64,000 nt of DNA from Mailhella massiliensis (GTDB lineage: Bacteria > Desulfobacterota > Desulfovibrionia > Desulfovibrionales > Desulfovibrionaceae), in NCBI RefSeq assembly GCF_900155525.1, contig NZ_LT706945.1, positions 2,501-66,500 on the forward strand, read 5' to 3'. The notes beneath the pieces are model-generated. The model saw only the letters and a list, made by a program, of their open reading frames with translations, was not told the origin of the DNA and made no database searches. This document shows positions 1 to 64,000 of the stretch, in pieces (the first letter of the stretch is position 1; each line of letters begins with the position of its first letter). Position numbers and translations under genes: made by a program.

Positions 1-2413
<2,413 letters not shown>

Positions 2414-2465
2414 GTTTCTCTCATAAACCTCTCTCATCCCTGTCAATTATATATTTGGACAAATT

Positions 2466-2582
2466 TCCTTGGTGTCCATAGAGAAGCGGGTACACCCGAT
2501 CCCATTCCGAACTCGGAAGTTAAGCGCTTCATCGCCCATGATACTGCGCATTTTTACGTGGGAAAGTAGGCCGATGCCAAGG
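2466..2582 (+). rRNA. 5S ribosomal RNA
   Basis: It begins with CCTTGGTGTCC and ends with GATGCCAAGG, so the two ends pair as helix I. The internal CCGATCCCATTCCGAACTCG is the universally conserved 5S helix II/III segment. It lies about 50 bases after the 23S end and is followed by a terminator, the usual end of an rrn operon. Ends are approximate by a few bases. Confidence 0.96.
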
Positions 2583-2592
2583 TTATCTTTGG

Positions 2593-2620
2593 AAAGGCTC
2601 CTTTTCAGGAGCCTTTCGTC
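2593..2620 (+). terminator. rrn operon terminator
   Basis: AAAGGCTCC and GGAGCCTTT arms surround a short TTTTCA loop, 11 bases after the 5S gene, followed by a T-rich tract. A second GC-rich hairpin with AAAGCCC/GGGCTTT arms and a T run follows at about 2624-2675 and may back it up. Confidence 0.85.
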
Positions 2621-2675
2621 GTTTAAAGCCCTGCGGGCTGCGCACCCCTGCGCCGCCTGCGGGGCTTTTTGTTTT

Positions 2676-2994
2676 TCTCATCCCCGATGAAACCGGTCTG
2701 GAAAGCACACGGGCGGTACTGTCGAAACCTGTCGGTATGTTCCGGCGTTTTCCTGCGCGGCAAAACGCGGTGGGCAAAGGGGAAAGGCAGATGGGGCCGT
2801 ATGCTCCGAGGGGAAAGCGTGCACGGCCTTGGGGGACGGCGGCTCCGGTTGCCGGAACCCGGGGGGCCGGACACGGCGCGTTTGTGCGGGAGAGGGGGAA
2901 GCTCTGAAAAAAGAGAAGATAACGCCCGAAAGGTGTCGTATTTCCTTACGGGCGCATGATGCGCGTCTTTTTTCGTATTGTTTGCGGCATGTGC
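2676..2994. other. gene-free stretch after rrn operon
   Basis: Both strands have only short overlapping open frames without recognisable domains, good ribosome binding sites or conserved motifs. I see no gene, tRNA or repeat here. Its position between the rrn terminator and an integrase remnant suggests decayed mobile-element DNA. Confidence 0.5.
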
Positions 2995-3333
2995 TCAATC
3001 GTCAGGGAAGGTTCCTTTTCCGCACGCCCGTTCCTGCCAGCCCGTCTTTTTTGTGGCATATGTCCTATGCCCTGGAATCGCCCGTGCCTTGTCCCTCGCC
3101 AGCCGTGCCGCGTTCAATGAAACATCCGGGTACACTCCCCGGGCAAGCGTCTTCTGTTTTCCGGCAAAGTAGAAGGTGAAACGCCAATATTTTCCATCCT
3201 GAAAGTTGAGGCCTCCACCATCGGACTTCATGGGAACCTTTTCGCCTCTCTTTGCTCGTCGGTGCAGTTCCCGCAGGGCCGTGTCAGTCAGTGCCATGGC
3301 TTCCCCCTGTAGTGCCATTTCCGATAGTGCCAT
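2995..3333 (-). pseudogene. truncated tyrosine-recombinase (phage integrase) N-terminus
   Basis: The 112-residue product matches the arm-DNA-binding domain at the start of P4/DUF4102-type integrases: LTDTALRELHRRAKRGEKVP, then YWRFTFYFAGKQKTL, then GVYPDVSLNAARLARDKAR. After DKAR the similarity stops and the frame ends about 30 residues later. The core-binding and catalytic domains (R..H-x-x-R..Y) are absent, since intact relatives are about 400 residues. Three in-frame MAL starts occur (at residues 1, 6 and 13). The gene reads away from the 3' end of the selC tRNA, the usual arrangement for an element integrated in a tRNA gene. It is read as a remnant, not a working recombinase. Confidence 0.75.
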
Positions 3334-3382
3334 CGGGAAAAATAGGAATGTGGCACTAAAAATGGCACCTTTTTAGTGCCAT
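3289..3382. repeat. cluster of AGTGCCAT direct and inverted repeats
   Basis: AGTGCCAT occurs directly at about 3290, 3311, 3326 and 3375, and inverted (TGGCACTA / ATGGCAC) at about 3351 and 3362. All six lie within 95 bases between the integrase remnant and selC. Three copies fall in the integrase frame and encode MAL. Possible arm-type integrase sites or an operator; the role is inferred only from position. Confidence 0.5.
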
Positions 3383-3481
3383 GTATAGCGACATCATGGG
3401 AGGTTATGAAACGGAGAAAAAGAAAAAAAGTAAAGCCCCACAAGGCGTTTGAAGCTTTATGGAGCTTTATGACGGAAATAA

Positions 3482-3575
3482 TGGCGGAAGCGTATAGGAG
3501 TCGAACCTACCTCAGACCTCTCAGCCTGACACTGGTTTTGAAGACCAGGCGCAACACCGGTTACGAGACGCCTCC
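3482..3575 (-). tRNA. selC: tRNA-Sec (anticodon UCA)
   Basis: Read on the minus strand the RNA starts GGAGGCGT and ends ACGCTTCC-G-CCA, an 8-bp acceptor stem with one G-U pair, the length typical of selenocysteine tRNA. The anticodon arm is CTGGTCTTCAAAACCAG with anticodon TCA. A long variable arm (TGTCAGGCTGAGAGGTCTGA) precedes the T arm GGTTCGACTCC. At 94 nt including encoded CCA it is as long as known tRNA-Sec genes. It implies a selenoprotein-making organism, as in many Desulfovibrionaceae. An integrase remnant lies next to its 3' end. Confidence 0.95.
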
Positions 3576-3732
3576 GCTGGAAAAAATAGGCAAAAGCGGC
3601 CTGCCCGTCAACCCTTGGCATATTCTTTCCTCCGTTCATCTTGCAATATGGGGGAAGAAGCCTTATTGTGAAAATGAATCCGCAGAGTTTTGCGGTAAAC
3701 CGTGTCATCAATTCCTTCGGGAGGAAATTTTT

Positions 3733-4440
3733 ATGAACAATACGTCTCGTGACCAGGTGCAGAGCTACGGGCGCTCCAATGTCGCCGTCTACATGCAGCA
3801 GGTCTATCTGTGGATGACGGCCGCGCTGGGCGTCACGGCCTTTGCGGCTGTGTTCACCGCTTCCAATATGGCCATCATGCAGTTTCTGTTCACCAACACC
3901 ATCATGATGATTCTGCTCATGGTGGGCATCATCGGGCTGTCCATGTACATCACGGCCCGGATTCATCGCCTTTCCGCGGGAACGGCCACCGGACTCTTCC
4001 TGCTTTATTCCGCGCTCATGGGCGTCTTCCTCGGCCCGGTGCTTCTGGTGTACACCGGCGCTTCCGTGGCTCAGGCCTTCATCGTGACCGCCGGTATGTT
4101 CGGCGGCATGAGCGTGTTCGGCATGGTGACCAGGCGTGATCTGTCCGGTATGGGAAGCTTCCTCATGATGGGCCTGTGGGGTATTCTGCTGGCCAGCCTG
4201 GTGAACGCCTTCATCGGCAATACCGCCGTTGATCTCACCATCAGCGTGCTTGGTGTGATCATCTTCACGGGGCTTACCGCTTTTGATACCCAGAAGCTCC
4301 GCATCATGGGCGAAAGCGCTCCTGTGGACGACAGCCTGGCCATGCGTCGCGGTGCGTTGCTCGGCGCGCTTACGCTGTACCTTGACTTCATCAACATGTT
4401 CCTCTTCCTGCTGCGCCTCTTCGGCAACCGCAACAGCTGA
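3733..4440 (+). CDS. Bax inhibitor-1/YccA family membrane protein
   Basis: This 235-residue protein has about seven hydrophobic spans and ends with the family-typical TALYLDFIN-like segment (LGALTLYLDFINMFLFLLRLFG), where the acidic residue in the last helix is conserved in the TMBIM/YccA family. The family has roles in membrane stress and FtsH interaction (YccA) or calcium leak. The start at 3733 is chosen because GGAGGAAATTTTT lies just upstream. The longer open frame back to 3376 would run through the selC gene and is not used. A strong terminator follows, so it is probably monocistronic. Confidence 0.85.
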   Translation: MNNTSRDQVQSYGRSNVAVYMQQVYLWMTAALGVTAFAAVFTASNMAIMQFLFTNTIMMILLMVGIIGLSMYITARIHRLSAGTATGLFLLYSALMGVFLGPVLLVYTGASVAQAFIVTAGMFGGMSVFGMVTRRDLSGMGSFLMMGLWGILLASLVNAFIGNTAVDLTISVLGVIIFTGLTAFDTQKLRIMGESAPVDDSLAMRRGALLGALTLYLDFINMFLFLLRLFGNRNS

Positions 4441-4446
4441 TTTCAG

Positions 4447-4475
4447 GAAGGCCGCAGTATGCTGCGGCCTTCTTC
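4447..4475 (+). terminator. terminator of the YccA-like gene
   Basis: GAAGGCCGCAG and CTGCGGCCTTC arms form an 11-bp stem with a TATG loop, 7 bases after the stop codon, followed by TTCTCCCTTTT. Confidence 0.85.
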
Positions 4476-5139
4476 TCCCTTTTCTGAAGAGCCTCGAGTA
4501 CCGCCTTTATCGGGGCATTTTTTCTGCGGGTCATGCGGAGCGCATCGAAGACGCAAGGTTTGCCTGGAAAACGCGTTTTACGCAGAGCTTGCCGTAAGGA
4601 GCGTGAAGGGGCGCTCCATGATGAAGGCGGGAGAGCTTTTTAGGCTTATCCTGCCTCCCCGGAGATTTTTTGGGGGGAAGCGCGGAAAGGCATGTGGCCG
4701 TATTGTTCGCGGTGAAGCGCGGCTCGGAGACCTGTTTTTATGACGGCGGCCGGAGGGGATTCCGGCGTGACCATGGACAGATGCAGCGACAGGCGGCGTT
4801 CCGTCATGTTCAGGCCGGAAAGTACGGACAGGAAATCCATGAACAACGACGCCTCCGCTCGGCGTGAGTGCGGCGAACAGAAGTAGGGCTTTCCCGGAAC
4901 CGCAGGTTCTGCCGCCGTAAAAGCAACGCTCGTCCAGGGATACGGGATATCAAAAAAAACGCCCCGGCTGTCCGCGCCGGACGTTTTTCTTTTTATGTGA
5001 CAACGGCTCAGGCTTTTTCGGGAAAGCGAAACATTCAGGTCCTGGCCTGAGGGATGCATGTATCGGACTTTCCCGGCGACGAAGGGCGAGGCCATACGGC
5101 GTTTTCGCCGGACATGGATGCGGTCGGCAAACGCCGGCC
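4476..5139. other. gene-poor stretch before lpxK
   Basis: No convincing gene is seen on either strand; the open frames present overlap each other and lack motifs. The only clear structure is a hairpin with A and T runs on both sides at 4952-4990, which could terminate transcription from either direction. The lpxK promoter must lie in the last 150 bases, but no clear -35/-10 pair stands out. Confidence 0.5.
4952..4990. terminator. bidirectional terminator-like hairpin
   Basis: AACG..CCGGC and GCCGG.CGTT arms are preceded by eight A and followed by TTTTTCTTTTT, so both strands have a U-rich tail. Confidence 0.6.
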
Positions 5140-6279
5140 GTGGATGAAACTGTTCCCGTCGGTGTTGCCATGGCGAAGCGCCATCCTCTTCAGAATATAC
5201 TTTTTCCTCTCCTGCTGCCTCTTTCCCTGCTTTACGGTCTGGGAGGTCTCTGCAGGCGTGCTCTGGCAAAGCGGGGCATGACCGGATGCTGGAAGCCGCC
5301 GCACCCCTGCGTATCCATAGGCAATATTTCCTGGGGCGGCACAGGCAAGACTCCGGTGACGGACTGGCTGCTCAGTCATGCCGGAAAACGCGGTCTGCGC
5401 GTGGCCGTTCTTACCCGGGGCTACGGGGCGCGTCCGTCTCACCTTCCCCTGAAGGTGAACAGCGGCATGGCCGCTGCGGAATGCGGGGATGAGCCGCTCA
5501 TGCTGGCGATGCGCCATCCCGAAGCCGTAGTCATGGTGGACCCTGACCGTAATCGTGCGGGCCGCTTTCTGGAAAAGGAGTCTCCCCCGGATATGTATCT
5601 GCTGGACGACGGATTCCAGCATCTTTCCACCGGGCGCGACCTTGATCTCGTACTGCTTGATAAGGACGATGTGCGTTTCAGCCCTGCGCCGGGGCGTCCG
5701 CCTTCCAACTGGAACAGAATCATTCCTGCGGGAAGCTGGCGTGAGCCCGTTTCTGCGCTGCAGAGTGCTGCGGCCTTCCTCATCAAGGCGGAACCTGCGG
5801 AATGGCCGGAGCTGGTACCTGCGCTGAAGACAAGACTCGAAGCATTTCCCCGGCCCGTATTTGCTTTCTGCATGGAGCCTGCGGGGCTGCGCCCCGTGGG
5901 AGAGCATACGGCACAAAGCGATATTCTCGGCCCTTCCGTCGTCGACGGACCGTATGTTTTTCTCTGCGGTATTGGTGATCCGTCGCAGGCGCTGCATACG
6001 ACGGTATCCTTTCTCGGCCGCGGGCCGGAAAAGGTACTGGCCTTTCCCGATCATCACGATTTTAGAAAAGAAGCGGAAAAACTCCGTGCTCTGGCGCTGC
6101 CCATTGTCTGTACCGGCAAGGATGCCGTGAAGCTGGCGGCGTTTTCCCTTCCGCTTCCCTGTTTTTCGCTGGAAGTATCGGCACGCTTTTTTGCTTCTCT
6201 GAGTGTGGGGGAAGAAAACGTTTCCGATTTTGAAACCTGGTGGGAAGAGCAGCTCAGCCGTCTCTGCCCGCATTTTTGA
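5140..6279 (+). CDS. lpxK: tetraacyldisaccharide 4'-kinase
   Basis: LpxK phosphorylates the 4' position of the lipid A disaccharide precursor at the inner membrane, so the cell makes lipid A. The 379-residue product has a hydrophobic N-terminal segment (about 20-37) followed by the family P-loop GNISWGGTGKTP at 61-72. LTRGYGA (about 95), DEPLMLA (about 121) and LLDDGFQHL, an LpxK signature, come next. A start at 5170 (MAKRHPLQ) is also possible; no strong ribosome site distinguishes the two. rnr follows after 58 bases in the same direction, probably co-transcribed. Confidence 0.9.
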   Translation: MDETVPVGVAMAKRHPLQNILFPLLLPLSLLYGLGGLCRRALAKRGMTGCWKPPHPCVSIGNISWGGTGKTPVTDWLLSHAGKRGLRVAVLTRGYGARPSHLPLKVNSGMAAAECGDEPLMLAMRHPEAVVMVDPDRNRAGRFLEKESPPDMYLLDDGFQHLSTGRDLDLVLLDKDDVRFSPAPGRPPSNWNRIIPAGSWREPVSALQSAAAFLIKAEPAEWPELVPALKTRLEAFPRPVFAFCMEPAGLRPVGEHTAQSDILGPSVVDGPYVFLCGIGDPSQALHTTVSFLGRGPEKVLAFPDHHDFRKEAEKLRALALPIVCTGKDAVKLAAFSLPLPCFSLEVSARFFASLSVGEENVSDFETWWEEQLSRLCPHF

Positions 6280-6337
6280 TATGTGCCTCCGGGAAGGTGA
6301 CCGCTGGGCGGATTCCCCGGAAGTACAGGAATATATC

Positions 6338-9300
6338 ATGAAAAAACAAGTTGATATGGTAACGAAAGAGCAGCTTCTTACTCTGCTCGAACGCGCTGGC
6401 CGTCCGTTGCGGCTCGACGATATTCTGCGCCTCGGCGCGTTTTCCCGCAGACTCAAGCGGGATATACTGGAGGAACTGCACGGCCTTGTTCAGGAAGGCG
6501 GGCTGGTACGCCTGGAAGGCGGCAGCTTTGTGCCGGCGGGAAAACTGAAGACACGGCGCGGCGTTCTTTCCGTGCAGCGTTCCGGTGCAGCCTTCGTCAC
6601 GCCGGAGGATGCGGCCGCGAGAACGGGGCAGGATATTTACATCGCCCCGGAACATGTGGGCGATGCCTGGAACGGCGATGTGGTGGAAGTCATGCTTCTT
6701 CCCATGAAGCGCGGCGCGCACAGGGGGCAGGAGGGCCGTGTCGTGGAGGTGGTGCGGCGCGGTCATACGGAAATCGTGGCCCGCGTGCTGCGTGAGGGCA
6801 CGTTGGAGCACACCGCGCTGTGTCGTCCCGCAGATTCCCGCCTGGGCTTTGACGTGATCGCCGATATTTCGGCACTGGAAAAGAAGCCCGAGGAGCAGGA
6901 GCTTCTGCGAATCGCCATGGGCGACAGGCTGGGCGATGACGGAAAGCGTCCCCTGTGGGAGGGGCGGGCCCTCGCCTCCCTCGGTCTGGAAAACGATGCC
7001 GAGGTGCAGGAGCGTTTCACCAAGCTGAACAACGGCATTCCCACGGAGTTTCCCGACAATGTCGTGGCCGAGGCCGAAGAAGCGGCCCGGAAGACCGACA
7101 TGAGCGGTCTGACGGATCTTCGCGGGGAGATGCTGGTCACCATAGACGGCGAGGACGCCCGTGATTTCGACGATGCCGTATGCGTCCGCCGCACGGCGGA
7201 TGGCTGGAGGCTGCTGGTGGCCATTGCCGACGTATCTTATTATGTCCGGCCGAGAACGGCGCTGGACAGAGAGGCGCGCGAACGCGGCAATTCCTATTAC
7301 TTCCCCATGTCTGTGGAACCCATGCTGCCGGAGGCGCTGTGCAACGGCGTATGCAGCCTGAGACCGCAGGAGCAGCGGCGCTGCATGGCCGTGGACATGG
7401 CTCTGGACGCTCAGGGCACTCTGACGGACACGCATTTTTCCAATGCGGTGATGATGTCCCGCGCACGCCTGACCTACCGCGAGGTTCAGGCCGTTCTGGA
7501 TGATCCCGGCTGCGAAGCCGCCCTTGCCGTGGAGGAGCGCGCTCCGGGCGTGCCCGCCATGCTGAGGGAGGCGGCGGAGCTGGCCGACGTGCTCATGGAG
7601 CGTCGGCGCCGGCAGGGCGCTTTGGATTTCGACCTGCCGGAAGCGGAATTCGTGGTGGAGGAAGTGAACGGCTCTTCCCGCGTGACGGGCATACGCAACC
7701 GCGAAAGGCTGTTCAGCCACAGGCTCATCGAAGCCTTCATGGTGCGGGCCAACGAGGCCGTGGCCGAATTTCTGACAAGGCATAACGCGCCGTTGTTGTA
7801 CCGCGTTCATCCTTCCCCCGGGCCGGACAGGCTGGAGGAGCTGTATCATATTCTCCGCGGCACGGATGCCGAGCTGCCTCTGCCCCGCGCGGCCAAGGCG
7901 GGGACGCCCGTATGGCTTCCCCATGTGCTGGAAGCGGCGGCGGGTACCGATCAGGCCTTCATTGTCAACCGTCTTGCTCTGCGTTCCATGATGCAGGCGC
8001 GCTATTCCCCGGAAGAGGACGGGCATTTCGGCCTCGCTTCTCCCTGTTACTGCCATTTTACCTCCCCCATACGACGTTATGCCGACCTTGTGAACCATCG
8101 CGCTCTGCGTTATGTTCTCGGGCTCGATACGGGCGGGGCCATTCCCGCTGGACACAAGCTTCTGGAAGTGGCGGAACAGTGCAACGGACGGGAACGGGCC
8201 GCCACCGATGCGGAACGGGAAATCAACCGGCGCATGGGCTGCCTGCTGCTGCAGGGACGTACCGGGGAATATTTCGGGGGCGTCATCAGCGGCGTCATGA
8301 ATTTCGGCTTCTTTGTGGAGCTGGACGGTATGCCTGTGGAAGGCATGGTGCGCGTGGAGACGCTGGGCCGCGATTATTATGTGTTTGATGAAGACAGGCA
8401 GGAACTTCGCGGCGAGCACGGCGGCGAGACCTTCCGCCTGGGACAGCGAGTGACCGTAAAACTTGCCGGCGTGCATGTCGGCCGACTGGAGATAGACTTG
8501 GAATATAAAAAGGAAGACGAGGAAGGGCGTCGCCCCTTCCGCCGCAAGCGTGACGAAAGCGCGCCGAGACGCGCCCGCTTTGAAGACAGGGACGGCGGAG
8601 AACGCCGTACGGGCCGCCGCGCCTTTGCGGGAAGAAAGGGCCTGCGTCCCCGCAGGGATGAGGAAGAGCTGAAGCGCAGGATGCGCTACGCCTCCGACGC
8701 CTGGGGGGATGACGGTTCCGAAGGCGGAGAAAAGGAACTTCGCGGCCGGAGCCGTTTTGAGTCCCGTCCGAGACGGGAGGAACGTCCCTTCCGGGATGAG
8801 GAGCGGAGCAGGGAACAGGGCGCTTCGCCGGAGCGTGAACATGGCTTCAGAACGTCGTTCCGTCCCGGCAGAAAGCGTTTCGAGCAGGACGCGGAAGCGC
8901 CTTTCCGCCGTGAGGAACGTTCGTTCCGCAGAAGAGAGGACCGTTTTTCCGCCGAGGAAGGGGAAGAGCGCCGTTTCTCCCGGCATGAAGGAGAGGAAAG
9001 GTCTTTCCGGCCGTCCCGTCCCCGTTTCCGTCATGAGGAAAGACGCCCCCGCTTTGAGGAAGATGAGCGTTTCCGTCGCGAAGATTCCTTCCGCGATGGC
9101 GCGCGGGAAGAAAAACACGGCCGTTTTTCCCGTGAGGAACGGGAGGAGGGGGTTGCCCGCAGAGAGCGTCCCTTCCTGGAAAGGGGCGGGGAGCGCCGTT
9201 TTTCCCGCCGCGACGGCGAAGGAAGGCCTTTCCGCACGTCCCGCCCCCGTTTTGAGGAGGGGAGGAAACCTTCCCGCTTCCATGACGGGGAAGAACGTTC

Positions 9301-9445
9301 CTTCCGCGATCATGCGCCGCACCGCGGCCGTCCGTCCCGTGCCCGCGGGGAGCGCGAGGACTTCCACGGGGCGCCCGACGATTTCTTCGCCATTCATACG
9401 GAGCCGGAAAGGCCCGTGCACCGTTTCGGAAAACGCAGAAAATAA
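6338..9445 (+). CDS. rnr: ribonuclease R with long arginine/glutamate/phenylalanine-rich tail
   Basis: RNase R is a processive 3'-5' exoribonuclease that degrades structured RNA. The 1035-residue product has an N-terminal winged-helix region (residues 5-70), cold-shock-like domains, and the RNB catalytic core with the aspartates of GEDARDFDDAV (about 270). The RNase II signature HFTSPIRRYADLVNHR lies near 570, and an S1 domain spans about 643-722. The start at 6338 is chosen because it gives MKKQVDMVTKEQLL, the expected family beginning, with ACAGGA upstream; the frame is open further upstream. After the S1 domain there is a tail of about 310 residues made of imperfect RF/REE/RSFR units, far longer than the short basic tail of E. 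coli RNase R. No structured domain is visible in the tail. Confidence 0.93.
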   Translation: MKKQVDMVTKEQLLTLLERAGRPLRLDDILRLGAFSRRLKRDILEELHGLVQEGGLVRLEGGSFVPAGKLKTRRGVLSVQRSGAAFVTPEDAAARTGQDIYIAPEHVGDAWNGDVVEVMLLPMKRGAHRGQEGRVVEVVRRGHTEIVARVLREGTLEHTALCRPADSRLGFDVIADISALEKKPEEQELLRIAMGDRLGDDGKRPLWEGRALASLGLENDAEVQERFTKLNNGIPTEFPDNVVAEAEEAARKTDMSGLTDLRGEMLVTIDGEDARDFDDAVCVRRTADGWRLLVAIADVSYYVRPRTALDREARERGNSYYFPMSVEPMLPEALCNGVCSLRPQEQRRCMAVDMALDAQGTLTDTHFSNAVMMSRARLTYREVQAVLDDPGCEAALAVEERAPGVPAMLREAAELADVLMERRRRQGALDFDLPEAEFVVEEVNGSSRVTGIRNRERLFSHRLIEAFMVRANEAVAEFLTRHNAPLLYRVHPSPGPDRLEELYHILRGTDAELPLPRAAKAGTPVWLPHVLEAAAGTDQAFIVNRLALRSMMQARYSPEEDGHFGLASPCYCHFTSPIRRYADLVNHRALRYVLGLDTGGAIPAGHKLLEVAEQCNGRERAATDAEREINRRMGCLLLQGRTGEYFGGVISGVMNFGFFVELDGMPVEGMVRVETLGRDYYVFDEDRQELRGEHGGETFRLGQRVTVKLAGVHVGRLEIDLEYKKEDEEGRRPFRRKRDESAPRRARFEDRDGGERRTGRRAFAGRKGLRPRRDEEELKRRMRYASDAWGDDGSEGGEKELRGRSRFESRPRREERPFRDEERSREQGASPEREHGFRTSFRPGRKRFEQDAEAPFRREERSFRRREDRFSAEEGEERRFSRHEGEERSFRPSRPRFRHEERRPRFEEDERFRREDSFRDGAREEKHGRFSREEREEGVARRERPFLERGGERRFSRRDGEGRPFRTSRPRFEEGRKPSRFHDGEERSFRDHAPHRGRPSRARGEREDFHGAPDDFFAIHTEPERPVHRFGKRRK

Positions 9446-9516
9446 ACTTCGGGGGCCCGCATTGCGCGGGCTCCTCCCGTGCGGGCCTTCTCCCGCCGGG
9501 GTGTGGGCTTAACATG

Positions 9517-9545
9517 TTGACAATACATGACGCCTTAGATAAAAA
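9517..9545 (+). promoter_or_regulatory. candidate sigma-70 promoter for rpoZ-dnaJ
   Basis: TTGACA at 9517-9522 is followed after 17 bases by TAAAAA at 9540-9545. The -35 is consensus and the -10 is weaker. It lies 120 bases before rpoZ and downstream of rnr. Confidence 0.55.
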
Positions 9546-9551
9546 AGATGG

Positions 9552-9579
9552 TTCGGCATAATGCCGAAGTTTTATTTTC
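9552..9579 (+). terminator. hairpin with T-rich tail in the rpoZ leader
   Basis: TTCGGCA-taa-TGCCGAA forms a 7-bp stem followed by GTTTTATTTTC. It sits just after the candidate rpoZ promoter, so it could be an attenuator rather than only a terminator of upstream transcription. Confidence 0.45.
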
Positions 9580-9663
9580 TCTCCGTACTCCGTTCAGGGG
9601 CACGTATTTACCTGTTTCCGATATCACCCGGCTTGTCCCGGATAAACTTCCTGGAGGCATTTC

Positions 9664-9900
9664 ATGGCCCGTATTACCGTAGAAGATTGCCAGCGCCGCG
9701 TAGACAACCGTTTTCTGCTCGTGCAGATGGCCATCAAGCGCGTGCGCCAGTTCCGCGAAGGCTACGAACCTCTGGTGGACAGCAAGAACAAGGAAGTGGT
9801 GACGGCCCTGCGCGAAATCGCCGCCGGCAAGGTGCTGCCCGAAGACAAGCGCTTCTATACTCCCGTGGAAGGCGAAACCACGCCCGACCTTGACGATTAA
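9664..9900 (+). CDS. rpoZ: RNA polymerase omega subunit
   Basis: The 78-residue product begins [20 protein letters not shown] and continues with MAIKRVRQ, then [17 protein letters not shown], the conserved omega core. Omega helps fold and retain beta-prime in RNA polymerase. The start is supported by CTGGAGGCATTTC immediately upstream. dnaJ begins 23 bases after its stop, so the two are likely co-transcribed. Confidence 0.95.
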
Positions 9901-9923
9901 GTCTTGTTTTTCGGAAAACTCCC

Positions 9924-11036
9924 ATGAGCAGCAAGCGCGATTATTACGAAGTTCTGGGCGTCGCCAGGGATGCTTCGGAGGATGAGATCAAGCGTGCCTA
10001 CCGCAAGCTGGCGCTCAAGTATCATCCCGACCATAATCCGAACAATCCCGAGGCGGAACAGAAGTTCAAGGAAGCCGCCGAAGCCTACGATGTCCTGCGC
10101 AATCCCGAGCGCCGCGCCAATTACGACCGTTTCGGTACCGCCGAACCGGGCATGGGCGGTGCGGGCTTCAACAGCGCCGAAGATATCTTCGCCCAGTTCG
10201 GCGACGTGTTCGGCGATCTGTTCGGTTTCGGCGGCAGCCGTTCCCGCGGTCCGCGTCCTCAGCAGGGCGATGATCTGCGCTACAATCTGACCATTTCCTT
10301 CCGTGAAGCGGCCAGGGGCATAGAAAAGGCCATCAAGATTCCCCGCCATGTCTCCTGCCCGGACTGCAACGGCTCCGGCGCAGCCAAGGGGTCTTCCCGC
10401 GAGACGTGCAAAAAGTGCGGCGGCAGCGGTCAGGTGGCCATCCGTCAGGGCTTCATGCAGTTCGTCCAGCCCTGCCCCGCCTGCCACGGCCGCGGCTTTA
10501 CCATTCCCAAGCCCTGCCCCCGCTGCAAAGGGGAAGGCATTGTGGAAACCGTGCGTGAACTTTCGGTGCGGATTCCCGCCGGCGTGTACGACGGGGCGCG
10601 TCTGCGCCTGCGCGGCGAAGGGGAAATGGGCGTGCACGGCGGGCCTCCCGGGGATTTGTATGTGGTTCTGCATGTGGAGGAGGACGACGTCTTCGAACGC
10701 GAGGATCAGGACCTCATCTACACCGCCACCATCACCTTCCCCCAGGCGGCGCTGGGTACCCGCATTCAGATTCCCAGCATCAACGACGGGGAAACGCTGG
10801 ATCTCGATATTCCCAAGGGCTCGCAGAACGGCAAGGTGTTCCAGATTCGCGGCAAGGGACTCAAATACCCCGGAGAAAAGCGTACCGGCGATCTGCTTGT
10901 CCGCATTGTGGTGAAGACGCCCACCAGGCTTTCCGCAGAGCAGGAAAAGCTGCTGCGCGAGTTTGAGCGCATCAGCGAAGAACAGAGCAAGTCCGGCCTG
11001 TTCGACAAGGTGAAAAAAGCCATGGGCATGGAATAA
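9924..11036 (+). CDS. dnaJ: chaperone protein DnaJ
   Basis: DnaJ delivers unfolded substrates to DnaK and stimulates its ATPase. The 370-residue product has an N-terminal J domain with the HPD motif in YHPDHNPNN (about residue 34), and a Gly/Phe region (FGDLFGFGG, about 90-105). Four zinc-binding repeats follow ([32 protein letters not shown], about 145-210), then the C-terminal substrate-binding domain. Length and domain order match class I DnaJ. A terminator follows directly. Confidence 0.96.
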
Positions 11037-11053
11037 TTCCGCTCCGTTTGAGC

Positions 11054-11090
11054 AAAAAAGGCCGTCTCCCTCCGGGAGGCGGCCTTTTTT
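11054..11090 (+). terminator. terminator after dnaJ
   Basis: AAAAAAGGCCGTCTCCC and GGGAGGCGGCCTTTTTT arms form a long GC-rich stem with A and T runs on either side, working in both directions. It starts 17 bases after the dnaJ stop. Confidence 0.9.
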
Positions 11091-11379
11091 GCGTCGCGAA
11101 GGGGCGCATGGCCTTCTTCCGTACCTGCAGGGGAAGCCCGGTCTTTTGCAATGCGGACATGCTCCGTCTGAAGCGGGGCGGGGCAGAAGGGCGTCAGGGC
11201 ATTTTGGCCGTCTTTCCGAGAAAGAGGGAACCTTGCCGTGCGGAACTTCTGTTCATCTGACGGCAGAGAGGCGAAAAATAAACAGCTCTATCATACACAA
11301 ATACGGGAAGGCGTTTTAAAACGGAGAAAAGGCCTTGTACGCTTTGTCCTGGTCAACCTTCAACACGAGCGCAGCAGTC

Positions 11380-11976
11380 ATGACAGCTTTCTTCTCGTAC
11401 GATGATTTTCTGGAAAAGGCCCGTGAATTCCACGGATGTGCTTCCCCGGGGCTGATGCTGGGATGTTCCATGGTGGAACTTGCCCTGCATTCCATGGGCA
11501 GAACGCAGCATTACCATGCCCTGTGCGAAACCGCCCGTGATCTGCCGGATGCGGTACAGCTGCTTACGGCCTGTACGGCGGGCAACGGACGACTGCATGT
11601 GTTCGAACTCGGCCGTTTCGCCCTTACGCTGTACCGTGTTCAGGGCGGCAGGGGCGTGCGCGTGCATCTTGACGCGGCTAAAACCGCAGGCTGGCCCCAT
11701 ATCAGGCGCTGGGCGCTGGGAGAGGATTGCAGAGACGACAAGGAACTGCTGCGTCTGGAACATGAGATCCGCAAGGCGGGGATTTCCCTTTTTTCCGCGT
11801 CCGCCGTACAGATGAAGGACGTTTTTCTGGAAGAAGCTCCCCGTGACGTCATGACGCTCTGCATAGGCTGCGGAGAAGCGCATCCTGCATGGATGGGCCC
11901 CTTGTGCCGCGCCTGCGCGGGCCGCTCGCCCTATGTCCCGCGTCTGCCTGCGGTGAGGCATGAGGCGGAAGGATAG
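11380..11976 (+). CDS. FmdE-like protein with C-terminal zinc ribbon
   Basis: From residue 1 (MTAFFSYDDFLEKAREFHG) the 198-residue product resembles the FmdE domain (named after subunit E of formylmethanofuran dehydrogenase). It has FHG, PGLMLGCSMVELAL, then DAVQLLTACTAGNGRL, and a C-terminal CIGCGEAHPAWMGPLCRACAG zinc ribbon. FmdE-like proteins in bacteria are often linked to molybdenum enzymes, but their activity is poorly defined. The usual Cys of the first motif (HxCPG) is displaced here (GCASPG). A TTG start at 11335 with GGAGAAAAGG upstream would add 15 residues and is a real alternative. It stands alone, so context does not reveal its job. Confidence 0.65.
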   Translation: MTAFFSYDDFLEKAREFHGCASPGLMLGCSMVELALHSMGRTQHYHALCETARDLPDAVQLLTACTAGNGRLHVFELGRFALTLYRVQGGRGVRVHLDAAKTAGWPHIRRWALGEDCRDDKELLRLEHEIRKAGISLFSASAVQMKDVFLEEAPRDVMTLCIGCGEAHPAWMGPLCRACAGRSPYVPRLPAVRHEAEG

Positions 11977-12213
11977 CCGCAGCTCGGCCGGGCGGAAGAT
12001 ACCCGTGAAGCGGTCCTCGTACGGGCATGTTTCACGGGTTAATTGTTTCAGAAAAGGGTTGCAGGCTTGCCGCCGGGAAAAAAATTGTCTAAAAAATTCA
12101 CAAGGTGTTCGTCACACCCCTTCCCGGGAACGCCTTCCCGGGAACGTGCCGCCCATCTCCGTTTCCTCGGAAGCCGCAGTCTGGAAGGCGCAATTTCACT
12201 GCTCAGGAATATC

Positions 12214-13209
12214 ATGCCCATGCGTCGCCTTCCCCTCCTGTTCCGTTTGGCCGTTGTTCTTTCTTTTGCCTGCTGTCTGCTGTGCTCTGTTCCTGCTCTG
12301 GCAGGTCCCATCAATGCCAAGAGCGCCATTCTCATGGATGTGACCACGGGGCGTATTCTTTATGAACAGCGGGCGGACATGAAAATCCCCCCGGCTTCCC
12401 TCACCAAGGTCATTTCCATGTATGTGGCCATGAACGCCATCAGCGCCCGGAAGACGGACTATAACAGAATGGTGAAGGTGAGTGCCAATGCCGCCCGTAC
12501 CGGCGGTTCCCGTTTCGGCCTGCGCTCCGGGGAGAGGCTCACTCTCGACAAGCTTTTTTACGGCATGGCCGTGGCCTCGGGCAATGACGCCAGCGTGGCT
12601 GTTGCCGAACATGTGGCAGGTTCCACTTCCGCCTTCGTCAGCCGCATGAATTCGCTTGCCCGGCGGCTCGGCATGAAGAATACCCGCTTCGTCAATGTTC
12701 ACGGTCTGCCCGCCAAGGGGCAGGTCACCACTGCGCGCGACATGCTCAAGCTGGCCCGTGCCTATCAGGCCCATTATCCCGTGGCCCGGCGCTATCACCT
12801 TGCGCGTTCCGTTACCCACAACGGCCGCAGGGAACCGAACCATAACCCGCTGGTAGGCAACTATCCCGGGCTGGACGGGTTGAAAACGGGCTGGGTGACG
12901 GCGGCGGGGTACAACATCATCGCCACGGCGCGCAGAAACGGCCATAAGCTCATCGCCGTCATTCTGGGGGCCCCCAATACGGGCGTTCGAGCGGCGGAGG
13001 CACGCCGCCTGCTCAATGCGGGCTTCAGCGCCGTATCCAAGAAAAGAAGTACCGCCATTGCGGAACTGGGCGTTTCCAAGAAGCAGGCCGCCCAGCTCAA
13101 GAAATCTTCCAGCTATACGACGAAGAAGGTGAAGAAGAGCAAGTCGCCTTCCAGAAAATCGGCGGCGGCCGACAAGCGGCAGTCTACGAGAAAGAAGTCG
13201 AAACAGTAA
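12214..13209 (+). CDS. D-alanyl-D-alanine carboxypeptidase (PBP5/DacA-like family)
   Basis: This periplasmic low-molecular-weight penicillin-binding protein trims the terminal D-Ala from peptidoglycan pentapeptides. The 331-residue product has a signal peptide (about 1-28, ending PALAG). The three catalytic motifs of the S11 family follow: SLTK (near residue 65), SGN (near 127) and KTG (in LKTGW, near 228). The start at 12214 is chosen for AGGA upstream and the immediate signal peptide. The PBP5 C-terminal beta domain and amphipathic anchor are missing; instead the last ~45 residues are Lys/Ser-rich (KKVKKSKSPSRKSA). Confidence 0.88.
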   Translation: MPMRRLPLLFRLAVVLSFACCLLCSVPALAGPINAKSAILMDVTTGRILYEQRADMKIPPASLTKVISMYVAMNAISARKTDYNRMVKVSANAARTGGSRFGLRSGERLTLDKLFYGMAVASGNDASVAVAEHVAGSTSAFVSRMNSLARRLGMKNTRFVNVHGLPAKGQVTTARDMLKLARAYQAHYPVARRYHLARSVTHNGRREPNHNPLVGNYPGLDGLKTGWVTAAGYNIIATARRNGHKLIAVILGAPNTGVRAAEARRLLNAGFSAVSKKRSTAIAELGVSKKQAAQLKKSSSYTTKKVKKSKSPSRKSAAADKRQSTRKKSKQ

Positions 13210-13228
13210 GAGGCTTCAGGTGAAAAAG

Positions 13229-13267
13229 AGACCGGAAAGCGGGCATGGCAGGCCTGTTTTCCGGTCT
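13229..13267 (+). terminator. terminator after the carboxypeptidase gene
   Basis: AGACCGGAAA and TTTCCGGTCT arms with an internal GC-rich loop, followed by TTGTTCG. It starts about 20 bases after the stop codon. Confidence 0.7.
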
Positions 13268-13289
13268 TTGTTCGCGGGGTGTGATTTTT

Positions 13290-13463
13290 TCAGTAATGAT
13301 GCCACAGCCGGTGCAGTAGCCAGAAGGCGAGAATAAGTGCTGCTGCGCAGAGGGGAAGAAGCGCGCTTTTCGGGATATTCAGCCCCGCCCTTGCGCCGCC
13401 GCGTCCGCCGAAAAACACGGCGACGGCCGCAAGGATGACGATGACGAACAAAAATCCATGCAT
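13290..13463 (-). CDS. small two-helix membrane protein
   Basis: The 57-residue product begins MHGFLFVIVILAAVAVFF, a clear membrane helix, then a GGRGGARAG turn, and a second hydrophobic helix ending LLHRLWHHY. I do not recognise a family. The frame is open upstream to 13586, but the added part is Pro/Arg-rich without membrane character, so the start at 13463 is preferred (GCAGG upstream). It lies downstream of the hemL terminator, so it would need its own promoter. Confidence 0.5.
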   Translation of the reverse strand: MHGFLFVIVILAAVAVFFGGRGGARAGLNIPKSALLPLCAAALILAFWLLHRLWHHY

Positions 13464-13570
13464 ACGGAACCTGCCGGATGTTGAGGATGTCCGCGGGCGT
13501 TGTTTCCCCGCCTGTCCGGTCCGGTGCGGCAAGGGTTGAGGGGGGCATGGGGCCGTTCCGTCCGCCCGGA

Positions 13571-13596
13571 AAAAAGGGGCGGACATGTTCCGCCCC
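13571..13596 (-). terminator. terminator after hemL
   Basis: On the minus strand GGGGCGGA and TCCGCCCC arms are followed by six T. It lies about 80 bases after the hemL stop. Confidence 0.85.
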
Positions 13597-13673
13597 GTTC
13601 ATGGATGCTTCCCTCGGATTCCGGCCGGGGCGCAGCCTTGCCGGCCCTGCGGAATCTTTCGGAGGGAAAAGTC

Positions 13674-14948
13674 TCAGAACTTCACATGGCGCGCGGCTTC
13701 CAGCGCACGGGCGAAGTCTTCGTCGCTGTGAGCGAAGGAAAGCATGTTGGCTTCAAAGGCCGAAGGCGCCATGAAGATGCCCTGTTCGCGCATCTGCTTG
13801 TAGAAGCTTTCAAAAAGCTTCTGATCCGTGGTCTGTACGCTGGCGAAGTCCCGCAGCGGAGCATGGGTGAAGTACACGGTGAACAGGGAGGCGATATGCG
13901 GAATCTGCACAGGTACGCCCTTCTCGCGCAGGATGCGTTCCAGTTCCGTGACGAAGGCGTCTACGCGCGCTTCCAGAGCAGCGTAATCGGCATGTTTGAG
14001 AATATTCAGCGTGGCGAGGCCTGCGGCCATGGCCAGCGGGTTGCCCGACAGCGTTCCGGCCTGGTAGACCTCCCCTTCCGGGGCGATGTGGCGCATGAGG
14101 TCGGCCCTGCCGCCGTAGGCGCCCACGGGCAGGCCGCCGCCGATGATTTTGCCGAAGGTGGTGAGGTCGGGCATGATGTGGAAGCGTTCCTGAGCGCCGC
14201 CGTAGGAGAGACGGAATCCGGTGATCACTTCGTCGAACACGAGAAGCGCGCCGTATCTGGTGCACAGCTCCCGCAGGCCTTCCAGGAAGCCGGGCTGCGG
14301 CAGCATGAGGCCCATGTTGCCGGCCACGGGTTCCACGAAGAGCGCGGCTATCTGATCCGGCCAGGCTTCGAACAGGGCTTTGACGGCTTCAAGGTCGTTG
14401 TAGGGCGCAAGCAGAGTGTCGGCCACGGTGCTTGCAGGCACGCCCGGCGTACCGGGAATGGAGAAGGTGGCCACGCCGGAACCGGCGCTGGCGAGAAAGG
14501 CGTCGCCGTGGCCGTGGTAGCCGCCGATGAACTTGATCATCTTGTCGCGGCCGGTGACGCCGCGGGCAAGGCGCAGGGCGCTCATGGTGGCTTCGGTGCC
14601 GGAGTTGACCATACGCACCATTTCCACGGAGGGCAGGGCGGAACAGACCTCTTCGGCAAGGCGCACCTCGTCTTCGCAGGGCGCTCCGTAGCTGGTGCCC
14701 CGGGCGGCGGCGCGGCAGATGGCTTCCGTTACCTCAGGGTGCGCATGGCCCACCAGCATGGGACCCCAGGAGCCGAGAAAGTCGATGAACTGTCCGCCGT
14801 CGGCGGTGATGAGGCGGGAACCCTTCGCTTCGGCGATGAACAGCGGGTCGGCGTGTACGTTGCGGCAGGCACGGACGGGGCTGTTCACGCCGCCGGGAAT
14901 GATCTGCTGGGCGTGAGCGAAAAGTTCATGGGAACGCTGGGTATTCAT
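13674..14948 (-). CDS. hemL: glutamate-1-semialdehyde 2,1-aminomutase
   Basis: HemL is a PLP enzyme that converts glutamate-1-semialdehyde to 5-aminolevulinate, the entry to tetrapyrroles in the C5 pathway. The 424-residue product begins [20 protein letters not shown], carries [12 protein letters not shown], and has the PLP-lysine motif [18 protein letters not shown] (about 265). Length matches the family. It is followed by a strong terminator and preceded, 18 bases away on the same strand, by the siroheme decarboxylase gene ahbB. This links ALA synthesis with the alternative heme route. Confidence 0.96.
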
Positions 14949-14966
14949 ATCTTGCTCCTGTTGCGG

Positions 14967-15440
14967 CTATGCGAAATACGTCATGGAGATTTTCTTCAGT
15001 TCCTTCAGGCTTTCGAGCACCATGCATTCCTTCAGCGTCGTGGTGCGCCGCAGCTCTTCCACCACGTCGAGGCAGTCCTGCTCGCTTTTGCCGTGAATCA
15101 TGGTGTAGAAGGTGTAGGGCCATGCCGGATAGCGGCTGGGGCGGTAATAGCAGTGGGATATGCGCGGATGTTCCGCCGCCGTGCGCCCGGCTTCCTCCAC
15201 TTCTTCCGGGGAAGCGATCCAGGCCACCATGGCGTTGTGCACCCAGCCCGTGCGCTGATGCTTGATGCTGGCTCCGAAACGGCGTATCGCGCCCGATTCT
15301 TTAAGCCGGGAAAGCAGGTTCAGCACTTCTTCTTCCGTGCAGCCTGCGGAGGCGGCGATATCCGCGTAAGGGGTGAGAGAATCGGGAATGTTTTTCTGCA
15401 CGATGCGCAGTATGGCCTGTTCCTTTTCCGTAAATTCCAT
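14967..15440 (-). CDS. ahbB: siroheme decarboxylase subunit (AhbB-like Lrp/AsnC-type protein)
   Basis: Siroheme decarboxylase (AhbA/AhbB) makes 12,18-didecarboxysiroheme in the alternative heme pathway of sulfate reducers and archaea. The 157-residue product has an N-terminal winged helix ([20 protein letters not shown]..., about 4-60) with [12 protein letters not shown]. An AsnC-type ligand domain follows, with [20 protein letters not shown]. The start at 15440 is the Lrp-like beginning MEFTEKEQ; the frame extends upstream to 15650 through the lutP terminator and is not used. It could be AhbA instead; AhbB is favoured by the hemL neighbourhood. No partner subunit is visible in the window. 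Confidence 0.8.
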
Positions 15441-15528
15441 GGCAATCCCCGTAAAAGTGAAATACGACGGGCAGTATAGCCGCAGGATGCGTCGGAAGCA
15501 AGGGAAGCCGGGCTTTGTCCCCGTGCGG

Positions 15529-15572
15529 AAAAAAAGAGCGGGAACCGCCCGACCCCCCGGAACGGTTCCCGC
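15529..15572 (-). terminator. terminator after the lactate permease gene
   Basis: On the minus strand GCGGGAACCG and CGGTTCCCGC form a 10-bp stem followed by CTCTTTTTTT. It begins about 40 bases after the permease stop. Confidence 0.85.
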
Positions 15573-15613
15573 AAGGACCGCATGGAAATTCCATGCGATG
15601 CCCGTCTTCCTTC

Positions 15614-17242
15614 TTACGGAAGCATCCAGCTCAAGAATCCTGCCTGACAATAGGCAAGGACGCAGAGAATAAGGGTGAGCGCAATACTGTGACCGAGAGC
15701 GAAGCGGAACAGATTGCCTTCCTGCCCCACCATGTTGGTGGCGGAGGTGGCCACGCTGATGGACTGGGGAGAGATCATCTTGCCGGTTACGCCGCCCACG
15801 GCGTTGGAGGCCACGGCAAGTTCGGGCGGAATGCCCACGGCGGTGGCGGTGGTGTGCTGCATACTGCAGAACAGGGCGTTGGAGGAGGTGTCCGAACCGG
15901 TGAGGAACACGCCCAGCCAGCCGATGAGCGGGGCAAAGAACGGGAAGAAGCTGCCGGTCTTGGTGAAGGCGAGGCCCAGGGTGGAGCTCATGCCTGCATA
16001 GTTCATGAGGAAGGCCAGACCGAGCACGCTAGCGATGGTGAGGATGGGGAAGCGAAGCTGATGCAGGGTGGTGAAGAAGCACTTCACGGCCTTCGCGTAG
16101 GAATAGCCGGGCATGAGGGGCACGGCAATGAAGCCGGAAAGCAGGATGGCGGTACCGCCGGCGGAAACCCAGCCGAAGGTGAACACGGCGGCGTAGGGTG
16201 CTTCCGAGGCCACGATGGGAGCGGCGCGGTTGACCATGCCGTCAAGCAGCGGCCAGGCGAAGCTGGGCGCGGAAATGCCGTTCAGAACGGCCTTGAACTG
16301 GGGCAGGCCCCACAAGAACACCATGACGGCGAGAATGAGGTAGGGACCCCAGGCGCGCAGCACGACCTTGCCGGAATAACCGGGACCGTCGGTGCTGACC
16401 GCAGGATCTTCGGCAAAGCGGAAGATGGAGGCGGGCTTCCAGAAGCGCAGCAGCACGAGCAGGCCTACGATGGTGGCGATGGCCGACATGATGTCGGGCA
16501 GGGTGGGGCCGTGATAGTTGGCGAAAATGAACTGCGCACCGGCAAAGCAGATACCGGCCACGAGAATGGCGGGCAGAATTTCCATGGAACGGCGGAAGCC
16601 GCACATGACGATGCTGAGCCAGAAGGGAATGATGATGGCGAGGAAGGGAAGCTGCCGCGCCGCCACCTGGCTGATGAGGTTGGCGTCCATGCCGGACACG
16701 CTGGCGGCGGTGAGCACGGGGGCGCCGATGGCGCCGAAGGCCACGGGCGCGGTGTTGGCGATGAGGCAGAGGCCCGCGCCGTAGATGGGGTTGAAGCCCA
16801 GTCCGGCGAGCATGGCCGCCGTGATGGCCACGGGAGTGCCGAAGCCGGCGGTACCTTCCAGGAAGGAGCCGAAGGCGAAGGCGATGAAGATGGTCTGGAG
16901 ACGACGGTCGGGCGTCACACGGGCCAGAGAATCCTTGATGATTTCGAATTCACCCGATTCCACGGTCATGTTGTAGACCCACACGGCCGTGATGACGATC
17001 CAGATAATGGGGAACAGGCCGTTGGCAACACCGAGGCCCACGGAGCTTATGGCCGTGACAATGGGCATACGCCATACGAGAACGGCAATGATAAATGCCG
17101 ACGCAAGGCCCGCCAGTGCGGCGATGTGCCCCTTGGCGCGTTTTATGGCCAGCATGTAGAGCAGGATGATGAGCGGTATGGCCGCAATGCATGCGGAGAC
17201 GACCTCGCTGACAACGGGATCATAGACTTGAGTCCACGCCAT
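15614..17242 (-). CDS. L-lactate permease (LldP/LctP family)
   Basis: This lactate:proton symporter sits in the inner membrane and would import the main electron donor of many sulfate reducers. The 542-residue product begins [10 protein letters not shown] and has about 12-13 hydrophobic spans. The family motif [18 protein letters not shown] lies near 125, with [10 protein letters not shown] further on and [10 protein letters not shown] near 430. The start at 17242 is supported by GGGGGAAAGCC upstream. Length matches the family (about 550). It appears monocistronic, with its own terminator. Confidence 0.92.
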
Positions 17243-17816
17243 GGCTTTCCCCCATGAAATTAAAGTGATCGGCGCAGCAGATATTTCCTTCGGGATGTAT
17301 CGGAATATACCTGTAATTTTATGCTTATAAAAAATAAAAAGTCTTCGCAAGTATTATGCGGCAAGCGTAAAAAGAAACAATGGATATTGAAATTTTAATA
17401 ACGATGAAACGGGAAAAGAAGCGGCAGATTTTTCTTATCATGCGGTATTGTTTGTATAAATGATGAAAAAACGTTGGGGGAGGCGCCGGGGCGGCATGGG
17501 GGGAAGATTACGGTTGTTTTTTTAAAAAATGTTTTATGAAAGGTGGTTGGAAGAAAATTTCGGAATATTTCCCTATTGTGATTATTATAACAACATGGCG
17601 GCGCATGTCCGGCATTCCGCGGGGCGGAAAGGGAACGGAAGCATGTTCCGGCGGAAGACCTTTCCTGCGGACGCTGCCGTACGTTTTCGCCGCGCAGACG
17701 GGGCGGGTTGTTCCGCAACATAAGAAGAGAAAAGAGAATCGGCATTGACACCGTTTGCCCGTACCTATTAAAACCTGATTCGGGCATGCCTCACGGCTTG
17801 CCGGAAGAGGTGCGTC
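17243..17816. promoter_or_regulatory. divergent intergenic region, lactate permease / type I secretion
   Basis: No gene is seen. The 17290-17470 part is markedly AT-rich compared with the rest of the window. On the minus strand TTGCGA (17350-17345) and TATAAG (17329-17324) are a weak promoter pair for the permease, with a short 15-bp spacer. On the plus strand a better promoter is described separately. No clear operator palindrome is visible. Confidence 0.45.
17745..17773 (+). promoter_or_regulatory. candidate promoter of the type I secretion genes
   Basis: TTGACA at 17745-17750 matches the -35 consensus. ATTAAA (17767-17772) or TTAAAA (17768-17773) at 16-17 bases spacing serves as the -10. 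It lies about 45 bases before the ABC transporter start. Confidence 0.55.
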
Positions 17817-20210
17817 ATGAGTGAGTCCCCAGTATCGGTCAGCGCTCCGGCTCATCCGGGTGCGGTTTCTCTTTCCCCGTCGGAAGTGGATTTCATGCCT
17901 GCGCTTCTGCGCAGCCTTTCCACGCTCATACGGCTGAAAGGCAGGCATGTTTCCCCTCAGTTTCTGCTGGCCGGACTTGCCGGTTCCGAAAAGATAAGCG
18001 CCGGGGCCTGCCTGCGCGCGGCGGAACGGGCGGGGCTGAAGGGCCGGGTGATGTACCGCCCGAAGCTCGACGACATTTCTCCCCTTACGCTGCCCTGTAT
18101 TCTGCTTCTGAAGGGCGACTGTTCCTGCGTGCTTACGAAGCTGGACGGGGAACGCGCCTCCGTCATTCTGCCGGAACTCGGCGACGAAGTGCAGACCATG
18201 TCCCGCACGGAACTGGAGGAACAGTATTCCGGCTACGCCGTGTTCGGCGCGCTGGAGAGCAGGGCTGACGCCCGCAGCGAACCCGTGCGGCGTAAGGAGA
18301 CCCGGCGCTGGTTCTGGGACGTGCTGCGGTTTTACATGCCCATCTACCGGCATGTGGCCCTGGCAAGCGTGGTGGTGAACACCATTGCCGTGGCCAGTTC
18401 CCTTTTCGTCATGAACGTGTACGACAGAGTCATTCCCAACAACGCCTACGAAACGCTGTGGGTGCTCGCGGCGGGCGTGACGCTCGCGTATGTGTTCGAC
18501 TTTCTTCTGCGGACCATGCGCAGCCATTTTGTGGATCTTGCGGGGCGCAATGCGGACGTGGTGCTTTCCAGCAAGCTCATCGACAAGGTGCTTTCCATGC
18601 GTATGGACGCCAAGCCGGAATCCACGGGCGCGCTGGTGAACAATCTGCGGGAATTTGAATCGCTGCGCGAATTCTTCAGTTCCACCACCTTTCTTGCCTG
18701 CATAGATCTCCCCTTTCTCGTGCTGTTTTTTGCGCTGCTGGCCTTCATAGGCGGGCCGCTCGTAGCGCTGCCCCTCATTGCCGTGCCCGTGCTGCTCGGC
18801 GTGGGCGTCTATCTGCAGATGGCCGCGCGCCGGAGCGCGGAGAAAAGCTACCGCCACAACATGCAGAAGAATGCGCTGCTTGTGGAGATGGTGAACGGTC
18901 TTGAAACCGTGAAGGGCTGCATGGCCGAAAGCAGTATGCAGCGTCTGTGGGAAGCCGTGGCCGGTATTTCCGCCCAGTCGTCCAACGAGGCGCGCAAGTA
19001 CAGCACCCGCGCCGTGAGTTTCGCCACCTTCGTCACGCAGATGGTGACGGTGGGCATGGTCATCTGGGGCGTGTACCGCATAGGCGAAGGGGAGATGAGC
19101 ATGGGCGGACTCATCGGCTGCAACATTCTCGTGGGCCGCATCATGGCGCCGCTTCTGCAGCTCGCCTCCCTGCTCACCCGGCTGCAGAATTCCCGCGTGT
19201 CGCTCAAGGCGCTGGATACGCTCATGGAGCTGCCGTCGGAAAATCAGGATCAGTCCGCCTGCATGGATTTCGGCTCCCTGTCCTGCGACTTCGTCATGGA
19301 GAACGTGAGCTTTGCCTATCCCGGCGCGCAGAAGCCCGCATTGAACGGCGTGAGCCTGCGCATACGCCCGGGCGAGAAGGTGGGCATCATCGGCAGAATG
19401 GGTTCGGGCAAAAGTTCCCTGGGCAAGCTTCTCATCGGGCTTTATGCTCCGCAGGAAGGTTCCGTTTCCTTCGGCGGGGTGGATATACGGCAGCTTGCCA
19501 CGGCCGACCTGCGCAGCCGCGTGGGTTTTCTGCCGCAGGAGGTCGTTCTGTTCTACGGTACGATAAGGGACAACATCGCCCTCGGCGATCCCACCATCAA
19601 CGACCATCTCATTCTGCGCGCCTCCGCCGTTTCCGGCGTGTCCGACATCGTGAGGGGGCACCCCGCGGGCTACGGCGCGCAGGTAGGCGAACAGGGGCGC
19701 AATCTTTCCGGCGGTCAGCGGCAGGCCGTGGGGCTTGCCCGCGCGCTGGTGCGCGACCCCGACGTGCTCATTCTCGACGAACCCACCAGCAATATGGACG
19801 TGGATTCCGAACGCCTCGTACAGCAGCGCCTTGCTCCCATTCTGGGCGACAAGACCCTTATTCTCATTACGCACAGACTCAGTATGCTCCGCATCGTGGA
19901 CAGACTCATCGTCATGGAGGCGGGCAGGGTGCTCATGGACGGCCCGCGCGATGCCGTGCTCAAAAAGCTGCAGGAGCGGCAGAGGCCCGGACGCGCCGCA
20001 TCGACGGGTACGAAGGAAAACGCAGCCCCGGTTCAGGCGGCGGAAAAGAACGGCGCGGCCGCATCTTCCGCAGGACAGGGAACGCAGACGCGTCCGGCTG
20101 CGCAGAGCGGCCGGATCAGAGTTTCTCCCGCAGGTGCGGCCGCAAGGCCCGCGGAACATGCGGAACCGGCGGGGAACACGCCCGGAGCGGGGAAAGGGGG
20201 AAGAGCATGA
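17817..20210 (+). CDS. type I secretion ABC transporter, permease/ATPase (LapB/RtxB type)
   Basis: This inner-membrane exporter drives one-step secretion of RTX or adhesin proteins. The 797-residue product has an N-terminal C39-peptidase-like domain (about 20-140). That domain lacks the catalytic Cys motif (DFMPALLRSL in place of a QxxxDCG motif), as in HlyB/LapB transporters that do not cleave substrate. A six-helix membrane domain spans about 160-440. The nucleotide-binding domain has Walker A GRMGSGKSS (about 525), signature LSGGQRQ (about 629) and Walker B VLILDEPTSNMD (about 650). The last ~70 residues are an Ala/Gly/Pro-rich extension. The membrane-fusion gene follows after 66 bases. 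Confidence 0.92.
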   Translation: MSESPVSVSAPAHPGAVSLSPSEVDFMPALLRSLSTLIRLKGRHVSPQFLLAGLAGSEKISAGACLRAAERAGLKGRVMYRPKLDDISPLTLPCILLLKGDCSCVLTKLDGERASVILPELGDEVQTMSRTELEEQYSGYAVFGALESRADARSEPVRRKETRRWFWDVLRFYMPIYRHVALASVVVNTIAVASSLFVMNVYDRVIPNNAYETLWVLAAGVTLAYVFDFLLRTMRSHFVDLAGRNADVVLSSKLIDKVLSMRMDAKPESTGALVNNLREFESLREFFSSTTFLACIDLPFLVLFFALLAFIGGPLVALPLIAVPVLLGVGVYLQMAARRSAEKSYRHNMQKNALLVEMVNGLETVKGCMAESSMQRLWEAVAGISAQSSNEARKYSTRAVSFATFVTQMVTVGMVIWGVYRIGEGEMSMGGLIGCNILVGRIMAPLLQLASLLTRLQNSRVSLKALDTLMELPSENQDQSACMDFGSLSCDFVMENVSFAYPGAQKPALNGVSLRIRPGEKVGIIGRMGSGKSSLGKLLIGLYAPQEGSVSFGGVDIRQLATADLRSRVGFLPQEVVLFYGTIRDNIALGDPTINDHLILRASAVSGVSDIVRGHPAGYGAQVGEQGRNLSGGQRQAVGLARALVRDPDVLILDEPTSNMDVDSERLVQQRLAPILGDKTLILITHRLSMLRIVDRLIVMEAGRVLMDGPRDAVLKKLQERQRPGRAASTGTKENAAPVQAAEKNGAAASSAGQGTQTRPAAQSGRIRVSPAGAAARPAEHAEPAGNTPGAGKGGRA

Positions 20211-20276
20211 GTTTGTCCTCCGTGCACCGGACGCCTTTCCCGAATCGTACAATGCCTTAGAAGGGAGCTTTTTCCC

Positions 20277-21770
20277 ATGGATGAGAAAAAAAAGATGTCC
20301 GGCGAACGGCCGGATCTTCCCCCGGAATTCGGCGGCGTTCCCGATCAGGGCGCGCCCGCTCCCCGGCTCGCGCAAAGCCTTTTTGAGCCGGTTTCCCTTT
20401 CCAGCAAGCTGCTTCCCGAAGATCTGCCCTATGCGGCCGAAGTGGAAGCGGCCCTGGCCCGTCGTCCTACGAAAAAGGCCCGCTGGCTTTCCGCGGGCGT
20501 GTTTCTGTTTTTTGCCGCGTTCATCGTCTGGGCGGGATTCGCCACGCTGGATGAAGTCACCCGCGCGGAAGGACAGGTGGTGCCTTCCTCCCGTACGCAG
20601 ATCATCCAGAACCTTGAGGGCGGCATTCTGAGCGGGGTGGACGTGTACGAGGGGCAGATCGTGGAAAAAAACGACGTGCTCGCCCGCCTGAACAACGAAA
20701 TGGCCGAAAGCAATCTGCGCGACATGCTGTACAAGGCCATGGAGAACCTCATCGCCATACGGCGCCTGCGCGCCTCCGTTTCGGGAACGCCCCTGGAGTG
20801 GCCGGCGGATCTGCGTTCCTGGCTGGAGCGGGGCACGGGCTATACGCTCACCGAAGAACAGCTTGAGCAGGGCCGCAGGCTCACCATAGTGCAGCGGGAA
20901 ACCTTCACCGTGCATCAGCGTCAGCGGGAATCCGAGCTTCAGGTGCTCATGGCTCAGGCCGAGCAGCGTCGTCAGGAGGTGAAGGAACAGCTTTCCCGCA
21001 AGGATCAGCTCACCCGGAGCCTTGCGCTGATACGGCAGCAGCTCAATATCGCCGCGCCTCTTCTGGAAAAGCGCAGCTATTCCCGCGTGCAGTATCTGGA
21101 ACTGCAGGAACGGGCGGTACAGGCCCAGGGCGAAATCGACACGCTTACGGTTTCCATTCCCCGTGCGGAGGCTGCGGCCAGCGAAGCGGAACACCGCATG
21201 AACCTGCGCAAGGCGGAACTCGATGCCGCGCTCATGGAGGAAATCAACAAGCGCAGTCTGGAACTGGCCTCCTTGCGGGAGGGGCTTTCCGCCGGCAGCG
21301 ACCGTGTGACCAGAACGGAACTGCGTTCTCCGGTGCGCGGTACCGTGAAGAAGATCTACATCAACACCGTGGGCGGCGTGGTCAAGCCCGGCGAACCCAT
21401 CATGGAAATCGTGCCGCTGGACGACACGCTTCTGGTGGAAGCCCGCGTCCGTCCGGCGGACGTGGCGTTCCTGCACCCCGGCCAGAAGGCCATGGTCAAG
21501 GTTTCGGCCTACGACTATTCCATCTACGGCGGCCTCGACGGCGTGCTGGAGCAGATCAGCGCCGATACCATAGAAGACAAGCGCGGCGAGTTTTACTATC
21601 AGGTCAAGGTGCGCACCTCGAAAACGGCCATTCTCTACCACGACGAGGAATTGCCCATCATGCCCGGCATGATGACCACCGTGGACATCATGACGGGCAA
21701 GAAGACCGTGCTGGATTATCTGCTCAAGCCCATACTCAAGGCCAAGCAGAACGCGCTGCGGGAAAAGTAG
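20277..21770 (+). CDS. type I secretion membrane-fusion protein (HlyD/LapC family)
   Basis: This periplasmic adaptor joins the ABC transporter to the outer-membrane channel. The 497-residue product has a cytoplasmic start (1-62) and one membrane helix (about 63-84, SAGVFLFFAAFIVWAGF). A lipoyl-like half (GQVVPSSRTQIIQNLEGG) follows, then a long coiled coil (about 190-330, rich in QxxxLxxR) and the second half with LRSPVRGTVKKIYINTVGGV, the HlyD signature region. Length matches the family (about 450-480). The ribosome site GAAGGGAG lies upstream. It is in one unit with the transporter. Confidence 0.92.
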   Translation: MDEKKKMSGERPDLPPEFGGVPDQGAPAPRLAQSLFEPVSLSSKLLPEDLPYAAEVEAALARRPTKKARWLSAGVFLFFAAFIVWAGFATLDEVTRAEGQVVPSSRTQIIQNLEGGILSGVDVYEGQIVEKNDVLARLNNEMAESNLRDMLYKAMENLIAIRRLRASVSGTPLEWPADLRSWLERGTGYTLTEEQLEQGRRLTIVQRETFTVHQRQRESELQVLMAQAEQRRQEVKEQLSRKDQLTRSLALIRQQLNIAAPLLEKRSYSRVQYLELQERAVQAQGEIDTLTVSIPRAEAAASEAEHRMNLRKAELDAALMEEINKRSLELASLREGLSAGSDRVTRTELRSPVRGTVKKIYINTVGGVVKPGEPIMEIVPLDDTLLVEARVRPADVAFLHPGQKAMVKVSAYDYSIYGGLDGVLEQISADTIEDKRGEFYYQVKVRTSKTAILYHDEELPIMPGMMTTVDIMTGKKTVLDYLLKPILKAKQNALREK

Positions 21771-22496
21771 TTTTTCCGGCGCAGGGATGTTTCTGCGGAA
21801 AAGGCGTGTGGCGCGCAACGCGGTCATGCGCCTTTTTCGTACTTCGGCGCATGGCGGGGCCGTTACCGCCGGACGCCGTCCGGGGCCGGAAGGGACGAGA
21901 GGCCGGAGACTGGCCCCTTTGCCTGCCCGGGCACACATGCGGGGAGGATGAATGGGGGAAGGCCCTGCATGACGCATGGCCTGTATATTCCGCATCCTGT
22001 GCGTTCACGGCAGGGAAAATCACGTCGTCGGCCGACGGATGAATACGCGCGCGATAAAAATATGCACGGTGGACGTATTTTTTGCAAGGGATATGAAGCG
22101 ATTCTGTGTTTTCAATAATTACAGATATTTTTCATGTTATAATGTTTAAAATGACAGACCGGGAAACGGTGATGTGCTGCGGAAGAGTATGAATGACAAG
22201 AAGTAAGATTCGTTCAGGCGAAAAAAATACTCCGTTGTGATGAAAAACTTCCGGGAAGAGGGCTTTCCCGGGAGGATTTTTTTATTTTGCTTGCGCGCTC
22301 TGGCACGGTAGGGTATCGTTTCTATGATTCTCACGTTTCGCGATGGGCTGCGCATGAAAATTGCGGAAGCGGGGAAGGGAACGCGGGGCTTCGAGCTCCG
22401 CATGTCGTTTGCGGAAACATGTCTCCGCTGCACCATTTAATCCCCTTTCTTCCTTTGGGAAAGGATTGCAGCAAAGAGCCTGCTGGAGGGCTTTTT
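21771..22496. other. intergenic region before the TolC-like gene
   Basis: No coding frame with recognisable features is seen on the plus strand; the antisense frames are shadows. A 12-bp palindrome CGTCGGCCGACG occurs at 22024-22035. From 22060 to 22290 the DNA is AT-rich, with TATAAT at 22138-22143 as a possible -10 (no good -35 at 17 bases) and a terminator-like hairpin at 22251-22281. The region probably carries promoter and leader of the outer-membrane channel gene. Confidence 0.45.
22251..22281 (+). terminator. hairpin with T run upstream of the TolC-like gene
   Basis: CCGGGAA and TTCCCGG arms are followed by GAGGATTTTTTTATTTT. It is downstream of the TATAAT candidate and could attenuate transcription of the channel gene. 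Confidence 0.5.
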
Positions 22497-23861
22497 ATGA
22501 AAACGATGTTCACCCTGTTTGTTTCCGGCTGCCTCGGTCTCATGCTCTGCGGCCCCGCCCAGGCAGCGAAGGACGCTTCCATTCCTCTGAAGGAATCCAT
22601 CGAGTCCATGCTGAGAACCAACAACTCCCTCAAGGCCATTCAGGAAAACCGCAGCGCCGCCGGTCATGAGGTGGATCGCGCCAGGGCCGGATACGGGCCG
22701 AGGGTGGACCTTACCGCCCGCGGCGGCTTCGGCAAGCTCACCGACAGCACGACCCGTTCCTACGGATATAATGATGTCGCTCCCTATTCTTCCGCATCGC
22801 TGCTGGTCACCCAGCCCTTGTGGGACGGCTGGCTCACCAGGGGGCGCGTGCGCGAGGCCGAGGCCACCTACCGTTCTCTGGATCACCGCGTGCTGGACAA
22901 CGCGAACACCCTTGCGCTCGACGCCATCATCGCCCATGTGGACGTGCTGCGCCGCCAGCAGATTTACAAACTTGCCCAGGAAAATGTGGCGAGCCATGAG
23001 GATATTCTTGCCAAGGCCCGGGAACGTGAGGCTCAGGGTGTGGATACCATGGCCGACGTTTCGCAGGCGCAGAGCCGTCTTTCCCGCGCACGCTCCACGC
23101 TTACCGAGGCGCAGGCCTCCCTGCGCATAGGTGAAGACACCTATACCCGCCTTACCGGCCACTCCGCCATGAACCTCGGCCCCGTGAACATGCCCGGCAA
23201 GATGTTCAAGGATGCGGAGGAAGTGCTCAAGGCCGCCCGCAAGGGCAATCCCAAGGTCGCCGCGTATCTGGAAGACGTGAAGGCCGCCACGGCCGTCCGC
23301 GAACAGGTGCGTTCCGCCTACAGCCCCACCCTCAGCCTTGAGGCCGGGCCTTCGTATTCCGACCGCGACGGCAAGAGCGAACTGTGGACCGCGGAAGTGG
23401 GCGTGGCCGCCGTGGTACGCTGGAACCTGTTCAACAGCGGCGCGGACGTGGCGGAAAGCAAGGCCGCCGCGGCCCGCATCCGCCAGAGCCGTCAGGTGCT
23501 TTATGATTACATGGACGATCTCAAGCTCAGTGTGGAGGAAAGCTGGACGCAGTTCCTTTCCGCGCAGAAGCAGCTTGAGCATTACCGCGAAGCCATAGAA
23601 TACAACAAGACCACGCGCAGCGCCTACGAAGAGCAGTTCGTGCTCGGCGAGCGCAGCCTGCTCGACGTGCTGGATGCGGAAAACGAACTGTTCAATTCCT
23701 CCACCCAGGCGGCCACGGCGCTCGGCAACACCCTCATTGCGGCCTACCGCATGAAGGCCCTCGCGGGCAATCTGCTGCCCGACCTCGGCATCAGCACCGA
23801 CATGCTCAAGGTGACTCCCCACGACGCAGAGCCGCTCGACAGCATCACCATGCCCGAATAA
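22497..23861 (+). CDS. TolC family outer-membrane channel protein (LapE type)
   Basis: This is the outer-membrane exit channel of the type I secretion system. The 454-residue product has a signal peptide (MKTMFTLFVSGCLGLMLCGP, cleaved near AQA-A, about residue 23). It then shows two similar alpha-helical halves typical of TolC, with LLVTQPLWDGW near 102 and a second AVVRWNLFNSG near 318. The start at 22497 is supported by TGGAGGGCTTTTT. The frame extends further upstream but the signal peptide fixes this start. A terminator follows. Confidence 0.9.
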   Translation: MKTMFTLFVSGCLGLMLCGPAQAAKDASIPLKESIESMLRTNNSLKAIQENRSAAGHEVDRARAGYGPRVDLTARGGFGKLTDSTTRSYGYNDVAPYSSASLLVTQPLWDGWLTRGRVREAEATYRSLDHRVLDNANTLALDAIIAHVDVLRRQQIYKLAQENVASHEDILAKAREREAQGVDTMADVSQAQSRLSRARSTLTEAQASLRIGEDTYTRLTGHSAMNLGPVNMPGKMFKDAEEVLKAARKGNPKVAAYLEDVKAATAVREQVRSAYSPTLSLEAGPSYSDRDGKSELWTAEVGVAAVVRWNLFNSGADVAESKAAAARIRQSRQVLYDYMDDLKLSVEESWTQFLSAQKQLEHYREAIEYNKTTRSAYEEQFVLGERSLLDVLDAENELFNSSTQAATALGNTLIAAYRMKALAGNLLPDLGISTDMLKVTPHDAEPLDSITMPE

Positions 23862-23870
23862 GGCAAGGAA

Positions 23871-23905
23871 AAGGGCCGGGGTGATTTTCCCCGGCTTTTT
23901 TCTTT
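23871..23905 (+). terminator. terminator after the TolC-like gene
   Basis: GCCGGGG and CCCCGGC arms around TGATTTT, followed by TTTTTTCTTTCT. Confidence 0.85.
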
Positions 23906-23962
23906 CTGTGGGGAGACGTGCGCTTTACAGGGACGGACGTTGAATATTAATCTGAAGCAAGA

Positions 23963-24649
23963 ATGAACGGACGGGGGAGATGCGGAGTATCCATGGGTAT
24001 CGCGGCGCACATGGCATATGTCGGTCGTACGCTCGCATTGTTGCTGTGCGTGGCCTGTCCTGTGGGATACGTTCCGCTTTTTGCCGCGTCGGCGGAGGCG
24101 AAGCCGCGTCTTTTCGGCACGGTGGAATTCCAGATGGATCTGAAAAAGCAGAAAAACTGGCTTTCCGCCATGGAAAGGAACGGCAAGAATCCGATTTTTT
24201 TTGATGAGAACCGCTTCAATTCCTCCACGCTCTGGAAGGATCTGAAGAAAAGGGCGGAAGGCCGGCCCCTCCGGGAACAGCTTGATATCATCAACAGATT
24301 CTGGAACAAGTGGCCGTACCGCACCGATCAGGAAGCCTACAGAAAACCGGACTACTGGGCCGCGCCCTATGAGTTTCTGAAATTGTCGGGCGACTGTGAA
24401 GATTACAGCATCGTCAAGTATTACACGCTGAAGGCTCTCGGCGTGCCGGTGGACGACATGCGCATCGTGGTGGTGAGGGAAACCATCCGCAACATCGGCC
24501 ATGCCGTACTTGCCGTATACGACGGCGATGATATTTATATTCTGGACAATCTTTCCGAGACGGTGCGCCCCGCGCAGCGCGTGCGCAACTATGCGCCGCA
24601 GTTCTCGGTGAATGAAAAATACCGCTGGGTTCATGTGAAGCCACGCTAA
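23963..24649 (+). CDS. lapG: LapG-type periplasmic transglutaminase-like cysteine protease
   Basis: LapG-family (DUF920/BTLCP) proteases cut the N-terminal retention module of large adhesins and so release biofilm cells. The 228-residue product has a hydrophobic leader (about 20-42). The catalytic triad is visible: Cys145 in SGDCEDYSIVKYY, His180 in NIGHAVLAVYD and Asp195 in ILDNLSE. IINRFWNKWPYRTD is also typical of the family. Other ATG starts lie downstream, so the exact start is uncertain. The receptor-like gene 49 bases downstream is the place where LapD is expected. Confidence 0.88.
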   Translation: MNGRGRCGVSMGIAAHMAYVGRTLALLLCVACPVGYVPLFAASAEAKPRLFGTVEFQMDLKKQKNWLSAMERNGKNPIFFDENRFNSSTLWKDLKKRAEGRPLREQLDIINRFWNKWPYRTDQEAYRKPDYWAAPYEFLKLSGDCEDYSIVKYYTLKALGVPVDDMRIVVVRETIRNIGHAVLAVYDGDDIYILDNLSETVRPAQRVRNYAPQFSVNEKYRWVHVKPR

Positions 24650-24698
24650 GAGTCTGCGGAGAAACGGCATCGGTTCCGCAGAGGATGGAGGAGACGCG

Positions 24699-26762
24699 AT
24701 GAACAGCCCAACACAGGCCGGGTATTCCGGTTTTTCCAAGAAATCGGTTTTGCTGGCCGCTTTATGCCTTGCGCTCGTTTCCGGGGGAATAGTTCTGTTC
24801 TTCTGTTTTTCGCAGCTGGAAAGCAGGCGGACTGAGGTTCTGAAAAACTATGAGCAGAACGTGCGTTCCTGGCTGGATGAATCCGTGAGCGTCGTGGAGG
24901 TGTGGAATGCGGATATGGCGGAGCTCAGGCTCCGCGTCAGCGCCTCGGAAACCTACCGGCTTTTTTCCTCCGATCTGTTCGGGCTGGACAAGAGCGTGAC
25001 GGGCAGCATCAACAACGCCGAACACGGCATAAGCTTTTCCGGAAGCGCCTCGGTGCTTTCCGAAGAAGTGCCCGCCATACGCCGGATACTCATGGAGTTC
25101 ATGAATTACAACGGCCTGCTGGATGCCCGCCTCGTCAACGGCGAAGGGCAGACCATTCTTTCCGCGCTCAGCACGCCTTCTCCTCTTTCCGCGGAACAGG
25201 CCCGCGCCGCCCGTGAGGTCATGGAAACGGGCAGAACCGTTTTCCTGCCCGTGCAGGCCTGCGCCAACGGTCTTGCGCTGGACGTGTTCGAGCCCGTCAT
25301 CGATCTTGAGGACGACGACAGCCGCGTGGCCGTGTTCATGTCCACCGTTCCGGTCCTCGCCAAGGTGACGCAGTTTACCGCGCGGCCCAAGCAGAACGAT
25401 CTGTCCGTGGCGTATATGGTGCAGAAAAACGGCGACAGGTGGGAAATGCTGACCGTGCCCGAACCTGCGTCGCTGCCGGAGAGCCTCTCGCGTCAGTTCA
25501 CCGGGAACGGCGGCAATCTGCCCTTTGCGCTTCGTGAAAGCGTGGTGCAGGAAAACAGGGTGTATTCCATGTCCTGCTTCATCCCCGGGCTGGAATGGAG
25601 CATCATACATGAAACGCCTGCCTCCGTCATCGACAGGATGCTTTTCCGCGCCGAACTTCCCGTGTATGTGGGCGGTTTTCTCGGCTGGCTGAGCTTCATA
25701 CTGCTCTGCGGACTTCTGTGGTGGATGGGGCTCGGCCGTCAGCAGCGCGCCGTGGCCTCCGAGCTGCAGCGTCTGAATCAGCTCGTTTCCCGGCAGAAGG
25801 AACTTCTGGACAGCGTGAACAATTCGCTGGACATCGGTCTGTTCATGGCCGACGTGAAGGGGCAGATTCATGTCTGCAATCCCGCCTTCGCCTCCATCCT
25901 GGGCAGGGATGAACAGGACGTGAACGAGCAGATGCTCTTTTCCTTCTTCTCCGTGGAGACGGCGTCCGAACTTCTCGACCGCATACGCCGCGTGGCCATC
26001 AACAACAGGGAAGAGAGCTGCGAGGTCTATGTGGGGCAGGGCGACGAAAGGCGCCTGTATCGCGTGACGGTATTCCCCTTCCTGGACGCCAGCGGGCACA
26101 GCGTACGCGACAGTATGCGCGGCGCGGTGGTCACCATGAAGGACATCACGGAGTTCAGGCGCAGAAGCGACCGTATGCGTCAGCAGCAGCGGAGCCTCAT
26201 CGAGGCCTTCACCCGGGCCGAGGAGAGCGTGGACCCGTACCTTGCCGGGCATTCGCACCGCATGGCGAAGCTGGGCGAACTGGTGGCGAAAAGCATGGGA
26301 CTTTCCGAGGACGGCAGGGATACCGTCATCATGGGAGCGATGCTTTCCCAGGTGGGCAAGCTCTTCATTCCCCGGGAACTGCTCGCCAAGAAGGGCAGCC
26401 TCACGCCCGAAGAACTGGACGAAGTGCGCAAGGCGCCGGAACATGCCTACAGGCTTCTGGAGAACATTGATTTCGATCTGCCCATCGCCAGGGCGCTCCA
26501 TGAAATGTATGAGCATATGGACGGCACGGGATATCCCCGCGGCCTGAAGGGCGATCAGATACTGCCCGAAGCCCGCGTGCTTTCGGTGCTCAACGCCTTC
26601 TGCGCCATGATGAGTTCCCGTTCCTACCGCGAGGGCATGAGCGGGGAAAAGGCCGTCGCCGCCCTTGCCGGAAGCCCCAGCTTCGATCAGAACGTGGTGG
26701 AACACCTGAAAAAGGTGCTGGATACGCCCGAAGGGCTGTATGCGGCCCATGCCGGAAACTGA
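24699..26762 (+). CDS. membrane receptor with PAS and degenerate HD-GYP domain (possible LapD equivalent)
   Basis: The 687-residue product has a membrane helix (about 17-37), a periplasmic sensor region of roughly 280 residues, a second helix (about 325-347), a coiled coil, a PAS domain (about 368-490, ending VTMKDITEFRRR) and an HD-GYP-type domain (about 505-680). The HD-GYP domain keeps the first His (GHSHRMAKL) and DGTGYPRGLKG. It has lost the HD pair (MLSQVGK instead of xxHDxGK), the following His, the HHxE histidines and the last Asp (LNAFCAMM). It should therefore not bind the catalytic metals. Following lapG directly, it could be a c-di-GMP receptor that sequesters LapG, as degenerate GGDEF/EAL LapD does in Pseudomonas. 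That role is inference. Confidence 0.75.
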   Translation: MNSPTQAGYSGFSKKSVLLAALCLALVSGGIVLFFCFSQLESRRTEVLKNYEQNVRSWLDESVSVVEVWNADMAELRLRVSASETYRLFSSDLFGLDKSVTGSINNAEHGISFSGSASVLSEEVPAIRRILMEFMNYNGLLDARLVNGEGQTILSALSTPSPLSAEQARAAREVMETGRTVFLPVQACANGLALDVFEPVIDLEDDDSRVAVFMSTVPVLAKVTQFTARPKQNDLSVAYMVQKNGDRWEMLTVPEPASLPESLSRQFTGNGGNLPFALRESVVQENRVYSMSCFIPGLEWSIIHETPASVIDRMLFRAELPVYVGGFLGWLSFILLCGLLWWMGLGRQQRAVASELQRLNQLVSRQKELLDSVNNSLDIGLFMADVKGQIHVCNPAFASILGRDEQDVNEQMLFSFFSVETASELLDRIRRVAINNREESCEVYVGQGDERRLYRVTVFPFLDASGHSVRDSMRGAVVTMKDITEFRRRSDRMRQQQRSLIEAFTRAEESVDPYLAGHSHRMAKLGELVAKSMGLSEDGRDTVIMGAMLSQVGKLFIPRELLAKKGSLTPEELDEVRKAPEHAYRLLENIDFDLPIARALHEMYEHMDGTGYPRGLKGDQILPEARVLSVLNAFCAMMSSRSYREGMSGEKAVAALAGSPSFDQNVVEHLKKVLDTPEGLYAAHAGN

Positions 26763-26771
26763 CGGATGACG

Positions 26772-26798
26772 AAAAGCCCCGGGCAACCGGGGCTTTTT
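26772..26798. terminator. bidirectional terminator between convergent genes
   Basis: AAAAGCCCCG and CGGGGCTTTT arms with a GGCAAC loop, between the receptor gene (plus) and the diguanylate cyclase gene (minus). Confidence 0.85.
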
Positions 26799-26839
26799 GC
26801 TGGAATGTTCCGCGGAATACGGCCTGCCGCAGAGCGTGT

Positions 26840-27760
26840 TCAGTCTTCGGTGACGATGCGGTTTCTTCCGCCGCTCTTGCCGTTGTACATGCGCTTGTCG
26901 GCAAGAAGGAACATGGCCTTCCATACGTCGTACTCTCCCTTCATTCCGGCCTCGCTCATGCAGCAGCAGCCTATGGTGAAGGAAAAGGGCACGGTGCGTC
27001 CGTCGTCCATCACAATGTTTTTCCGCATGGAGTCATTCAGTTTTTCGAGTCGTTCGCAGAAGGCATGATAGCTGTCCGTCATGGCGGTGATGATGAACTC
27101 GTCGCCTCCGTAACGGGTGAGGAAGCTGTGATGCTGCGTATCGAAGTACTTGAGCCAGAACAGGCAGCAGCTCTTCAGCACTTCGTCGCCGATGGCATGG
27201 CCGTACTTGTCGTTGATGTGCTTGAAATTGTCCATGTCCAGCAGGGCCATGCACAGTTCCTTGCCCTGCACTCTGGCCTCATGCACATAATGGTGGAAGT
27301 TGTTGTTCATGTAGTGCCGGCTGTAGCATCGCGTCAGAGGGTCACGCAGAAGGCGGGCATTCTCTTCCTGAAGACGCCATATTTCTCCCAGAGACCGTTC
27401 TTCGTGGTTCAGGCTGGCCATGCCGGGAATTTCCGCGACCATTTCCAGGGAGAAGTCTCCGCCGTCAAGACAGATGTACTTGGCAAATACGATGAAGATG
27501 CGCCCGTCGACGCTTTCCACCTTCGCGCCGGATGTATGGGAACGCGCAACTTCGTGGGAAAGGCAGTAATCGCAGCAGGCGGAACGCTTCCAGGTATGGT
27601 AACAGGCCTCATCAAGAGAAAGAGTATCGTCTTCTATATGACAGATACGGCAATCTTCGGGAAGAATGAGCCGTACCATGGAGAACGTCTGACGGAGAAC
27701 GGCCATTTCTTCCGAGAGTTCACGGAGGGTGTAATTATATTTTACAGGATGAGTATGCAC
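26840..27760 (-). CDS. diguanylate cyclase with Cys-rich N-terminal domain
   Basis: It makes cyclic di-GMP from two GTP. The 306-residue product has a C-terminal GGDEF domain (about 140-300) with DMDNFKHINDKYGH, intact RYGGDEF signature and GGRNRI near the end. The N-terminal ~125 residues hold two Cys pairs or clusters (CRICHIEDD near 38, ACYHTW and SACCDYCLSHE near 52-70), which could bind metal or respond to redox. No membrane helix is seen. The start is a GTG preceded by GGGAAGG. It converges on the HD-GYP-type receptor gene, which suggests a source of c-di-GMP for that receptor. Confidence 0.88.
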   Translation of the reverse strand: MHTHPVKYNYTLRELSEEMAVLRQTFSMVRLILPEDCRICHIEDDTLSLDEACYHTWKRSACCDYCLSHEVARSHTSGAKVESVDGRIFIVFAKYICLDGGDFSLEMVAEIPGMASLNHEERSLGEIWRLQEENARLLRDPLTRCYSRHYMNNNFHHYVHEARVQGKELCMALLDMDNFKHINDKYGHAIGDEVLKSCCLFWLKYFDTQHHSFLTRYGGDEFIITAMTDSYHAFCERLEKLNDSMRKNIVMDDGRTVPFSFTIGCCCMSEAGMKGEYDVWKAMFLLADKRMYNGKSGGRNRIVTED

Positions 27761-28166
27761 GACAACCTTCCCTGATGTTTGACTATTTATATTTTTGATT
27801 TGATATCATTATTAAATTACATGCGTCAAGCCGGGGAATGGCGTTTTCCGGCATACCCTTCCGTCTGTTTTGAAAGCGTATGCCGGTGAAACCGCATTTC
27901 AAAAAAAGTACGGCGGCGCCGTCTGCTCCGCAGCTGCAGTATCGGAAAGAAGATGAGGAAAAACGGTACCTGCGGAGTCCGTGGCGGCTGCGGAAGATTC
28001 CCTTCCCGGAAGGGCGTGGGCGGCCGGGAATTTCCCGGAAGACGGGGCAGCGCATGTCCGCAGCCGGGGGCCCGTTGCGGCACATGACAAATCCGGCCGC
28101 AAAGGGTATACAGACGGGGAGAATACTTCGGCGGGCGCCGACCTTCCGTCCGTCAGAGGAGAGCGC
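27761..28166. other. divergent intergenic region, diguanylate cyclase / response regulator
   Basis: No gene is seen. The first 60 bases (27775-27835) are AT-rich and probably hold the promoter of the cyclase; the rest is GC-rich. No clear palindromic operator was found. Confidence 0.4.
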
Positions 28167-29261
28167 ATGTTCCCTTTTCCCCAGCAGGAACAACAGACCG
28201 GCACGCTTTTGATTGTTGACGACAACGACATCAACCGCGAAGTCCTTGAACATATTTTTGCCCCCTTTTATCCGGCCGAGCAGGCGGAAAACGGCAGAGT
28301 GGGGCTTGAAGCCATACTTGCCGCGCCCGAGAAGTACTGTGCCGTGCTTCTTGACGTGGTGATGCCGGAAATGAACGGCATCGAGGTGCTTCGCCGGATG
28401 AAAGCCGGGGACCTTACCGGGAAGATTCCCGTGTTTCTGATTACCGGGGAGGCGAGCGACGCCGTCACGCGGGAAGCCTATGAACTGGGCGTGATGGACG
28501 TGATCAGCAAGCCCGTGGTGCCCTATGTGGTGCAGCGGCGGGTCAATTCCGTGGTGGAGCTGTTCCGGGCAAGAAAGATTCTGGGCAACAAGGTGGAGCA
28601 GCAGCAGTCGGAACTGCTCCTGCAGGCGCAGAAGATCATCCGCCTGAACGAAGGGATGATAGAATCCCTTTCCACGGCCATCGAATTCCGCAACGGGGAA
28701 TCGGGCGAGCACGTGCGCCGCATACACGACATCACGCGCTTTCTTCTCCTGCATACCGATCTCGGCGACGGCCTGAATGCGGAGACCATTGAGCATATCG
28801 CTCTTGCCTCCATCATGCACGACGTGGGCAAGATAGCCATTCCCGACGGTATTCTGAACAAGCCCGGGAGGCTTACGCCGGAAGAATTTGAGATCATCAA
28901 GACGCACACCACGCAGGGAGCGGAACTGCTGCAGAAAATACCTCAGTTGCGTGAGCACGAGTCCTACAGGTACGCTTACGACATCGCCCGTCATCACCAT
29001 GAGCGCTGGGACGGGCGGGGATATCCCGACGGGCTGAAAGGCGATGAGATTTCCATCTGGGCGCAGATCGTTTCTCTTGCGGACGTGTACGACGCGCTGG
29101 TGAGCAAACGCTGCTACAAGGGGGCCTTCAGTCGCGCGGAGGCTTTGAAGATGATTCGTGAACATCAGTGCGGGGTGTTCAATCCGCTTTTGCTGGACCG
29201 CTTTTTCTCGGTGGAGGAAGAGCTTGCCCGGCTTTATATCCACAGCCCGAAGGAGGACTGA
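28167..29261 (+). CDS. response regulator with catalytic-type HD-GYP domain
   Basis: It is a predicted c-di-GMP phosphodiesterase controlled by phosphorylation. The 364-residue product has a REC domain (about 14-130, LLIVDDNDINRE with the phospho-Asp in LLDVVMPEMNG). A short helix follows, then an HD-GYP domain (about 170-350) with all expected ligands: GEHVRR, IMHDVGK, KTHTTQG, RHHHERWDGRGYPDGLKG and LADVYDAL. The start at 28167 is chosen for AGAGGAGAGCGC directly upstream and because the REC domain begins there. The HPt gene follows after 3 bases, so they are co-translated. Confidence 0.92.
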   Translation: MFPFPQQEQQTGTLLIVDDNDINREVLEHIFAPFYPAEQAENGRVGLEAILAAPEKYCAVLLDVVMPEMNGIEVLRRMKAGDLTGKIPVFLITGEASDAVTREAYELGVMDVISKPVVPYVVQRRVNSVVELFRARKILGNKVEQQQSELLLQAQKIIRLNEGMIESLSTAIEFRNGESGEHVRRIHDITRFLLLHTDLGDGLNAETIEHIALASIMHDVGKIAIPDGILNKPGRLTPEEFEIIKTHTTQGAELLQKIPQLREHESYRYAYDIARHHHERWDGRGYPDGLKGDEISIWAQIVSLADVYDALVSKRCYKGAFSRAEALKMIREHQCGVFNPLLLDRFFSVEEELARLYIHSPKED

Positions 29262-29264
29262 GGT

Positions 29265-29624
29265 ATGGACGCACAGGTAAGGGAAACGCTTACGGGCGGC
29301 GGTATAGATGTGGACGGAATGCTGGAACGCTGCATGGGCAGCGAGGCCATCATGGGCAGACTTCTGAAGAAGTTTCCGACGGACGCAACCTATGCCAGGC
29401 TGGAAGAGGCCTTTGCCTCCGGCGATGCGAAGGCGGCGCTTGAGGCTTCACATACGCTGAAGGGGGTGTGCGGCAATCTGTCCATCACCGCCATGCATGA
29501 AATGCTGGACCGGCAGGTTCATGCCCTGCGAGACGGCGACATGAAGGGGGCGGAATCCATGATGTCCGAGATTTCCCTCGCCTACGCCTCCGCGGTGCGG
29601 GCCATAGAGCAGGGGCTCGGCTGA
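29265..29624 (+). CDS. HPt (histidine phosphotransfer) protein
   Basis: The 119-residue product is a four-helix HPt domain with the phosphoryl-accepting His in EASHTLKGVCGNLS (about residue 65). It would carry phosphoryl groups between the hybrid kinases downstream and REC domains such as that of the HD-GYP regulator just upstream. It starts 3 bases after that gene, with GGAGGACTGAGGT as ribosome site. Confidence 0.88.
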   Translation: MDAQVRETLTGGGIDVDGMLERCMGSEAIMGRLLKKFPTDATYARLEEAFASGDAKAALEASHTLKGVCGNLSITAMHEMLDRQVHALRDGDMKGAESMMSEISLAYASAVRAIEQGLG

Positions 29625-29913
29625 TTCTCGGCGGACGGGTCTTCTCCGCGCGGGTTTCGCCCCAGCCCGGGAATCGCGGGTATGGTGCACGTTCCCGGGG
29701 ACTTCGTACCCGAGGAAGACGTGCGGAGGGAGGAAAACGCGCCTGCGGGGGCGTTTCCCCTCAAGGCCGGAGAGTGCTTTTTCAGAAAAAGGCGCTCCGG
29801 GAAATATCGTTCTTTTTTCGTCGCGCAGGCATGTTTCGCGTGCGCCTTTTCCGTTTCTGCGGAAAAACATGACCACGGAGAAGGGCTCCTGCCTTTCCAC
29901 AAGAGGAAAAGAC

Positions 29914-32418
29914 ATGCGTTCCAAGTCCTTACCGTTCGGGATATATTTCAATATCGTGCTCTTTCTCATGGTGGTCGTGCTCAGTTGCGGAGGGCTGTAT
30001 ATTTTCCGCGACATGCTGCTGCGTAATGCCAGAAGCACGGGCATGGCGCTGGCGAGACACTATGCCGTGGACGAGCAGAGCCGCCTTGCCGTATACGGCA
30101 CGCTGCTGGCTTTCGGCGCGGCCTCCATCGACAAACGCCTTCAGGAAGGCGACGTGGCCTATATGGCGGAGTGGATGGCCATGTTCTTCGACAGGCTTCA
30201 GGCCGTGCTGGGGAAAGACCGGGTCACCGCCTACATCACCATCGACGACAGAACCATCGACATGGCGGGCCGCATGACCACTCTGCCGGGCAGCCTCGCC
30301 AGAGAGCGCCAGTGGTACAGGCTGGCCATGGAGAAGCCCGGGGAAACCGTGTTCACCGACCTGTACGAGGATTTTGTGACGGGGCAGCCCGTGATTACGG
30401 TGGCGCGCAGGTGCGTATATTCCAATGCCGTAATTTTCTTTGATATCTTTTCACAGGATTTTCGCTTCAATCTCCAGCCCATGACGAAGTCTGGCCGGGA
30501 TTCCTTTTTCCTCTGCGACGGCAAGGGGGTTGTGCTGTACAAGAACACGTCCCTCGACATGAGCGAAGCGACGACGCAGGAATATGTGTCCGGCCTGCTT
30601 CACAAGGTACGCGCCGGAGAATTCGAGGACTATCGTTCCTTTGTCGTGGACGTCGCCGGAGAGAAGCGGGCGGTGTATTACGCCAGACTTTCCAACGGGT
30701 GGTACACCATACTCACCACGCCCCATGCGGAAATTTTTAAGGAAGCGAATCTTCTTGTTCTGTTTCTGGTGATTTCCACGGCGGTATTCTTCCTGTTCCT
30801 GGTGCTGTATTCCTGGCGTTTCGTCCGGGCCAACGCGCTGATGGAGCGTACCAATGAAACCGTGCGCGTGCTCGGCAATTCCTATTACGCCCTCTACCGC
30901 GTGAATTTCGGGAAGAACAGGTATGAAACCATCAAAGGGTCGAACGAGGTAAGGCGCAGGCTTCCTCATGAGGGATGTTACGAAGATCTTCTGCAGGTGA
31001 TCACGGAAATCATCGAGCCGGAAGCCCGGGAGGAGTTCAGACGCAGTTTTTCCTGCGGAAGCATCCGCAGCCTGGTGTCCCGCCGTGTGAGGGATTTCGG
31101 CGGCGATTTCCGCCGGCTTTTCGGCGACGAGTACCGCTGGGTCAGCGTACATGTGCTGTTCGACGAATCCCTTTCTCCCGAAGAGGCGGTCATCTGTTTC
31201 CGTGAGGTGGAGCAGGAAAAGCAGCGTCAGCTTCAGGAGCGCAGGCTTCTGCAGGAGTCGCTGGAAAACACGCAGCAGAGCGAAAAGGCGAAACAGGCAT
31301 TCTTCAGCAACATGTCCCACGACATGCGTACGCCGGTGAACGCCATCATCGGCATGTCCGACCTGGCGAGAAAGTTTCTGGACGACAGGGAAAAAATCAG
31401 GGGATATCTGGACAGGATCAATTTTTCCAGCCTTCAGCTCAGGAATCTCATCGACGACATTCTGAACATGTCGCGCATGGAGCAGGGAAAATTCGCCCTG
31501 AACAACCGCGAGCTGGATCTGGAAAAATGCATCCGCGACTGTCTGGATACCTATCATGTGCAGGCGGAGATGGAGCACAAGACCCTGCATGTGCACATGG
31601 AAATGGAAAATACCCTCGTCGTGGGCGATTCCGTGCGCATCGTGCAGCTTCTGAACAACCTCGTTTCCAACGCGTTCAAGTTCACCTCGGCAAATGACGT
31701 GATTTCCGTTTCGGTAACGCAGGTGGAAAAGCAGGATTTCGCCAAGTATGTGTTCGTGGTCGCCGATACCGGCATAGGCATTTCAAAGGAATTTCTCCCT
31801 CATCTGTTCGAGCCCTATACCCGGGAAACCCGTTTTTCCGCCAAGAACGTGGCCGGAACGGGGCTCGGCATGTCCATCACCAAGAGCCTCGTGGAACATA
31901 TGAACGGGGAAATAAAGGTGGAAAGCACGCTCGGGGCGGGCAGTACCTTCACCGTGGTTCTGCCCTTCGCCATCGCCAAGGGGGCTTCCGTACGGGAAGA
32001 GCATGAAATGGCTCCCGACATGGACGCGCTGAAGGGGAAACGCATCCTTCTGGTGGAAGATAATCTGGTGAACATGGAACTTGCCGTGGAAATGCTCTCC
32101 ATGAACGGCCTTGAGGTGACGCAGGCCTGGAACGGGCGCGAAGCCGTGGAGCTTTTCTCCGCCTCCGAGCCTTTTTTCTACCATGCCGTGCTCATGGACA
32201 TGCAGATGCCGGAAATGGACGGCTGCGAGGCGGCAAGGCGCATTCGCGCCATGAACAGGCCCGACGCGGGGAGTGTGCCCGTCATTGCGGTGACGGCCAA
32301 CGCCTTTGCCGAGGACATTGTTTCCACCACGGCGGCGGGAATGGATGTGCATATTTCAAAACCTATTGATTTTAAATATCTTTTTCAGATTCTGGAGAAG
32401 TTTTTGAAAAAGAACTGA
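29914..32418 (+). CDS. hybrid sensor histidine kinase (periplasmic sensor, HisKA, HATPase, REC)
   Basis: The 834-residue product has a membrane helix (about 9-32), a periplasmic region (about 33-285, Cache-like) and a second helix (about 288-308). A PAS-like region with coiled coil follows. The HisKA box is [16 protein letters not shown] (about 465). The ATPase domain has [16 protein letters not shown] and GTGLGMSI. The C-terminal REC domain spans about 708-825, with phospho-Asp in [12 protein letters not shown]. The start at 29914 is chosen over 29869 because AGAGGAAAAG lies just before it. It lies about 290 bases after the HPt gene in the same direction. Confidence 0.92.
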
Positions 32419-32450
32419 TTCGACGGAAGCCTTTGTCCCGGGATAGCGTC

Positions 32451-35009
32451 ATGAGAAAACACGTCAGTCACTTTTTTCTGTTCAGCCTGTTCAGCGCTCT
32501 TTTCTGCACCGGTATTTTCGTATGGAGCACCGCTTCCATGATGCGCCAGGGGCAGGAGGCAAGCCACCTTGTCGGCGAGATATACATGAACACGGTGAAT
32601 TCCCAGATGCAGCTTCATTTCCGATCGGTCATCGATCTGAAGCTGGAGCAGGTGGAGAGCCTCATCATCGACATTCCCCCCGAGAGCGTGGAGGCGTACG
32701 GGCCGGAGCTTGTCGACAGGCTGGACGCCGGGGCGAAGGTGCGCAGATTCACCTACCTTGCCCTTTTCGATACGAAGGGCGCCGCCGAGGTGGTGACCGG
32801 CGGGGAGGTGAAGATACGTGATCAGGATGCGTTTCTGCGCGCCCTGAATGCGGGCGAGAAGAACATCACCTCCGGCGTGACCGCTTCGGGCGAGGAACTT
32901 CTCGTCATCGGTCTTTCCGTGGGGTATCCTCATGCGCAGGGCTATCCCATGAAGGACGGCAGAAGATGCACGGCGCTGGTGGCGGGGCTGCCGCTTGATT
33001 ACATCGGCGAGGCGCTGTCGATGAATACGGAAAAGTCCATGGTCTTTTCCCAGATCATCCGCAAGGACGGCACCTTCGTGCTGCACGGTTCCGCCGGGGA
33101 GGAAAGTCACAACAGGCTTCTGAACGAAGCGTTTGAACAGGGCGATGACGGGGAGACGTTTTTCACCCTGCGCGACGACATCGTTCAGGGCAGGGAACAC
33201 ATGATGTTCGTGACCGTGGGCGGGGAGAGGCTGCACATGCACGGCTCTCCGCTCCCCAACAGTGAGTGGTATCTGCTCACGGTGATGCCGCACGGCTCTC
33301 TGGATGAGATCATTGCAAACATGTGGACCCGCCGCGTGTACATGGCCGTGGGCATGGGGCTTATGCTTCCCCTGCCCATTCTGGCCATGTTCTTTTTCTA
33401 TTCCCGCGCTTCCCGGCGGCAGATCGCCGCACTGGAAAAGGCCAAGAGCGAAGCCGACAATGCAAGCCATGCCAAAAGCGAATTTCTTTCCAACATGAGT
33501 CATGACATACGCACGCCCATGAACGCCATCGTGGGCATGACGGCCATCGCTTCCGCAAGTCCCGAGAACACGCCGCTGGTGCAGGACTGCCTGCACAAGA
33601 TCAATCTCGCCAGCAGGCATCTGCTCGGACTCATCAACGACGTGCTCGACATGTCGAAGATCGAGCACGGCAAGCTTTCGCTCAACATCAGCGTGGTTTC
33701 CCTGCGCGAGATCGTCGAAGAGGTGGTGGGCGTGGCCCAGCCTCTGGTCAAGGCCAAGAAGCAGCAGTTCGACATCTGCATTCACGACATCATTGCGGAG
33801 AACGTCTATTCCGACGGCGTCCGCCTCGGGCAGGTCATGCTTAATCTGCTTTCCAACGCCCTCAAGTTCACGCCGCAGGAAGGAACGGTGCAGGTGAATC
33901 TGTCGCAGGAGCCCTCTCCTCTGGGGGATGAGCATGTACGCACCCATATCCGCGTGAAGGATACGGGCATGGGCATGAGCGAGGAGTTTCAGAAGAAGAT
34001 CTATGAAAGTTTCTCCCGGGAGGATAATGAGCGCATACACCGCATAGAAGGTTCCGGGCTCGGCATGGCCATCATCAAGTATATTGTGGATCAGATGAAG
34101 GGCACCATAGAACTGCAGAGCGCGCCGGGAAAGGGTACGGAATTTCACATCACGCTGGACATGAAGAAGGCCGGGGCGTCTTCCGGCCCCATGGTTCTCC
34201 CCGGCTGGAATGCGCTGGTGGTGGACGACGATGAGAACGTGTGCCGCAGTGCCGCGCATTTTCTTACGGATATGGGCGTTCATGCGGAATGGACGACGGA
34301 CGGCAGAACGGCCGTGACCATGGTGGAAAAGCATCATGCGCAGGGCAAGGATTACCATCTCGTGCTTCTGGACTGGAAGATGCCGGGCATGAGCGGGATG
34401 GAGACGGCCCGGGATCTGCGCGAACATCTGGGAGACGACGTGCCGGTGCTGCTCATTTCCGCCTACGACTGGAGCGATATAGAGGCGGAAGCCCGGGTGG
34501 CGGGCATATCGGGCTTCATTGCCAAGCCGCTTTTCAAGTCCACGCTGTTCCACGGTCTGCGGACGTTTGCGGAAAGCGGCGGAGCGCTGGAACACGCGCA
34601 GGAGGAGAAGGAGAACTTCGGACAGGGCAGAAGGCTTCTTGTTGCCGAAGATAACGAACTGAACTGGGAAATCGCAAGCGCGCTGCTTGCACAGCACGGC
34701 TTTACGCTGGACTGGGCGGAGAACGGGCAGATCTGCGTGGACAAGTTCAAGGCCTCCGCTCCGGGCTGGTACGATATGGTGCTCATGGATGTGCGTATGC
34801 CGGTGATGGACGGCTATCAGGCGGCAAGGGCGCTGCGGGCGCTGGATCGGCCGGATGCGGACATTCCCATCATCGCCATGACGGCCGACGCCTTTTCCGA
34901 AGACATACGCGCCTGTCTGGAAAGCGGCATGAATGCGCATGTCGCCAAGCCCCTCGACATGAAGGTGCTGCTGCGTCTCATTCAGAAGTATCTTGCGGGC
35001 GCCTCCTGA
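32451..35009 (+). CDS. hybrid sensor histidine kinase with two receiver domains
   Basis: The 852-residue product has a membrane helix (about 6-28), a periplasmic sensor (about 30-285), a second helix (about 290-315) and the HisKA box EFLSNMSHDIRTPMNAI (about 343). The ATPase domain has NLLSNALKFT, DTGMGM and GSGLGMAI. REC1 spans about 585-700 (VLLDWKMPGMSG) and REC2 about 725-845 (VLMDVRMPVMDG). It begins 32 bases after the previous hybrid kinase and is probably in the same transcript. The HPt protein upstream is the likely relay partner. A terminator follows. Confidence 0.92.
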   Translation: MRKHVSHFFLFSLFSALFCTGIFVWSTASMMRQGQEASHLVGEIYMNTVNSQMQLHFRSVIDLKLEQVESLIIDIPPESVEAYGPELVDRLDAGAKVRRFTYLALFDTKGAAEVVTGGEVKIRDQDAFLRALNAGEKNITSGVTASGEELLVIGLSVGYPHAQGYPMKDGRRCTALVAGLPLDYIGEALSMNTEKSMVFSQIIRKDGTFVLHGSAGEESHNRLLNEAFEQGDDGETFFTLRDDIVQGREHMMFVTVGGERLHMHGSPLPNSEWYLLTVMPHGSLDEIIANMWTRRVYMAVGMGLMLPLPILAMFFFYSRASRRQIAALEKAKSEADNASHAKSEFLSNMSHDIRTPMNAIVGMTAIASASPENTPLVQDCLHKINLASRHLLGLINDVLDMSKIEHGKLSLNISVVSLREIVEEVVGVAQPLVKAKKQQFDICIHDIIAENVYSDGVRLGQVMLNLLSNALKFTPQEGTVQVNLSQEPSPLGDEHVRTHIRVKDTGMGMSEEFQKKIYESFSREDNERIHRIEGSGLGMAIIKYIVDQMKGTIELQSAPGKGTEFHITLDMKKAGASSGPMVLPGWNALVVDDDENVCRSAAHFLTDMGVHAEWTTDGRTAVTMVEKHHAQGKDYHLVLLDWKMPGMSGMETARDLREHLGDDVPVLLISAYDWSDIEAEARVAGISGFIAKPLFKSTLFHGLRTFAESGGALEHAQEEKENFGQGRRLLVAEDNELNWEIASALLAQHGFTLDWAENGQICVDKFKASAPGWYDMVLMDVRMPVMDGYQAARALRALDRPDADIPIIAMTADAFSEDIRACLESGMNAHVAKPLDMKVLLRLIQKYLAGAS

Positions 35010-35030
35010 GAAGAAGATTCGCAGTGAACG

Positions 35031-35064
35031 AAAAAGCCGGTTCCCTTCAGGGAACCGGGCTTTT
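35031..35064. terminator. bidirectional terminator
   Basis: AAAAGCC-GGTTCCC and GGGAACC-GGGCTTTT arms with a TTCA loop, between the hybrid kinase (plus) and the aminotransferase pseudogene (minus). Confidence 0.85.
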
Positions 35065-35112
35065 GTCATGTGCCGGAGAAGGGCGTCTTAAAGGCGCTTC
35101 CCGGATGTGCGG

Positions 35113-36377
35113 CTATCTGTACTCGCGGATGAGGGCGGCGATGCGTTCGATGCCGGTCTTCACCACGTCGCGGCTGGGACCGTAGGAGAAGCGCACCCAG
35201 CTCTTGTAGGGCTCTTCGGCGGGACGGGTACGGTAGGGGCGCACGTCGAAGAAGCGGCCGGGCACCGTCATGACCTTGCGGGAAAGGCAGGCGTGGAAGA
35301 AGGCGTCCGCGTCGTTCAGCGGAGCGGGCAGATCGCGGATGCTGGCCCAGACGTAGAAGGTGCCGCGCGGTTCCGCCGCGGGGCGGATGCCGAGTTCGGC
35401 GAGGCCTTCGAGCATGATCTTGCGCTTGATGGCGAATTCCGCACGCAGTGCGGTGGTTTCCTGCTCCATGCGGCTTTCTTCCAGCGCGGCGAGGGTGGCG
35501 CGCTGAGAGAGCATGGAGGGACCGCCGTCCACGGCGCTGGCCGCACGGTTGAGCATTTCGATGATATGTTTGGGGCCTACCGCCCAGCCGGCGCGCCAGC
35601 CGGGGTACGGTGGCTTTTGGTGAGGCCGTCGAAGAGCACCACCGGATCCCTGTCCACATCCTCCACGAATTCCGCCACGGATACGGGACCGTCCGCAGGG
35701 GAACCGTCTTCACGGTAAATGAAGTGGGAGTAGAATTCGTCGCTCCCCAGCAGGCAGTTTTCGCGGCGCGCCGTGGCGACATAGCTTTCCAGCGTTTCCC
35801 CGGAGATGAGTTCGCCCGTGGGGTTGCAGGGGTTGGAGAACACGAAGACGTTCGCCCTTTCCTGATGGATGAAGTTTTCCAGCGTGGCGGCGGGAATGGA
35901 GAAGGCGTCTTCTTCGGAAGCGCGGATGGGCAGCAGCGCGCAGCGGTTGCGCAGGCTGTAGAGGTAGTCTTCGTAGGCGGTGTAGTCGGGGTTCTTGTAG
36001 GCGATGCGCGCGCCGTCGGCCAGAATGGTGTACAGACGGGTCAGGGCGAGGCGGCCGCCGCTGGCGAAACTCACGTTGTCCGCCGTGTACTTGGAACGGC
36101 CGCGGCGGTAGGTTCTGTTGACCATGTCGGCAATGGCTTCGCGCACTTCGCCGGTACCGCCCACGGGGCCGTAGGCATGGTCGGCGGGGGCGATGTCGAT
36201 ATGATTGATGCGTTCGGGGGCGCCGGGCATGTCGCCCACTTCCGGCTGCCCCTGACCGAGGTTGCACCAGTCGGGATGGCCGTTCCAGAAACCGAGCTTC
36301 GAGGCTTCATGCACGACCCATATCACGCCCATGTAGGGCACGTCGCGCACCATGGGGAAAGAGGAGGGCGTATCCAT
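35113..36377 (-). pseudogene. class I/II PLP aminotransferase, split by a 1-base frameshift
   Basis: The two frames together make one aminotransferase of about 420 residues. The first (36377 down to 35577) starts MDTPSSFPMVRDVPYMGV and carries FVFSNPCNPTGELISGE and the PLP-lysine region LFDGLTKSHR, then runs out. The second (containing 35556-35113) continues with the expected domain (SMLSQRATLAALE, GTFYVWASI, VRFSYGPSRDVVKTGI). Restoring one base between 35607 and 35608 gives KSHR-YPGWRAGWAVGP, the normal family continuation, which locates the lesion precisely. Either a real inactivating deletion or a sequencing error. The start has AAGGAG upstream. Substrate is not predictable. Confidence 0.85.
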
Positions 36378-36462
36378 AAACAATGCTCCTTGGCATGGTT
36401 GGTGTTGCGCCTTCCGGCGGGGAGGGGAACGCCGCAAGCGCCGTTTTCAGGCTTTTGAAGCG

Positions 36463-36510
36463 TAAAACAAGACCCCTGCCGAAAGGCGGGAAAAGGGACG
36501 GGGCCCTTGT
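36463..36510 (-). terminator. terminator after the phosphoribosyltransferase gene
   Basis: On the minus strand ACAAGGGCCCC and GGGGTCTTGT arms with an inner CCCGCC/GGCAG hairpin, followed by TTTTA. The stem is imperfect. Confidence 0.55.
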
Positions 36511-36522
36511 GTCCGGCCGGTT

Positions 36523-37101
36523 TTAGTCCAGCCGTTCCAGCGGCGTGTAGGTGCCGTCGGGATTGGGACGGAACACATAGTGTTCCTTGAGGAAGATGAT
36601 GTCCTTGCGGTGCACGGACTGAAGTTCGGCCAGAATGGCGGCACGGGCCACCACTTCCGCGCCGGCGGCGCGGGCCAGGGATTCGATGGCTTCAATGGAT
36701 TCGCCGGTGGCGATGACGTCGTCGATGAGGGCCACTCTCTTGCCCCTGATCTTTTCCGCTTCGCAGCCGTCGAGCCAGAGGGTCTGCTCCTTCTGCGTGG
36801 TCACGGAGAATACGGAATGGGAAATGGCGTTCTGCATGTAGGGCTTGCGGCTCTTGCGCGCCACCACGAAGTCCTTCATGCCCATGAGGCGGCTCATTTC
36901 ATAAGTAAGGCAGATACCCTTGGCCTCGGCGGTCATGAGCACGTCCACCTCGGGCAGGCGCTTGACGAGTTCGGGCGCCACGGTCTGGATGAGTTCGGTG
37001 TCGGAAAGAACGACGAAGCTGGCGAGGGCGAGGTTGTCGCCGATCTTTACGAAGGGAAGCTTGCGCTTGAGTCCCAGAATGTCGAAATCAAAGTATTCCA
37101 C
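36523..37101 (-). CDS. purine-type phosphoribosyltransferase
   Basis: It is predicted to join a purine base to PRPP (adenine or xanthine phosphoribosyltransferase family). The 192-residue product has the PRPP-binding motif VALIDDVIATGESIEA (about 121-136) and FVVARKSRKPYM (about 81-92), as in Apt/Xpt enzymes. It begins MEYFDFDILGLKRKLPFV. The start is preceded by GGAGG. The AbgT-type transporter gene lies 74 bases upstream on the same strand. The precise base is not determined by the sequence seen here. Confidence 0.82.
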   Translation of the reverse strand: MEYFDFDILGLKRKLPFVKIGDNLALASFVVLSDTELIQTVAPELVKRLPEVDVLMTAEAKGICLTYEMSRLMGMKDFVVARKSRKPYMQNAISHSVFSVTTQKEQTLWLDGCEAEKIRGKRVALIDDVIATGESIEAIESLARAAGAEVVARAAILAELQSVHRKDIIFLKEHYVFRPNPDGTYTPLERLD

Positions 37102-37175
37102 GTTGCCTCCTGGCGTTTTTTATGGGGAAGTTCAGGCCCCGCCCGGGAAAGTCCGGACGGGGCGTATGATGTGCA

Positions 37176-38693
37176 TTACGGCAGATAGACGGGAGCTCCC
37201 GGGCCCAGAGGCAGATCAAGCTGCATCCAGATGATGAGGAACAGGCCCCAGAAGAAGAGTATGCCGAGAGCGTAGGGCAGCATCAGAGAAATGATGGTGC
37301 CGAGTCCGGCGTTTTTCGCATACTTCTGCGCCACGCCGATGACGAAGGCCATGAAGGGTTCGAGAGGCGAAATGGCGTTGGTGGTGGAGTCGGCCACACG
37401 GTAGGCGGCCTGAATGAAGTAGGGGGAAAGCTGCATCTGCATGAGCATGGGCACGAAGATGGGGGCGAGCAGAGCCCACTTGGCCATGGCGCTGCCTATG
37501 AAGAAGTTGATGCAGGCCGTGAGGATGAGGAAGGACACGACGAGGGGAATACCGGAGAATCCCGTATGATTGAGGAAGTTCGCGCCCTGGATGGAAAGAT
37601 ACATGTCGAGGTTCGTGTAGGCGAAGCTGGACACGAACTGCCCGGCGGCGAAGCAGAGCACGATGAAGGGGGCGAATTCCCTCATGGAACGGCTCATGTA
37701 GCGCACCACGTCCTTGTCGTTGCGGATGCTGCGGGTGCTCACGCCGTAGGGGATGGAAACGGCGAGGAAGAAGCCGAGGAGAATGGGCACGAGAGAGTCG
37801 AGGAAGGGGGAAGGCACGATGCCGCCGGTCTTGGGATTGCGGAGTATGCCCTGTTCGGGAACCACGGTGAGCAGCACGAGAACAAGGTAGACCACGCCGC
37901 CGATGAGGGCCGCGCGCAGGCCGCGGCGTTCTTCATCCGTGAGGGACATGTCTTCGGTTTCCATGGCGCCTTCGTGCATGGCCACGCCTTCAAGGCGCGG
38001 TTCGACGAATTTTTCCGTGAGGAATACGATGACCGCCGTGACCACGAAGGTGGAAGCGGCCATGAAGTACCAGTTCACGGCGGGGTGCACGGTGAAGGAC
38101 GGATCGATGATCTGTGCGGCCTGCTGGGTGATGGCGGCAAGGCCCACGTCGGTGCCCACCACAAGAATGTTGGCGTTGAGCCCGGCGGCGCAGCCTGCAA
38201 AGCCCGTGGCCATGCCTGCCAGAGGATTGCGGCCGAGCCCCTTGAAGATCATGGCGCCGAGGGGAGGCACCACCACGAAGGCCGCGCTGGAGGCCATGTT
38301 GCCGATTACGCCGCAGAAGGCGATGATGGCCGTCACCATGCTGCGGGGAGCGCTGAGAATGCTGCCGCGCAGTACGGCGGAAAGAAGACCGATTTCTTCC
38401 GCCACGCCGAGGCCCAGCATCATGACGAGCACCAGGCCCAGCGGTTTGAACTTCACGAAGTTGTCCACGCAGCTTTTGAGGAACCACGTCAGGCCGTCGG
38501 CCGAGGCGAGGCTCTTCACCACCAGGGCCTTGCCCTTGGGATCGACCATGGGCGTTCCCTGCAGCAGGAAGGAAAGCACCATGACCACCAGCGTGAGGAT
38601 CAGAAAGATGGTGACGGGGTGGGGAAGCCGGTTGCCGGCCCGTTCTATGAAGCCGAGTATGCCGGAGAGATTTTCAATCTGTTCTTTCGCCAT
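37176..38693 (-). CDS. AbgT family transporter (p-aminobenzoyl-glutamate transporter type)
   Basis: The 505-residue membrane protein has about 11-12 hydrophobic spans and family features such as NRLPHPVTIFLILT near the start, LGLGVAEEIGLL, ANILVVGTDVG and a late ISPLEPFMAF segment. AbgT proteins import p-aminobenzoyl-glutamate, a folate breakdown product, or act as drug pumps. An M20 amidohydrolase, the usual partner in AbgAB-T systems, lies just upstream on the same strand but behind a terminator. Only one AbgA/AbgB-like subunit is present here. TGGAGCT precedes the start. Confidence 0.88.
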   Translation of the reverse strand: MAKEQIENLSGILGFIERAGNRLPHPVTIFLILTLVVMVLSFLLQGTPMVDPKGKALVVKSLASADGLTWFLKSCVDNFVKFKPLGLVLVMMLGLGVAEEIGLLSAVLRGSILSAPRSMVTAIIAFCGVIGNMASSAAFVVVPPLGAMIFKGLGRNPLAGMATGFAGCAAGLNANILVVGTDVGLAAITQQAAQIIDPSFTVHPAVNWYFMAASTFVVTAVIVFLTEKFVEPRLEGVAMHEGAMETEDMSLTDEERRGLRAALIGGVVYLVLVLLTVVPEQGILRNPKTGGIVPSPFLDSLVPILLGFFLAVSIPYGVSTRSIRNDKDVVRYMSRSMREFAPFIVLCFAAGQFVSSFAYTNLDMYLSIQGANFLNHTGFSGIPLVVSFLILTACINFFIGSAMAKWALLAPIFVPMLMQMQLSPYFIQAAYRVADSTTNAISPLEPFMAFVIGVAQKYAKNAGLGTIISLMLPYALGILFFWGLFLIIWMQLDLPLGPGAPVYLP

Positions 38694-38741
38694 AGCCTGG
38701 AGCTCCTTGGCATGTTGAAATGGAGGGAAAAATGTGCAAAA

Positions 38742-38776
38742 GCATCACGCCGCAAAGACTCTTTGCGACGTGATGC
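38742..38776 (-). terminator. terminator after the M20 amidohydrolase gene
   Basis: GCATCACG..GCAAAG and CTTTGCG.CGTGATGC arms make a 15-16 bp stem with a short loop; on the minus strand TTTTGCACATTTTT follows. Read-through into the AbgT gene remains possible. Confidence 0.8.
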
Positions 38777-38796
38777 CTGAAATCATGGAAAAAAAG

Positions 38797-39981
38797 TCAG
38801 TCGACGTCGGGAGTATTGAAGGCGTCGCGCGAGGTTTTGCGAAGCTCGGGGTCGGTGATGACGTCATAGCCCGTCATGGCCATGGCCTTTGCCGCCGTGA
38901 ACATGCCCTTGTTGCCGCCTTCGGAGCGGCAGGCTTCCGCAAAAGCCGGAGTATGGCCCACGAGGTGCGCGCCGCCGATGGAAATGTAGGGATGGATGGA
39001 AGGCGCCTTGAAGCTGACGTTGCCCATGTCGGTGGAGTAGCTGCTCTGCACTTCCTCGATGTAGCTTTCTCCGAGGAGGTCGAGGTTGGCGGCGAAGGCG
39101 TGCAGCAGGGGCATGTTGTGCCTCATGGTGTAGTAGGGATGCGCGGAATGCCGCCAGGAGAAGGTGCAGCCGAGAGCCTCGGCGCAGCAGCGTGCGCAGT
39201 TGACCACGCGTTCGATGGTGCTGTCGAGGGTTTCGGGCCTGCGTGCCCGTACGCCGTAGCGCAGGCGGGCGAATTCGGGAATGGTGTTGATGGAGGTTCC
39301 GGTATCGGTGAGCAGGCCGTGAATGCGTACGTCGTGCGTCATGTGCTGACGCAGGCTGTTGATGCCCATGACGGCGAGAGCCGCGGCGTCCATGGCGTTG
39401 ATGCCCTTTTCCGGCGCGCCTGCGGCATGGGCGGCCTTTCCGTGGAAGTCCATTTCAAGGTTGGCGCGGGAAATGAGCTGCTGCTTGAGTATGGTGCGGC
39501 CTTCGGCATGGGCGGCAATCACGGCGTCCATATCGTCGAAGAGCCCCGCATCGGACATGGGCACCTTGCCGCCGGCGTTCTTCACATTGCCTTCTTCGGC
39601 CGGGGTGCCGAACACATGCACGCTCCCGGCGGGGAGATGGCGGGCAAGAGCTACGGCCGCACCGCAGGCGGCCATGCCGAAGAGGTTGTGCCCGCAGGCG
39701 TGCCCGAGGCCGGGCAGAGCGTCGAATTCCGCAAGAAAGGCGACTTTCGGCCCGGCTTCCGAACCGGCCACGGCATGGAACGCCGTGGGCATGTCGAGCA
39801 GATTGCGCTCGACGCGGAAGCCGTTTGCTTCCAGAAAATCTGCCAGGCGGGCGGAAGATTTGAATTCCTGATAGCCGAGTTCCGGTTCGTCGAAGATGGC
39901 GGAGGCTATGTCCTTCATCTGCGTGGAAATGTTTTCGATCTCATCGAGCAAAAGACGCTTCTCTGGAGAGAGTTCAGGCAT
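38797..39981 (-). CDS. M20 family amidohydrolase (AbgB-like)
   Basis: The 394-residue product belongs to the M20D zinc hydrolases that cut amide-linked amino acids such as p-aminobenzoyl-glutamate, indole-acetyl-amino acids or dipeptides. Metal-ligand motifs are visible: EFDALPGLGHACGHNLFG (about 89-106), GTPAEEGNVKNAGG (about 125-138, with the catalytic Glu pair) and AAHAEGR (about 155). The dimerisation domain carries GKAAHAAGAPEKGINA. No signal peptide is seen. The AbgT transporter downstream suggests an imported amide substrate. Confidence 0.86.
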   Translation of the reverse strand: MPELSPEKRLLLDEIENISTQMKDIASAIFDEPELGYQEFKSSARLADFLEANGFRVERNLLDMPTAFHAVAGSEAGPKVAFLAEFDALPGLGHACGHNLFGMAACGAAVALARHLPAGSVHVFGTPAEEGNVKNAGGKVPMSDAGLFDDMDAVIAAHAEGRTILKQQLISRANLEMDFHGKAAHAAGAPEKGINAMDAAALAVMGINSLRQHMTHDVRIHGLLTDTGTSINTIPEFARLRYGVRARRPETLDSTIERVVNCARCCAEALGCTFSWRHSAHPYYTMRHNMPLLHAFAANLDLLGESYIEEVQSSYSTDMGNVSFKAPSIHPYISIGGAHLVGHTPAFAEACRSEGGNKGMFTAAKAMAMTGYDVITDPELRKTSRDAFNTPDVD

Positions 39982-40123
39982 GGGGCCTCCTTTGAACGGC
40001 GTAGGTACGGAAAGTTCTAGGCAGATTACTCATTAATAGCTGAGGTGGCAAGAAAAAGAGCGCTCTTTTGGTCCGAAATTGTTTCGGTACGGAGCGCTCC
40101 TTTTCTGCTTTTTTTCTGGCCAG

Positions 40124-41635
40124 CTATTTTTCCGGGCGGTGTTTCTTCTTTTTCCCTTCCGCATTTTTCAGCGCGTTTTTCAGGGCGTCGCGACAGGTGC
40201 GCAGCACCGCAAGGCGAGCGGCCTTCTTGTCTTCGGCCGCTATGATGTGCCAGGGGGCGTAATTCGTGCTTGTTCTCAGGAACATTTCATCGGCGGCGCG
40301 CACATAGTCGGGCCAGCGTTCGCGGTTGCGCCAGTCGTCGGGGGTTATCTTGTACTGCTTCCACGGCGTTTCCTCGCGCTCCTTGAAGCGGCGCAGCTGT
40401 TCGTCGGGAGACATGTGCAGCCAGAACTTCACCAGCACGTTGCCGTCTGCGGTGAGCTGCTCCTCGAAGAGATTGATTTCCGCATAGGCGCGGCTCCAGT
40501 CCTCCTGTGCCGTCAGACCTTCCACGCGTTCCACCAGCACGCGGCCGTACCAGGAACGATCGTACACGGTAACGAAGCCCGCGCGGGGAATATGCCGCCA
40601 GAAACGCCACAGATAATGGTGGGCAAGCTCTTCGTCGGTGGGTACGCCTATGGGGATGGCCCGGCTGATGCGGGCGTCGATGCCGGCCATGAGGCGGCGT
40701 ATGCAGCCGCCCTTGCCTGCGGCGTCCCATCCTTCGAAGACGATGGTGCTGGAAATTCCCTTTTTCCATGCCTGATAGGTGAGCTCGCGCAGTTCGTCCT
40801 GAAGGTCTTCCAGTTCCTTCTTATAGGTTGCGGGGTCGGCCCTGACGCTGAGGTCTATGGCGTCCAGCGTGGAGATCACGTTTTCCCTGGTGGAGGGTTC
40901 CTCCTTCGGGCGTGCGTTTCTGGCCTCCTGTTCGGCTTCGGCCCTTTCCACTGCGGCAATGACGGCGCGAGCCACGGCAAGATCCCGGTAATGGGCGTCC
41001 GCCGCATCCACGATGATCCACGGGGCAAAGGAGCGGTCCGTCAGGGTGATGGCCCGGGAAGCAGCGGAGGCAAGGGCCTCGTAGTTTTCCGAGGCTTTTT
41101 TGTCGTAGGGGGTGAAGTGGCGCACCTGCCTGTGTTCCAGCCTTTTTCTGAGGCGTTCGGCGTGTTCCTTTTTATCCAGATGCAGCCATATCTTGGCCAT
41201 GGCCATGCCGGAGGCGGCGAGGCTTTCTTCCAGCCCCCGGTAATGATGCATACGGGAATCGAACTCCATTTCGCTCATCTCGCCTGTGCAGAACAGACGC
41301 ATGGCTGCCCCGTACCAGCCGCCGAAGAACACGCCGACGGAACCGGCTTCGGGAAATCTCAGCCAGTAGCGCCAGTCGCGGGGGCGTTCGCGCTCGTCGT
41401 CGGTTTCCATCCAAAACACATGGTTGTGCACATGCTTGTTGTCCATCCATTCCGAGAGCAGATTGATCACGGCGCCGCGCCCTGCGCCGTCCACGCCTGC
41501 GACGGTGATGAGCAGCGGGATGTTTTTCTTGAGGCAGCGGCGTTGCGCCTCAAAGAGCTTCATGCGCAGAACGGGCGCTTCCTCCTTGAATTTCTTGTCG
41601 CTGCAACGCCTGCCGAGCACGACGTTTTCAAACAT
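40124..41635 (-). CDS. two-domain polyphosphate kinase 2 (polyphosphate:AMP phosphotransferase type)
   Basis: PPK2 enzymes move phosphate from polyphosphate to nucleotides; proteins with two fused PPK2 domains usually phosphorylate AMP to ADP. The 503-residue product has domain 1 (about 5-230) with P-loop AGVDGAGRG and WYGAAM. Domain 2 (about 255-480) has P-loop FEGWDAAGKGGCIRR, DRSWYGRVLVERVEG and KFWLHMSPDEQLRRF. The P-loop Lys is Arg in domain 1 (GAGRG) and Lys in domain 2 (AAGKG). The start at 41635 (MFENVV) has a GAGG site upstream; a start at 41680 would add 15 residues. It diverges from the next gene. Confidence 0.88.
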   Translation of the reverse strand: MFENVVLGRRCSDKKFKEEAPVLRMKLFEAQRRCLKKNIPLLITVAGVDGAGRGAVINLLSEWMDNKHVHNHVFWMETDDERERPRDWRYWLRFPEAGSVGVFFGGWYGAAMRLFCTGEMSEMEFDSRMHHYRGLEESLAASGMAMAKIWLHLDKKEHAERLRKRLEHRQVRHFTPYDKKASENYEALASAASRAITLTDRSFAPWIIVDAADAHYRDLAVARAVIAAVERAEAEQEARNARPKEEPSTRENVISTLDAIDLSVRADPATYKKELEDLQDELRELTYQAWKKGISSTIVFEGWDAAGKGGCIRRLMAGIDARISRAIPIGVPTDEELAHHYLWRFWRHIPRAGFVTVYDRSWYGRVLVERVEGLTAQEDWSRAYAEINLFEEQLTADGNVLVKFWLHMSPDEQLRRFKEREETPWKQYKITPDDWRNRERWPDYVRAADEMFLRTSTNYAPWHIIAAEDKKAARLAVLRTCRDALKNALKNAEGKKKKHRPEK

Positions 41636-41819
41636 GGGAACCTCGCTTTTTCTGCCCGATGCATCGGGACGTCTTTTCATGCTTTTTCACTGTATCCGCC
41701 CCGTTTTGAAAGGGCAAGGGCAGAAGTCCGCCGTGATTTTCCCCCTCCGGGCGGGGCGTCTTCTTTACCCCCGGGAGGCGTTATGGCATATTCGTCACAA
41801 GCGTGCCCAAGGAGTGTAT

Positions 41820-44489
41820 ATGCCGGCAGTACATGTTCCCGAACATTCGCGCCCCCTTCTGGAGGCCTTTTCGTCAGGCCGTTCCTTCGAGCTGGACGGC
41901 TATGTGTTCGTCGCTGCGGACGACTGGCTCATGGCCATAGGCTACTGTCTGGACGGGGAGGAGAGCCCCGGGCGTTTTGAAAAGGCGCTGGAGGAGGCCG
42001 TCCGGCGCGAAAAGCCCGCGGACTGCTTCGCCATAGCCCCGAAGATGCCCGAAAGCCTGAAGCCTCATGTGCAGGACAGGGACGTGTACTACATTCTTCC
42101 GGCGGATTCCCCCGTGCCTTCCCGCCTGCGCGGGCCGGTGCGTCATGCCCGAGAAAGCCTTGTCGTGGACGAAACGCGCCTTTTCACGTCGGAGCACCGG
42201 CGTCTGTGGGCCGAATTTCTGGGGAGAATCCCGCTTCCTCCGCGTATCCGTCAGCTCTATTCGGGCACGGCGCAGGCCCTGAACAAGGGAGCGGACCTCA
42301 GGCTTCTGAACGCCTGGGATGCGGAGGGCCAGCTTGCGGCCTGCCTTCTTCTGGATTACTCCCTGCCCGACTGCGTAAGCTATGTGCTGGGCGCGCATTC
42401 CAAAACGCACTATGTTCCCCACGCGCCGGATCTGCTTTTTGCCGAAATGCTGGAGCGCGCCCGTGCGGAGGGCCGGCGTTCCATACTCCTCGGACTCGGC
42501 GTGAACGAGGGCATTACCCGCTTCAAGCGCAAGTGGGGCGGCGTGCGGGACGCAACGTATGAACTCGCCGTCTGGCAGCCTTCCTCCGCGCACGGGGAGA
42601 ACGCCTTTTCCGAGATGGCGGCTCTTCTGGCCAGAAACATGGCCTCCGGCGGAGGCGACGTTTCGCGCTGGAAGTTCTTCGACGCTCTGCCCCGGCAGCG
42701 TCCCTGCGCCATGCTCTGGCGGCTGGACAAGAACGGCCGTACCTCTTGGATAGGCGGCTCGGCCCATTTCTTCTGCTGTTCCTTTGAATATTCCCTGCGT
42801 CGTCTTTTCGAGAACGTGGATACCGTGCTTCTGGAAGGTCCCATCGATTCCGAGAGCATGGATGAGGTGGCCCGCATAGGCCGCACGCCGGAGCCGGATG
42901 CGGACAGGGTGATACGGCATCTTTCCGAAGAGGACATACGCCGTCTTGAGCGCACGGTGTACGGGCCGGAAGGATTCTGGGCGAGGCTCGGCGGCTGGCA
43001 GAAGCCCCGCACGCTGGACGTGCGGCAGGTGCTTGCCGAAAGCCGCCAGTGGTATGCCTTCTTCGCCTTGTGGACGGCGTATCTGGAACGCAACGGCTGG
43101 ACCAACTCCGTGGATCTTGAGGTGTGGAACACCGCTCTGGACATGGGCAAGTCGGTCATGGGCATGGAAAGTCTCGCCGAGCAGATCGCTTCTCTGGAAT
43201 CGGCTCCCATGCCCCGCATCGTGAAGTTCATGAAGGACTGTTCCTTCTGGCCGACGCTCATGAAGAGCAACTGCAACCGCTATCTTGCGGGCGACCTCAT
43301 GGGGATGATGGGGACGAGCGCGGAATTCCCCACCCGTACGGGCACCATCATCAGCGTGCGCGATCAGCGTTTCCGCGAGAGAATGCGGCCCTATATCGAA
43401 CGGGGCGGCACGGCCGTATTCGTGGGGGCCGCGCACATGATCAATCTGCGCCACATGCTGGCGGAGGACGGCTTTACCCTGACGAGGGTGCTGCCTACCT
43501 GGAAGCACCGTTTCTCCGCATGGATACGGCGCGACGATTCCGTGGTTCTGCCCGGCAACCCGGATGCTCCCGTATGGGAAAAGGCGCCCGAGAACGTGCG
43601 TTCCCATGCGCTGCAAGGCACCGTTTCCCGGACCACGGGGCGGCCCGCGGCCTCGCACGGCCCTCTGTCCGGCCGTGCGCGCCGTGCGCTGGCCGACCTC
43701 GGGGCGCGCGCTCTCGTTCCCGAACAGATTCCATCCTATGTGCGGGCGGTTTCCGGCCGCAGGCTGCAATCCTGCGAAGGCTTTGCCGCATGGACCACGG
43801 CCGACAGCTGCACGCTGATCGCCTTCCCCTCGGAAGACGAGCTTGCCGCCTTCCCGCTGGAGAGCGAAGCGTATGCTCAGAGGCTGGAAAAGGCCGTTGC
43901 CTGTGCGCTGGCCATGCCCGATCTTCGGCGTATTACGGTGCTGGCTCCGACCATTCCCGCCGCCGCGCCCGGGCAGGCCGTGGTCGAACGCGACGCGTGG
44001 TGGTGCGTGAAGCTGCCGCATACGCCGGGGCAGAAGCTGCGCAACATGCTGCGCCGGGCGGAACGCGAAGCTTCCATAGCCGTGGAGGAATGGGGGGCCG
44101 AACACGATATGCTGGTGGATCATTATCTCAAGGTACGCACTCTCGCCCCCGGCACGCGGCATATTTTCGGCCGTGTGGGCGCGTACGTGCGTTCCTGCCC
44201 CGACGCGCTGCTTTTTTCCGCACGCGACGCATCGGGAAGGCTTCTTGCCATGGCCGTAGGGGATTACAGCGCGTTGAGCACCGCTTTTTACATGTTCGCC
44301 TTCCGGCAGGACGACTGTCCGCCCGGCGTGAGCGACGCGCTTTTGCGCGCCCTTGCCGATGAGGCGGAACGGCGGGGGCAGAGCACGCTGAACCTCGGCC
44401 TCGGTATCGACGGCGGCATCACCTTCTTTAAAAAGAAGTGGGGGGCCTGCCTTGCCATGCCGCATTTTGAAACGAGCTGGACCGTATAG
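41820..44489 (+). CDS. GNAT - TraB/GumN - GNAT fusion protein
   Basis: The 889-residue product appears to hold three modules. Residues about 1-265 look like an acyltransferase (GNAT or FemAB-like) ending LLGLGVNEGITRFKRKWGG. Residues about 290-590 look like a TraB/GumN domain, with WIGGSAHFFC at its start, DTVLLEGPIDSE, and the closing TAVFVGAAHMINLRHMLAEDG. Residues about 640-889 repeat the first module, ending LNLGLGIDGGITFFKKKWGA. The two outer modules thus share a GLGxxxGITxFKxKWG signature, indicating internal duplication around the TraB domain. The start at 41820 has AAGGAGTGTAT upstream. No signal peptide or membrane helix is seen. The function is unknown. The radical SAM gene downstream is in the same direction. 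Confidence 0.7.
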   Translation: MPAVHVPEHSRPLLEAFSSGRSFELDGYVFVAADDWLMAIGYCLDGEESPGRFEKALEEAVRREKPADCFAIAPKMPESLKPHVQDRDVYYILPADSPVPSRLRGPVRHARESLVVDETRLFTSEHRRLWAEFLGRIPLPPRIRQLYSGTAQALNKGADLRLLNAWDAEGQLAACLLLDYSLPDCVSYVLGAHSKTHYVPHAPDLLFAEMLERARAEGRRSILLGLGVNEGITRFKRKWGGVRDATYELAVWQPSSAHGENAFSEMAALLARNMASGGGDVSRWKFFDALPRQRPCAMLWRLDKNGRTSWIGGSAHFFCCSFEYSLRRLFENVDTVLLEGPIDSESMDEVARIGRTPEPDADRVIRHLSEEDIRRLERTVYGPEGFWARLGGWQKPRTLDVRQVLAESRQWYAFFALWTAYLERNGWTNSVDLEVWNTALDMGKSVMGMESLAEQIASLESAPMPRIVKFMKDCSFWPTLMKSNCNRYLAGDLMGMMGTSAEFPTRTGTIISVRDQRFRERMRPYIERGGTAVFVGAAHMINLRHMLAEDGFTLTRVLPTWKHRFSAWIRRDDSVVLPGNPDAPVWEKAPENVRSHALQGTVSRTTGRPAASHGPLSGRARRALADLGARALVPEQIPSYVRAVSGRRLQSCEGFAAWTTADSCTLIAFPSEDELAAFPLESEAYAQRLEKAVACALAMPDLRRITVLAPTIPAAAPGQAVVERDAWWCVKLPHTPGQKLRNMLRRAEREASIAVEEWGAEHDMLVDHYLKVRTLAPGTRHIFGRVGAYVRSCPDALLFSARDASGRLLAMAVGDYSALSTAFYMFAFRQDDCPPGVSDALLRALADEAERRGQSTLNLGLGIDGGITFFKKKWGACLAMPHFETSWTV

Positions 44490-44514
44490 GACGGCCGCTT
44501 CGGCGGGGAAGCCA

Positions 44515-44543
44515 CGTCTCCGGCAATGACCGGAGAGGAGACG
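44515..44543 (+). other. hairpin between the fusion gene and the radical SAM gene
   Basis: CGTC-TCCGG and CCGGA-GAG-GAGACG arms around CAATGA form a stable stem without a T run, in the 110-base gap. It could process or attenuate a shared transcript. Confidence 0.4.
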
Positions 44544-44599
44544 CTTCGGGTCTTGATTGCCGGAGACGGTTTTTACGGAGTATTTTCCAGGGGGAATGT

Positions 44600-45652
44600 A
44601 TGCCTTCAAAGGTTGAAGCGCTGTTTTCGCAGTTCCGCGCGCCCGGGCTGTGGCAGGATATACGCGAGTTCTTTCACCCGCGAGGGATGGAATGCCTGCA
44701 GGTGGAAGTAACCTCGTGCTGCATGGGAAAATGCGTGTACTGTCCGCACACCACGCGCGCGGACGTATGGAAGAGCCGTCATATGTCCCCGGAAACCTTT
44801 GCCGCGTTGTGGCCCGTTCTGTGCAGAACGGGCAGGGTGCATCTGCAGGGCTGGGGGGAACCCTTTCTGAATCCGTACTTCATGGATTTCGTTTCCCTGG
44901 CGAGGCGTGCCGGGTGCGCGGTTTCCACCACCACCTGCGGTATGCGCATGGATGAGGAACTTGCCCTGCGTATTGTGGAAAGCGGCATGGATATCGTGGC
45001 CTTTTCCCTTACCGGTACCGACGAGGCGGGCAATGCAGCCCGTGCGGGGGTACCTTTTTCGCGGGTGGAGGAGGCGGTCCGCACGCTTCAGAAGGTGCGG
45101 CGCGAGAAGAACGCCGTGCATCTGGAAATACACCTGGCCTACCTCATGCTCGCCTCGCAGGTGGAGGGCGTGCGGGGGCTTCCCGAACTCATGGACGAGT
45201 GGGGCGTACATGCGGCCGTGGTCAGCACCATGGACTATATTCCTTCGCCGGACATGGCGCATGAGGCCTTCGCGCCCCATGAACGGGAAAAGATAGAGGC
45301 CGCGCGTGTGGTTCTGGAGGAAACGGGGGCGAAGGTACGCGCCTCGGGCCGCGATTTTTATGCGTCGCTTCCCGCGCCGGAACCGGCTCCCTGCTGCCGG
45401 GAGAGGGCGCACAGAACCATGTATGTGGATGCCGAAGGGCGCATTTCCCCCTGCGTGTACCTGAACGTACCTCTGGATGAGAAGGACGAGCGGCGTACCG
45501 TCTTCGGCAGCGTGGATGAAGAAAGTCCCGTGCAGATCTGGGAAAATCCGGAATACGCCGCCTTTCGCGCCGCCGTGCAGACGGCTGAACCGCCTTCCGC
45601 CTGCGTTTCCTGCGCCAAGCGTTTCGAGGCGCCCTGCGCGCTGAGAAGCTGA
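44600..45652 (+). CDS. radical SAM protein with C-terminal SPASM-like Cys region
   Basis: The 350-residue product has the radical SAM cluster motif CCMGKCVYC (Cys residues about 41, 45 and 48), then VHLQGWGEPFLNPY, the GGE-equivalent that holds SAM. A C-terminal region follows with CCRERAHRTMYVDAEGRISPCVYLNVP and CVSCAKRFEAPC, arranged like SPASM auxiliary-cluster ligands. Such proteins modify peptides or enzymes; the substrate is not evident. It follows the GNAT-TraB-GNAT gene after 110 bases and is itself followed by a small acetyltransferase. A GGGGGAATGT site precedes the start. I see no obvious short precursor peptide gene next to it. Confidence 0.82.
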   Translation: MPSKVEALFSQFRAPGLWQDIREFFHPRGMECLQVEVTSCCMGKCVYCPHTTRADVWKSRHMSPETFAALWPVLCRTGRVHLQGWGEPFLNPYFMDFVSLARRAGCAVSTTTCGMRMDEELALRIVESGMDIVAFSLTGTDEAGNAARAGVPFSRVEEAVRTLQKVRREKNAVHLEIHLAYLMLASQVEGVRGLPELMDEWGVHAAVVSTMDYIPSPDMAHEAFAPHEREKIEAARVVLEETGAKVRASGRDFYASLPAPEPAPCCRERAHRTMYVDAEGRISPCVYLNVPLDEKDERRTVFGSVDEESPVQIWENPEYAAFRAAVQTAEPPSACVSCAKRFEAPCALRS

Positions 45653-45793
45653 GTTTCTGCGCGGGCCTGCGCCATGGCCTGGCGGCTTTTCTGCGGAACA
45701 GGGCATTCCCTGCCGCATGGCCGTATGCGGAACATGGAGCGCTTTTTTGCAGGAAGCGCCTGTTCGTCAATCTCAGAAAACATCGGAGTCACT

Positions 45794-46297
45794 ATGCTCA
45801 TACGCCATGCAACCATGGCCGACCTCAAGGATATCGCCGCCGTGGAACGACGCTGCTTCCCGGAAGCGGAGGCCGCCACGGAAGAGGATTTCCGGGAAAG
45901 ACTTGCGGCCTATGCCGACCACTTCTGGCTGCTGTTCGATGATGAGGGAACCCTTGTTTCCTTCATCGACGGCATGGCCACGGACGAGGCCGACCTTGCG
46001 GACGACATGTACAAGAATGCCTCTCTGCACCGCAGGGACGGAAAGTGGCAGATGATATTCGGCCTGAACACCCTGCCGGAACACAGAAGAAAGGGCTACG
46101 CAGCCCTGCTTGTCCGCAGCCTTGTGGAAGCCTCCCGGGAAAAGGGAAAGCTCGGCGTGGTGCTTACCTGCAAGGAAAGGATGATTCCCTACTATGCCTC
46201 CTTCGGCTTTGCGGACGAGGGCGTTTCCGGCTCCACCCATGGGAACGTGGTGTGGCATCAGATGCGGCTGAGCTTTTCCTCTTCCCGCGGCGGATAA
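45794..46297 (+). CDS. GNAT family N-acetyltransferase
   Basis: The 167-residue product is a single GNAT domain beginning MLIRHATMADLKDIAAVERRCF. Its acetyl-CoA loop is LNTLPEHRRKGYAALLVRSL (Q/RxxGxG/A-type motif, about 95-114), followed by GVVLTCKERMIPYYASFGFADEG. It resembles the arylalkylamine/serotonin N-acetyltransferase-like branch, but the substrate cannot be named. The start at 45794 has CGGAGT upstream. It lies 141 bases after the radical SAM gene. Confidence 0.82.
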   Translation: MLIRHATMADLKDIAAVERRCFPEAEAATEEDFRERLAAYADHFWLLFDDEGTLVSFIDGMATDEADLADDMYKNASLHRRDGKWQMIFGLNTLPEHRRKGYAALLVRSLVEASREKGKLGVVLTCKERMIPYYASFGFADEGVSGSTHGNVVWHQMRLSFSSSRGG

Positions 46298-46445
46298 GGA
46301 GGAAGGTTCCGCGCTGCGGCGGGTTTCGCACGGGGCGGAAGCGTATTCTTTCTTTTTCGGAAAAATTTGCCGAAGACTTTTAATTCGGGGAAAAAAGAGG
46401 GTTGCGGAGCGTTCCTGCTTCTGTTGTTTCGGAGAAGCCGCGTCG

Positions 46446-46582
46446 TTTTGCACAAAAGAGAAGAAAAAAGGGCGATGTCGGAACCTCCCGAAGGCTCCGG
46501 AGCCGCCCGGAAAAGTTAATTTTTCTTAATTTGAGGAAAAGAGAGATAAGCTTGCCGGATTATGATTTTTTTTGCACAAAAG
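46446..46582. repeat. two copies of TTTTGCACAAAAG
   Basis: Identical 13-mers at 46446-46458 and 46570-46582, 124 bases apart, each an imperfect palindrome. They are possible binding sites for one regulator. Confidence 0.5.
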
Positions 46583-46687
46583 GGAGCAGTATCGCCCGCC
46601 TGACCTTCTTGCATAAATTTTTCAGCTGGTCTACTTGCCTTTGGAGCAGAAACGGCAGGGCTTCCCGTCCGTAGCGGCAAAGACCCG

Positions 46688-46709
46688 CGCAACGGAAAAT
46701 TCCGTTGCG
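46688..46709. promoter_or_regulatory. perfect inverted repeat upstream of the CstA-type gene
   Basis: Ten-base arms CGCAACGGAA and TTCCGTTGCG are separated by AA, 112 bases before the start codon. It could be an operator or an RNA hairpin; no T run follows. Confidence 0.5.
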
Positions 46710-46821
46710 AAACATGGGCGTCGGGGGGCGTGCCATGTCCGGTTCTGCGTTTGAGATCCGGCGGAAAACTTCCCCGTGCGTGGTTGTGCGGCGAGGGTCC
46801 GCCATAGGAGAGGTTGTTTGT

Positions 46822-48267
46822 ATGGTTAGCTTCTTTCTGTGCCTGGCTCTTCTGATCATAGGCTACTTTACCTACGGCAAGCTGGTAGAGAGCACCTTTG
46901 GTCCTGACGACCGGGAAACTCCCGCCGTGGTCATCAACGACGGCGTCGACTATGTGGTGCTTCCCCAGTGGAAGCTTTTTCTTATCCAGCTTCTGAACAT
47001 CGCCGGTCTCGGCCCCATCTTCGGCGCTCTGCAGGGCGCTCTCTGGGGTCCCGTGGTCTTTCTGTGGATCACCTTCGGCACCATTTTCGCCGGTGCCGTG
47101 CATGACTTCTTCTCCGGCATGACCAGCGAGCGCAACAACGGCGCTTCGGTTTCCGAAATCACCGGCATCTACCTCGGCTCCACCATGAAGACCATCATGC
47201 GCGTGTTCTCCGTGGTGCTGCTCGTCATGGTGGGTACCGTGTTCGCCGTCGGCCCCGCCGGCCTCATCGTCAAGCTGTGCAGCGAAGCGGGCGCCACGGG
47301 CATCATGCTCAACGCCTCCTTCTGGCTGGTCGTCGTGCTGACCTATTACTTCATCGCCACCTTCATTTCCATCGACAAGATCATCGGCAAGGTGTACCCC
47401 CTCTTCGGTATCTGCCTGATCATCATGGCCGTGGGCGTGGGCGCGGGCATCGTCATCAGCCCCGAATACCAGATTCCCGAAATCTGGGAGAACTTCACCA
47501 ACATGCATCCCAAGGGCACGCCCATCTGGGCCTTCATGTTCATCACCGTGGCCTGCGGCGCCATCTCCGGCTTCCATGCCACGCAGTCGCCCCTCATGGC
47601 CCGCTGCATGAAGAGCGAACATCAGGGCCGTTTCGTGTTCTACGGCGCCATGGTGTGTGAAGGCATCATCGCCCTCATCTGGGCCGCCGCCGGCTGCTCC
47701 ATCTACGAAATCACCAACGGTCAGACCACCGGCCTGCTGGCCAGCCTCGGTTCCGGCCAGTCCGCCGCCATTTACGACGTGTGCAGCAAGACCATGGGCG
47801 GCATAGGCATCGGCCTCGCCATGGTCGGCGTCATCGCCTGCCCCATCACCTCCGGCGACACGGCCTTCCGTTCCGCCCGTCTGGTGCTGGCCGACTGGTT
47901 CAAGGTCAACCAGACCAGCTACAAGAACCGCCTCATCTTCTGCGTGCCGCTGCTCGGCGCCGGCGCCCTCATCAGCCAGCTCGACTACTCCATCGTGTGG
48001 CGTTACTTCAGCTGGACCAACCAGACTCTGGCCATGATCGTTCTGTGGGCCGCCTCCATGTACCTCTTCCTCAACAAGAAGAACTACTGGATCACCGCCG
48101 TGCCCGCCACCTTCATGAGCGCCGTGTCCATCACCTACTTCTGCATGGCTCCCGAATGCCTCGGCCTCATCGTGAAGCTGCCCGTCAGCGTGGCCTACAT
48201 TCTGGGCATCGCCGCTGCCGTGCTGTTCCTCGGTCTCTTCCTCCGTGCGACGAAGAAGCAGGCCTGA
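46822..48267 (+). CDS. CstA family peptide/pyruvate transporter (short form)
   Basis: Carbon-starvation CstA proteins import peptides or pyruvate. The 481-residue product has about 12-13 membrane spans and the family segments FGPDDRETPA, LLNIAGLGPIFGALQGALWGP (near 61), GAVHDFFSGM and ACPITSGDTAFRSARLVLADWF (near 340). The short length matches the Desulfovibrio-type CstA rather than the ~700-residue E. coli form. The start at 46822 follows AGGAGAGG. A terminator follows. Confidence 0.9.
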   Translation: MVSFFLCLALLIIGYFTYGKLVESTFGPDDRETPAVVINDGVDYVVLPQWKLFLIQLLNIAGLGPIFGALQGALWGPVVFLWITFGTIFAGAVHDFFSGMTSERNNGASVSEITGIYLGSTMKTIMRVFSVVLLVMVGTVFAVGPAGLIVKLCSEAGATGIMLNASFWLVVVLTYYFIATFISIDKIIGKVYPLFGICLIIMAVGVGAGIVISPEYQIPEIWENFTNMHPKGTPIWAFMFITVACGAISGFHATQSPLMARCMKSEHQGRFVFYGAMVCEGIIALIWAAAGCSIYEITNGQTTGLLASLGSGQSAAIYDVCSKTMGGIGIGLAMVGVIACPITSGDTAFRSARLVLADWFKVNQTSYKNRLIFCVPLLGAGALISQLDYSIVWRYFSWTNQTLAMIVLWAASMYLFLNKKNYWITAVPATFMSAVSITYFCMAPECLGLIVKLPVSVAYILGIAAAVLFLGLFLRATKKQA

Positions 48268-48286
48268 TGAACCCGTAGCCTGACCC

Positions 48287-48320
48287 GGGGCCGCCGCGCG
48301 AACGGCGGCCCCTTTTTCTT
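48287..48320 (+). terminator. terminator after the CstA-type gene
   Basis: GGGGCCGCCG and CGGCGGCCCC arms with a CGCGAA loop, followed by TTTTTCTTTT. Confidence 0.9.
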
Positions 48321-48360
48321 TTCCCGCTTCCGGCGGGAAAACCTCTTTTCGGAGTTGACG

Positions 48361-49374
48361 ATGCTGTATTTCAAACCCGCGAAGCTGGGCGATGCCGGTC
48401 TGGACGACCGGGAACTCAGGGAAGACCGGAAGGCCTGTCTGGTGTTCGGCCCCTGCGGCGTAGGCGCGAAGGCCCTGTATCTGAACAGCCTTTTTCTCGA
48501 CCGCCGCTTCTATGTGCCGGTATCCAATATCCGCAGGGCCTACAAGCGCGTTGCCATGAGCAAGGGAGCGTTTACCGGCAAGGGCATTTTCGGTTCCATT
48601 CCCTACCTCGTGGTGGAATACGGCAGGGGCGAGAGCGTGCAGTGCACCTTCAAGCACGAACGCCATGTGGACATGATGATTGCCGAGATACAGCGCCGTT
48701 TTCCCCATATCAGGACCATGTCCGAAGCTGCGGCGAGAAGGCTTGCCGAGGCCAGGGCCGAAGAGGAGGCCCGATACAGGAAGAATCTTTCCCCGGAGGC
48801 TCAGGCAAGTCTGGAGAAGCTGCGCCGCGCGAAGGCCTTTTTGGAGGAGCGTCCCGATCTTGCCACGCGCCTTGCCGCCGCAAGCAAGGCCCGGCGCGTG
48901 GATCAGATGACGAACCCCATGCACAAGTGGGTGGCGCTGGCCATATTCTGCCTTGCGCTCGCCGCTTCCGTGTACGGCGTGTACGTCTGGTCGACCGGTT
49001 CCGGGGACTACGGACTGTACATCACCCTTGTCGGTCTGGCCGCGCTCTTTTTCTTCGCCGGGGCCAACGTGCTGCCTACGGCCCGCAACAACCGCCGGGC
49101 CATCATCGCAGCGCTGGACAAGGCGCGTGCCGATGTGCAGGAATATATTTCCACCTACCCGGATTTTCCTCTTCCCGCCCGTTATGCTCATCCGGCCACG
49201 CTTGCGCGGATGATCCGTTCCATACGCGAAGGCCGTTCCGAAACCGTGCCCGAAGCCTATGAGGACATGAAGGCCGTTCTGAAGTCCCTCAATTCCAGCG
49301 TGCGCGTCAGCCAGACGGAGTACGATGAGGTGGTGGCCGTCAAGCCCATGTTCCTTCTGGAAAACTACGAGTAG
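48361..49374 (+). CDS. uncharacterised protein with central membrane hairpin
   Basis: I do not recognise this 337-residue protein. Residues 1-105 are soluble and contain ACLVFGPCGVGAKALYLN (a glycine-rich stretch, but not a valid Walker A) and IRRAYKRVAMSKGAF. Residues about 105-165 are charged and helical, probably a coiled coil. Two membrane helices follow (about 190-208 and 220-240), and then a soluble C-terminus of about 95 residues. The start at 48361 has CGGAG upstream. It is a single gene between two terminators. Confidence 0.7.
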   Translation: MLYFKPAKLGDAGLDDRELREDRKACLVFGPCGVGAKALYLNSLFLDRRFYVPVSNIRRAYKRVAMSKGAFTGKGIFGSIPYLVVEYGRGESVQCTFKHERHVDMMIAEIQRRFPHIRTMSEAAARRLAEARAEEEARYRKNLSPEAQASLEKLRRAKAFLEERPDLATRLAAASKARRVDQMTNPMHKWVALAIFCLALAASVYGVYVWSTGSGDYGLYITLVGLAALFFFAGANVLPTARNNRRAIIAALDKARADVQEYISTYPDFPLPARYAHPATLARMIRSIREGRSETVPEAYEDMKAVLKSLNSSVRVSQTEYDEVVAVKPMFLLENYE

Positions 49375-49392
49375 CGGAGTCTTTCTTCCGAC

Positions 49393-49437
49393 GAAGAAGG
49401 CCGCGTTCCTCCGGGAGCGCGGTCTTCTTTTTTTCCT
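49393..49437 (+). terminator. terminator after the uncharacterised membrane protein gene
   Basis: AAGAAGGCCGCG and CGCGGTCTTCTT arms (one G-U pair) followed by TTTTTT, 19 bases after the stop. The complementary strand also has a usable stem for the convergent SMR gene. Confidence 0.85.
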
Positions 49438-49669
49438 GGAGGGCGCGTTCCGGCGGAGGCTGCGGAGCGGAGACGGAAAAGGAAGGACTGCGGGGGAGAA
49501 AAGCCGCCGGAAAGAAGCGTGGAGAGCGCGGCGTGCCGGTATGCGGCGAAAGGCCGGGCAGACTCATGCCCGGGGCGGGGAACGGGGAAAACGGCGTCTT
49601 TGAAGCGGGGAGATGTTCCGGCAAGGCCCGGTCCCGGATGCGGGGGATGAAGAACCGCGGAAGGCGGAC

Positions 49670-50014
49670 TCAGTGCCTTACGGAGTCGGAAAAGAGATTG
49701 ATGACCGCCACGCCCGCGATGATGAGTCCGAGCCCGATGTAGGCGGGCAGATCCAGATGCTGCCTGAAGTAGAAAACGCCCACGGCGGAGATGAGCACGA
49801 TGCCGAGCGCGCACCAGATGGCGTAGGCAATGCCCACGGGCATGGACTTGAGCACATGGGAGAAGGTGTAGAAGGAAACGATGTAGCCTGCGATGCAGCA
49901 CAGAGTGGGCAGAGGCCTGGTGAACTGCCTGGATGCGTTCAGGCAGGAGGTGGCGAAGGTCTCGGCCAGAATGGCGATGACCAGAAGGCCGTAGGTGATG
50001 AAGGCTCCGCGCAT
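49670..50014 (-). CDS. SMR family multidrug/cation transporter (EmrE/QacE type)
   Basis: This small proton-coupled exporter of the inner membrane has 114 residues and four membrane helices. The essential glutamate of helix 1 is present in LLVIAILAETFATSCL (about Glu16), with GIAYAIWCALGIV in helix 3. The start at 50014 has AGGAG upstream; the frame extends to 50119 but without membrane character. SMR proteins export quaternary ammonium compounds or guanidinium. Its closeness to the choline locus raises the possibility of a quaternary amine or trimethylamine-related substrate, which is only a guess. Confidence 0.88.
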   Translation of the reverse strand: MRGAFITYGLLVIAILAETFATSCLNASRQFTRPLPTLCCIAGYIVSFYTFSHVLKSMPVGIAYAIWCALGIVLISAVGVFYFRQHLDLPAYIGLGLIIAGVAVINLFSDSVRH

Positions 50015-50133
50015 GGTTTTCTCCTGAGGGGGGAAGAGAAGGCGTTGCTGCCCGGTGAACCGGACAGATGGAAAAGCGTGAGGCATCTCACGGGCAGGGA
50101 GGGCTGCGGCCTCCGTCATCCGCGAAAACGCAT

Positions 50134-50160
50134 GAAGGCGCGAGAGACTCGCGCCTTGCC
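50134..50160. other. perfect 10-bp hairpin
   Basis: AAGGCGCGAG-aga-CTCGCGCCTT lies between the SMR gene and the phosphatase gene. The T run is weak on both strands, so it is at best a poor terminator. Confidence 0.45.
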
Positions 50161-50273
50161 GGGCGGAACATACGGTGGGAAGTTCGGATGCGTCCCATGC
50201 TTTCGGGAACGGAATGCGGACGCGAAGGCGCCCGCCTCCTTTCGGAAGCGGGCGCGCGGTGATGAATGCCGGG

Positions 50274-51368
50274 TTACTGGATGGTTTCAGGATCGATGAA
50301 GATCCAGTTCTTGTTGGCGGTCACGGGCATGTTCAGCTCGTTCTGCTGCTGAGCGGACTTTTCGGCATGGTCGATGGTCCACATGGCCTTCTTGTCCTTC
50401 TTGGGGTCGCCGGGCTTGCGGTTGATCCACAGCTTGAGGCCGCCGCGTTCCACGTTCACGCTTTCCAGCATGTAGGTGTCGGAACCGGTGGAGTCGCCGC
50501 CGGCCATGATGGGACGCTGCCACTGGTTGATGTAACCGATGGTGGAACCCTGCTTGCCTTCAAACCAGGTCATGGGGTTGGTGAGGAAGGACGTGGTCAC
50601 GAGGTCCATGTTCTTCTTGGGATCGAACTTGCCTTCGCGGATCTGCATGCGGGAGTTGGTGAGCTCGCCGGTCTTGGGGTCCTTGAGCAGCACGGTCACG
50701 CCGATGACCTTTTCAGGATCTATGTTGTAGCCGTACTTGGGATCGCAGGCCACCATGCGGATGATTTCTTCGTGAGCGGCGGTCATGATGTACACGTCGA
50801 TGCCGTTTTCACGCAGCTTGGCATAGAGTTCCTGCATGCCGCGGAACATCTTGGGGATGGGAAGCTTCACGGTGACGACCTTGTCGCCGTCCCATACCTG
50901 GCGTTCGATGGGCTTCTTGAGGGCCAGCATTTCATCGAGGTTCTGCTTGAGTTCCTTCAGCGTGAAGCCGGCAAAGATCTGCGAAGCCCAGGGGTAGCTG
51001 ATGAGGTCGTGCATTTCGCACAGACGCCAGTAGTAGCTCGTCATGTTTTCCTTGCCGCCCTTGAAGTCCGGGCTGTCCTTGAAGGGGATGAGCTTCAGGG
51101 ACGGATCCATGGTGTCGCGGGTCAGCAGTCCCTTCTGATCCATGTAGGCCAGCAGCGGGTCCAGAAGGTCGTAGCGGTAGGTGGTCTGATCCATGTCGAA
51201 GGTGGCGTACTGGCCCTGATGGGCGTTGGCCTGAATCATGGCTTCGATCTGAGCGCGGGCTTCCTTGGGCCAGTGCTTGAGTTCGGTGGCCGCGTTCGCG
51301 CTGCCGACCATCATGGCGCAGCAGAAGGCGGAGGCAAGCAGAGCATTGAGAAGTTTCTTGATCGTCAT
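50274..51368 (-). CDS. periplasmic HAD phosphatase, phosphorylcholine phosphatase (PchP)-like
   Basis: It is predicted to release choline from phosphocholine in the periplasm. The 364-residue product has a signal peptide (about 1-26, ending GSANA-A). HAD motif I is [11 protein letters not shown] (nucleophile Asp58 and Asp60); the known PchP motif is DMDNT, so only the fourth position differs. HAD motif IV is [11 protein letters not shown], and [14 protein letters not shown] is the motif II region. The length suits PchP. Ribosome site GGAGGTCTCC lies upstream. It is the last gene of an operon with a DMT transporter, opposite the choline lyase operon, which supports the assignment. Another phosphomonoester substrate remains possible. 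Confidence 0.78.
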
Positions 51369-51406
51369 GGAGACCTCCAGAGCTAGGGTGTGAATTCCGG
51401 GTCCTG

Positions 51407-51670
51407 TTACCTGATGTAGTTGTTGATGGTGGCGATGGCTTCCGCTCCGGCGCGGAAGAACACACGCACTTCTCCGTTTTCATCAAGGTCGAAACGCGAC
51501 TCCTCGAGCAGACCGTTGGATTCCGCCGTCATGAGGGCGGTGAGCACGTCTTCCTTGTTGAGTGCCTTGAAGCTGCCGTATTCGGGCTTGAGCGCTTCGA
51601 TCACGTTTTCGGGGCAGGCTTCCTGTCCGTTGGTGAAGAGCTTGAGAATGGCGAAGTTCAGAGGCATCAT
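51407..51670 (-). CDS. 87-residue protein of unknown function
   Basis: The product ([20 protein letters not shown] at its start) is small, soluble, predicted helix-helix-helix then a beta hairpin ([14 protein letters not shown]), which resembles a winged-helix fold but lacks a clear recognition motif. It starts 3 bases after the transporter stop, with GGAGG overlapping that end, so it is surely in the operon. I do not recognise a family. A regulatory or partner role for transporter or phosphatase is possible. Confidence 0.75.
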
Positions 51671-51673
51671 GGT

Positions 51674-52759
51674 TCAGCCCTCCTTCTTCTTCGTGAAGAA
51701 CGCCAGGGGATTGGTGGCGATGGTGAAGATGCCGATGATCATGAGGATGGCGGCGATCCAGGCGATGAGGGGCATGTCCCAGCCGTCGATGCCGAACACG
51801 AGGCCGATCCAGATCCAGCAGAAGAAGGGCCCCCAGAAGGAGAACATGCCGTTGCAGGCCATGCCGAGGGCCGCGCCGCACATGGCGTTGCCCTTGTACC
51901 AGAGCATGAAGCCCCAGTAGCAGGCGAAGCCGCCGACGACGAAGAACTTGAGCGATTCGGTGTCGAGCAGGGCCTGAGTAATGACGGCAAAGCCGTCCGC
52001 GCCGCCGATCATGGCGAGGATGGGAACCATGATGATGAGGTTGGAAAGACCGTTGGTCACTTCGCGGATGGCGATGCTCACTTCAGGATCGATCATGGAG
52101 GAGGCATAGCCGCCCACGCACCCTTCGATGCCCCAGCCGAGCGCCGCGCCGAAGCCGAACAGAAGGCCCAGCATCATGTTGGGATGCGCTTCCGTGCCGC
52201 CCATGCTGGACATGCCGATGAGAGCGCTGGCCCCGAAGCAGATGACGATGCCGAGCATCATGCGCGGCGTAAGGGGCTGCTTGAACAGTATGCGGGCGAG
52301 AATCGCGCCGATGGCGGGGCACAGGGCGCTGATAGGCACCACGATGGACCCGGCCTGCTGAAGGCCTATGACGTAGGCCGTGGAGGCGAAGGGGCCGCCT
52401 ATGAGGGCGGCGCAGGCGAGAATGGCGCCGGGTTTGGTCTTGAAGCTGCGGCCGAAGTCGCCGAGTTTGCCTTTCCATGCGGCGATGAGCAGGGCCCATG
52501 CGGCGCTGAAGGTGTCGGTGAGGGCCGCGCCGAGGGCGCTCAGCATGAAGGCCACGGCAAAGGGCGTGAAGCCTGAGTTCTCACCGTACCATGAGGTCCA
52601 GATGCCTACGGACATGGCGAGCGTCATGAACGCCGTGTAGTTGCCGTAGGTGACGCCCGACATGATGGCGGTGATGATGCCCCTGCGCCGGAAGCCGTCC
52701 GCAAGCCTTTTCTTTGCCGCTGCCGCAGCCTGGTTCGGTGCGCCGCTTGTCTGCGCCAT
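51674..52759 (-). CDS. DMT/EamA family transporter, probable choline-locus importer
   Basis: The 361-residue membrane protein has about ten hydrophobic helices in two EamA-like halves; GPFASTAYVIGLQQAGSIVV and ALCPAIGAILARILFKQPLT mark the first. DMT proteins move small metabolites. In this setting, upstream of the phosphorylcholine phosphatase gene and divergent from the choline lyase operon, choline is the likely substrate, but that is inference from context. GGAGGACAC precedes the start. A MerR-type promoter lies about 280 bases upstream. Confidence 0.78.
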   Translation of the reverse strand: MAQTSGAPNQAAAAAKKRLADGFRRRGIITAIMSGVTYGNYTAFMTLAMSVGIWTSWYGENSGFTPFAVAFMLSALGAALTDTFSAAWALLIAAWKGKLGDFGRSFKTKPGAILACAALIGGPFASTAYVIGLQQAGSIVVPISALCPAIGAILARILFKQPLTPRMMLGIVICFGASALIGMSSMGGTEAHPNMMLGLLFGFGAALGWGIEGCVGGYASSMIDPEVSIAIREVTNGLSNLIIMVPILAMIGGADGFAVITQALLDTESLKFFVVGGFACYWGFMLWYKGNAMCGAALGMACNGMFSFWGPFFCWIWIGLVFGIDGWDMPLIAWIAAILMIIGIFTIATNPLAFFTKKKEG

Positions 52760-53035
52760 GTGTCCTCCTCGGTTTGGAACGCTTTTGCACCGCCGCCGTG
52801 GGGGGTGCCTGCATCCTTAAATAATTGCGGGCCTTATCGTGCAGCGCCGCGGCGGACAGCCGCGAAGCCGTTTTTCCGGGGCAAACCTTCCCCTCGGGGA
52901 GAAGGCGCATCGAAATGCCTTCGGCTCCTTTTTTTCGGAAAGAGCTTTCCGTCAAGGGGAAGCCCTGAGACTCTTCCCTTCGGGGAACCTTCAGGATTAA
53001 TCCTGTAAAAAACACATGTTGGCGTAATCATGTAT
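52760..53035 (-). other. structured leader of the DMT transporter operon
   Basis: This 275-base stretch lies between the minus-strand promoter and the first start codon and holds no gene. Several hairpins follow one another: CCTTC/GAAGG type at 52886-52905, CGGAAA-GAGC-TTTCCG at 52936-52951, AAGGGGAAG/CTTCCCTT at 52954-52982 and palindrome CAGGATTAATCCTG at 52992-53005. Such a long structured leader could carry post-initiation control; no known riboswitch was recognised. Confidence 0.45.
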
Positions 53036-53066
53036 AGAATAACCTTTCCCCTAGGGGAAAGGTCAA
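53036..53066 (-). promoter_or_regulatory. MerR-type promoter/operator for the DMT-phosphatase operon
   Basis: On the minus strand TTGACC (53066-53061) and TATTCT (53041-53036) are separated by exactly 19 bases. These, with the -35 edge, include the perfect palindrome with arms ACCTTTCCCCT (53042-53063). A 19-base spacer occupied by a dyad is the known signature of MerR-family activated promoters. Confidence 0.75.
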
Positions 53067-53101
53067 CCCCGATTTTCACAAGGAAAGGCGTTCTTTCACC
53101 G

Positions 53102-53125
53102 CCTCTCGGAGAGAAAAATTTTTTT
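53102..53125. other. small hairpin with A/T tails in the divergent region
   Basis: CTCTC-g-GAGAG followed by AAAAATTTTTTT. It lies between the two MerR-type promoters and could insulate them; the stem is short. Confidence 0.3.
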
Positions 53126-53339
53126 GCCTGATATTATAGGCTGTTCCCTTTTCCCATGTGAGAAAAAAAACTTAATATTGGCGTAATATTTGCCGGAAAA
53201 GGGCGGAGGAATCTTTTCCATCTACCTTGAATGAATAAACAAACAGTTTTTTTGAAAACGCCGCAACAGCGTGAGTTTCCTTGCCTTTGAACGCTCTGGA
53301 CGTTTTTTTTTCTCTTCGGCGCTTTTCGGGGAAATGTTC
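53126..53339. other. AT-rich spacer between the divergent promoters
   Basis: No gene is seen. It includes a second copy (53178-53187) of TTGGCGTAAT, first found at 53019-53028. Several A/T runs suggest bent DNA or unrecognised regulator sites. Confidence 0.4.
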
Positions 53340-53370
53340 TTGACCTTCCCCTATAGGGAAAGGCTATGAT
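53340..53370 (+). promoter_or_regulatory. MerR-type promoter/operator for the choline microcompartment operon
   Basis: TTGACC (53340-53345) and TATGAT (53365-53370) are separated by exactly 19 bases that contain the dyad CCTTCCCC-TATA-GGGAAAGG-like arms (53344-53363). The -35 plus left arm is the same as in the opposite promoter and closely resembles CueR-regulated copA promoters. The first shell gene starts 76 bases further on. Confidence 0.78.
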
Positions 53371-53446
53371 GATCATACTATCCAAAACAGGTTTTCGCCG
53401 GGTCTGTTCCGGCTTGAACAGAAATTCCGAACCGGATGGAGAGAGT

Positions 53447-54052
53447 ATGAGGTATCACGCTGAAGAGGCCATGGGCCTCATTGAAACCCTTGGGATGGTT
53501 CCTGCCATCTACGGCGCGGATGCCATGCTGAAGGCCGCCGATGTCCAGCTTTTCTCCTATGAAAACGTAGGCTCCACGCTGGTGACCATCATGGTCAAGG
53601 GCGATGTGGCGGCGGTTCGCGCCTCCGTGGAGGCGGGCCGGGCCGCGGCTTCTTCCATAGGCAAGCTGACGGCGCACAACGTGATGCCCCGCCCCGTGCG
53701 CGGTGTGGGCGATATCGCCATGGTGCACAGCGTTCTCGACGAACCCGTCGATCCTCCGCTCCGTTCTCTTGCGCTCATCGAGACTTTCGGCATCGTGTAC
53801 ATGCTTGAGGCCGCCGACGCCATGATCAAGGCCGCCGATGTGGAACTCATCGGGTACGAGAACGTGGCTTCCGGCTATATTTCGGTGCTCACGCAGGGCG
53901 ACGTCGCGGCCTGCAAGGCCGCCGTGGCCGCGGGCATCAAGGCCGTGGAGGCCATGGGGGCTTCCGTGTACAGCTCCTGCGTCATTCCCACCCCGCACAG
54001 GGATCTGGTGAAGATGACGCGCCGCTACGCCATCGAGAATCTTCTTGCCTGA
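53447..54052 (+). CDS. tandem-BMC-domain shell protein (BMC-T)
   Basis: This shell tile of a bacterial microcompartment has 201 residues and two BMC domains in a row. Domain 1 (about 5-95) contains EEAMGLIETLGMVPAIYGADAM-type sequence with KAADVQLF; domain 2 (about 108-195) contains ALIETFGIVYMLEAADAM with KAADVELIGYE. Such proteins form trimers that look like hexamers and often have a gated pore. The start at 53447 is used because GGAGAGAGT precedes it; upstream residues lack BMC character. It is the first gene after the MerR-type promoter. Confidence 0.9.
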   Translation: MRYHAEEAMGLIETLGMVPAIYGADAMLKAADVQLFSYENVGSTLVTIMVKGDVAAVRASVEAGRAAASSIGKLTAHNVMPRPVRGVGDIAMVHSVLDEPVDPPLRSLALIETFGIVYMLEAADAMIKAADVELIGYENVASGYISVLTQGDVAACKAAVAAGIKAVEAMGASVYSSCVIPTPHRDLVKMTRRYAIENLLA

Positions 54053-54097
54053 CGGCGTTCCCCCACCGGAACGGACGCCGCCGGAAGCGGGGCCTGA

Positions 54098-55603
54098 ATG
54101 ATGATTGCCGATAAAGACCTGCTTTCCATGCAGTACGCCAGAATCCTTGCGGAAAACGCGAGGGAGGCGCAGAAGAAGCTGGCCGCCTTTTCTCAGGAGC
54201 GGCTGGATGAGATCGTCGAACATGTGGCCGGAGAAATGGAGGCCCATGCCCGCGCCCTTGCCGTCATGTCCTTCGAGGAGACGGATTACGGCCGCAGGGA
54301 AGACAAGCTGGCGGAAATTCTCTTTGTGTGCCGCAGGGTGCGCGAAGCTCTGCGCGGTATGCGCTGCGTGGGGCCTCTGAAGTGCGACGCCTCCGGCAAT
54401 GTGCTGGAAGTCGGCGTGCCGCGCGGCGTCATTGCGGCGCTGTGCCCCTCCACGAGTCCCGTTTCCACCACCATCTATAAGGCGCTGCTCGCCGTAAAGT
54501 CGGGCAACTGCATCATTTTCACCCTGCATCCGCGTGCGGAACGCTGCATGGGGCGTACTCTCGACCTCATCATTTCCGCCGCATCCGCCTGCGGTTTGCC
54601 GGAAGGGGGCATTTCCTATCTCTCCACCACGACCAAGAGCGGTACGGTGGAGCTCATGCGGCATCCGGCCGTGTCTCTGGTGCTCGCCACGGGCGTGACG
54701 GCCATGCTGGAGGCTGCGGAAGCCTCGGGCAAGCCGCTCATCTGCGGCGGCACGGGCAACGGGCCCGCCTTCATCGAGCGCAGCGCCGACGTGCGGGCGG
54801 CCGTGCGGGACATCGTGTTCAGCAAGACCTTCGACTGCGGCATCGCTCCTTCCGCTGAACAGTGCGTGGTGGTGGACGCCCGCATTGCGGAAGAGACGCG
54901 GCGCGCCTTTGAAGCGGAAGGGGCCTGGTTCATGGGCGAGAAGGAAACCCGCGCCCTGGCCGGGGTGCTCTTCCATCACGACGGCAGGCGCCGCCGCGAC
55001 ATGCTCGGCATAGACGCTCCCACCCTGGCCCGCCGGGCCGGATTCGAGGCTCCCGCCGGGACGAAACTGCTCATTGCCGAGCGCAAATATGTTTCCGATA
55101 CCGACGTGTACAACAGGGAGCTTCTGGCTCCGGTTCTGCCTTGGTATGTGGAGGATGACTGGATGCACGCCTGCGAGAAGTGCATCGAGCTTCTTCTCTT
55201 CGACCGGGCGGGCCACACGCTGGTCATCCATTCCCGCGACGCGGAGGTCATACGGCAGTTTGCGCTGAAGAAGCCCGTGGCGAGGCTTCTGGTGAACACT
55301 CCGGCCGTGTTCGGCGGCATGGGCGCCACCACGGAACTTTTCCCCGCCATGACGCTGGGCAGCGGTCTGGCCGGGCACGGCATGACTTCCGACAATGTTT
55401 CCCCCATGAACCTCGTCTACATCCGCAGAGTCGGCTACGGCGTGCGGAGCGCGGACGACGTGCTTCGCTCCCTTCACGACAGGATTCCCGAAGGGACCGT
55501 TCCCTGTGCCTGCCCGCCGCAGGCGGACAACGAAGACAGGCTTGAAACGCTGCGCCGGCTTCTGAGAGAGGCCGTGCGGGCCCTATCCGCTGAACAGAAA
55601 TGA
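54098..55603 (+). CDS. EutE-type aldehyde dehydrogenase paralogue lacking the catalytic Cys
   Basis: The 501-residue product is a full-length relative of CoA-acylating acetaldehyde dehydrogenases of microcompartments. It aligns throughout with the second dehydrogenase of this operon (59793-61268), for example [13 protein letters not shown] versus LKKPVSRILVNTP. At the active site the intact paralogue has FDNGTICASEQ, but here it is [11 protein letters not shown], so the catalytic Cys position is Pro251; the only nearby Cys is four residues earlier. It is probably inactive or uses other chemistry. The C-terminal helix ([19 protein letters not shown]) looks like an encapsulation peptide. It sits between the first shell gene and cutC. 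Confidence 0.85.
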
Positions 55604-55631
55604 CGGTATTTTCACCAACGGAGGAAGTATA

Positions 55632-58190
55632 GTGGATCTTCACGACTTTTCCAGCAAGATTGCGGAGGCGACCAGGAACCTTTCCCCTGCGGAAAGGGAA
55701 ACCCTGCGCAAGATCTTTGAAGGCGTTTCTCTGGAGCTTCTTGAGAAGGCCGCTGCGGCCGTTCCCGCCGCGCCCGCTCCTTCCGCCGCGTGCGACCACG
55801 GGACGGGCATTCCCGACGGGCCTACCGAAAGGCATAAGCGCCTGAAGGCCAACTTCCTGAAGCAGGTGCCCACCATTTCCATCCACCGCGCCCGCGTGAT
55901 CACCGAAATCGACAAGGCCAACCCCGGCCTGCCGAAGATCGAGCTGCGCGCCAAGGCCTTCCGCCGCTGCTGCGAAACCGCGCCGCTGGTCATCCAGAAG
56001 GACGAACTCATCGTGGGCTGCCCCTGCGGCGGGCCGCGTACGGGCGCGTTCTCTCCCGATATTTCCTGGCGCTGGCTGCGCGACGAACTCGACACCATCG
56101 CCCACCGTCCGCAGGACCCCTTCTTCATCTCCGAAGAAGACAAGAAGATTCTGCGTGAGGAAATCTTCCCCTACTGGCAGGGCAAGTCCGTGGACGAATA
56201 CTGCGAAGCGCAGTACCGCGAAGCGGGCGTGTGGGAACTTTCCGGCGAATCCTTCGTGTCCGACTGCTCCTACCATGCGCTGAACGGCGGCGGCGACTCC
56301 AACCCCGGCTACGACGTCATCCTCATGAAGAAGGGTATGCTCGACATTCAGCGCGAGGCGCGCGAGCACCTGGAACATCTGGATTACGAGAACCCCGAGG
56401 ATCTGGACAAGATCTACTTCTACAAGTCCATCATCGATACCACCGAAGGCGTGATGACCTACGCCCGCCGCCTGTCGGAATACGCCGCCGAGCTCGCCGC
56501 TCAGGAATCCGATCCGGTGCGCAAGGCCGAGCTTCTGAAGATATCCGAGGTGAACGCCCGCGTGCCCGCGCATGCGCCCTCCACCTTCTGGGAAGCCATT
56601 CAGGCCGTGTGGACCGTGGAATCCCTGCTGCCCGTGGAAGAAAACCAGACGGGCATGTCCATCGGTCGCGTGGACCAGTACATGTATCCCTTCTTCAAGG
56701 CCGACATCGAATCCGGCCGCATGACCGAATATCAGGCTTTCGACCTGGCCGGCTGCATGCTCATCAAAATGTCGGAAATGATGTGGCTCACGAGTGAGGG
56801 CGGTTCCAAGTTCTTCGCCGGCTATCAGCCCTTCGTGAACATGTGCGTGGGCGGCGTCACCCGCGAAGGCCGCGACGCCACCAATGAGCTGACCTACCTG
56901 CTCATGGATGCCGTGCGTCATGTGCGCATCTATCAGCCTTCCCTTGCCACCCGCGTGCACAACAAGTCGCCCGAGAAGTACCTGCGCAAGATCGTGGACG
57001 TCATCCGCTCCGGCATGGGCTTCCCGGCCGTGCACTTCGACGATACCCACATCAAGATGATGCTCGCCAAGGGCGTGTCCATGGAAGACGCCCGCGACTA
57101 CTGCCTCATGGGCTGCGTGGAACCGCAGAAGGCGGGCCGTCTCTACCAGTGGACCTCCACGTCCTACACCCAGTGGCCCATCTGCATCGAGCTTGTGCTC
57201 AACCACGGCGTGCCGCTCTGGTACGGCAAGAAGGTCTGCCCCGACCTCGGCGATCTTTCCCAGTTCGACACCTGGGAGAAGTTCGACGCCGCGGTGAAGG
57301 AACAGATCAAGTACATCACCAAGTGGACCTCCGTGGCCACCGTGATTTCCCAGCGCGTGCACCGCGAGCTTGCTCCCAAGCCCCTCATGTCCGTCATGTA
57401 CGAAGGCTGCATGGAACACGGCTGCGACGTATCCTCCGGCGGTGCCATGTACAACTTCGGCCCCGGCGTGGTCTGGAGCGGCCTTGCCACCTACGCGGAT
57501 TCCATGGCCGCCATCAAGAAGCTGGTGTACGACGACAAGAAGTACACGCTCGAACAGCTCAACGAGGCTCTCAAGGCGGACTTCCAGGGCTATGATCAGC
57601 TCCGTGCCGACTGCCTCGCCGCGCCCAAGTACGGCAACGACGACGACTACGCGGACTACATCGCCGCCGATCTCATCGCCTTCACCGAACGCGAGCACCG
57701 CAAGTACAGAACGCTGTATTCCGTGCTGAGCCACGGCACGCTTTCCATCTCCAACAACACTCCCTTCGGTCAGCTCACCGGCGCATCCGCCAACGGCCGC
57801 CATGCCTGGCTGCCTCTGTCCGACGGCATCAGCCCCACGCAGGGCGCGGACTACAAGGGACCCACGGCCATCATCAAGAGCGTGTCCAAGATGGCCAACG
57901 ACAACATGAACATCGGCCTCGTGCACAACTTCAAGCTCATGAGCGGCCTGCTCGACACGCCGGAAGGCGAGAACGGCATCGTGACGCTCATCCGCACGGC
58001 CAGCATCCTCGGCAACGGCGAGATGCAGTTCAACTATCTTGATAACGACACGCTGCTGGAAGCCCAGCAGCACCCGGAAAACTACCGTGATCTGGTGGTC
58101 CGCGTGGCCGGGTACAGCGCCTTCTTCGTGGAGCTGTGCAAGGACGTGCAGGACGAAATCATCAGCAGAACGGTGCTGCGCTCCATCTAG
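55632..58190 (+). CDS. cutC: choline trimethylamine-lyase, glycyl radical enzyme
   Basis: CutC splits choline into trimethylamine and acetaldehyde using a glycyl radical. The 852-residue product carries the residues known for choline selectivity, shifted by +6 relative to the Desulfovibrio alaskensis enzyme: Tyr214 and Asp222 in [12 protein letters not shown], Cys495 and Glu497 in [10 protein letters not shown], Tyr512 in STSY. The radical Gly827 is in [10 protein letters not shown]. The spacing agrees at every point, which separates it from other glycyl radical lyases. The N-terminal ~55 residues form an amphipathic helix plus Ala/Pro linker, probably targeting it to the shell. The start is GTG with GGAGGAAGTATA upstream. 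Confidence 0.96.
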
Positions 58191-58214
58191 CGCAGGCTGA
58201 GGCAGTGACGCGGA

Positions 58215-58234
58215 GCCCGGCCGCAAGGCCGGGC
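58215..58234 (+). other. GCAA-tetraloop hairpin between cutC and cutD
   Basis: GCCCGGCC-GCAA-GGCCGGGC is a perfect 8-bp stem in the 78-base gap, without a T run. It may set RNA stability or lower cutD expression relative to cutC. Confidence 0.55.
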
Positions 58235-58268
58235 AAAGATTCCAAGAGACGAGCGGAGCGGTTTCATC

Positions 58269-59192
58269 GTGGAAAGAAAAGCGCTGATATTCAACATACA
58301 GAAGTACAATCTGTATGACGGACCCGGCATCAGGACGCTGGTCTTTTTCAAGGGCTGCCCCCTGCGCTGCCTCTGGTGCTCCAACCCGGAAGGCCAGCAT
58401 CGCGCCTACCAGATTCTTTTCAAGAAGGACCGGTGCGTGAACTGCGGCGCGTGCGTCGCGGCCTGTCCCGCCGGGGTGCACGCCATGGCCGATTCTCTGC
58501 ACGTCATCCGGCGTGAAGTGGAATGCGTGGGCTGCCGTGCCTGCGAGAAGGCCTGCCCGCAGTCCGCCATAAGCGTCACCGGCGAGTACCGCACCATTTC
58601 GGAAATCATGGACGTCATCGAAGAGGACAGACCCTTCTACCAGAGTTCCGGCGGCGGCGTGACGCTCGGCGGGGGCGAGGTGTTCATGCAGCCCGAGGCC
58701 GCCGTCAACCTGCTCACCACCTGCAAGGAGAGGGGCATCAACACCGCCATCGAAACCTGCGGCTACGCGCGGGCCGAAGTGGTGCGCCGCGCCGCGGAAG
58801 TGACGGATCTTTTCCTTTTCGACGTGAAGCACATGAACTCCGACAGGCATTATCAGCTTACCGGCGTGCGCAACGAGCTCATCCTCGAAAACCTGCGCTG
58901 GCTCATGGAGAACCGCTGCAACGTCAAGGTGCGCGTGCCGCTTCTGCGGGGCGTGAACGACGGCGAGAGCGACATCGAGGCCATGGTGCGCTTTCTCGCT
59001 CCCTACAAGGACCATCGCAACTGCAAGGGCATAGACCTTCTGCCCTATCACAAGATGGGCGTGAACAAGTACGCCCAGCTCGGAAGGGAATATCCCATGC
59101 AGGGCGACCCCGCGCTGGATGAAGCCGGACTGGCGAGGGTGGAAGATATCATCAGGCGTCACGACTTTCCGGTAACGGTGATCAGGCACTGA
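58269..59192 (+). CDS. cutD: choline TMA-lyase activating enzyme, radical SAM
   Basis: CutD installs the glycyl radical on CutC. The 307-residue product begins with the activating-enzyme signature: YNLYDGPGIRTLVFFKGCP, then CPLRCLWC (Cys30, Cys34, Cys37 binding the SAM cluster). Two ferredoxin-like clusters follow in the insert, CVNCGACVAACPAGV and CVGCRACEKACPQS. GGGVTLGGGE holds SAM. The start is GTG in the context AGCGGTTTCATC-GTG. It directly follows cutC. Confidence 0.95.
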   Translation: MERKALIFNIQKYNLYDGPGIRTLVFFKGCPLRCLWCSNPEGQHRAYQILFKKDRCVNCGACVAACPAGVHAMADSLHVIRREVECVGCRACEKACPQSAISVTGEYRTISEIMDVIEEDRPFYQSSGGGVTLGGGEVFMQPEAAVNLLTTCKERGINTAIETCGYARAEVVRRAAEVTDLFLFDVKHMNSDRHYQLTGVRNELILENLRWLMENRCNVKVRVPLLRGVNDGESDIEAMVRFLAPYKDHRNCKGIDLLPYHKMGVNKYAQLGREYPMQGDPALDEAGLARVEDIIRRHDFPVTVIRH

Positions 59193-59210
59193 GCCTGAGG
59201 AGGCTTTTCC

Positions 59211-59780
59211 ATGCTGGCACTCGGACTTGTGGAAACCAGAGGACTGCTTGCGGCGATTGAGGGCGCGGACGCCATGCTCAAGGCCGCCGATGTGCGCCTT
59301 CTGGAAAAGAACCTGGCCACCGGCGGACTGGTGACCATTACCGTGGCGGGCGAGGTTTCCGCGGTGCAGGCATCCGTGGATGCGGCAAAGGCCTGCATCC
59401 TGCGTATTGCCGGGGCGGAGCTTGTGTCCACCCATGTCATCCCCCGGCCGGATGAGGAACTTGCCGGCATTCTGCGTCTGGACCCCGACGCGGAGCCGGA
59501 ACCCGCGCCCGAACCTCCCCTGCCTCCGGCAGCTCCGGCAAAGGGCGGAGAGTCGCGCAGCGCGGCCTTCGTGAGTGAGGAAAAGCAGCAGATTTCCGGT
59601 ACGGTGAAGGAAGAGGGCGCGGACAACGCCCAAGCCGAAGCCAGACTGAAGAGAATGAGCCTGAACAGGTTGCGCCAGATGGCCTGGAACATGGAAGGCC
59701 TGTCCATGTCCGAGGAAGCCGTGGCGTCGGCCGACAAAAAATCCCTGATTGCCGCCATATTGAAGGCTTCAGGAAAATAG
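59211..59780 (+). CDS. BMC shell protein with long C-terminal extension
   Basis: The 189-residue product has a BMC domain (about 1-88: LGLVETRGLLAAIEGADAML, KAADVRLLEKN, HVIPRPDEEL). A Pro/Ala/Glu-rich linker follows (about 92-115), then a charged region, and a C-terminal helical module at about 145-189 (RLKRMSLNRLRQMAW, then DKKSLIAAILKA). The last module resembles SAP or Rho-N-like helix-turn-helix folds (LxxLRxxA...DKxxLIxAI), which often bind nucleic acid; this is a visual likeness only. It has no Cys cluster, unlike PduK-type extensions. It starts 18 bases after cutD and ends 12 bases before the second dehydrogenase gene. Confidence 0.85.
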   Translation: MLALGLVETRGLLAAIEGADAMLKAADVRLLEKNLATGGLVTITVAGEVSAVQASVDAAKACILRIAGAELVSTHVIPRPDEELAGILRLDPDAEPEPAPEPPLPPAAPAKGGESRSAAFVSEEKQQISGTVKEEGADNAQAEARLKRMSLNRLRQMAWNMEGLSMSEEAVASADKKSLIAAILKASGK

Positions 59781-59792
59781 AGGAGTAGTTCA

Positions 59793-61268
59793 ATGGTAGA
59801 CAAGGATTTGTTGTCCATCCAGGAAGCCCGTTCCCTGGTGCGCGCCGCCCGTGCCGCCCAGGTCGAGTTTTCGCAGCTGGGGCAGGAACGCATCGACGCG
59901 GTGGTCAAGGCCGTTTCCGAAGCCACGGCCGCCCAGGCCGAGGCGCTGGCTGTCATGGCCAACGAAGAGACCGGCTACGGCAAGCCCCAGGACAAGAAGA
60001 TCAAGAACCTGCTTGCCAGCGAGAAGGTCTACGCCTGCATCAAGGATATGAAGACGGTGGGCATACTCCGCGAGGACAAGGTCAACAAGATCGTGGAAAT
60101 CGCGGTTCCCGTCGGCGTGATCGCGGGCATCATCCCTTCCACCAACCCCACCTCCACGGTCATCTACAAGTCTCTCATTTCGCTGAAGGCCGGCAACGCC
60201 ATCGTGTTCACGCCGCACCCCGCCGCCAAGAAGTGCATCGGCCGCACCGTGCAGATCATCAAGGAAGCGCTGCATAATTGCGGCGTGAGCACCGACCTTG
60301 TGAGCTGCGTGAGCGTGCCCACCATGGAAGGCAGCGCCGAACTCATGAAGATCGCCGACCTCATTCTGGCCACCGGCGGCCCCGGCATGGTCAAGGCCGC
60401 CTACAGCTCCGGCACGCCCGCTCTGGGCGTGGGCGCCGGCAACGTGCCCGCCTTCATCGAGCGCAGCGCCGACATCAAGGACGCCGTGACCAAGATCATG
60501 ACCAGCAAGACCTTCGACAACGGCACCATCTGCGCTTCGGAACAGTCCATCGTCACCGAAGCCGTCATCGCCGCCGACGTGAAGCGCGAACTCATCGCCC
60601 AGGGCGGCTTCTTCCTGGAAGGGGAGAACCTCACCAAGGTGAAGGCCGTCATGGAACGCGGCAACGGCTCCATGAACCCGGCCATCGTGGGCCGCGACGC
60701 CCAGACCATCGCGCGCATCGCCGGTATCGAAGTGCCCGCCGGAACCCGTCTGCTCATTTCCGACGAAGCGGGCGTGGGCCCCAAGTTCCCCTTCTCCAAG
60801 GAAAAGCTTACGGCCCTTCTGGGATTCTATGTGGTCAACGACTGGCATCAGGCCTGTGAACTGTGCCAGGCCCTGCTGCACAACTGCGGTATCGGTCACT
60901 CTCTGGCCATCCACTCCCGCAATGAAGAGGTCATCCGCGAGTTCGGTCTGAAGAAGCCCGTTTCCCGCATTCTGGTGAACACCCCCTCCACCCATGGCGG
61001 CGTGGGCATCACCACCGGTCTCTTCCCCTCCTTCACGCTGGGCTGCGGCGCGGTGGGCGGAAGCGCCACCTCCGACAACGTGACCCCCATGAACCTTCTG
61101 AACATCCGTCGCGTGGCCTATGACCTTGGCAATACCCCCTGCCAGAGCCATCATGAATGCTGCCACAGCGAAACCCCGTCCCACGCGGCTTCCTGCGGCG
61201 CGGGAGCCGGCATCGACATCAACGCCATCACCTCGCTGATAGTCGCGGAACTCAAGAAAGTAATGTAA
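59793..61268 (+). CDS. CoA-acylating acetaldehyde dehydrogenase (EutE type)
   Basis: It oxidises acetaldehyde from choline cleavage to acetyl-CoA inside the microcompartment. The 491-residue product has the catalytic Cys247 in FDNGTICASEQ, plus GVIAGIIPSTNPTSTV and LATGGPGMVKAAYSSG. Near the C-terminus a Cys/His-rich linker (about 449-470: CQSHHECCHSETPSHAASC) precedes a short amphipathic helix DINAITSLIVAELKKVM, a likely encapsulation peptide. The linker could bind metal. The ribosome site AGAGGAG lies 8 bases before the start. This is the intact member of the operon's dehydrogenase pair. Confidence 0.93.
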   Translation: MVDKDLLSIQEARSLVRAARAAQVEFSQLGQERIDAVVKAVSEATAAQAEALAVMANEETGYGKPQDKKIKNLLASEKVYACIKDMKTVGILREDKVNKIVEIAVPVGVIAGIIPSTNPTSTVIYKSLISLKAGNAIVFTPHPAAKKCIGRTVQIIKEALHNCGVSTDLVSCVSVPTMEGSAELMKIADLILATGGPGMVKAAYSSGTPALGVGAGNVPAFIERSADIKDAVTKIMTSKTFDNGTICASEQSIVTEAVIAADVKRELIAQGGFFLEGENLTKVKAVMERGNGSMNPAIVGRDAQTIARIAGIEVPAGTRLLISDEAGVGPKFPFSKEKLTALLGFYVVNDWHQACELCQALLHNCGIGHSLAIHSRNEEVIREFGLKKPVSRILVNTPSTHGGVGITTGLFPSFTLGCGAVGGSATSDNVTPMNLLNIRRVAYDLGNTPCQSHHECCHSETPSHAASCGAGAGIDINAITSLIVAELKKVM

Positions 61269-61278
61269 TCTGTGCCTG

Positions 61279-61295
61279 CGGCCGGAACACGGCCG
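61279..61295 (+). other. intercistronic hairpin before the BMC-H gene
   Basis: CGGCCG-gaaca-CGGCCG in the 73-base gap. It could stabilise the mRNA of the major shell protein. Confidence 0.45.
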
Positions 61296-61341
61296 GGCGT
61301 ATCCCTTCTGAACCAGAGAAAAACCTTTCAAGGAGATTGAC

Positions 61342-61626
61342 ATGACTTCCACCAACGCTTTGGGCATGATCGAAACCAAGGGCCTCGTCGGCGCCGTTGA
61401 AGCGGCTGATGCCATGGTCAAGGCCGCCAATGTCACTCTTATCGGTCGCGTGCAGGTCGGCGGCGGTCTCGTCACCGTCATGGTGCGCGGCGACGTGGGC
61501 GCGGTGAAGGCCGCCACGGACGCCGGTTCCGCCGCCGCTCAGAAGGTCGGCGAACTCGTCAGCGTGCATGTCATCCCCCGTCCTCACTCCGAAGTGGAAC
61601 TCATCCTTCCCCATAAGGAAGCGTAA
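61342..61626 (+). CDS. hexameric BMC shell protein (BMC-H, PduA/EutM type)
   Basis: This is the main shell tile. The 94-residue product is a single BMC domain: [61 protein letters not shown]. The length is typical of hexamer-forming shell proteins. GGAGATTGAC gives a strong ribosome site, consistent with high expression. Hairpins flank the gene on both sides. Confidence 0.95.
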
Positions 61627-61633
61627 GCGAAAG

Positions 61634-61665
61634 GGAGGGGCCGGAGGCCGCGCTTCCGGCCCTCC
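61634..61665 (+). other. intercistronic hairpin after the BMC-H gene
   Basis: GGAGG(G)GCCGGA and TCCGGCCCTCC arms with one bulge and a GC-rich loop, in the 98-base gap before pduL. No T run follows. Confidence 0.5.
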
Positions 61666-61724
61666 GCCGCATTCGCCGGTGAAGGCTGCTCCTGCGGGTG
61701 CTTCGATATTGCAGCGGAGAAAAC

Positions 61725-62411
61725 ATGAACGAACAAGCCATGAAAGACGTGCTGGCGCAGATTCTTTCCTGCGTGCTCAGCGAGGTGGCGGCCCAGTCGG
61801 GCCATTCCTGCTGTGCGTCGGAAAACGGGCCCATTCCCGTGGAGCTTTCCGCCCGTCACGTCCATCTGAGTGAAAAGGACGCCATTGCCCTGTTCGGCGC
61901 GCCGCTGACCCATGCCAGGGATCTTTCCCAGCCGGGACAGTTTCTGTGCAAGGAACGCGTGCGCCTGATCGGTCCCAAGGGCGTCATGGACAACGTCGCC
62001 ATACTCGGTCCCTCCCGCGGCAAGTCGCAGGTGGAGATTTCCAAAACCGACGCGCGCGCCCTGGGCGTGGATGCTCCGGTCCGCCAGTCCGGCGACGTGG
62101 CCGGTTCTCCCGGCATCATTCTCGCCTCGGATCACGGCATCGTGGGGCTTGAGGAGGGCGTCATCGTGGCGTCCCGTCACATCCACATGTCTCCCGCCGA
62201 CGCCGCCCGCTTCGGCGTGTCGGACAACGAGATGGTCAGCGTGCGCCTCAGCACGGAACGGCCCGTGGTGTTCGAAGACGTGCTCGTGCGCGTGAGCGAC
62301 AAGTTCAATCTCGCCATGCACATCGACGCCGACGAAGGCAACGGTTCCGGCTGGAAGAAGGGCGTGGACGGCGTGATCGTCGGCAAGTCCGGGTGCCGTC
62401 ATGGACATTGA
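61725..62411 (+). CDS. pduL: microcompartment phosphotransacylase PduL
   Basis: PduL converts acetyl-CoA to acetyl phosphate and recycles CoA inside the shell. The 228-residue product has the zinc-site motifs SARHVHLSEKDA (about 45) and SRHIHMSPADAARFGV (about 155), both with the paired histidines of the family. The N-terminal helix (MNEQAMKDVLAQILSCVLSE) looks like an encapsulation peptide and is followed by a Cys/His-containing linker. The start at 61725 has GCGGAG upstream. Its end overlaps the eutJ start by 11 bases. Confidence 0.92.
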   Translation: MNEQAMKDVLAQILSCVLSEVAAQSGHSCCASENGPIPVELSARHVHLSEKDAIALFGAPLTHARDLSQPGQFLCKERVRLIGPKGVMDNVAILGPSRGKSQVEISKTDARALGVDAPVRQSGDVAGSPGIILASDHGIVGLEEGVIVASRHIHMSPADAARFGVSDNEMVSVRLSTERPVVFEDVLVRVSDKFNLAMHIDADEGNGSGWKKGVDGVIVGKSGCRHGH

Positions 62412-63237
62412 GGCCGTCAACCGCCGTATAGGCGAGCTTGAGGCATGCATAGGCCATGCCGTAAAGCCTGAAAGCGGCGAACCTCTCTTTGTGGGCGTGG
62501 ACCTCGGCACGGCCTATATCGTTGTGGTCGTGGTCGATGCCGGGGGCCGCCCCATGGGCTGCGCGCTGGAATTTGCCCAGGTGGTGCGCGACGGCCTGGT
62601 GGTGGATTACATCGGCGCAACGACCATCGTGCGCAGACTTGTCCGCCAGCTTGAGGAGAGCCTCGGCCGTGAACTCGAATGCGCGGCCATCGCCGTTCCT
62701 CCGGGGACGGGCGAACGTGAATGCGCCACGCACCGCCATGTGGTGGAAAGCGCAGGGCTCACCGTCACCTCCATTCTCGACGAGCCCACAGCGGCCAACG
62801 CCGTGCTCGGCGTGGAGAACGGGGCCATCGTGGACATCGGCGGCGGTACCACCGGTCTTTCCCTGCTCAGGGACGGCAAGGTGGTCTATGTGGCCGACGA
62901 ACCTACCGGGGGCACGCATCTTTCCCTGGTGCTGGCGGGCAACTACGGCGTAAGCTTCGAAGAGGCGGAAGAGATCAAGAAGGACCCCTCCCGCCAGAAG
63001 GAGATTCTGCCCGTGGTGAAGCCGGTGCTTGAAAAGATGGCCTCCATCATCAACAGACACATCGCCGGGCGCGACGTGTCGGAAGTGTATCTGGTAGGCG
63101 GTACCTGCTGTCTGAAGGATATGGAAAAGGTCATCGCCAGGGAAACGGGCAAGACCGTGTGCAAGCCCGCCAATCCCTTCCTGGTCACGCCTCTGGGCAT
63201 TGCGCTCAACTGTGCGGCCGGAAAGGGCGGGGCATAG
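62401..63237 (+). CDS. eutJ: EutJ-like actin/Hsp70-fold chaperone
   Basis: EutJ proteins accompany many microcompartment loci and are thought to help enzyme folding or reactivation; the exact role is not settled. The 278-residue product has ATP-binding phosphate loops of the actin/Hsp70 fold: FVGVDLGTAY (about 30-39) and IVDIGGGTTGLS (about 142-153). SILDEPTAANAVLG and VYLVGGTCCLKDMEKV complete the ATPase core. It overlaps pduL by 11 bases, so the two are translationally coupled. Confidence 0.88.
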   Translation: MDIEAVNRRIGELEACIGHAVKPESGEPLFVGVDLGTAYIVVVVVDAGGRPMGCALEFAQVVRDGLVVDYIGATTIVRRLVRQLEESLGRELECAAIAVPPGTGERECATHRHVVESAGLTVTSILDEPTAANAVLGVENGAIVDIGGGTTGLSLLRDGKVVYVADEPTGGTHLSLVLAGNYGVSFEEAEEIKKDPSRQKEILPVVKPVLEKMASIINRHIAGRDVSEVYLVGGTCCLKDMEKVIARETGKTVCKPANPFLVTPLGIALNCAAGKGGA

Positions 63238-63249
63238 CGGAGAAACGGC

Positions 63250-63858
63250 ATGATGGACATGGCGGAACTGGTTCGTACCATTGTTCAGGAAGTTCTGGAG
63301 CGCACCGAGGCGGCCAGGGCGAAGGCCTGCGTGAAGGTTCTCGCCCCCCGCGAAGAGGCTCTCGAGCGGCGCATGGCCGCGCTCATCTCTCCGTTCTACG
63401 CGGAGGGGGCGGACATGGTTTTTCAGGGCGAAGGAACCGGAGGGCGCACTCCCGTACGGTATATTCTGCCCGAGCTTTCCTGTTCCGACATGGCCGACCT
63501 TGCGGCGGGGAAGGCTTCCTCTCCCCTCATGGAGGAAGTGCTCGGCCTGCTTCTTTCCGGCATTGCGGTGGAGATTGCGGAGTTTTCCTACCGCGCCTTT
63601 GCCGAGACGGCTCCCGGCCCGCTGTACGAGCGATATGTCGCCTATGAGAAGGTGCTGGCCGGGTACGGACTCCGGGCCTTCCGACCCTGGGTGCCCGAAA
63701 AGGCCATGGTGCGGGAAAAGCTCATCACCGCCGCCATGGTGGAAAAGGCGGGAGTCGAGGGTCGGCGCGCCCTGGTCGTTCCCGCAGGAGCCAGCATCAC
63801 GCCTCTAGCGGCGGAAAAGGCGGAAGAGCTGCACATAAGCATCGTGAAGGAAGGATAG
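63250..63858 (+). CDS. PduM-like microcompartment-associated protein
   Basis: The 202-residue product begins with a helix of the encapsulation type (MAELVRTIVQEVLERTE, after MMD). It ends with RRALVVPAGASITPLAAEKA and HISIVKEG, resembling the ends of PduM, a structural factor of the Pdu compartment. The central part is not recognisable to me. It sits 12 bases after eutJ and 10 bases before the vertex protein gene, clearly in the operon. PduM is the best guess; an unrelated locus-specific protein is possible. Confidence 0.55.
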   Translation: MMDMAELVRTIVQEVLERTEAARAKACVKVLAPREEALERRMAALISPFYAEGADMVFQGEGTGGRTPVRYILPELSCSDMADLAAGKASSPLMEEVLGLLLSGIAVEIAEFSYRAFAETAPGPLYERYVAYEKVLAGYGLRAFRPWVPEKAMVREKLITAAMVEKAGVEGRRALVVPAGASITPLAAEKAEELHISIVKEG

Positions 63859-63868
63859 GCGGGGCAGG

Positions 63869-64000
63869 ATGATTATAGGCATTGTGATCGGCAACGTATG
63901 GGCCACCAAGAAGGAAGAGTCGCTCAACGGCTTCAAGCTCATGGTCGTGCAGCGCATCGATCCTGCGGACGGCGGCAGGCATGAAAGCCTTGTGGCCGCC
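63869..64000 (+). CDS. eutN: BMC vertex protein (EutN/CcmL/PduN), cut by window end
   Basis: The visible 44 residues begin MIIGIVIGNVWATKKEESLNG and continue FKLMVVQRID, the start of the EutN/CcmL pentamer family that caps the vertices of microcompartment shells. The ribosome site GGGGCAGG lies just upstream. About half of the expected ~90 residues are outside the window. Confidence 0.9.
   Translation, partial: MIIGIVIGNVWATKKEESLNGFKLMVVQRIDPADGGRHESLVAA

Follow-up and report, generated by a model that had tools for sequence, protein, structure and literature searches.

The window analysed here, a 64,000-nucleotide stretch of the Mailhella massiliensis genome, contains a choline utilization (cut) locus with genes on both strands (Table 1). 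From gene order, the genes on each strand would form a single transcript. Given the gene content, release and import of choline are the probable task of the minus-strand operon, and choline cleavage that of the plus-strand operon. Choline is assigned as the likely substrate of the EamA-family transporter from its context; a search of the PDB with this protein returned nothing at E ≤ 0.01. The small protein encoded next had zero matches in Pfam and NCBIfam scans. NCBIfam Qac models match the SMR-family transporter, though under their cut-offs.

Table 1. Genes, promoters and predicted operators of the cut locus (window coordinates)
Feature	Position	Strand	Description or support
SMR-family (Qac/EmrE-like) transporter	49670..50119	minus	Pfam PF00893, 89.4 bits (cut-off 23.7)
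Phosphorylcholine phosphatase homologue	50274..51368	minus	PDB 4as2, E=1.2e-118, residues 27-363
Small 87-aa protein, uptake operon	51407..51670	minus	homologues at the same place in genomes G103, G147 and G127
EamA-family transporter (probable importer of choline) at the head of the uptake operon	51674..52759	minus	Pfam EamA, 29.2 bits (cut-off 28.2)
Uptake-operon promoter	53066..53036	minus	-35 TTGACC 53066-53061, 19-bp spacer, -10 TATTCT 53041-53036
Predicted operator, uptake promoter	53042-53063		perfect 22-bp palindrome; fills spacer and overlaps -35 end
Promoter of cut shell/enzyme operon	53340-53370	plus	-35 TTGACC 53340-53345, 19-bp spacer, -10 TATGAT 53365-53370
Predicted operator, cut operon	53344-53363		dyad, one pair mismatched
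Two-domain BMC shell protein, first gene of cut operon	53450..54052	plus	Pfam BMC, two stretches
Aldehyde dehydrogenase of microcompartment	54098..55603	plus	Pfam/NCBIfam scans
cutC, choline trimethylamine-lyase	55632..58190	plus	NCBIfam TIGR04394, 1671 bits (cut-off 1050)
cutD, CutC activating enzyme	58269..59192	plus	NCBIfam TIGR04395, 538 bits (cut-off 360)

Both promoters are located in the intergenic region between the transporter gene and the shell-protein gene. An initial reading of the letters (the “sequence-only reading”) had described each as TTGACC separated by exactly 19 bases from TATTCT or TATGAT, with a CCTTYCCC/GGGRAAGG dyad in each spacer, and all of this was borne out when the sequence was re-read. 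Ordinary sigma-70 promoters have spacers of 16 to 18 bp, and a simple sigma-70 scan limited to those lengths reported neither window promoter. MerR-family activators bind a dyad placed in an overlong spacer and, on binding their ligand, distort the DNA so that the promoter boxes are aligned. The window promoters show both traits of this class: a 19-bp spacer, where the class has 19 to 20 bp instead of 16 to 18, and a dyad operator within that spacer. A third, degenerate dyad, CCTTCCCCTCGGGGAGAAGG, was seen at 52886-52905 in the leader of the uptake operon and could be an auxiliary operator or an RNA hairpin; because it is not accompanied by a -35, it was left out of the promoter count. Some sister genomes have a dyad-like sequence near this position.

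The rarity of the dyads was assessed in the window and in the whole genome. Allowing up to two mismatches, the dyad pattern matched the window 5 times (two of these being the exact promoter dyads) against 0.42 expected, a count equalled in 0 of 100 shuffles of the window. Exact matches to ACCTTNCCCNNNNGGGNAAGG in the 3,465,670-base genome were found at the two window promoters only. With two mismatches the same pattern gave 65 genome matches versus 38 for a backwards control, so that the lax form on its own tells little. The 24-bp pattern TTGACMTTNCCCNNNNGGGNAAGG, which includes the -35, is more selective: at one mismatch or fewer it gave 2 matches in the 3.47-Mb genome and 0 in the backwards control. 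A search for further copies of the dyad had been suggested by the sequence-only reading, and with this pattern the window pair is all that the whole genome shows. Two weaker dyads (C21:134658 and C27:251376, one mismatch each) have no TTGAC at the -35 place on the plus strand and were rejected.

Conservation was then scored in an alignment of six Mailhella-type intergenic regions. Invariant columns make up 41 of 62 promoter positions versus 61 of 631 elsewhere, and the two promoters are the best conserved 31-bp stretches across the six regions. The initial reading had made its case dependent on conservation of the dyads and of their spacing in related cut loci. The alignment upholds it, with one amendment: the 19-bp spacing holds within Mailhella, but elsewhere the spacer of the shell promoter is usually 20 bp.

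The gene for the regulator was sought with the Pfam MerR model PF13411, which has five matches in the whole genome. All five lie outside the window, where the initial reading had likewise seen no regulator gene while proposing that a single regulator encoded elsewhere serves both operons. Only one of the five proteins matched the regulators of other cut loci at E<1e-20. This 288-aa MerR/GyrI-like protein (G000:C21:121529-122392) is encoded on the contig that carries cutC, at a distance of 61 kb from it, and provides a candidate for the proposed regulator. The other four, each with no match to a cut-locus regulator at E<1e-20, were a 169-aa CadR/PbrR-type protein, a 150-aa protein encoded among core genes, a 275-aa protein beside an MFS-type transporter and, with an integrase-like gene in its vicinity, a 66-aa protein (neighbours judged by eye).

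The candidate corresponds to a family that has already been named. NCBIfam model NF053782 (ChlnTransRegdde3219), whose label seems to point to Desulfovibrio alaskensis G20, matches it over the full length (1-278 of 278) and also matches 44 of 44 aligned orthologues, and the name of the model gives the same role, choline utilization transcriptional activator. Since the score of the M. massiliensis protein (418 bits) is under the curated cut-off of 450, it should be considered a close homologue of NF053782 and not a filed member by the cut-off rule; two other MerR proteins of the genome scored 30 and 22 bits. The initial reading was not aware that MerR control had been described for cut loci, and in that respect it needs some qualification, because the existing name means that such an activator had been named before. 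As shown, the model gives neither promoter nor operator.

PF13411 and PF00376 (MerR) are both present in 44/44 of the regulator orthologues, and a GyrI-like domain (PF06445) was matched on the candidate at 51.7 bits (cut-off 26) and in 42/44 orthologues. The AlphaFold model of the protein has a mean pLDDT of 89 and contains a long helix (80-125), predicted to form a dimerising coiled coil. Its two-domain fold, MerR plus GyrI-like, is that of BmrR from Bacillus subtilis (Z 13.7-16.0 over 261-265 residues among the full-length entries listed), and it superposes on BmrR with bound acetylcholine (3q5s) with Z 15.8 over 261 residues at 3.2 A. Identity to BmrR is 18-20%, and the C-terminal sequence has diverged. 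Glu252 is invariant in 44/44 aligned orthologues and aligns to BmrR Glu253 by a weak C-terminal match (3 bits); Glu253 was varied in solved BmrR mutants (E253A and E253Q, from entry titles). Trp112, Trp238, Trp259 and Tyr220 are likewise invariant among the aligned orthologues and would suit a predicted quaternary-ammonium cage. Whereas the target of BmrR is a multidrug pump, the predicted targets of the candidate are catabolic microcompartment and uptake genes. The best sequence match in the PDB (6xl5, E=5e-11, 20% identity) is EcmrR of Escherichia coli, a MerR protein with a GyrI-like domain that was solved with RNA polymerase and promoter. EcmrR controls a different operon.

Sister genomes of the genus carry the regulator gene at distances of roughly 5, 12 and 20 kb from cutC or, in one further case, on a different contig, which suggests that in M. 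massiliensis it has moved off the locus. An upstream promoter of this kind was not found for the M. massiliensis regulator gene itself. Beside the gene are a sigma-54-type activator gene and a second SMR gene (L194:16082-17560 and 17648-17998), the latter 87% identical over 116 residues to the SMR gene of the window. An SMR gene is near the regulator in G103 and G127 as well.

To compare cut loci, we used the best 80 of 273 CutC relatives, some of whose loci end at contig edges. Of these 80 loci, 41 encode a regulator orthologue (E<1e-20) no more than 10 kb from cutC, and orthologues occur inside the cut loci of Firmicutes as well as other Desulfobacterota. A lax scan for TTGACMTTNCCCNNNNGGGNAAGG with up to four mismatches gave 190 matches, in 61 of the 80 best loci, versus 23 in the control. 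A strict scan, which required a TTG start and a -10-like hexamer at 19 or 20 bp, gave 74 sites in 48 of the 80 best loci, versus 1 in reversed sequences and 0, 2, 0, 1 and 0 in five dinucleotide shuffles. (An earlier scan demanding an 8-of-10 dyad, with 8 matches at 19 bp and 14 at 20 bp, was too strict.) Among the 41 regulator-bearing loci, 40 have a motif match at up to four mismatches and 38 a strict promoter. When each of the 74 strict sites was assigned to the best-matching gene in the 520 bp downstream of it, the sites were found to precede EamA genes (33), shell genes (22), the regulator gene (15), an SMR gene (1) or no matched gene (3). In several Firmicutes the EamA match starts 380-480 bp past the -10, so EamA may not be the first gene there. 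The 15 sites that precede the regulator gene itself are in 15 Firmicutes loci; together with the regulator orthologues in cut loci, they support the MerR-type reading of the promoters.

The association of regulator and site was counted in the 54 loci of at least 22.3 kb: both are present in 34, the regulator only in 2, the site only in 5 and neither in 13 (p 6e-7). The loci are kin, so p values here overstate independence, and the last three classes mean that not every cut locus has the system. Among the site-only loci, L026 and L027 are apparently G089:C11 and G147:C50, where the regulator gene is 12 and 20 kb from cutC and thus beyond the flank that was covered. Three Clostridium-group loci (L043, L055 and L056) have a tandem pair of regulator paralogues upstream of the cut operon, and second regulator copies with in-frame stops in the match, probably pseudogenes, were seen in L129 (G096) and L130 (G132).

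Whole-genome co-occurrence was determined in 149 family genomes, with CutC counted at 80% identity or more. By this threshold CutC is present in 25 genomes, the regulator in 23 and both in 22. The regulator is therefore found in 22/25 CutC-bearing versus 1/124 other genomes (Fisher p 4.6e-22, relatedness ignored) and, conversely, CutC accompanies it in 22/23 regulator-bearing genomes, which links the regulator family to choline genes. In 22/22 genomes with both, the site adjoins the cut operon, and in 20 of these it has one mismatch or fewer. Note that in four of the 20 (G103, G117, G129 and G048) it is the divergent uptake promoter that matches at this threshold, with 2 mismatches in the shell promoter; the shell promoters of G091 and G068 have 3 and 2. 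When the 17-20 kb around cutC was scanned for sites that start with TTG and have up to four mismatches, the CutC-bearing genomes that lack the regulator (G073, G094 and G120) had zero. The one regulator-bearing genome with no CutC at 80% identity (G070) also has no site at one mismatch or fewer. G003, which has only a 62% CutC homologue, was scored negative, and five further regulator-bearing members of the genus stand outside the CutC comparison. In the phylum, NF053782 was matched at E<=1e-40 in 4 of 297 genomes, all four CutC-bearing; CutC was above its cut-off in 5 of the 297 and below it in one more.

In the family genomes, 41 matches to the pattern were found, of which 13 are away from cut loci (backwards control, 4). 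Eleven of these 13 were scanned for a -10 box, and 3 have one at 19 or 20 bp. In two (L174:1501 of G108 and L191:1501 of G142) the promoter precedes a weak alkaline phosphatase match (115-122 bits, cut-off 540), and in the third (L188:1501 of G019) it lies some 0.15 kb upstream of a CutC paralogue (57% identity) with one in-frame TAG in the match. The three fit a choline regulon; the remaining 8 look like chance matches.

Taken together, these results make it very probable that the two window promoters are a matched MerR-class pair controlled by a single activator, the 288-aa protein, that choline is the most likely ligand and that distortion of the spacer turns on both operons. Under this mechanism, a regulator dimer bound to the dyad in the overlong spacer would keep each promoter poorly used. 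The BmrR-like sensor domain would bind a quaternary ammonium compound, most likely choline, and the liganded regulator would then twist and shorten the spacer, bringing the -35 and -10 into line for sigma-70 RNA polymerase. The cut microcompartment operon would thereby be switched on together with the operon for phosphocholine phosphatase and choline uptake. We infer binding by the 288-aa regulator and its response to choline from the comparisons above; activation by DNA distortion at the window promoters would follow from what is known of the MerR family.

The identity of the ligand leaves the most room for another view. The regulator might sense an amine other than choline (trimethylamine, betaine, phosphocholine or acetylcholine) or a toxic cation, such that a product or side compound induces the operons. 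BmrR-type sensors do accept many cations, with solved complexes that include acetylcholine, berberine and 4-amino-quinaldine (entry titles), and SMR genes are found both in the minus operon and beside the regulator gene. The link to choline genes, the phosphorylcholine phosphatase and the name of the NCBIfam family all argue against a non-choline ligand, and we regard one as unlikely.

Choline-responsive activation also has to be weighed against repression, in which the dyads would be repressor operators on ordinary promoters and the 19-bp spacing would be incidental. Palindromes that are perfect or nearly so and lie over a promoter would fit a repressor too. However, the sites accompany a MerR-family protein, and a scan open to spacers of 17-23 bp placed 77 of its 101 -10-like matches at 19 or 20 bp. 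We therefore consider repression quite improbable.

Spacer lengths were compared further among the 74 strict sites, of which 20 have 19 bp and 54 have 20 bp, the only lengths possible by construction of the scan. Uptake and shell spacers were also compared locus by locus; in that comparison a -10 was accepted from 3/6 matches to TATAAT, 19 bp was tried first, and sites with identical first 38 bases were counted once, so that some loci (e.g. G129) fall out. Among non-Mailhella Desulfobacterota, 13 of the 13 loci that have both promoters with distinct sequences (L032, L057, L066, L084, L090, L103, L162, L165, L171, L182, L183, L185 and L189) have 19 bp at the uptake promoter and 20 bp at the shell promoter. 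All six Mailhella loci, including that of M. massiliensis, have 19 bp at both. In L028 and L031, two loci titled Desulfovibrionaceae and Desulfovibrio, the shell promoter alone was found, with 19 bp; their CutC proteins are 92 and 88% identical, and they may belong to the Mailhella genus. In Firmicutes, uptake and shell promoters mostly have 20 bp.

MerR-type promoters are known with spacers of 19 bp (MerR) and of 20 bp (ZntR), so a single regulator may, hypothetically, serve two thresholds. A broader proposal is offered tentatively, as a possibility that we hold to be doubtful: a choline-sensing BmrR-type activator could be the general switch of this class of cut locus in Desulfobacterota and many Firmicutes, with spacer length setting the threshold. 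Outside Mailhella the uptake operon (19 bp) would then be induced first and the costly compartment (20 bp) later, and in Mailhella the split would have been lost and the regulator gene moved away.

The sequence-only reading had left the effector open between a choline-derived cation and a metal, and had pointed out that the promoters resemble the copA promoter of CueR. If a metal-sensing MerR protein of the CueR, ZntR or CadR type ran both promoters, choline use would be tied to copper, zinc or cadmium status. CueR senses Cu(I). The operator is indeed like that of copA, in that both have an overlong spacer filled by a dyad overlapping the end of TTGACC, and the N-terminal portion of the regulator is matched by NCBIfam models for CueR, ZntR and CadR. 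These matches are confined to residues up to 113 of 288, however, and reach 30-49 bits versus cut-offs of 143-244 (CueR 44.5 against 147.4, ZntR 48 against 168, CadR-PbrR 33 against 151). The regulator has a GyrI-like, BmrR-type sensor domain and not the metal loop of the CueR type. Moreover, the CadR/PbrR-type MerR of the genome (156.9 bits, cut-off 151.45) adjoins a heavy-metal ATPase gene where the operator, TTGACTCTATAGTCCCTATAGA, is different; the mechanically assigned ORF start of the ATPase gene overlaps this operator. Metal control is thus very improbable. The resemblance to copA survives as MerR-class operator geometry but not as a sign of copper control, and of the two effectors suggested, the choline-like cation is favoured. 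Finally, it is scarcely credible that the dyads work in RNA as terminators or attenuators: one terminator-like match does overlap the minus dyad, but the dyads are upstream of the expected transcript starts and so outside the RNAs made from their own promoters, the 3 Rfam matches were all under the gathering score (E 0.2-0.6), and the 270-nt leader folds no better than shuffled sequence (z -1.0).

CutC converts choline to trimethylamine in the gut. A conserved operator together with its regulator in two phyla makes the regulation of cut loci testable: the motif predicts a choline regulon, the regulator becomes a candidate sensor of choline and perhaps a point at which trimethylamine formation could be controlled, and the 19/20-bp split would test whether the spacer length of MerR-class promoters sets the order of induction. 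Literature searches on MerR and cut returned nothing on the promoter pair, on MerR control of cut loci or on an operator or regulator for this class of cut locus, and an earlier description is possible. Within the reach of these searches, three things are new: the conserved promoter with its overlong spacer, the regulon that goes with it and the 19/20-bp spacer split in relatives. Excerpts of one report (PMC12977544) state that choline induces cut transcription in E. coli, whose cut locus is outside the present comparison, and that regulators encoded in the cut cluster are required there. Some loci of the wider class are said, in part of another source (PMC4207490), to use PocR-domain regulators.

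The M. massiliensis genome has six scored CutC-like matches. Among the neighbouring genes, a glycyl-radical enzyme (34% identical to CutC) and an activating enzyme (39% identical to CutD) are encoded about 16-22 kb downstream of cutC (L192:10213-15928).
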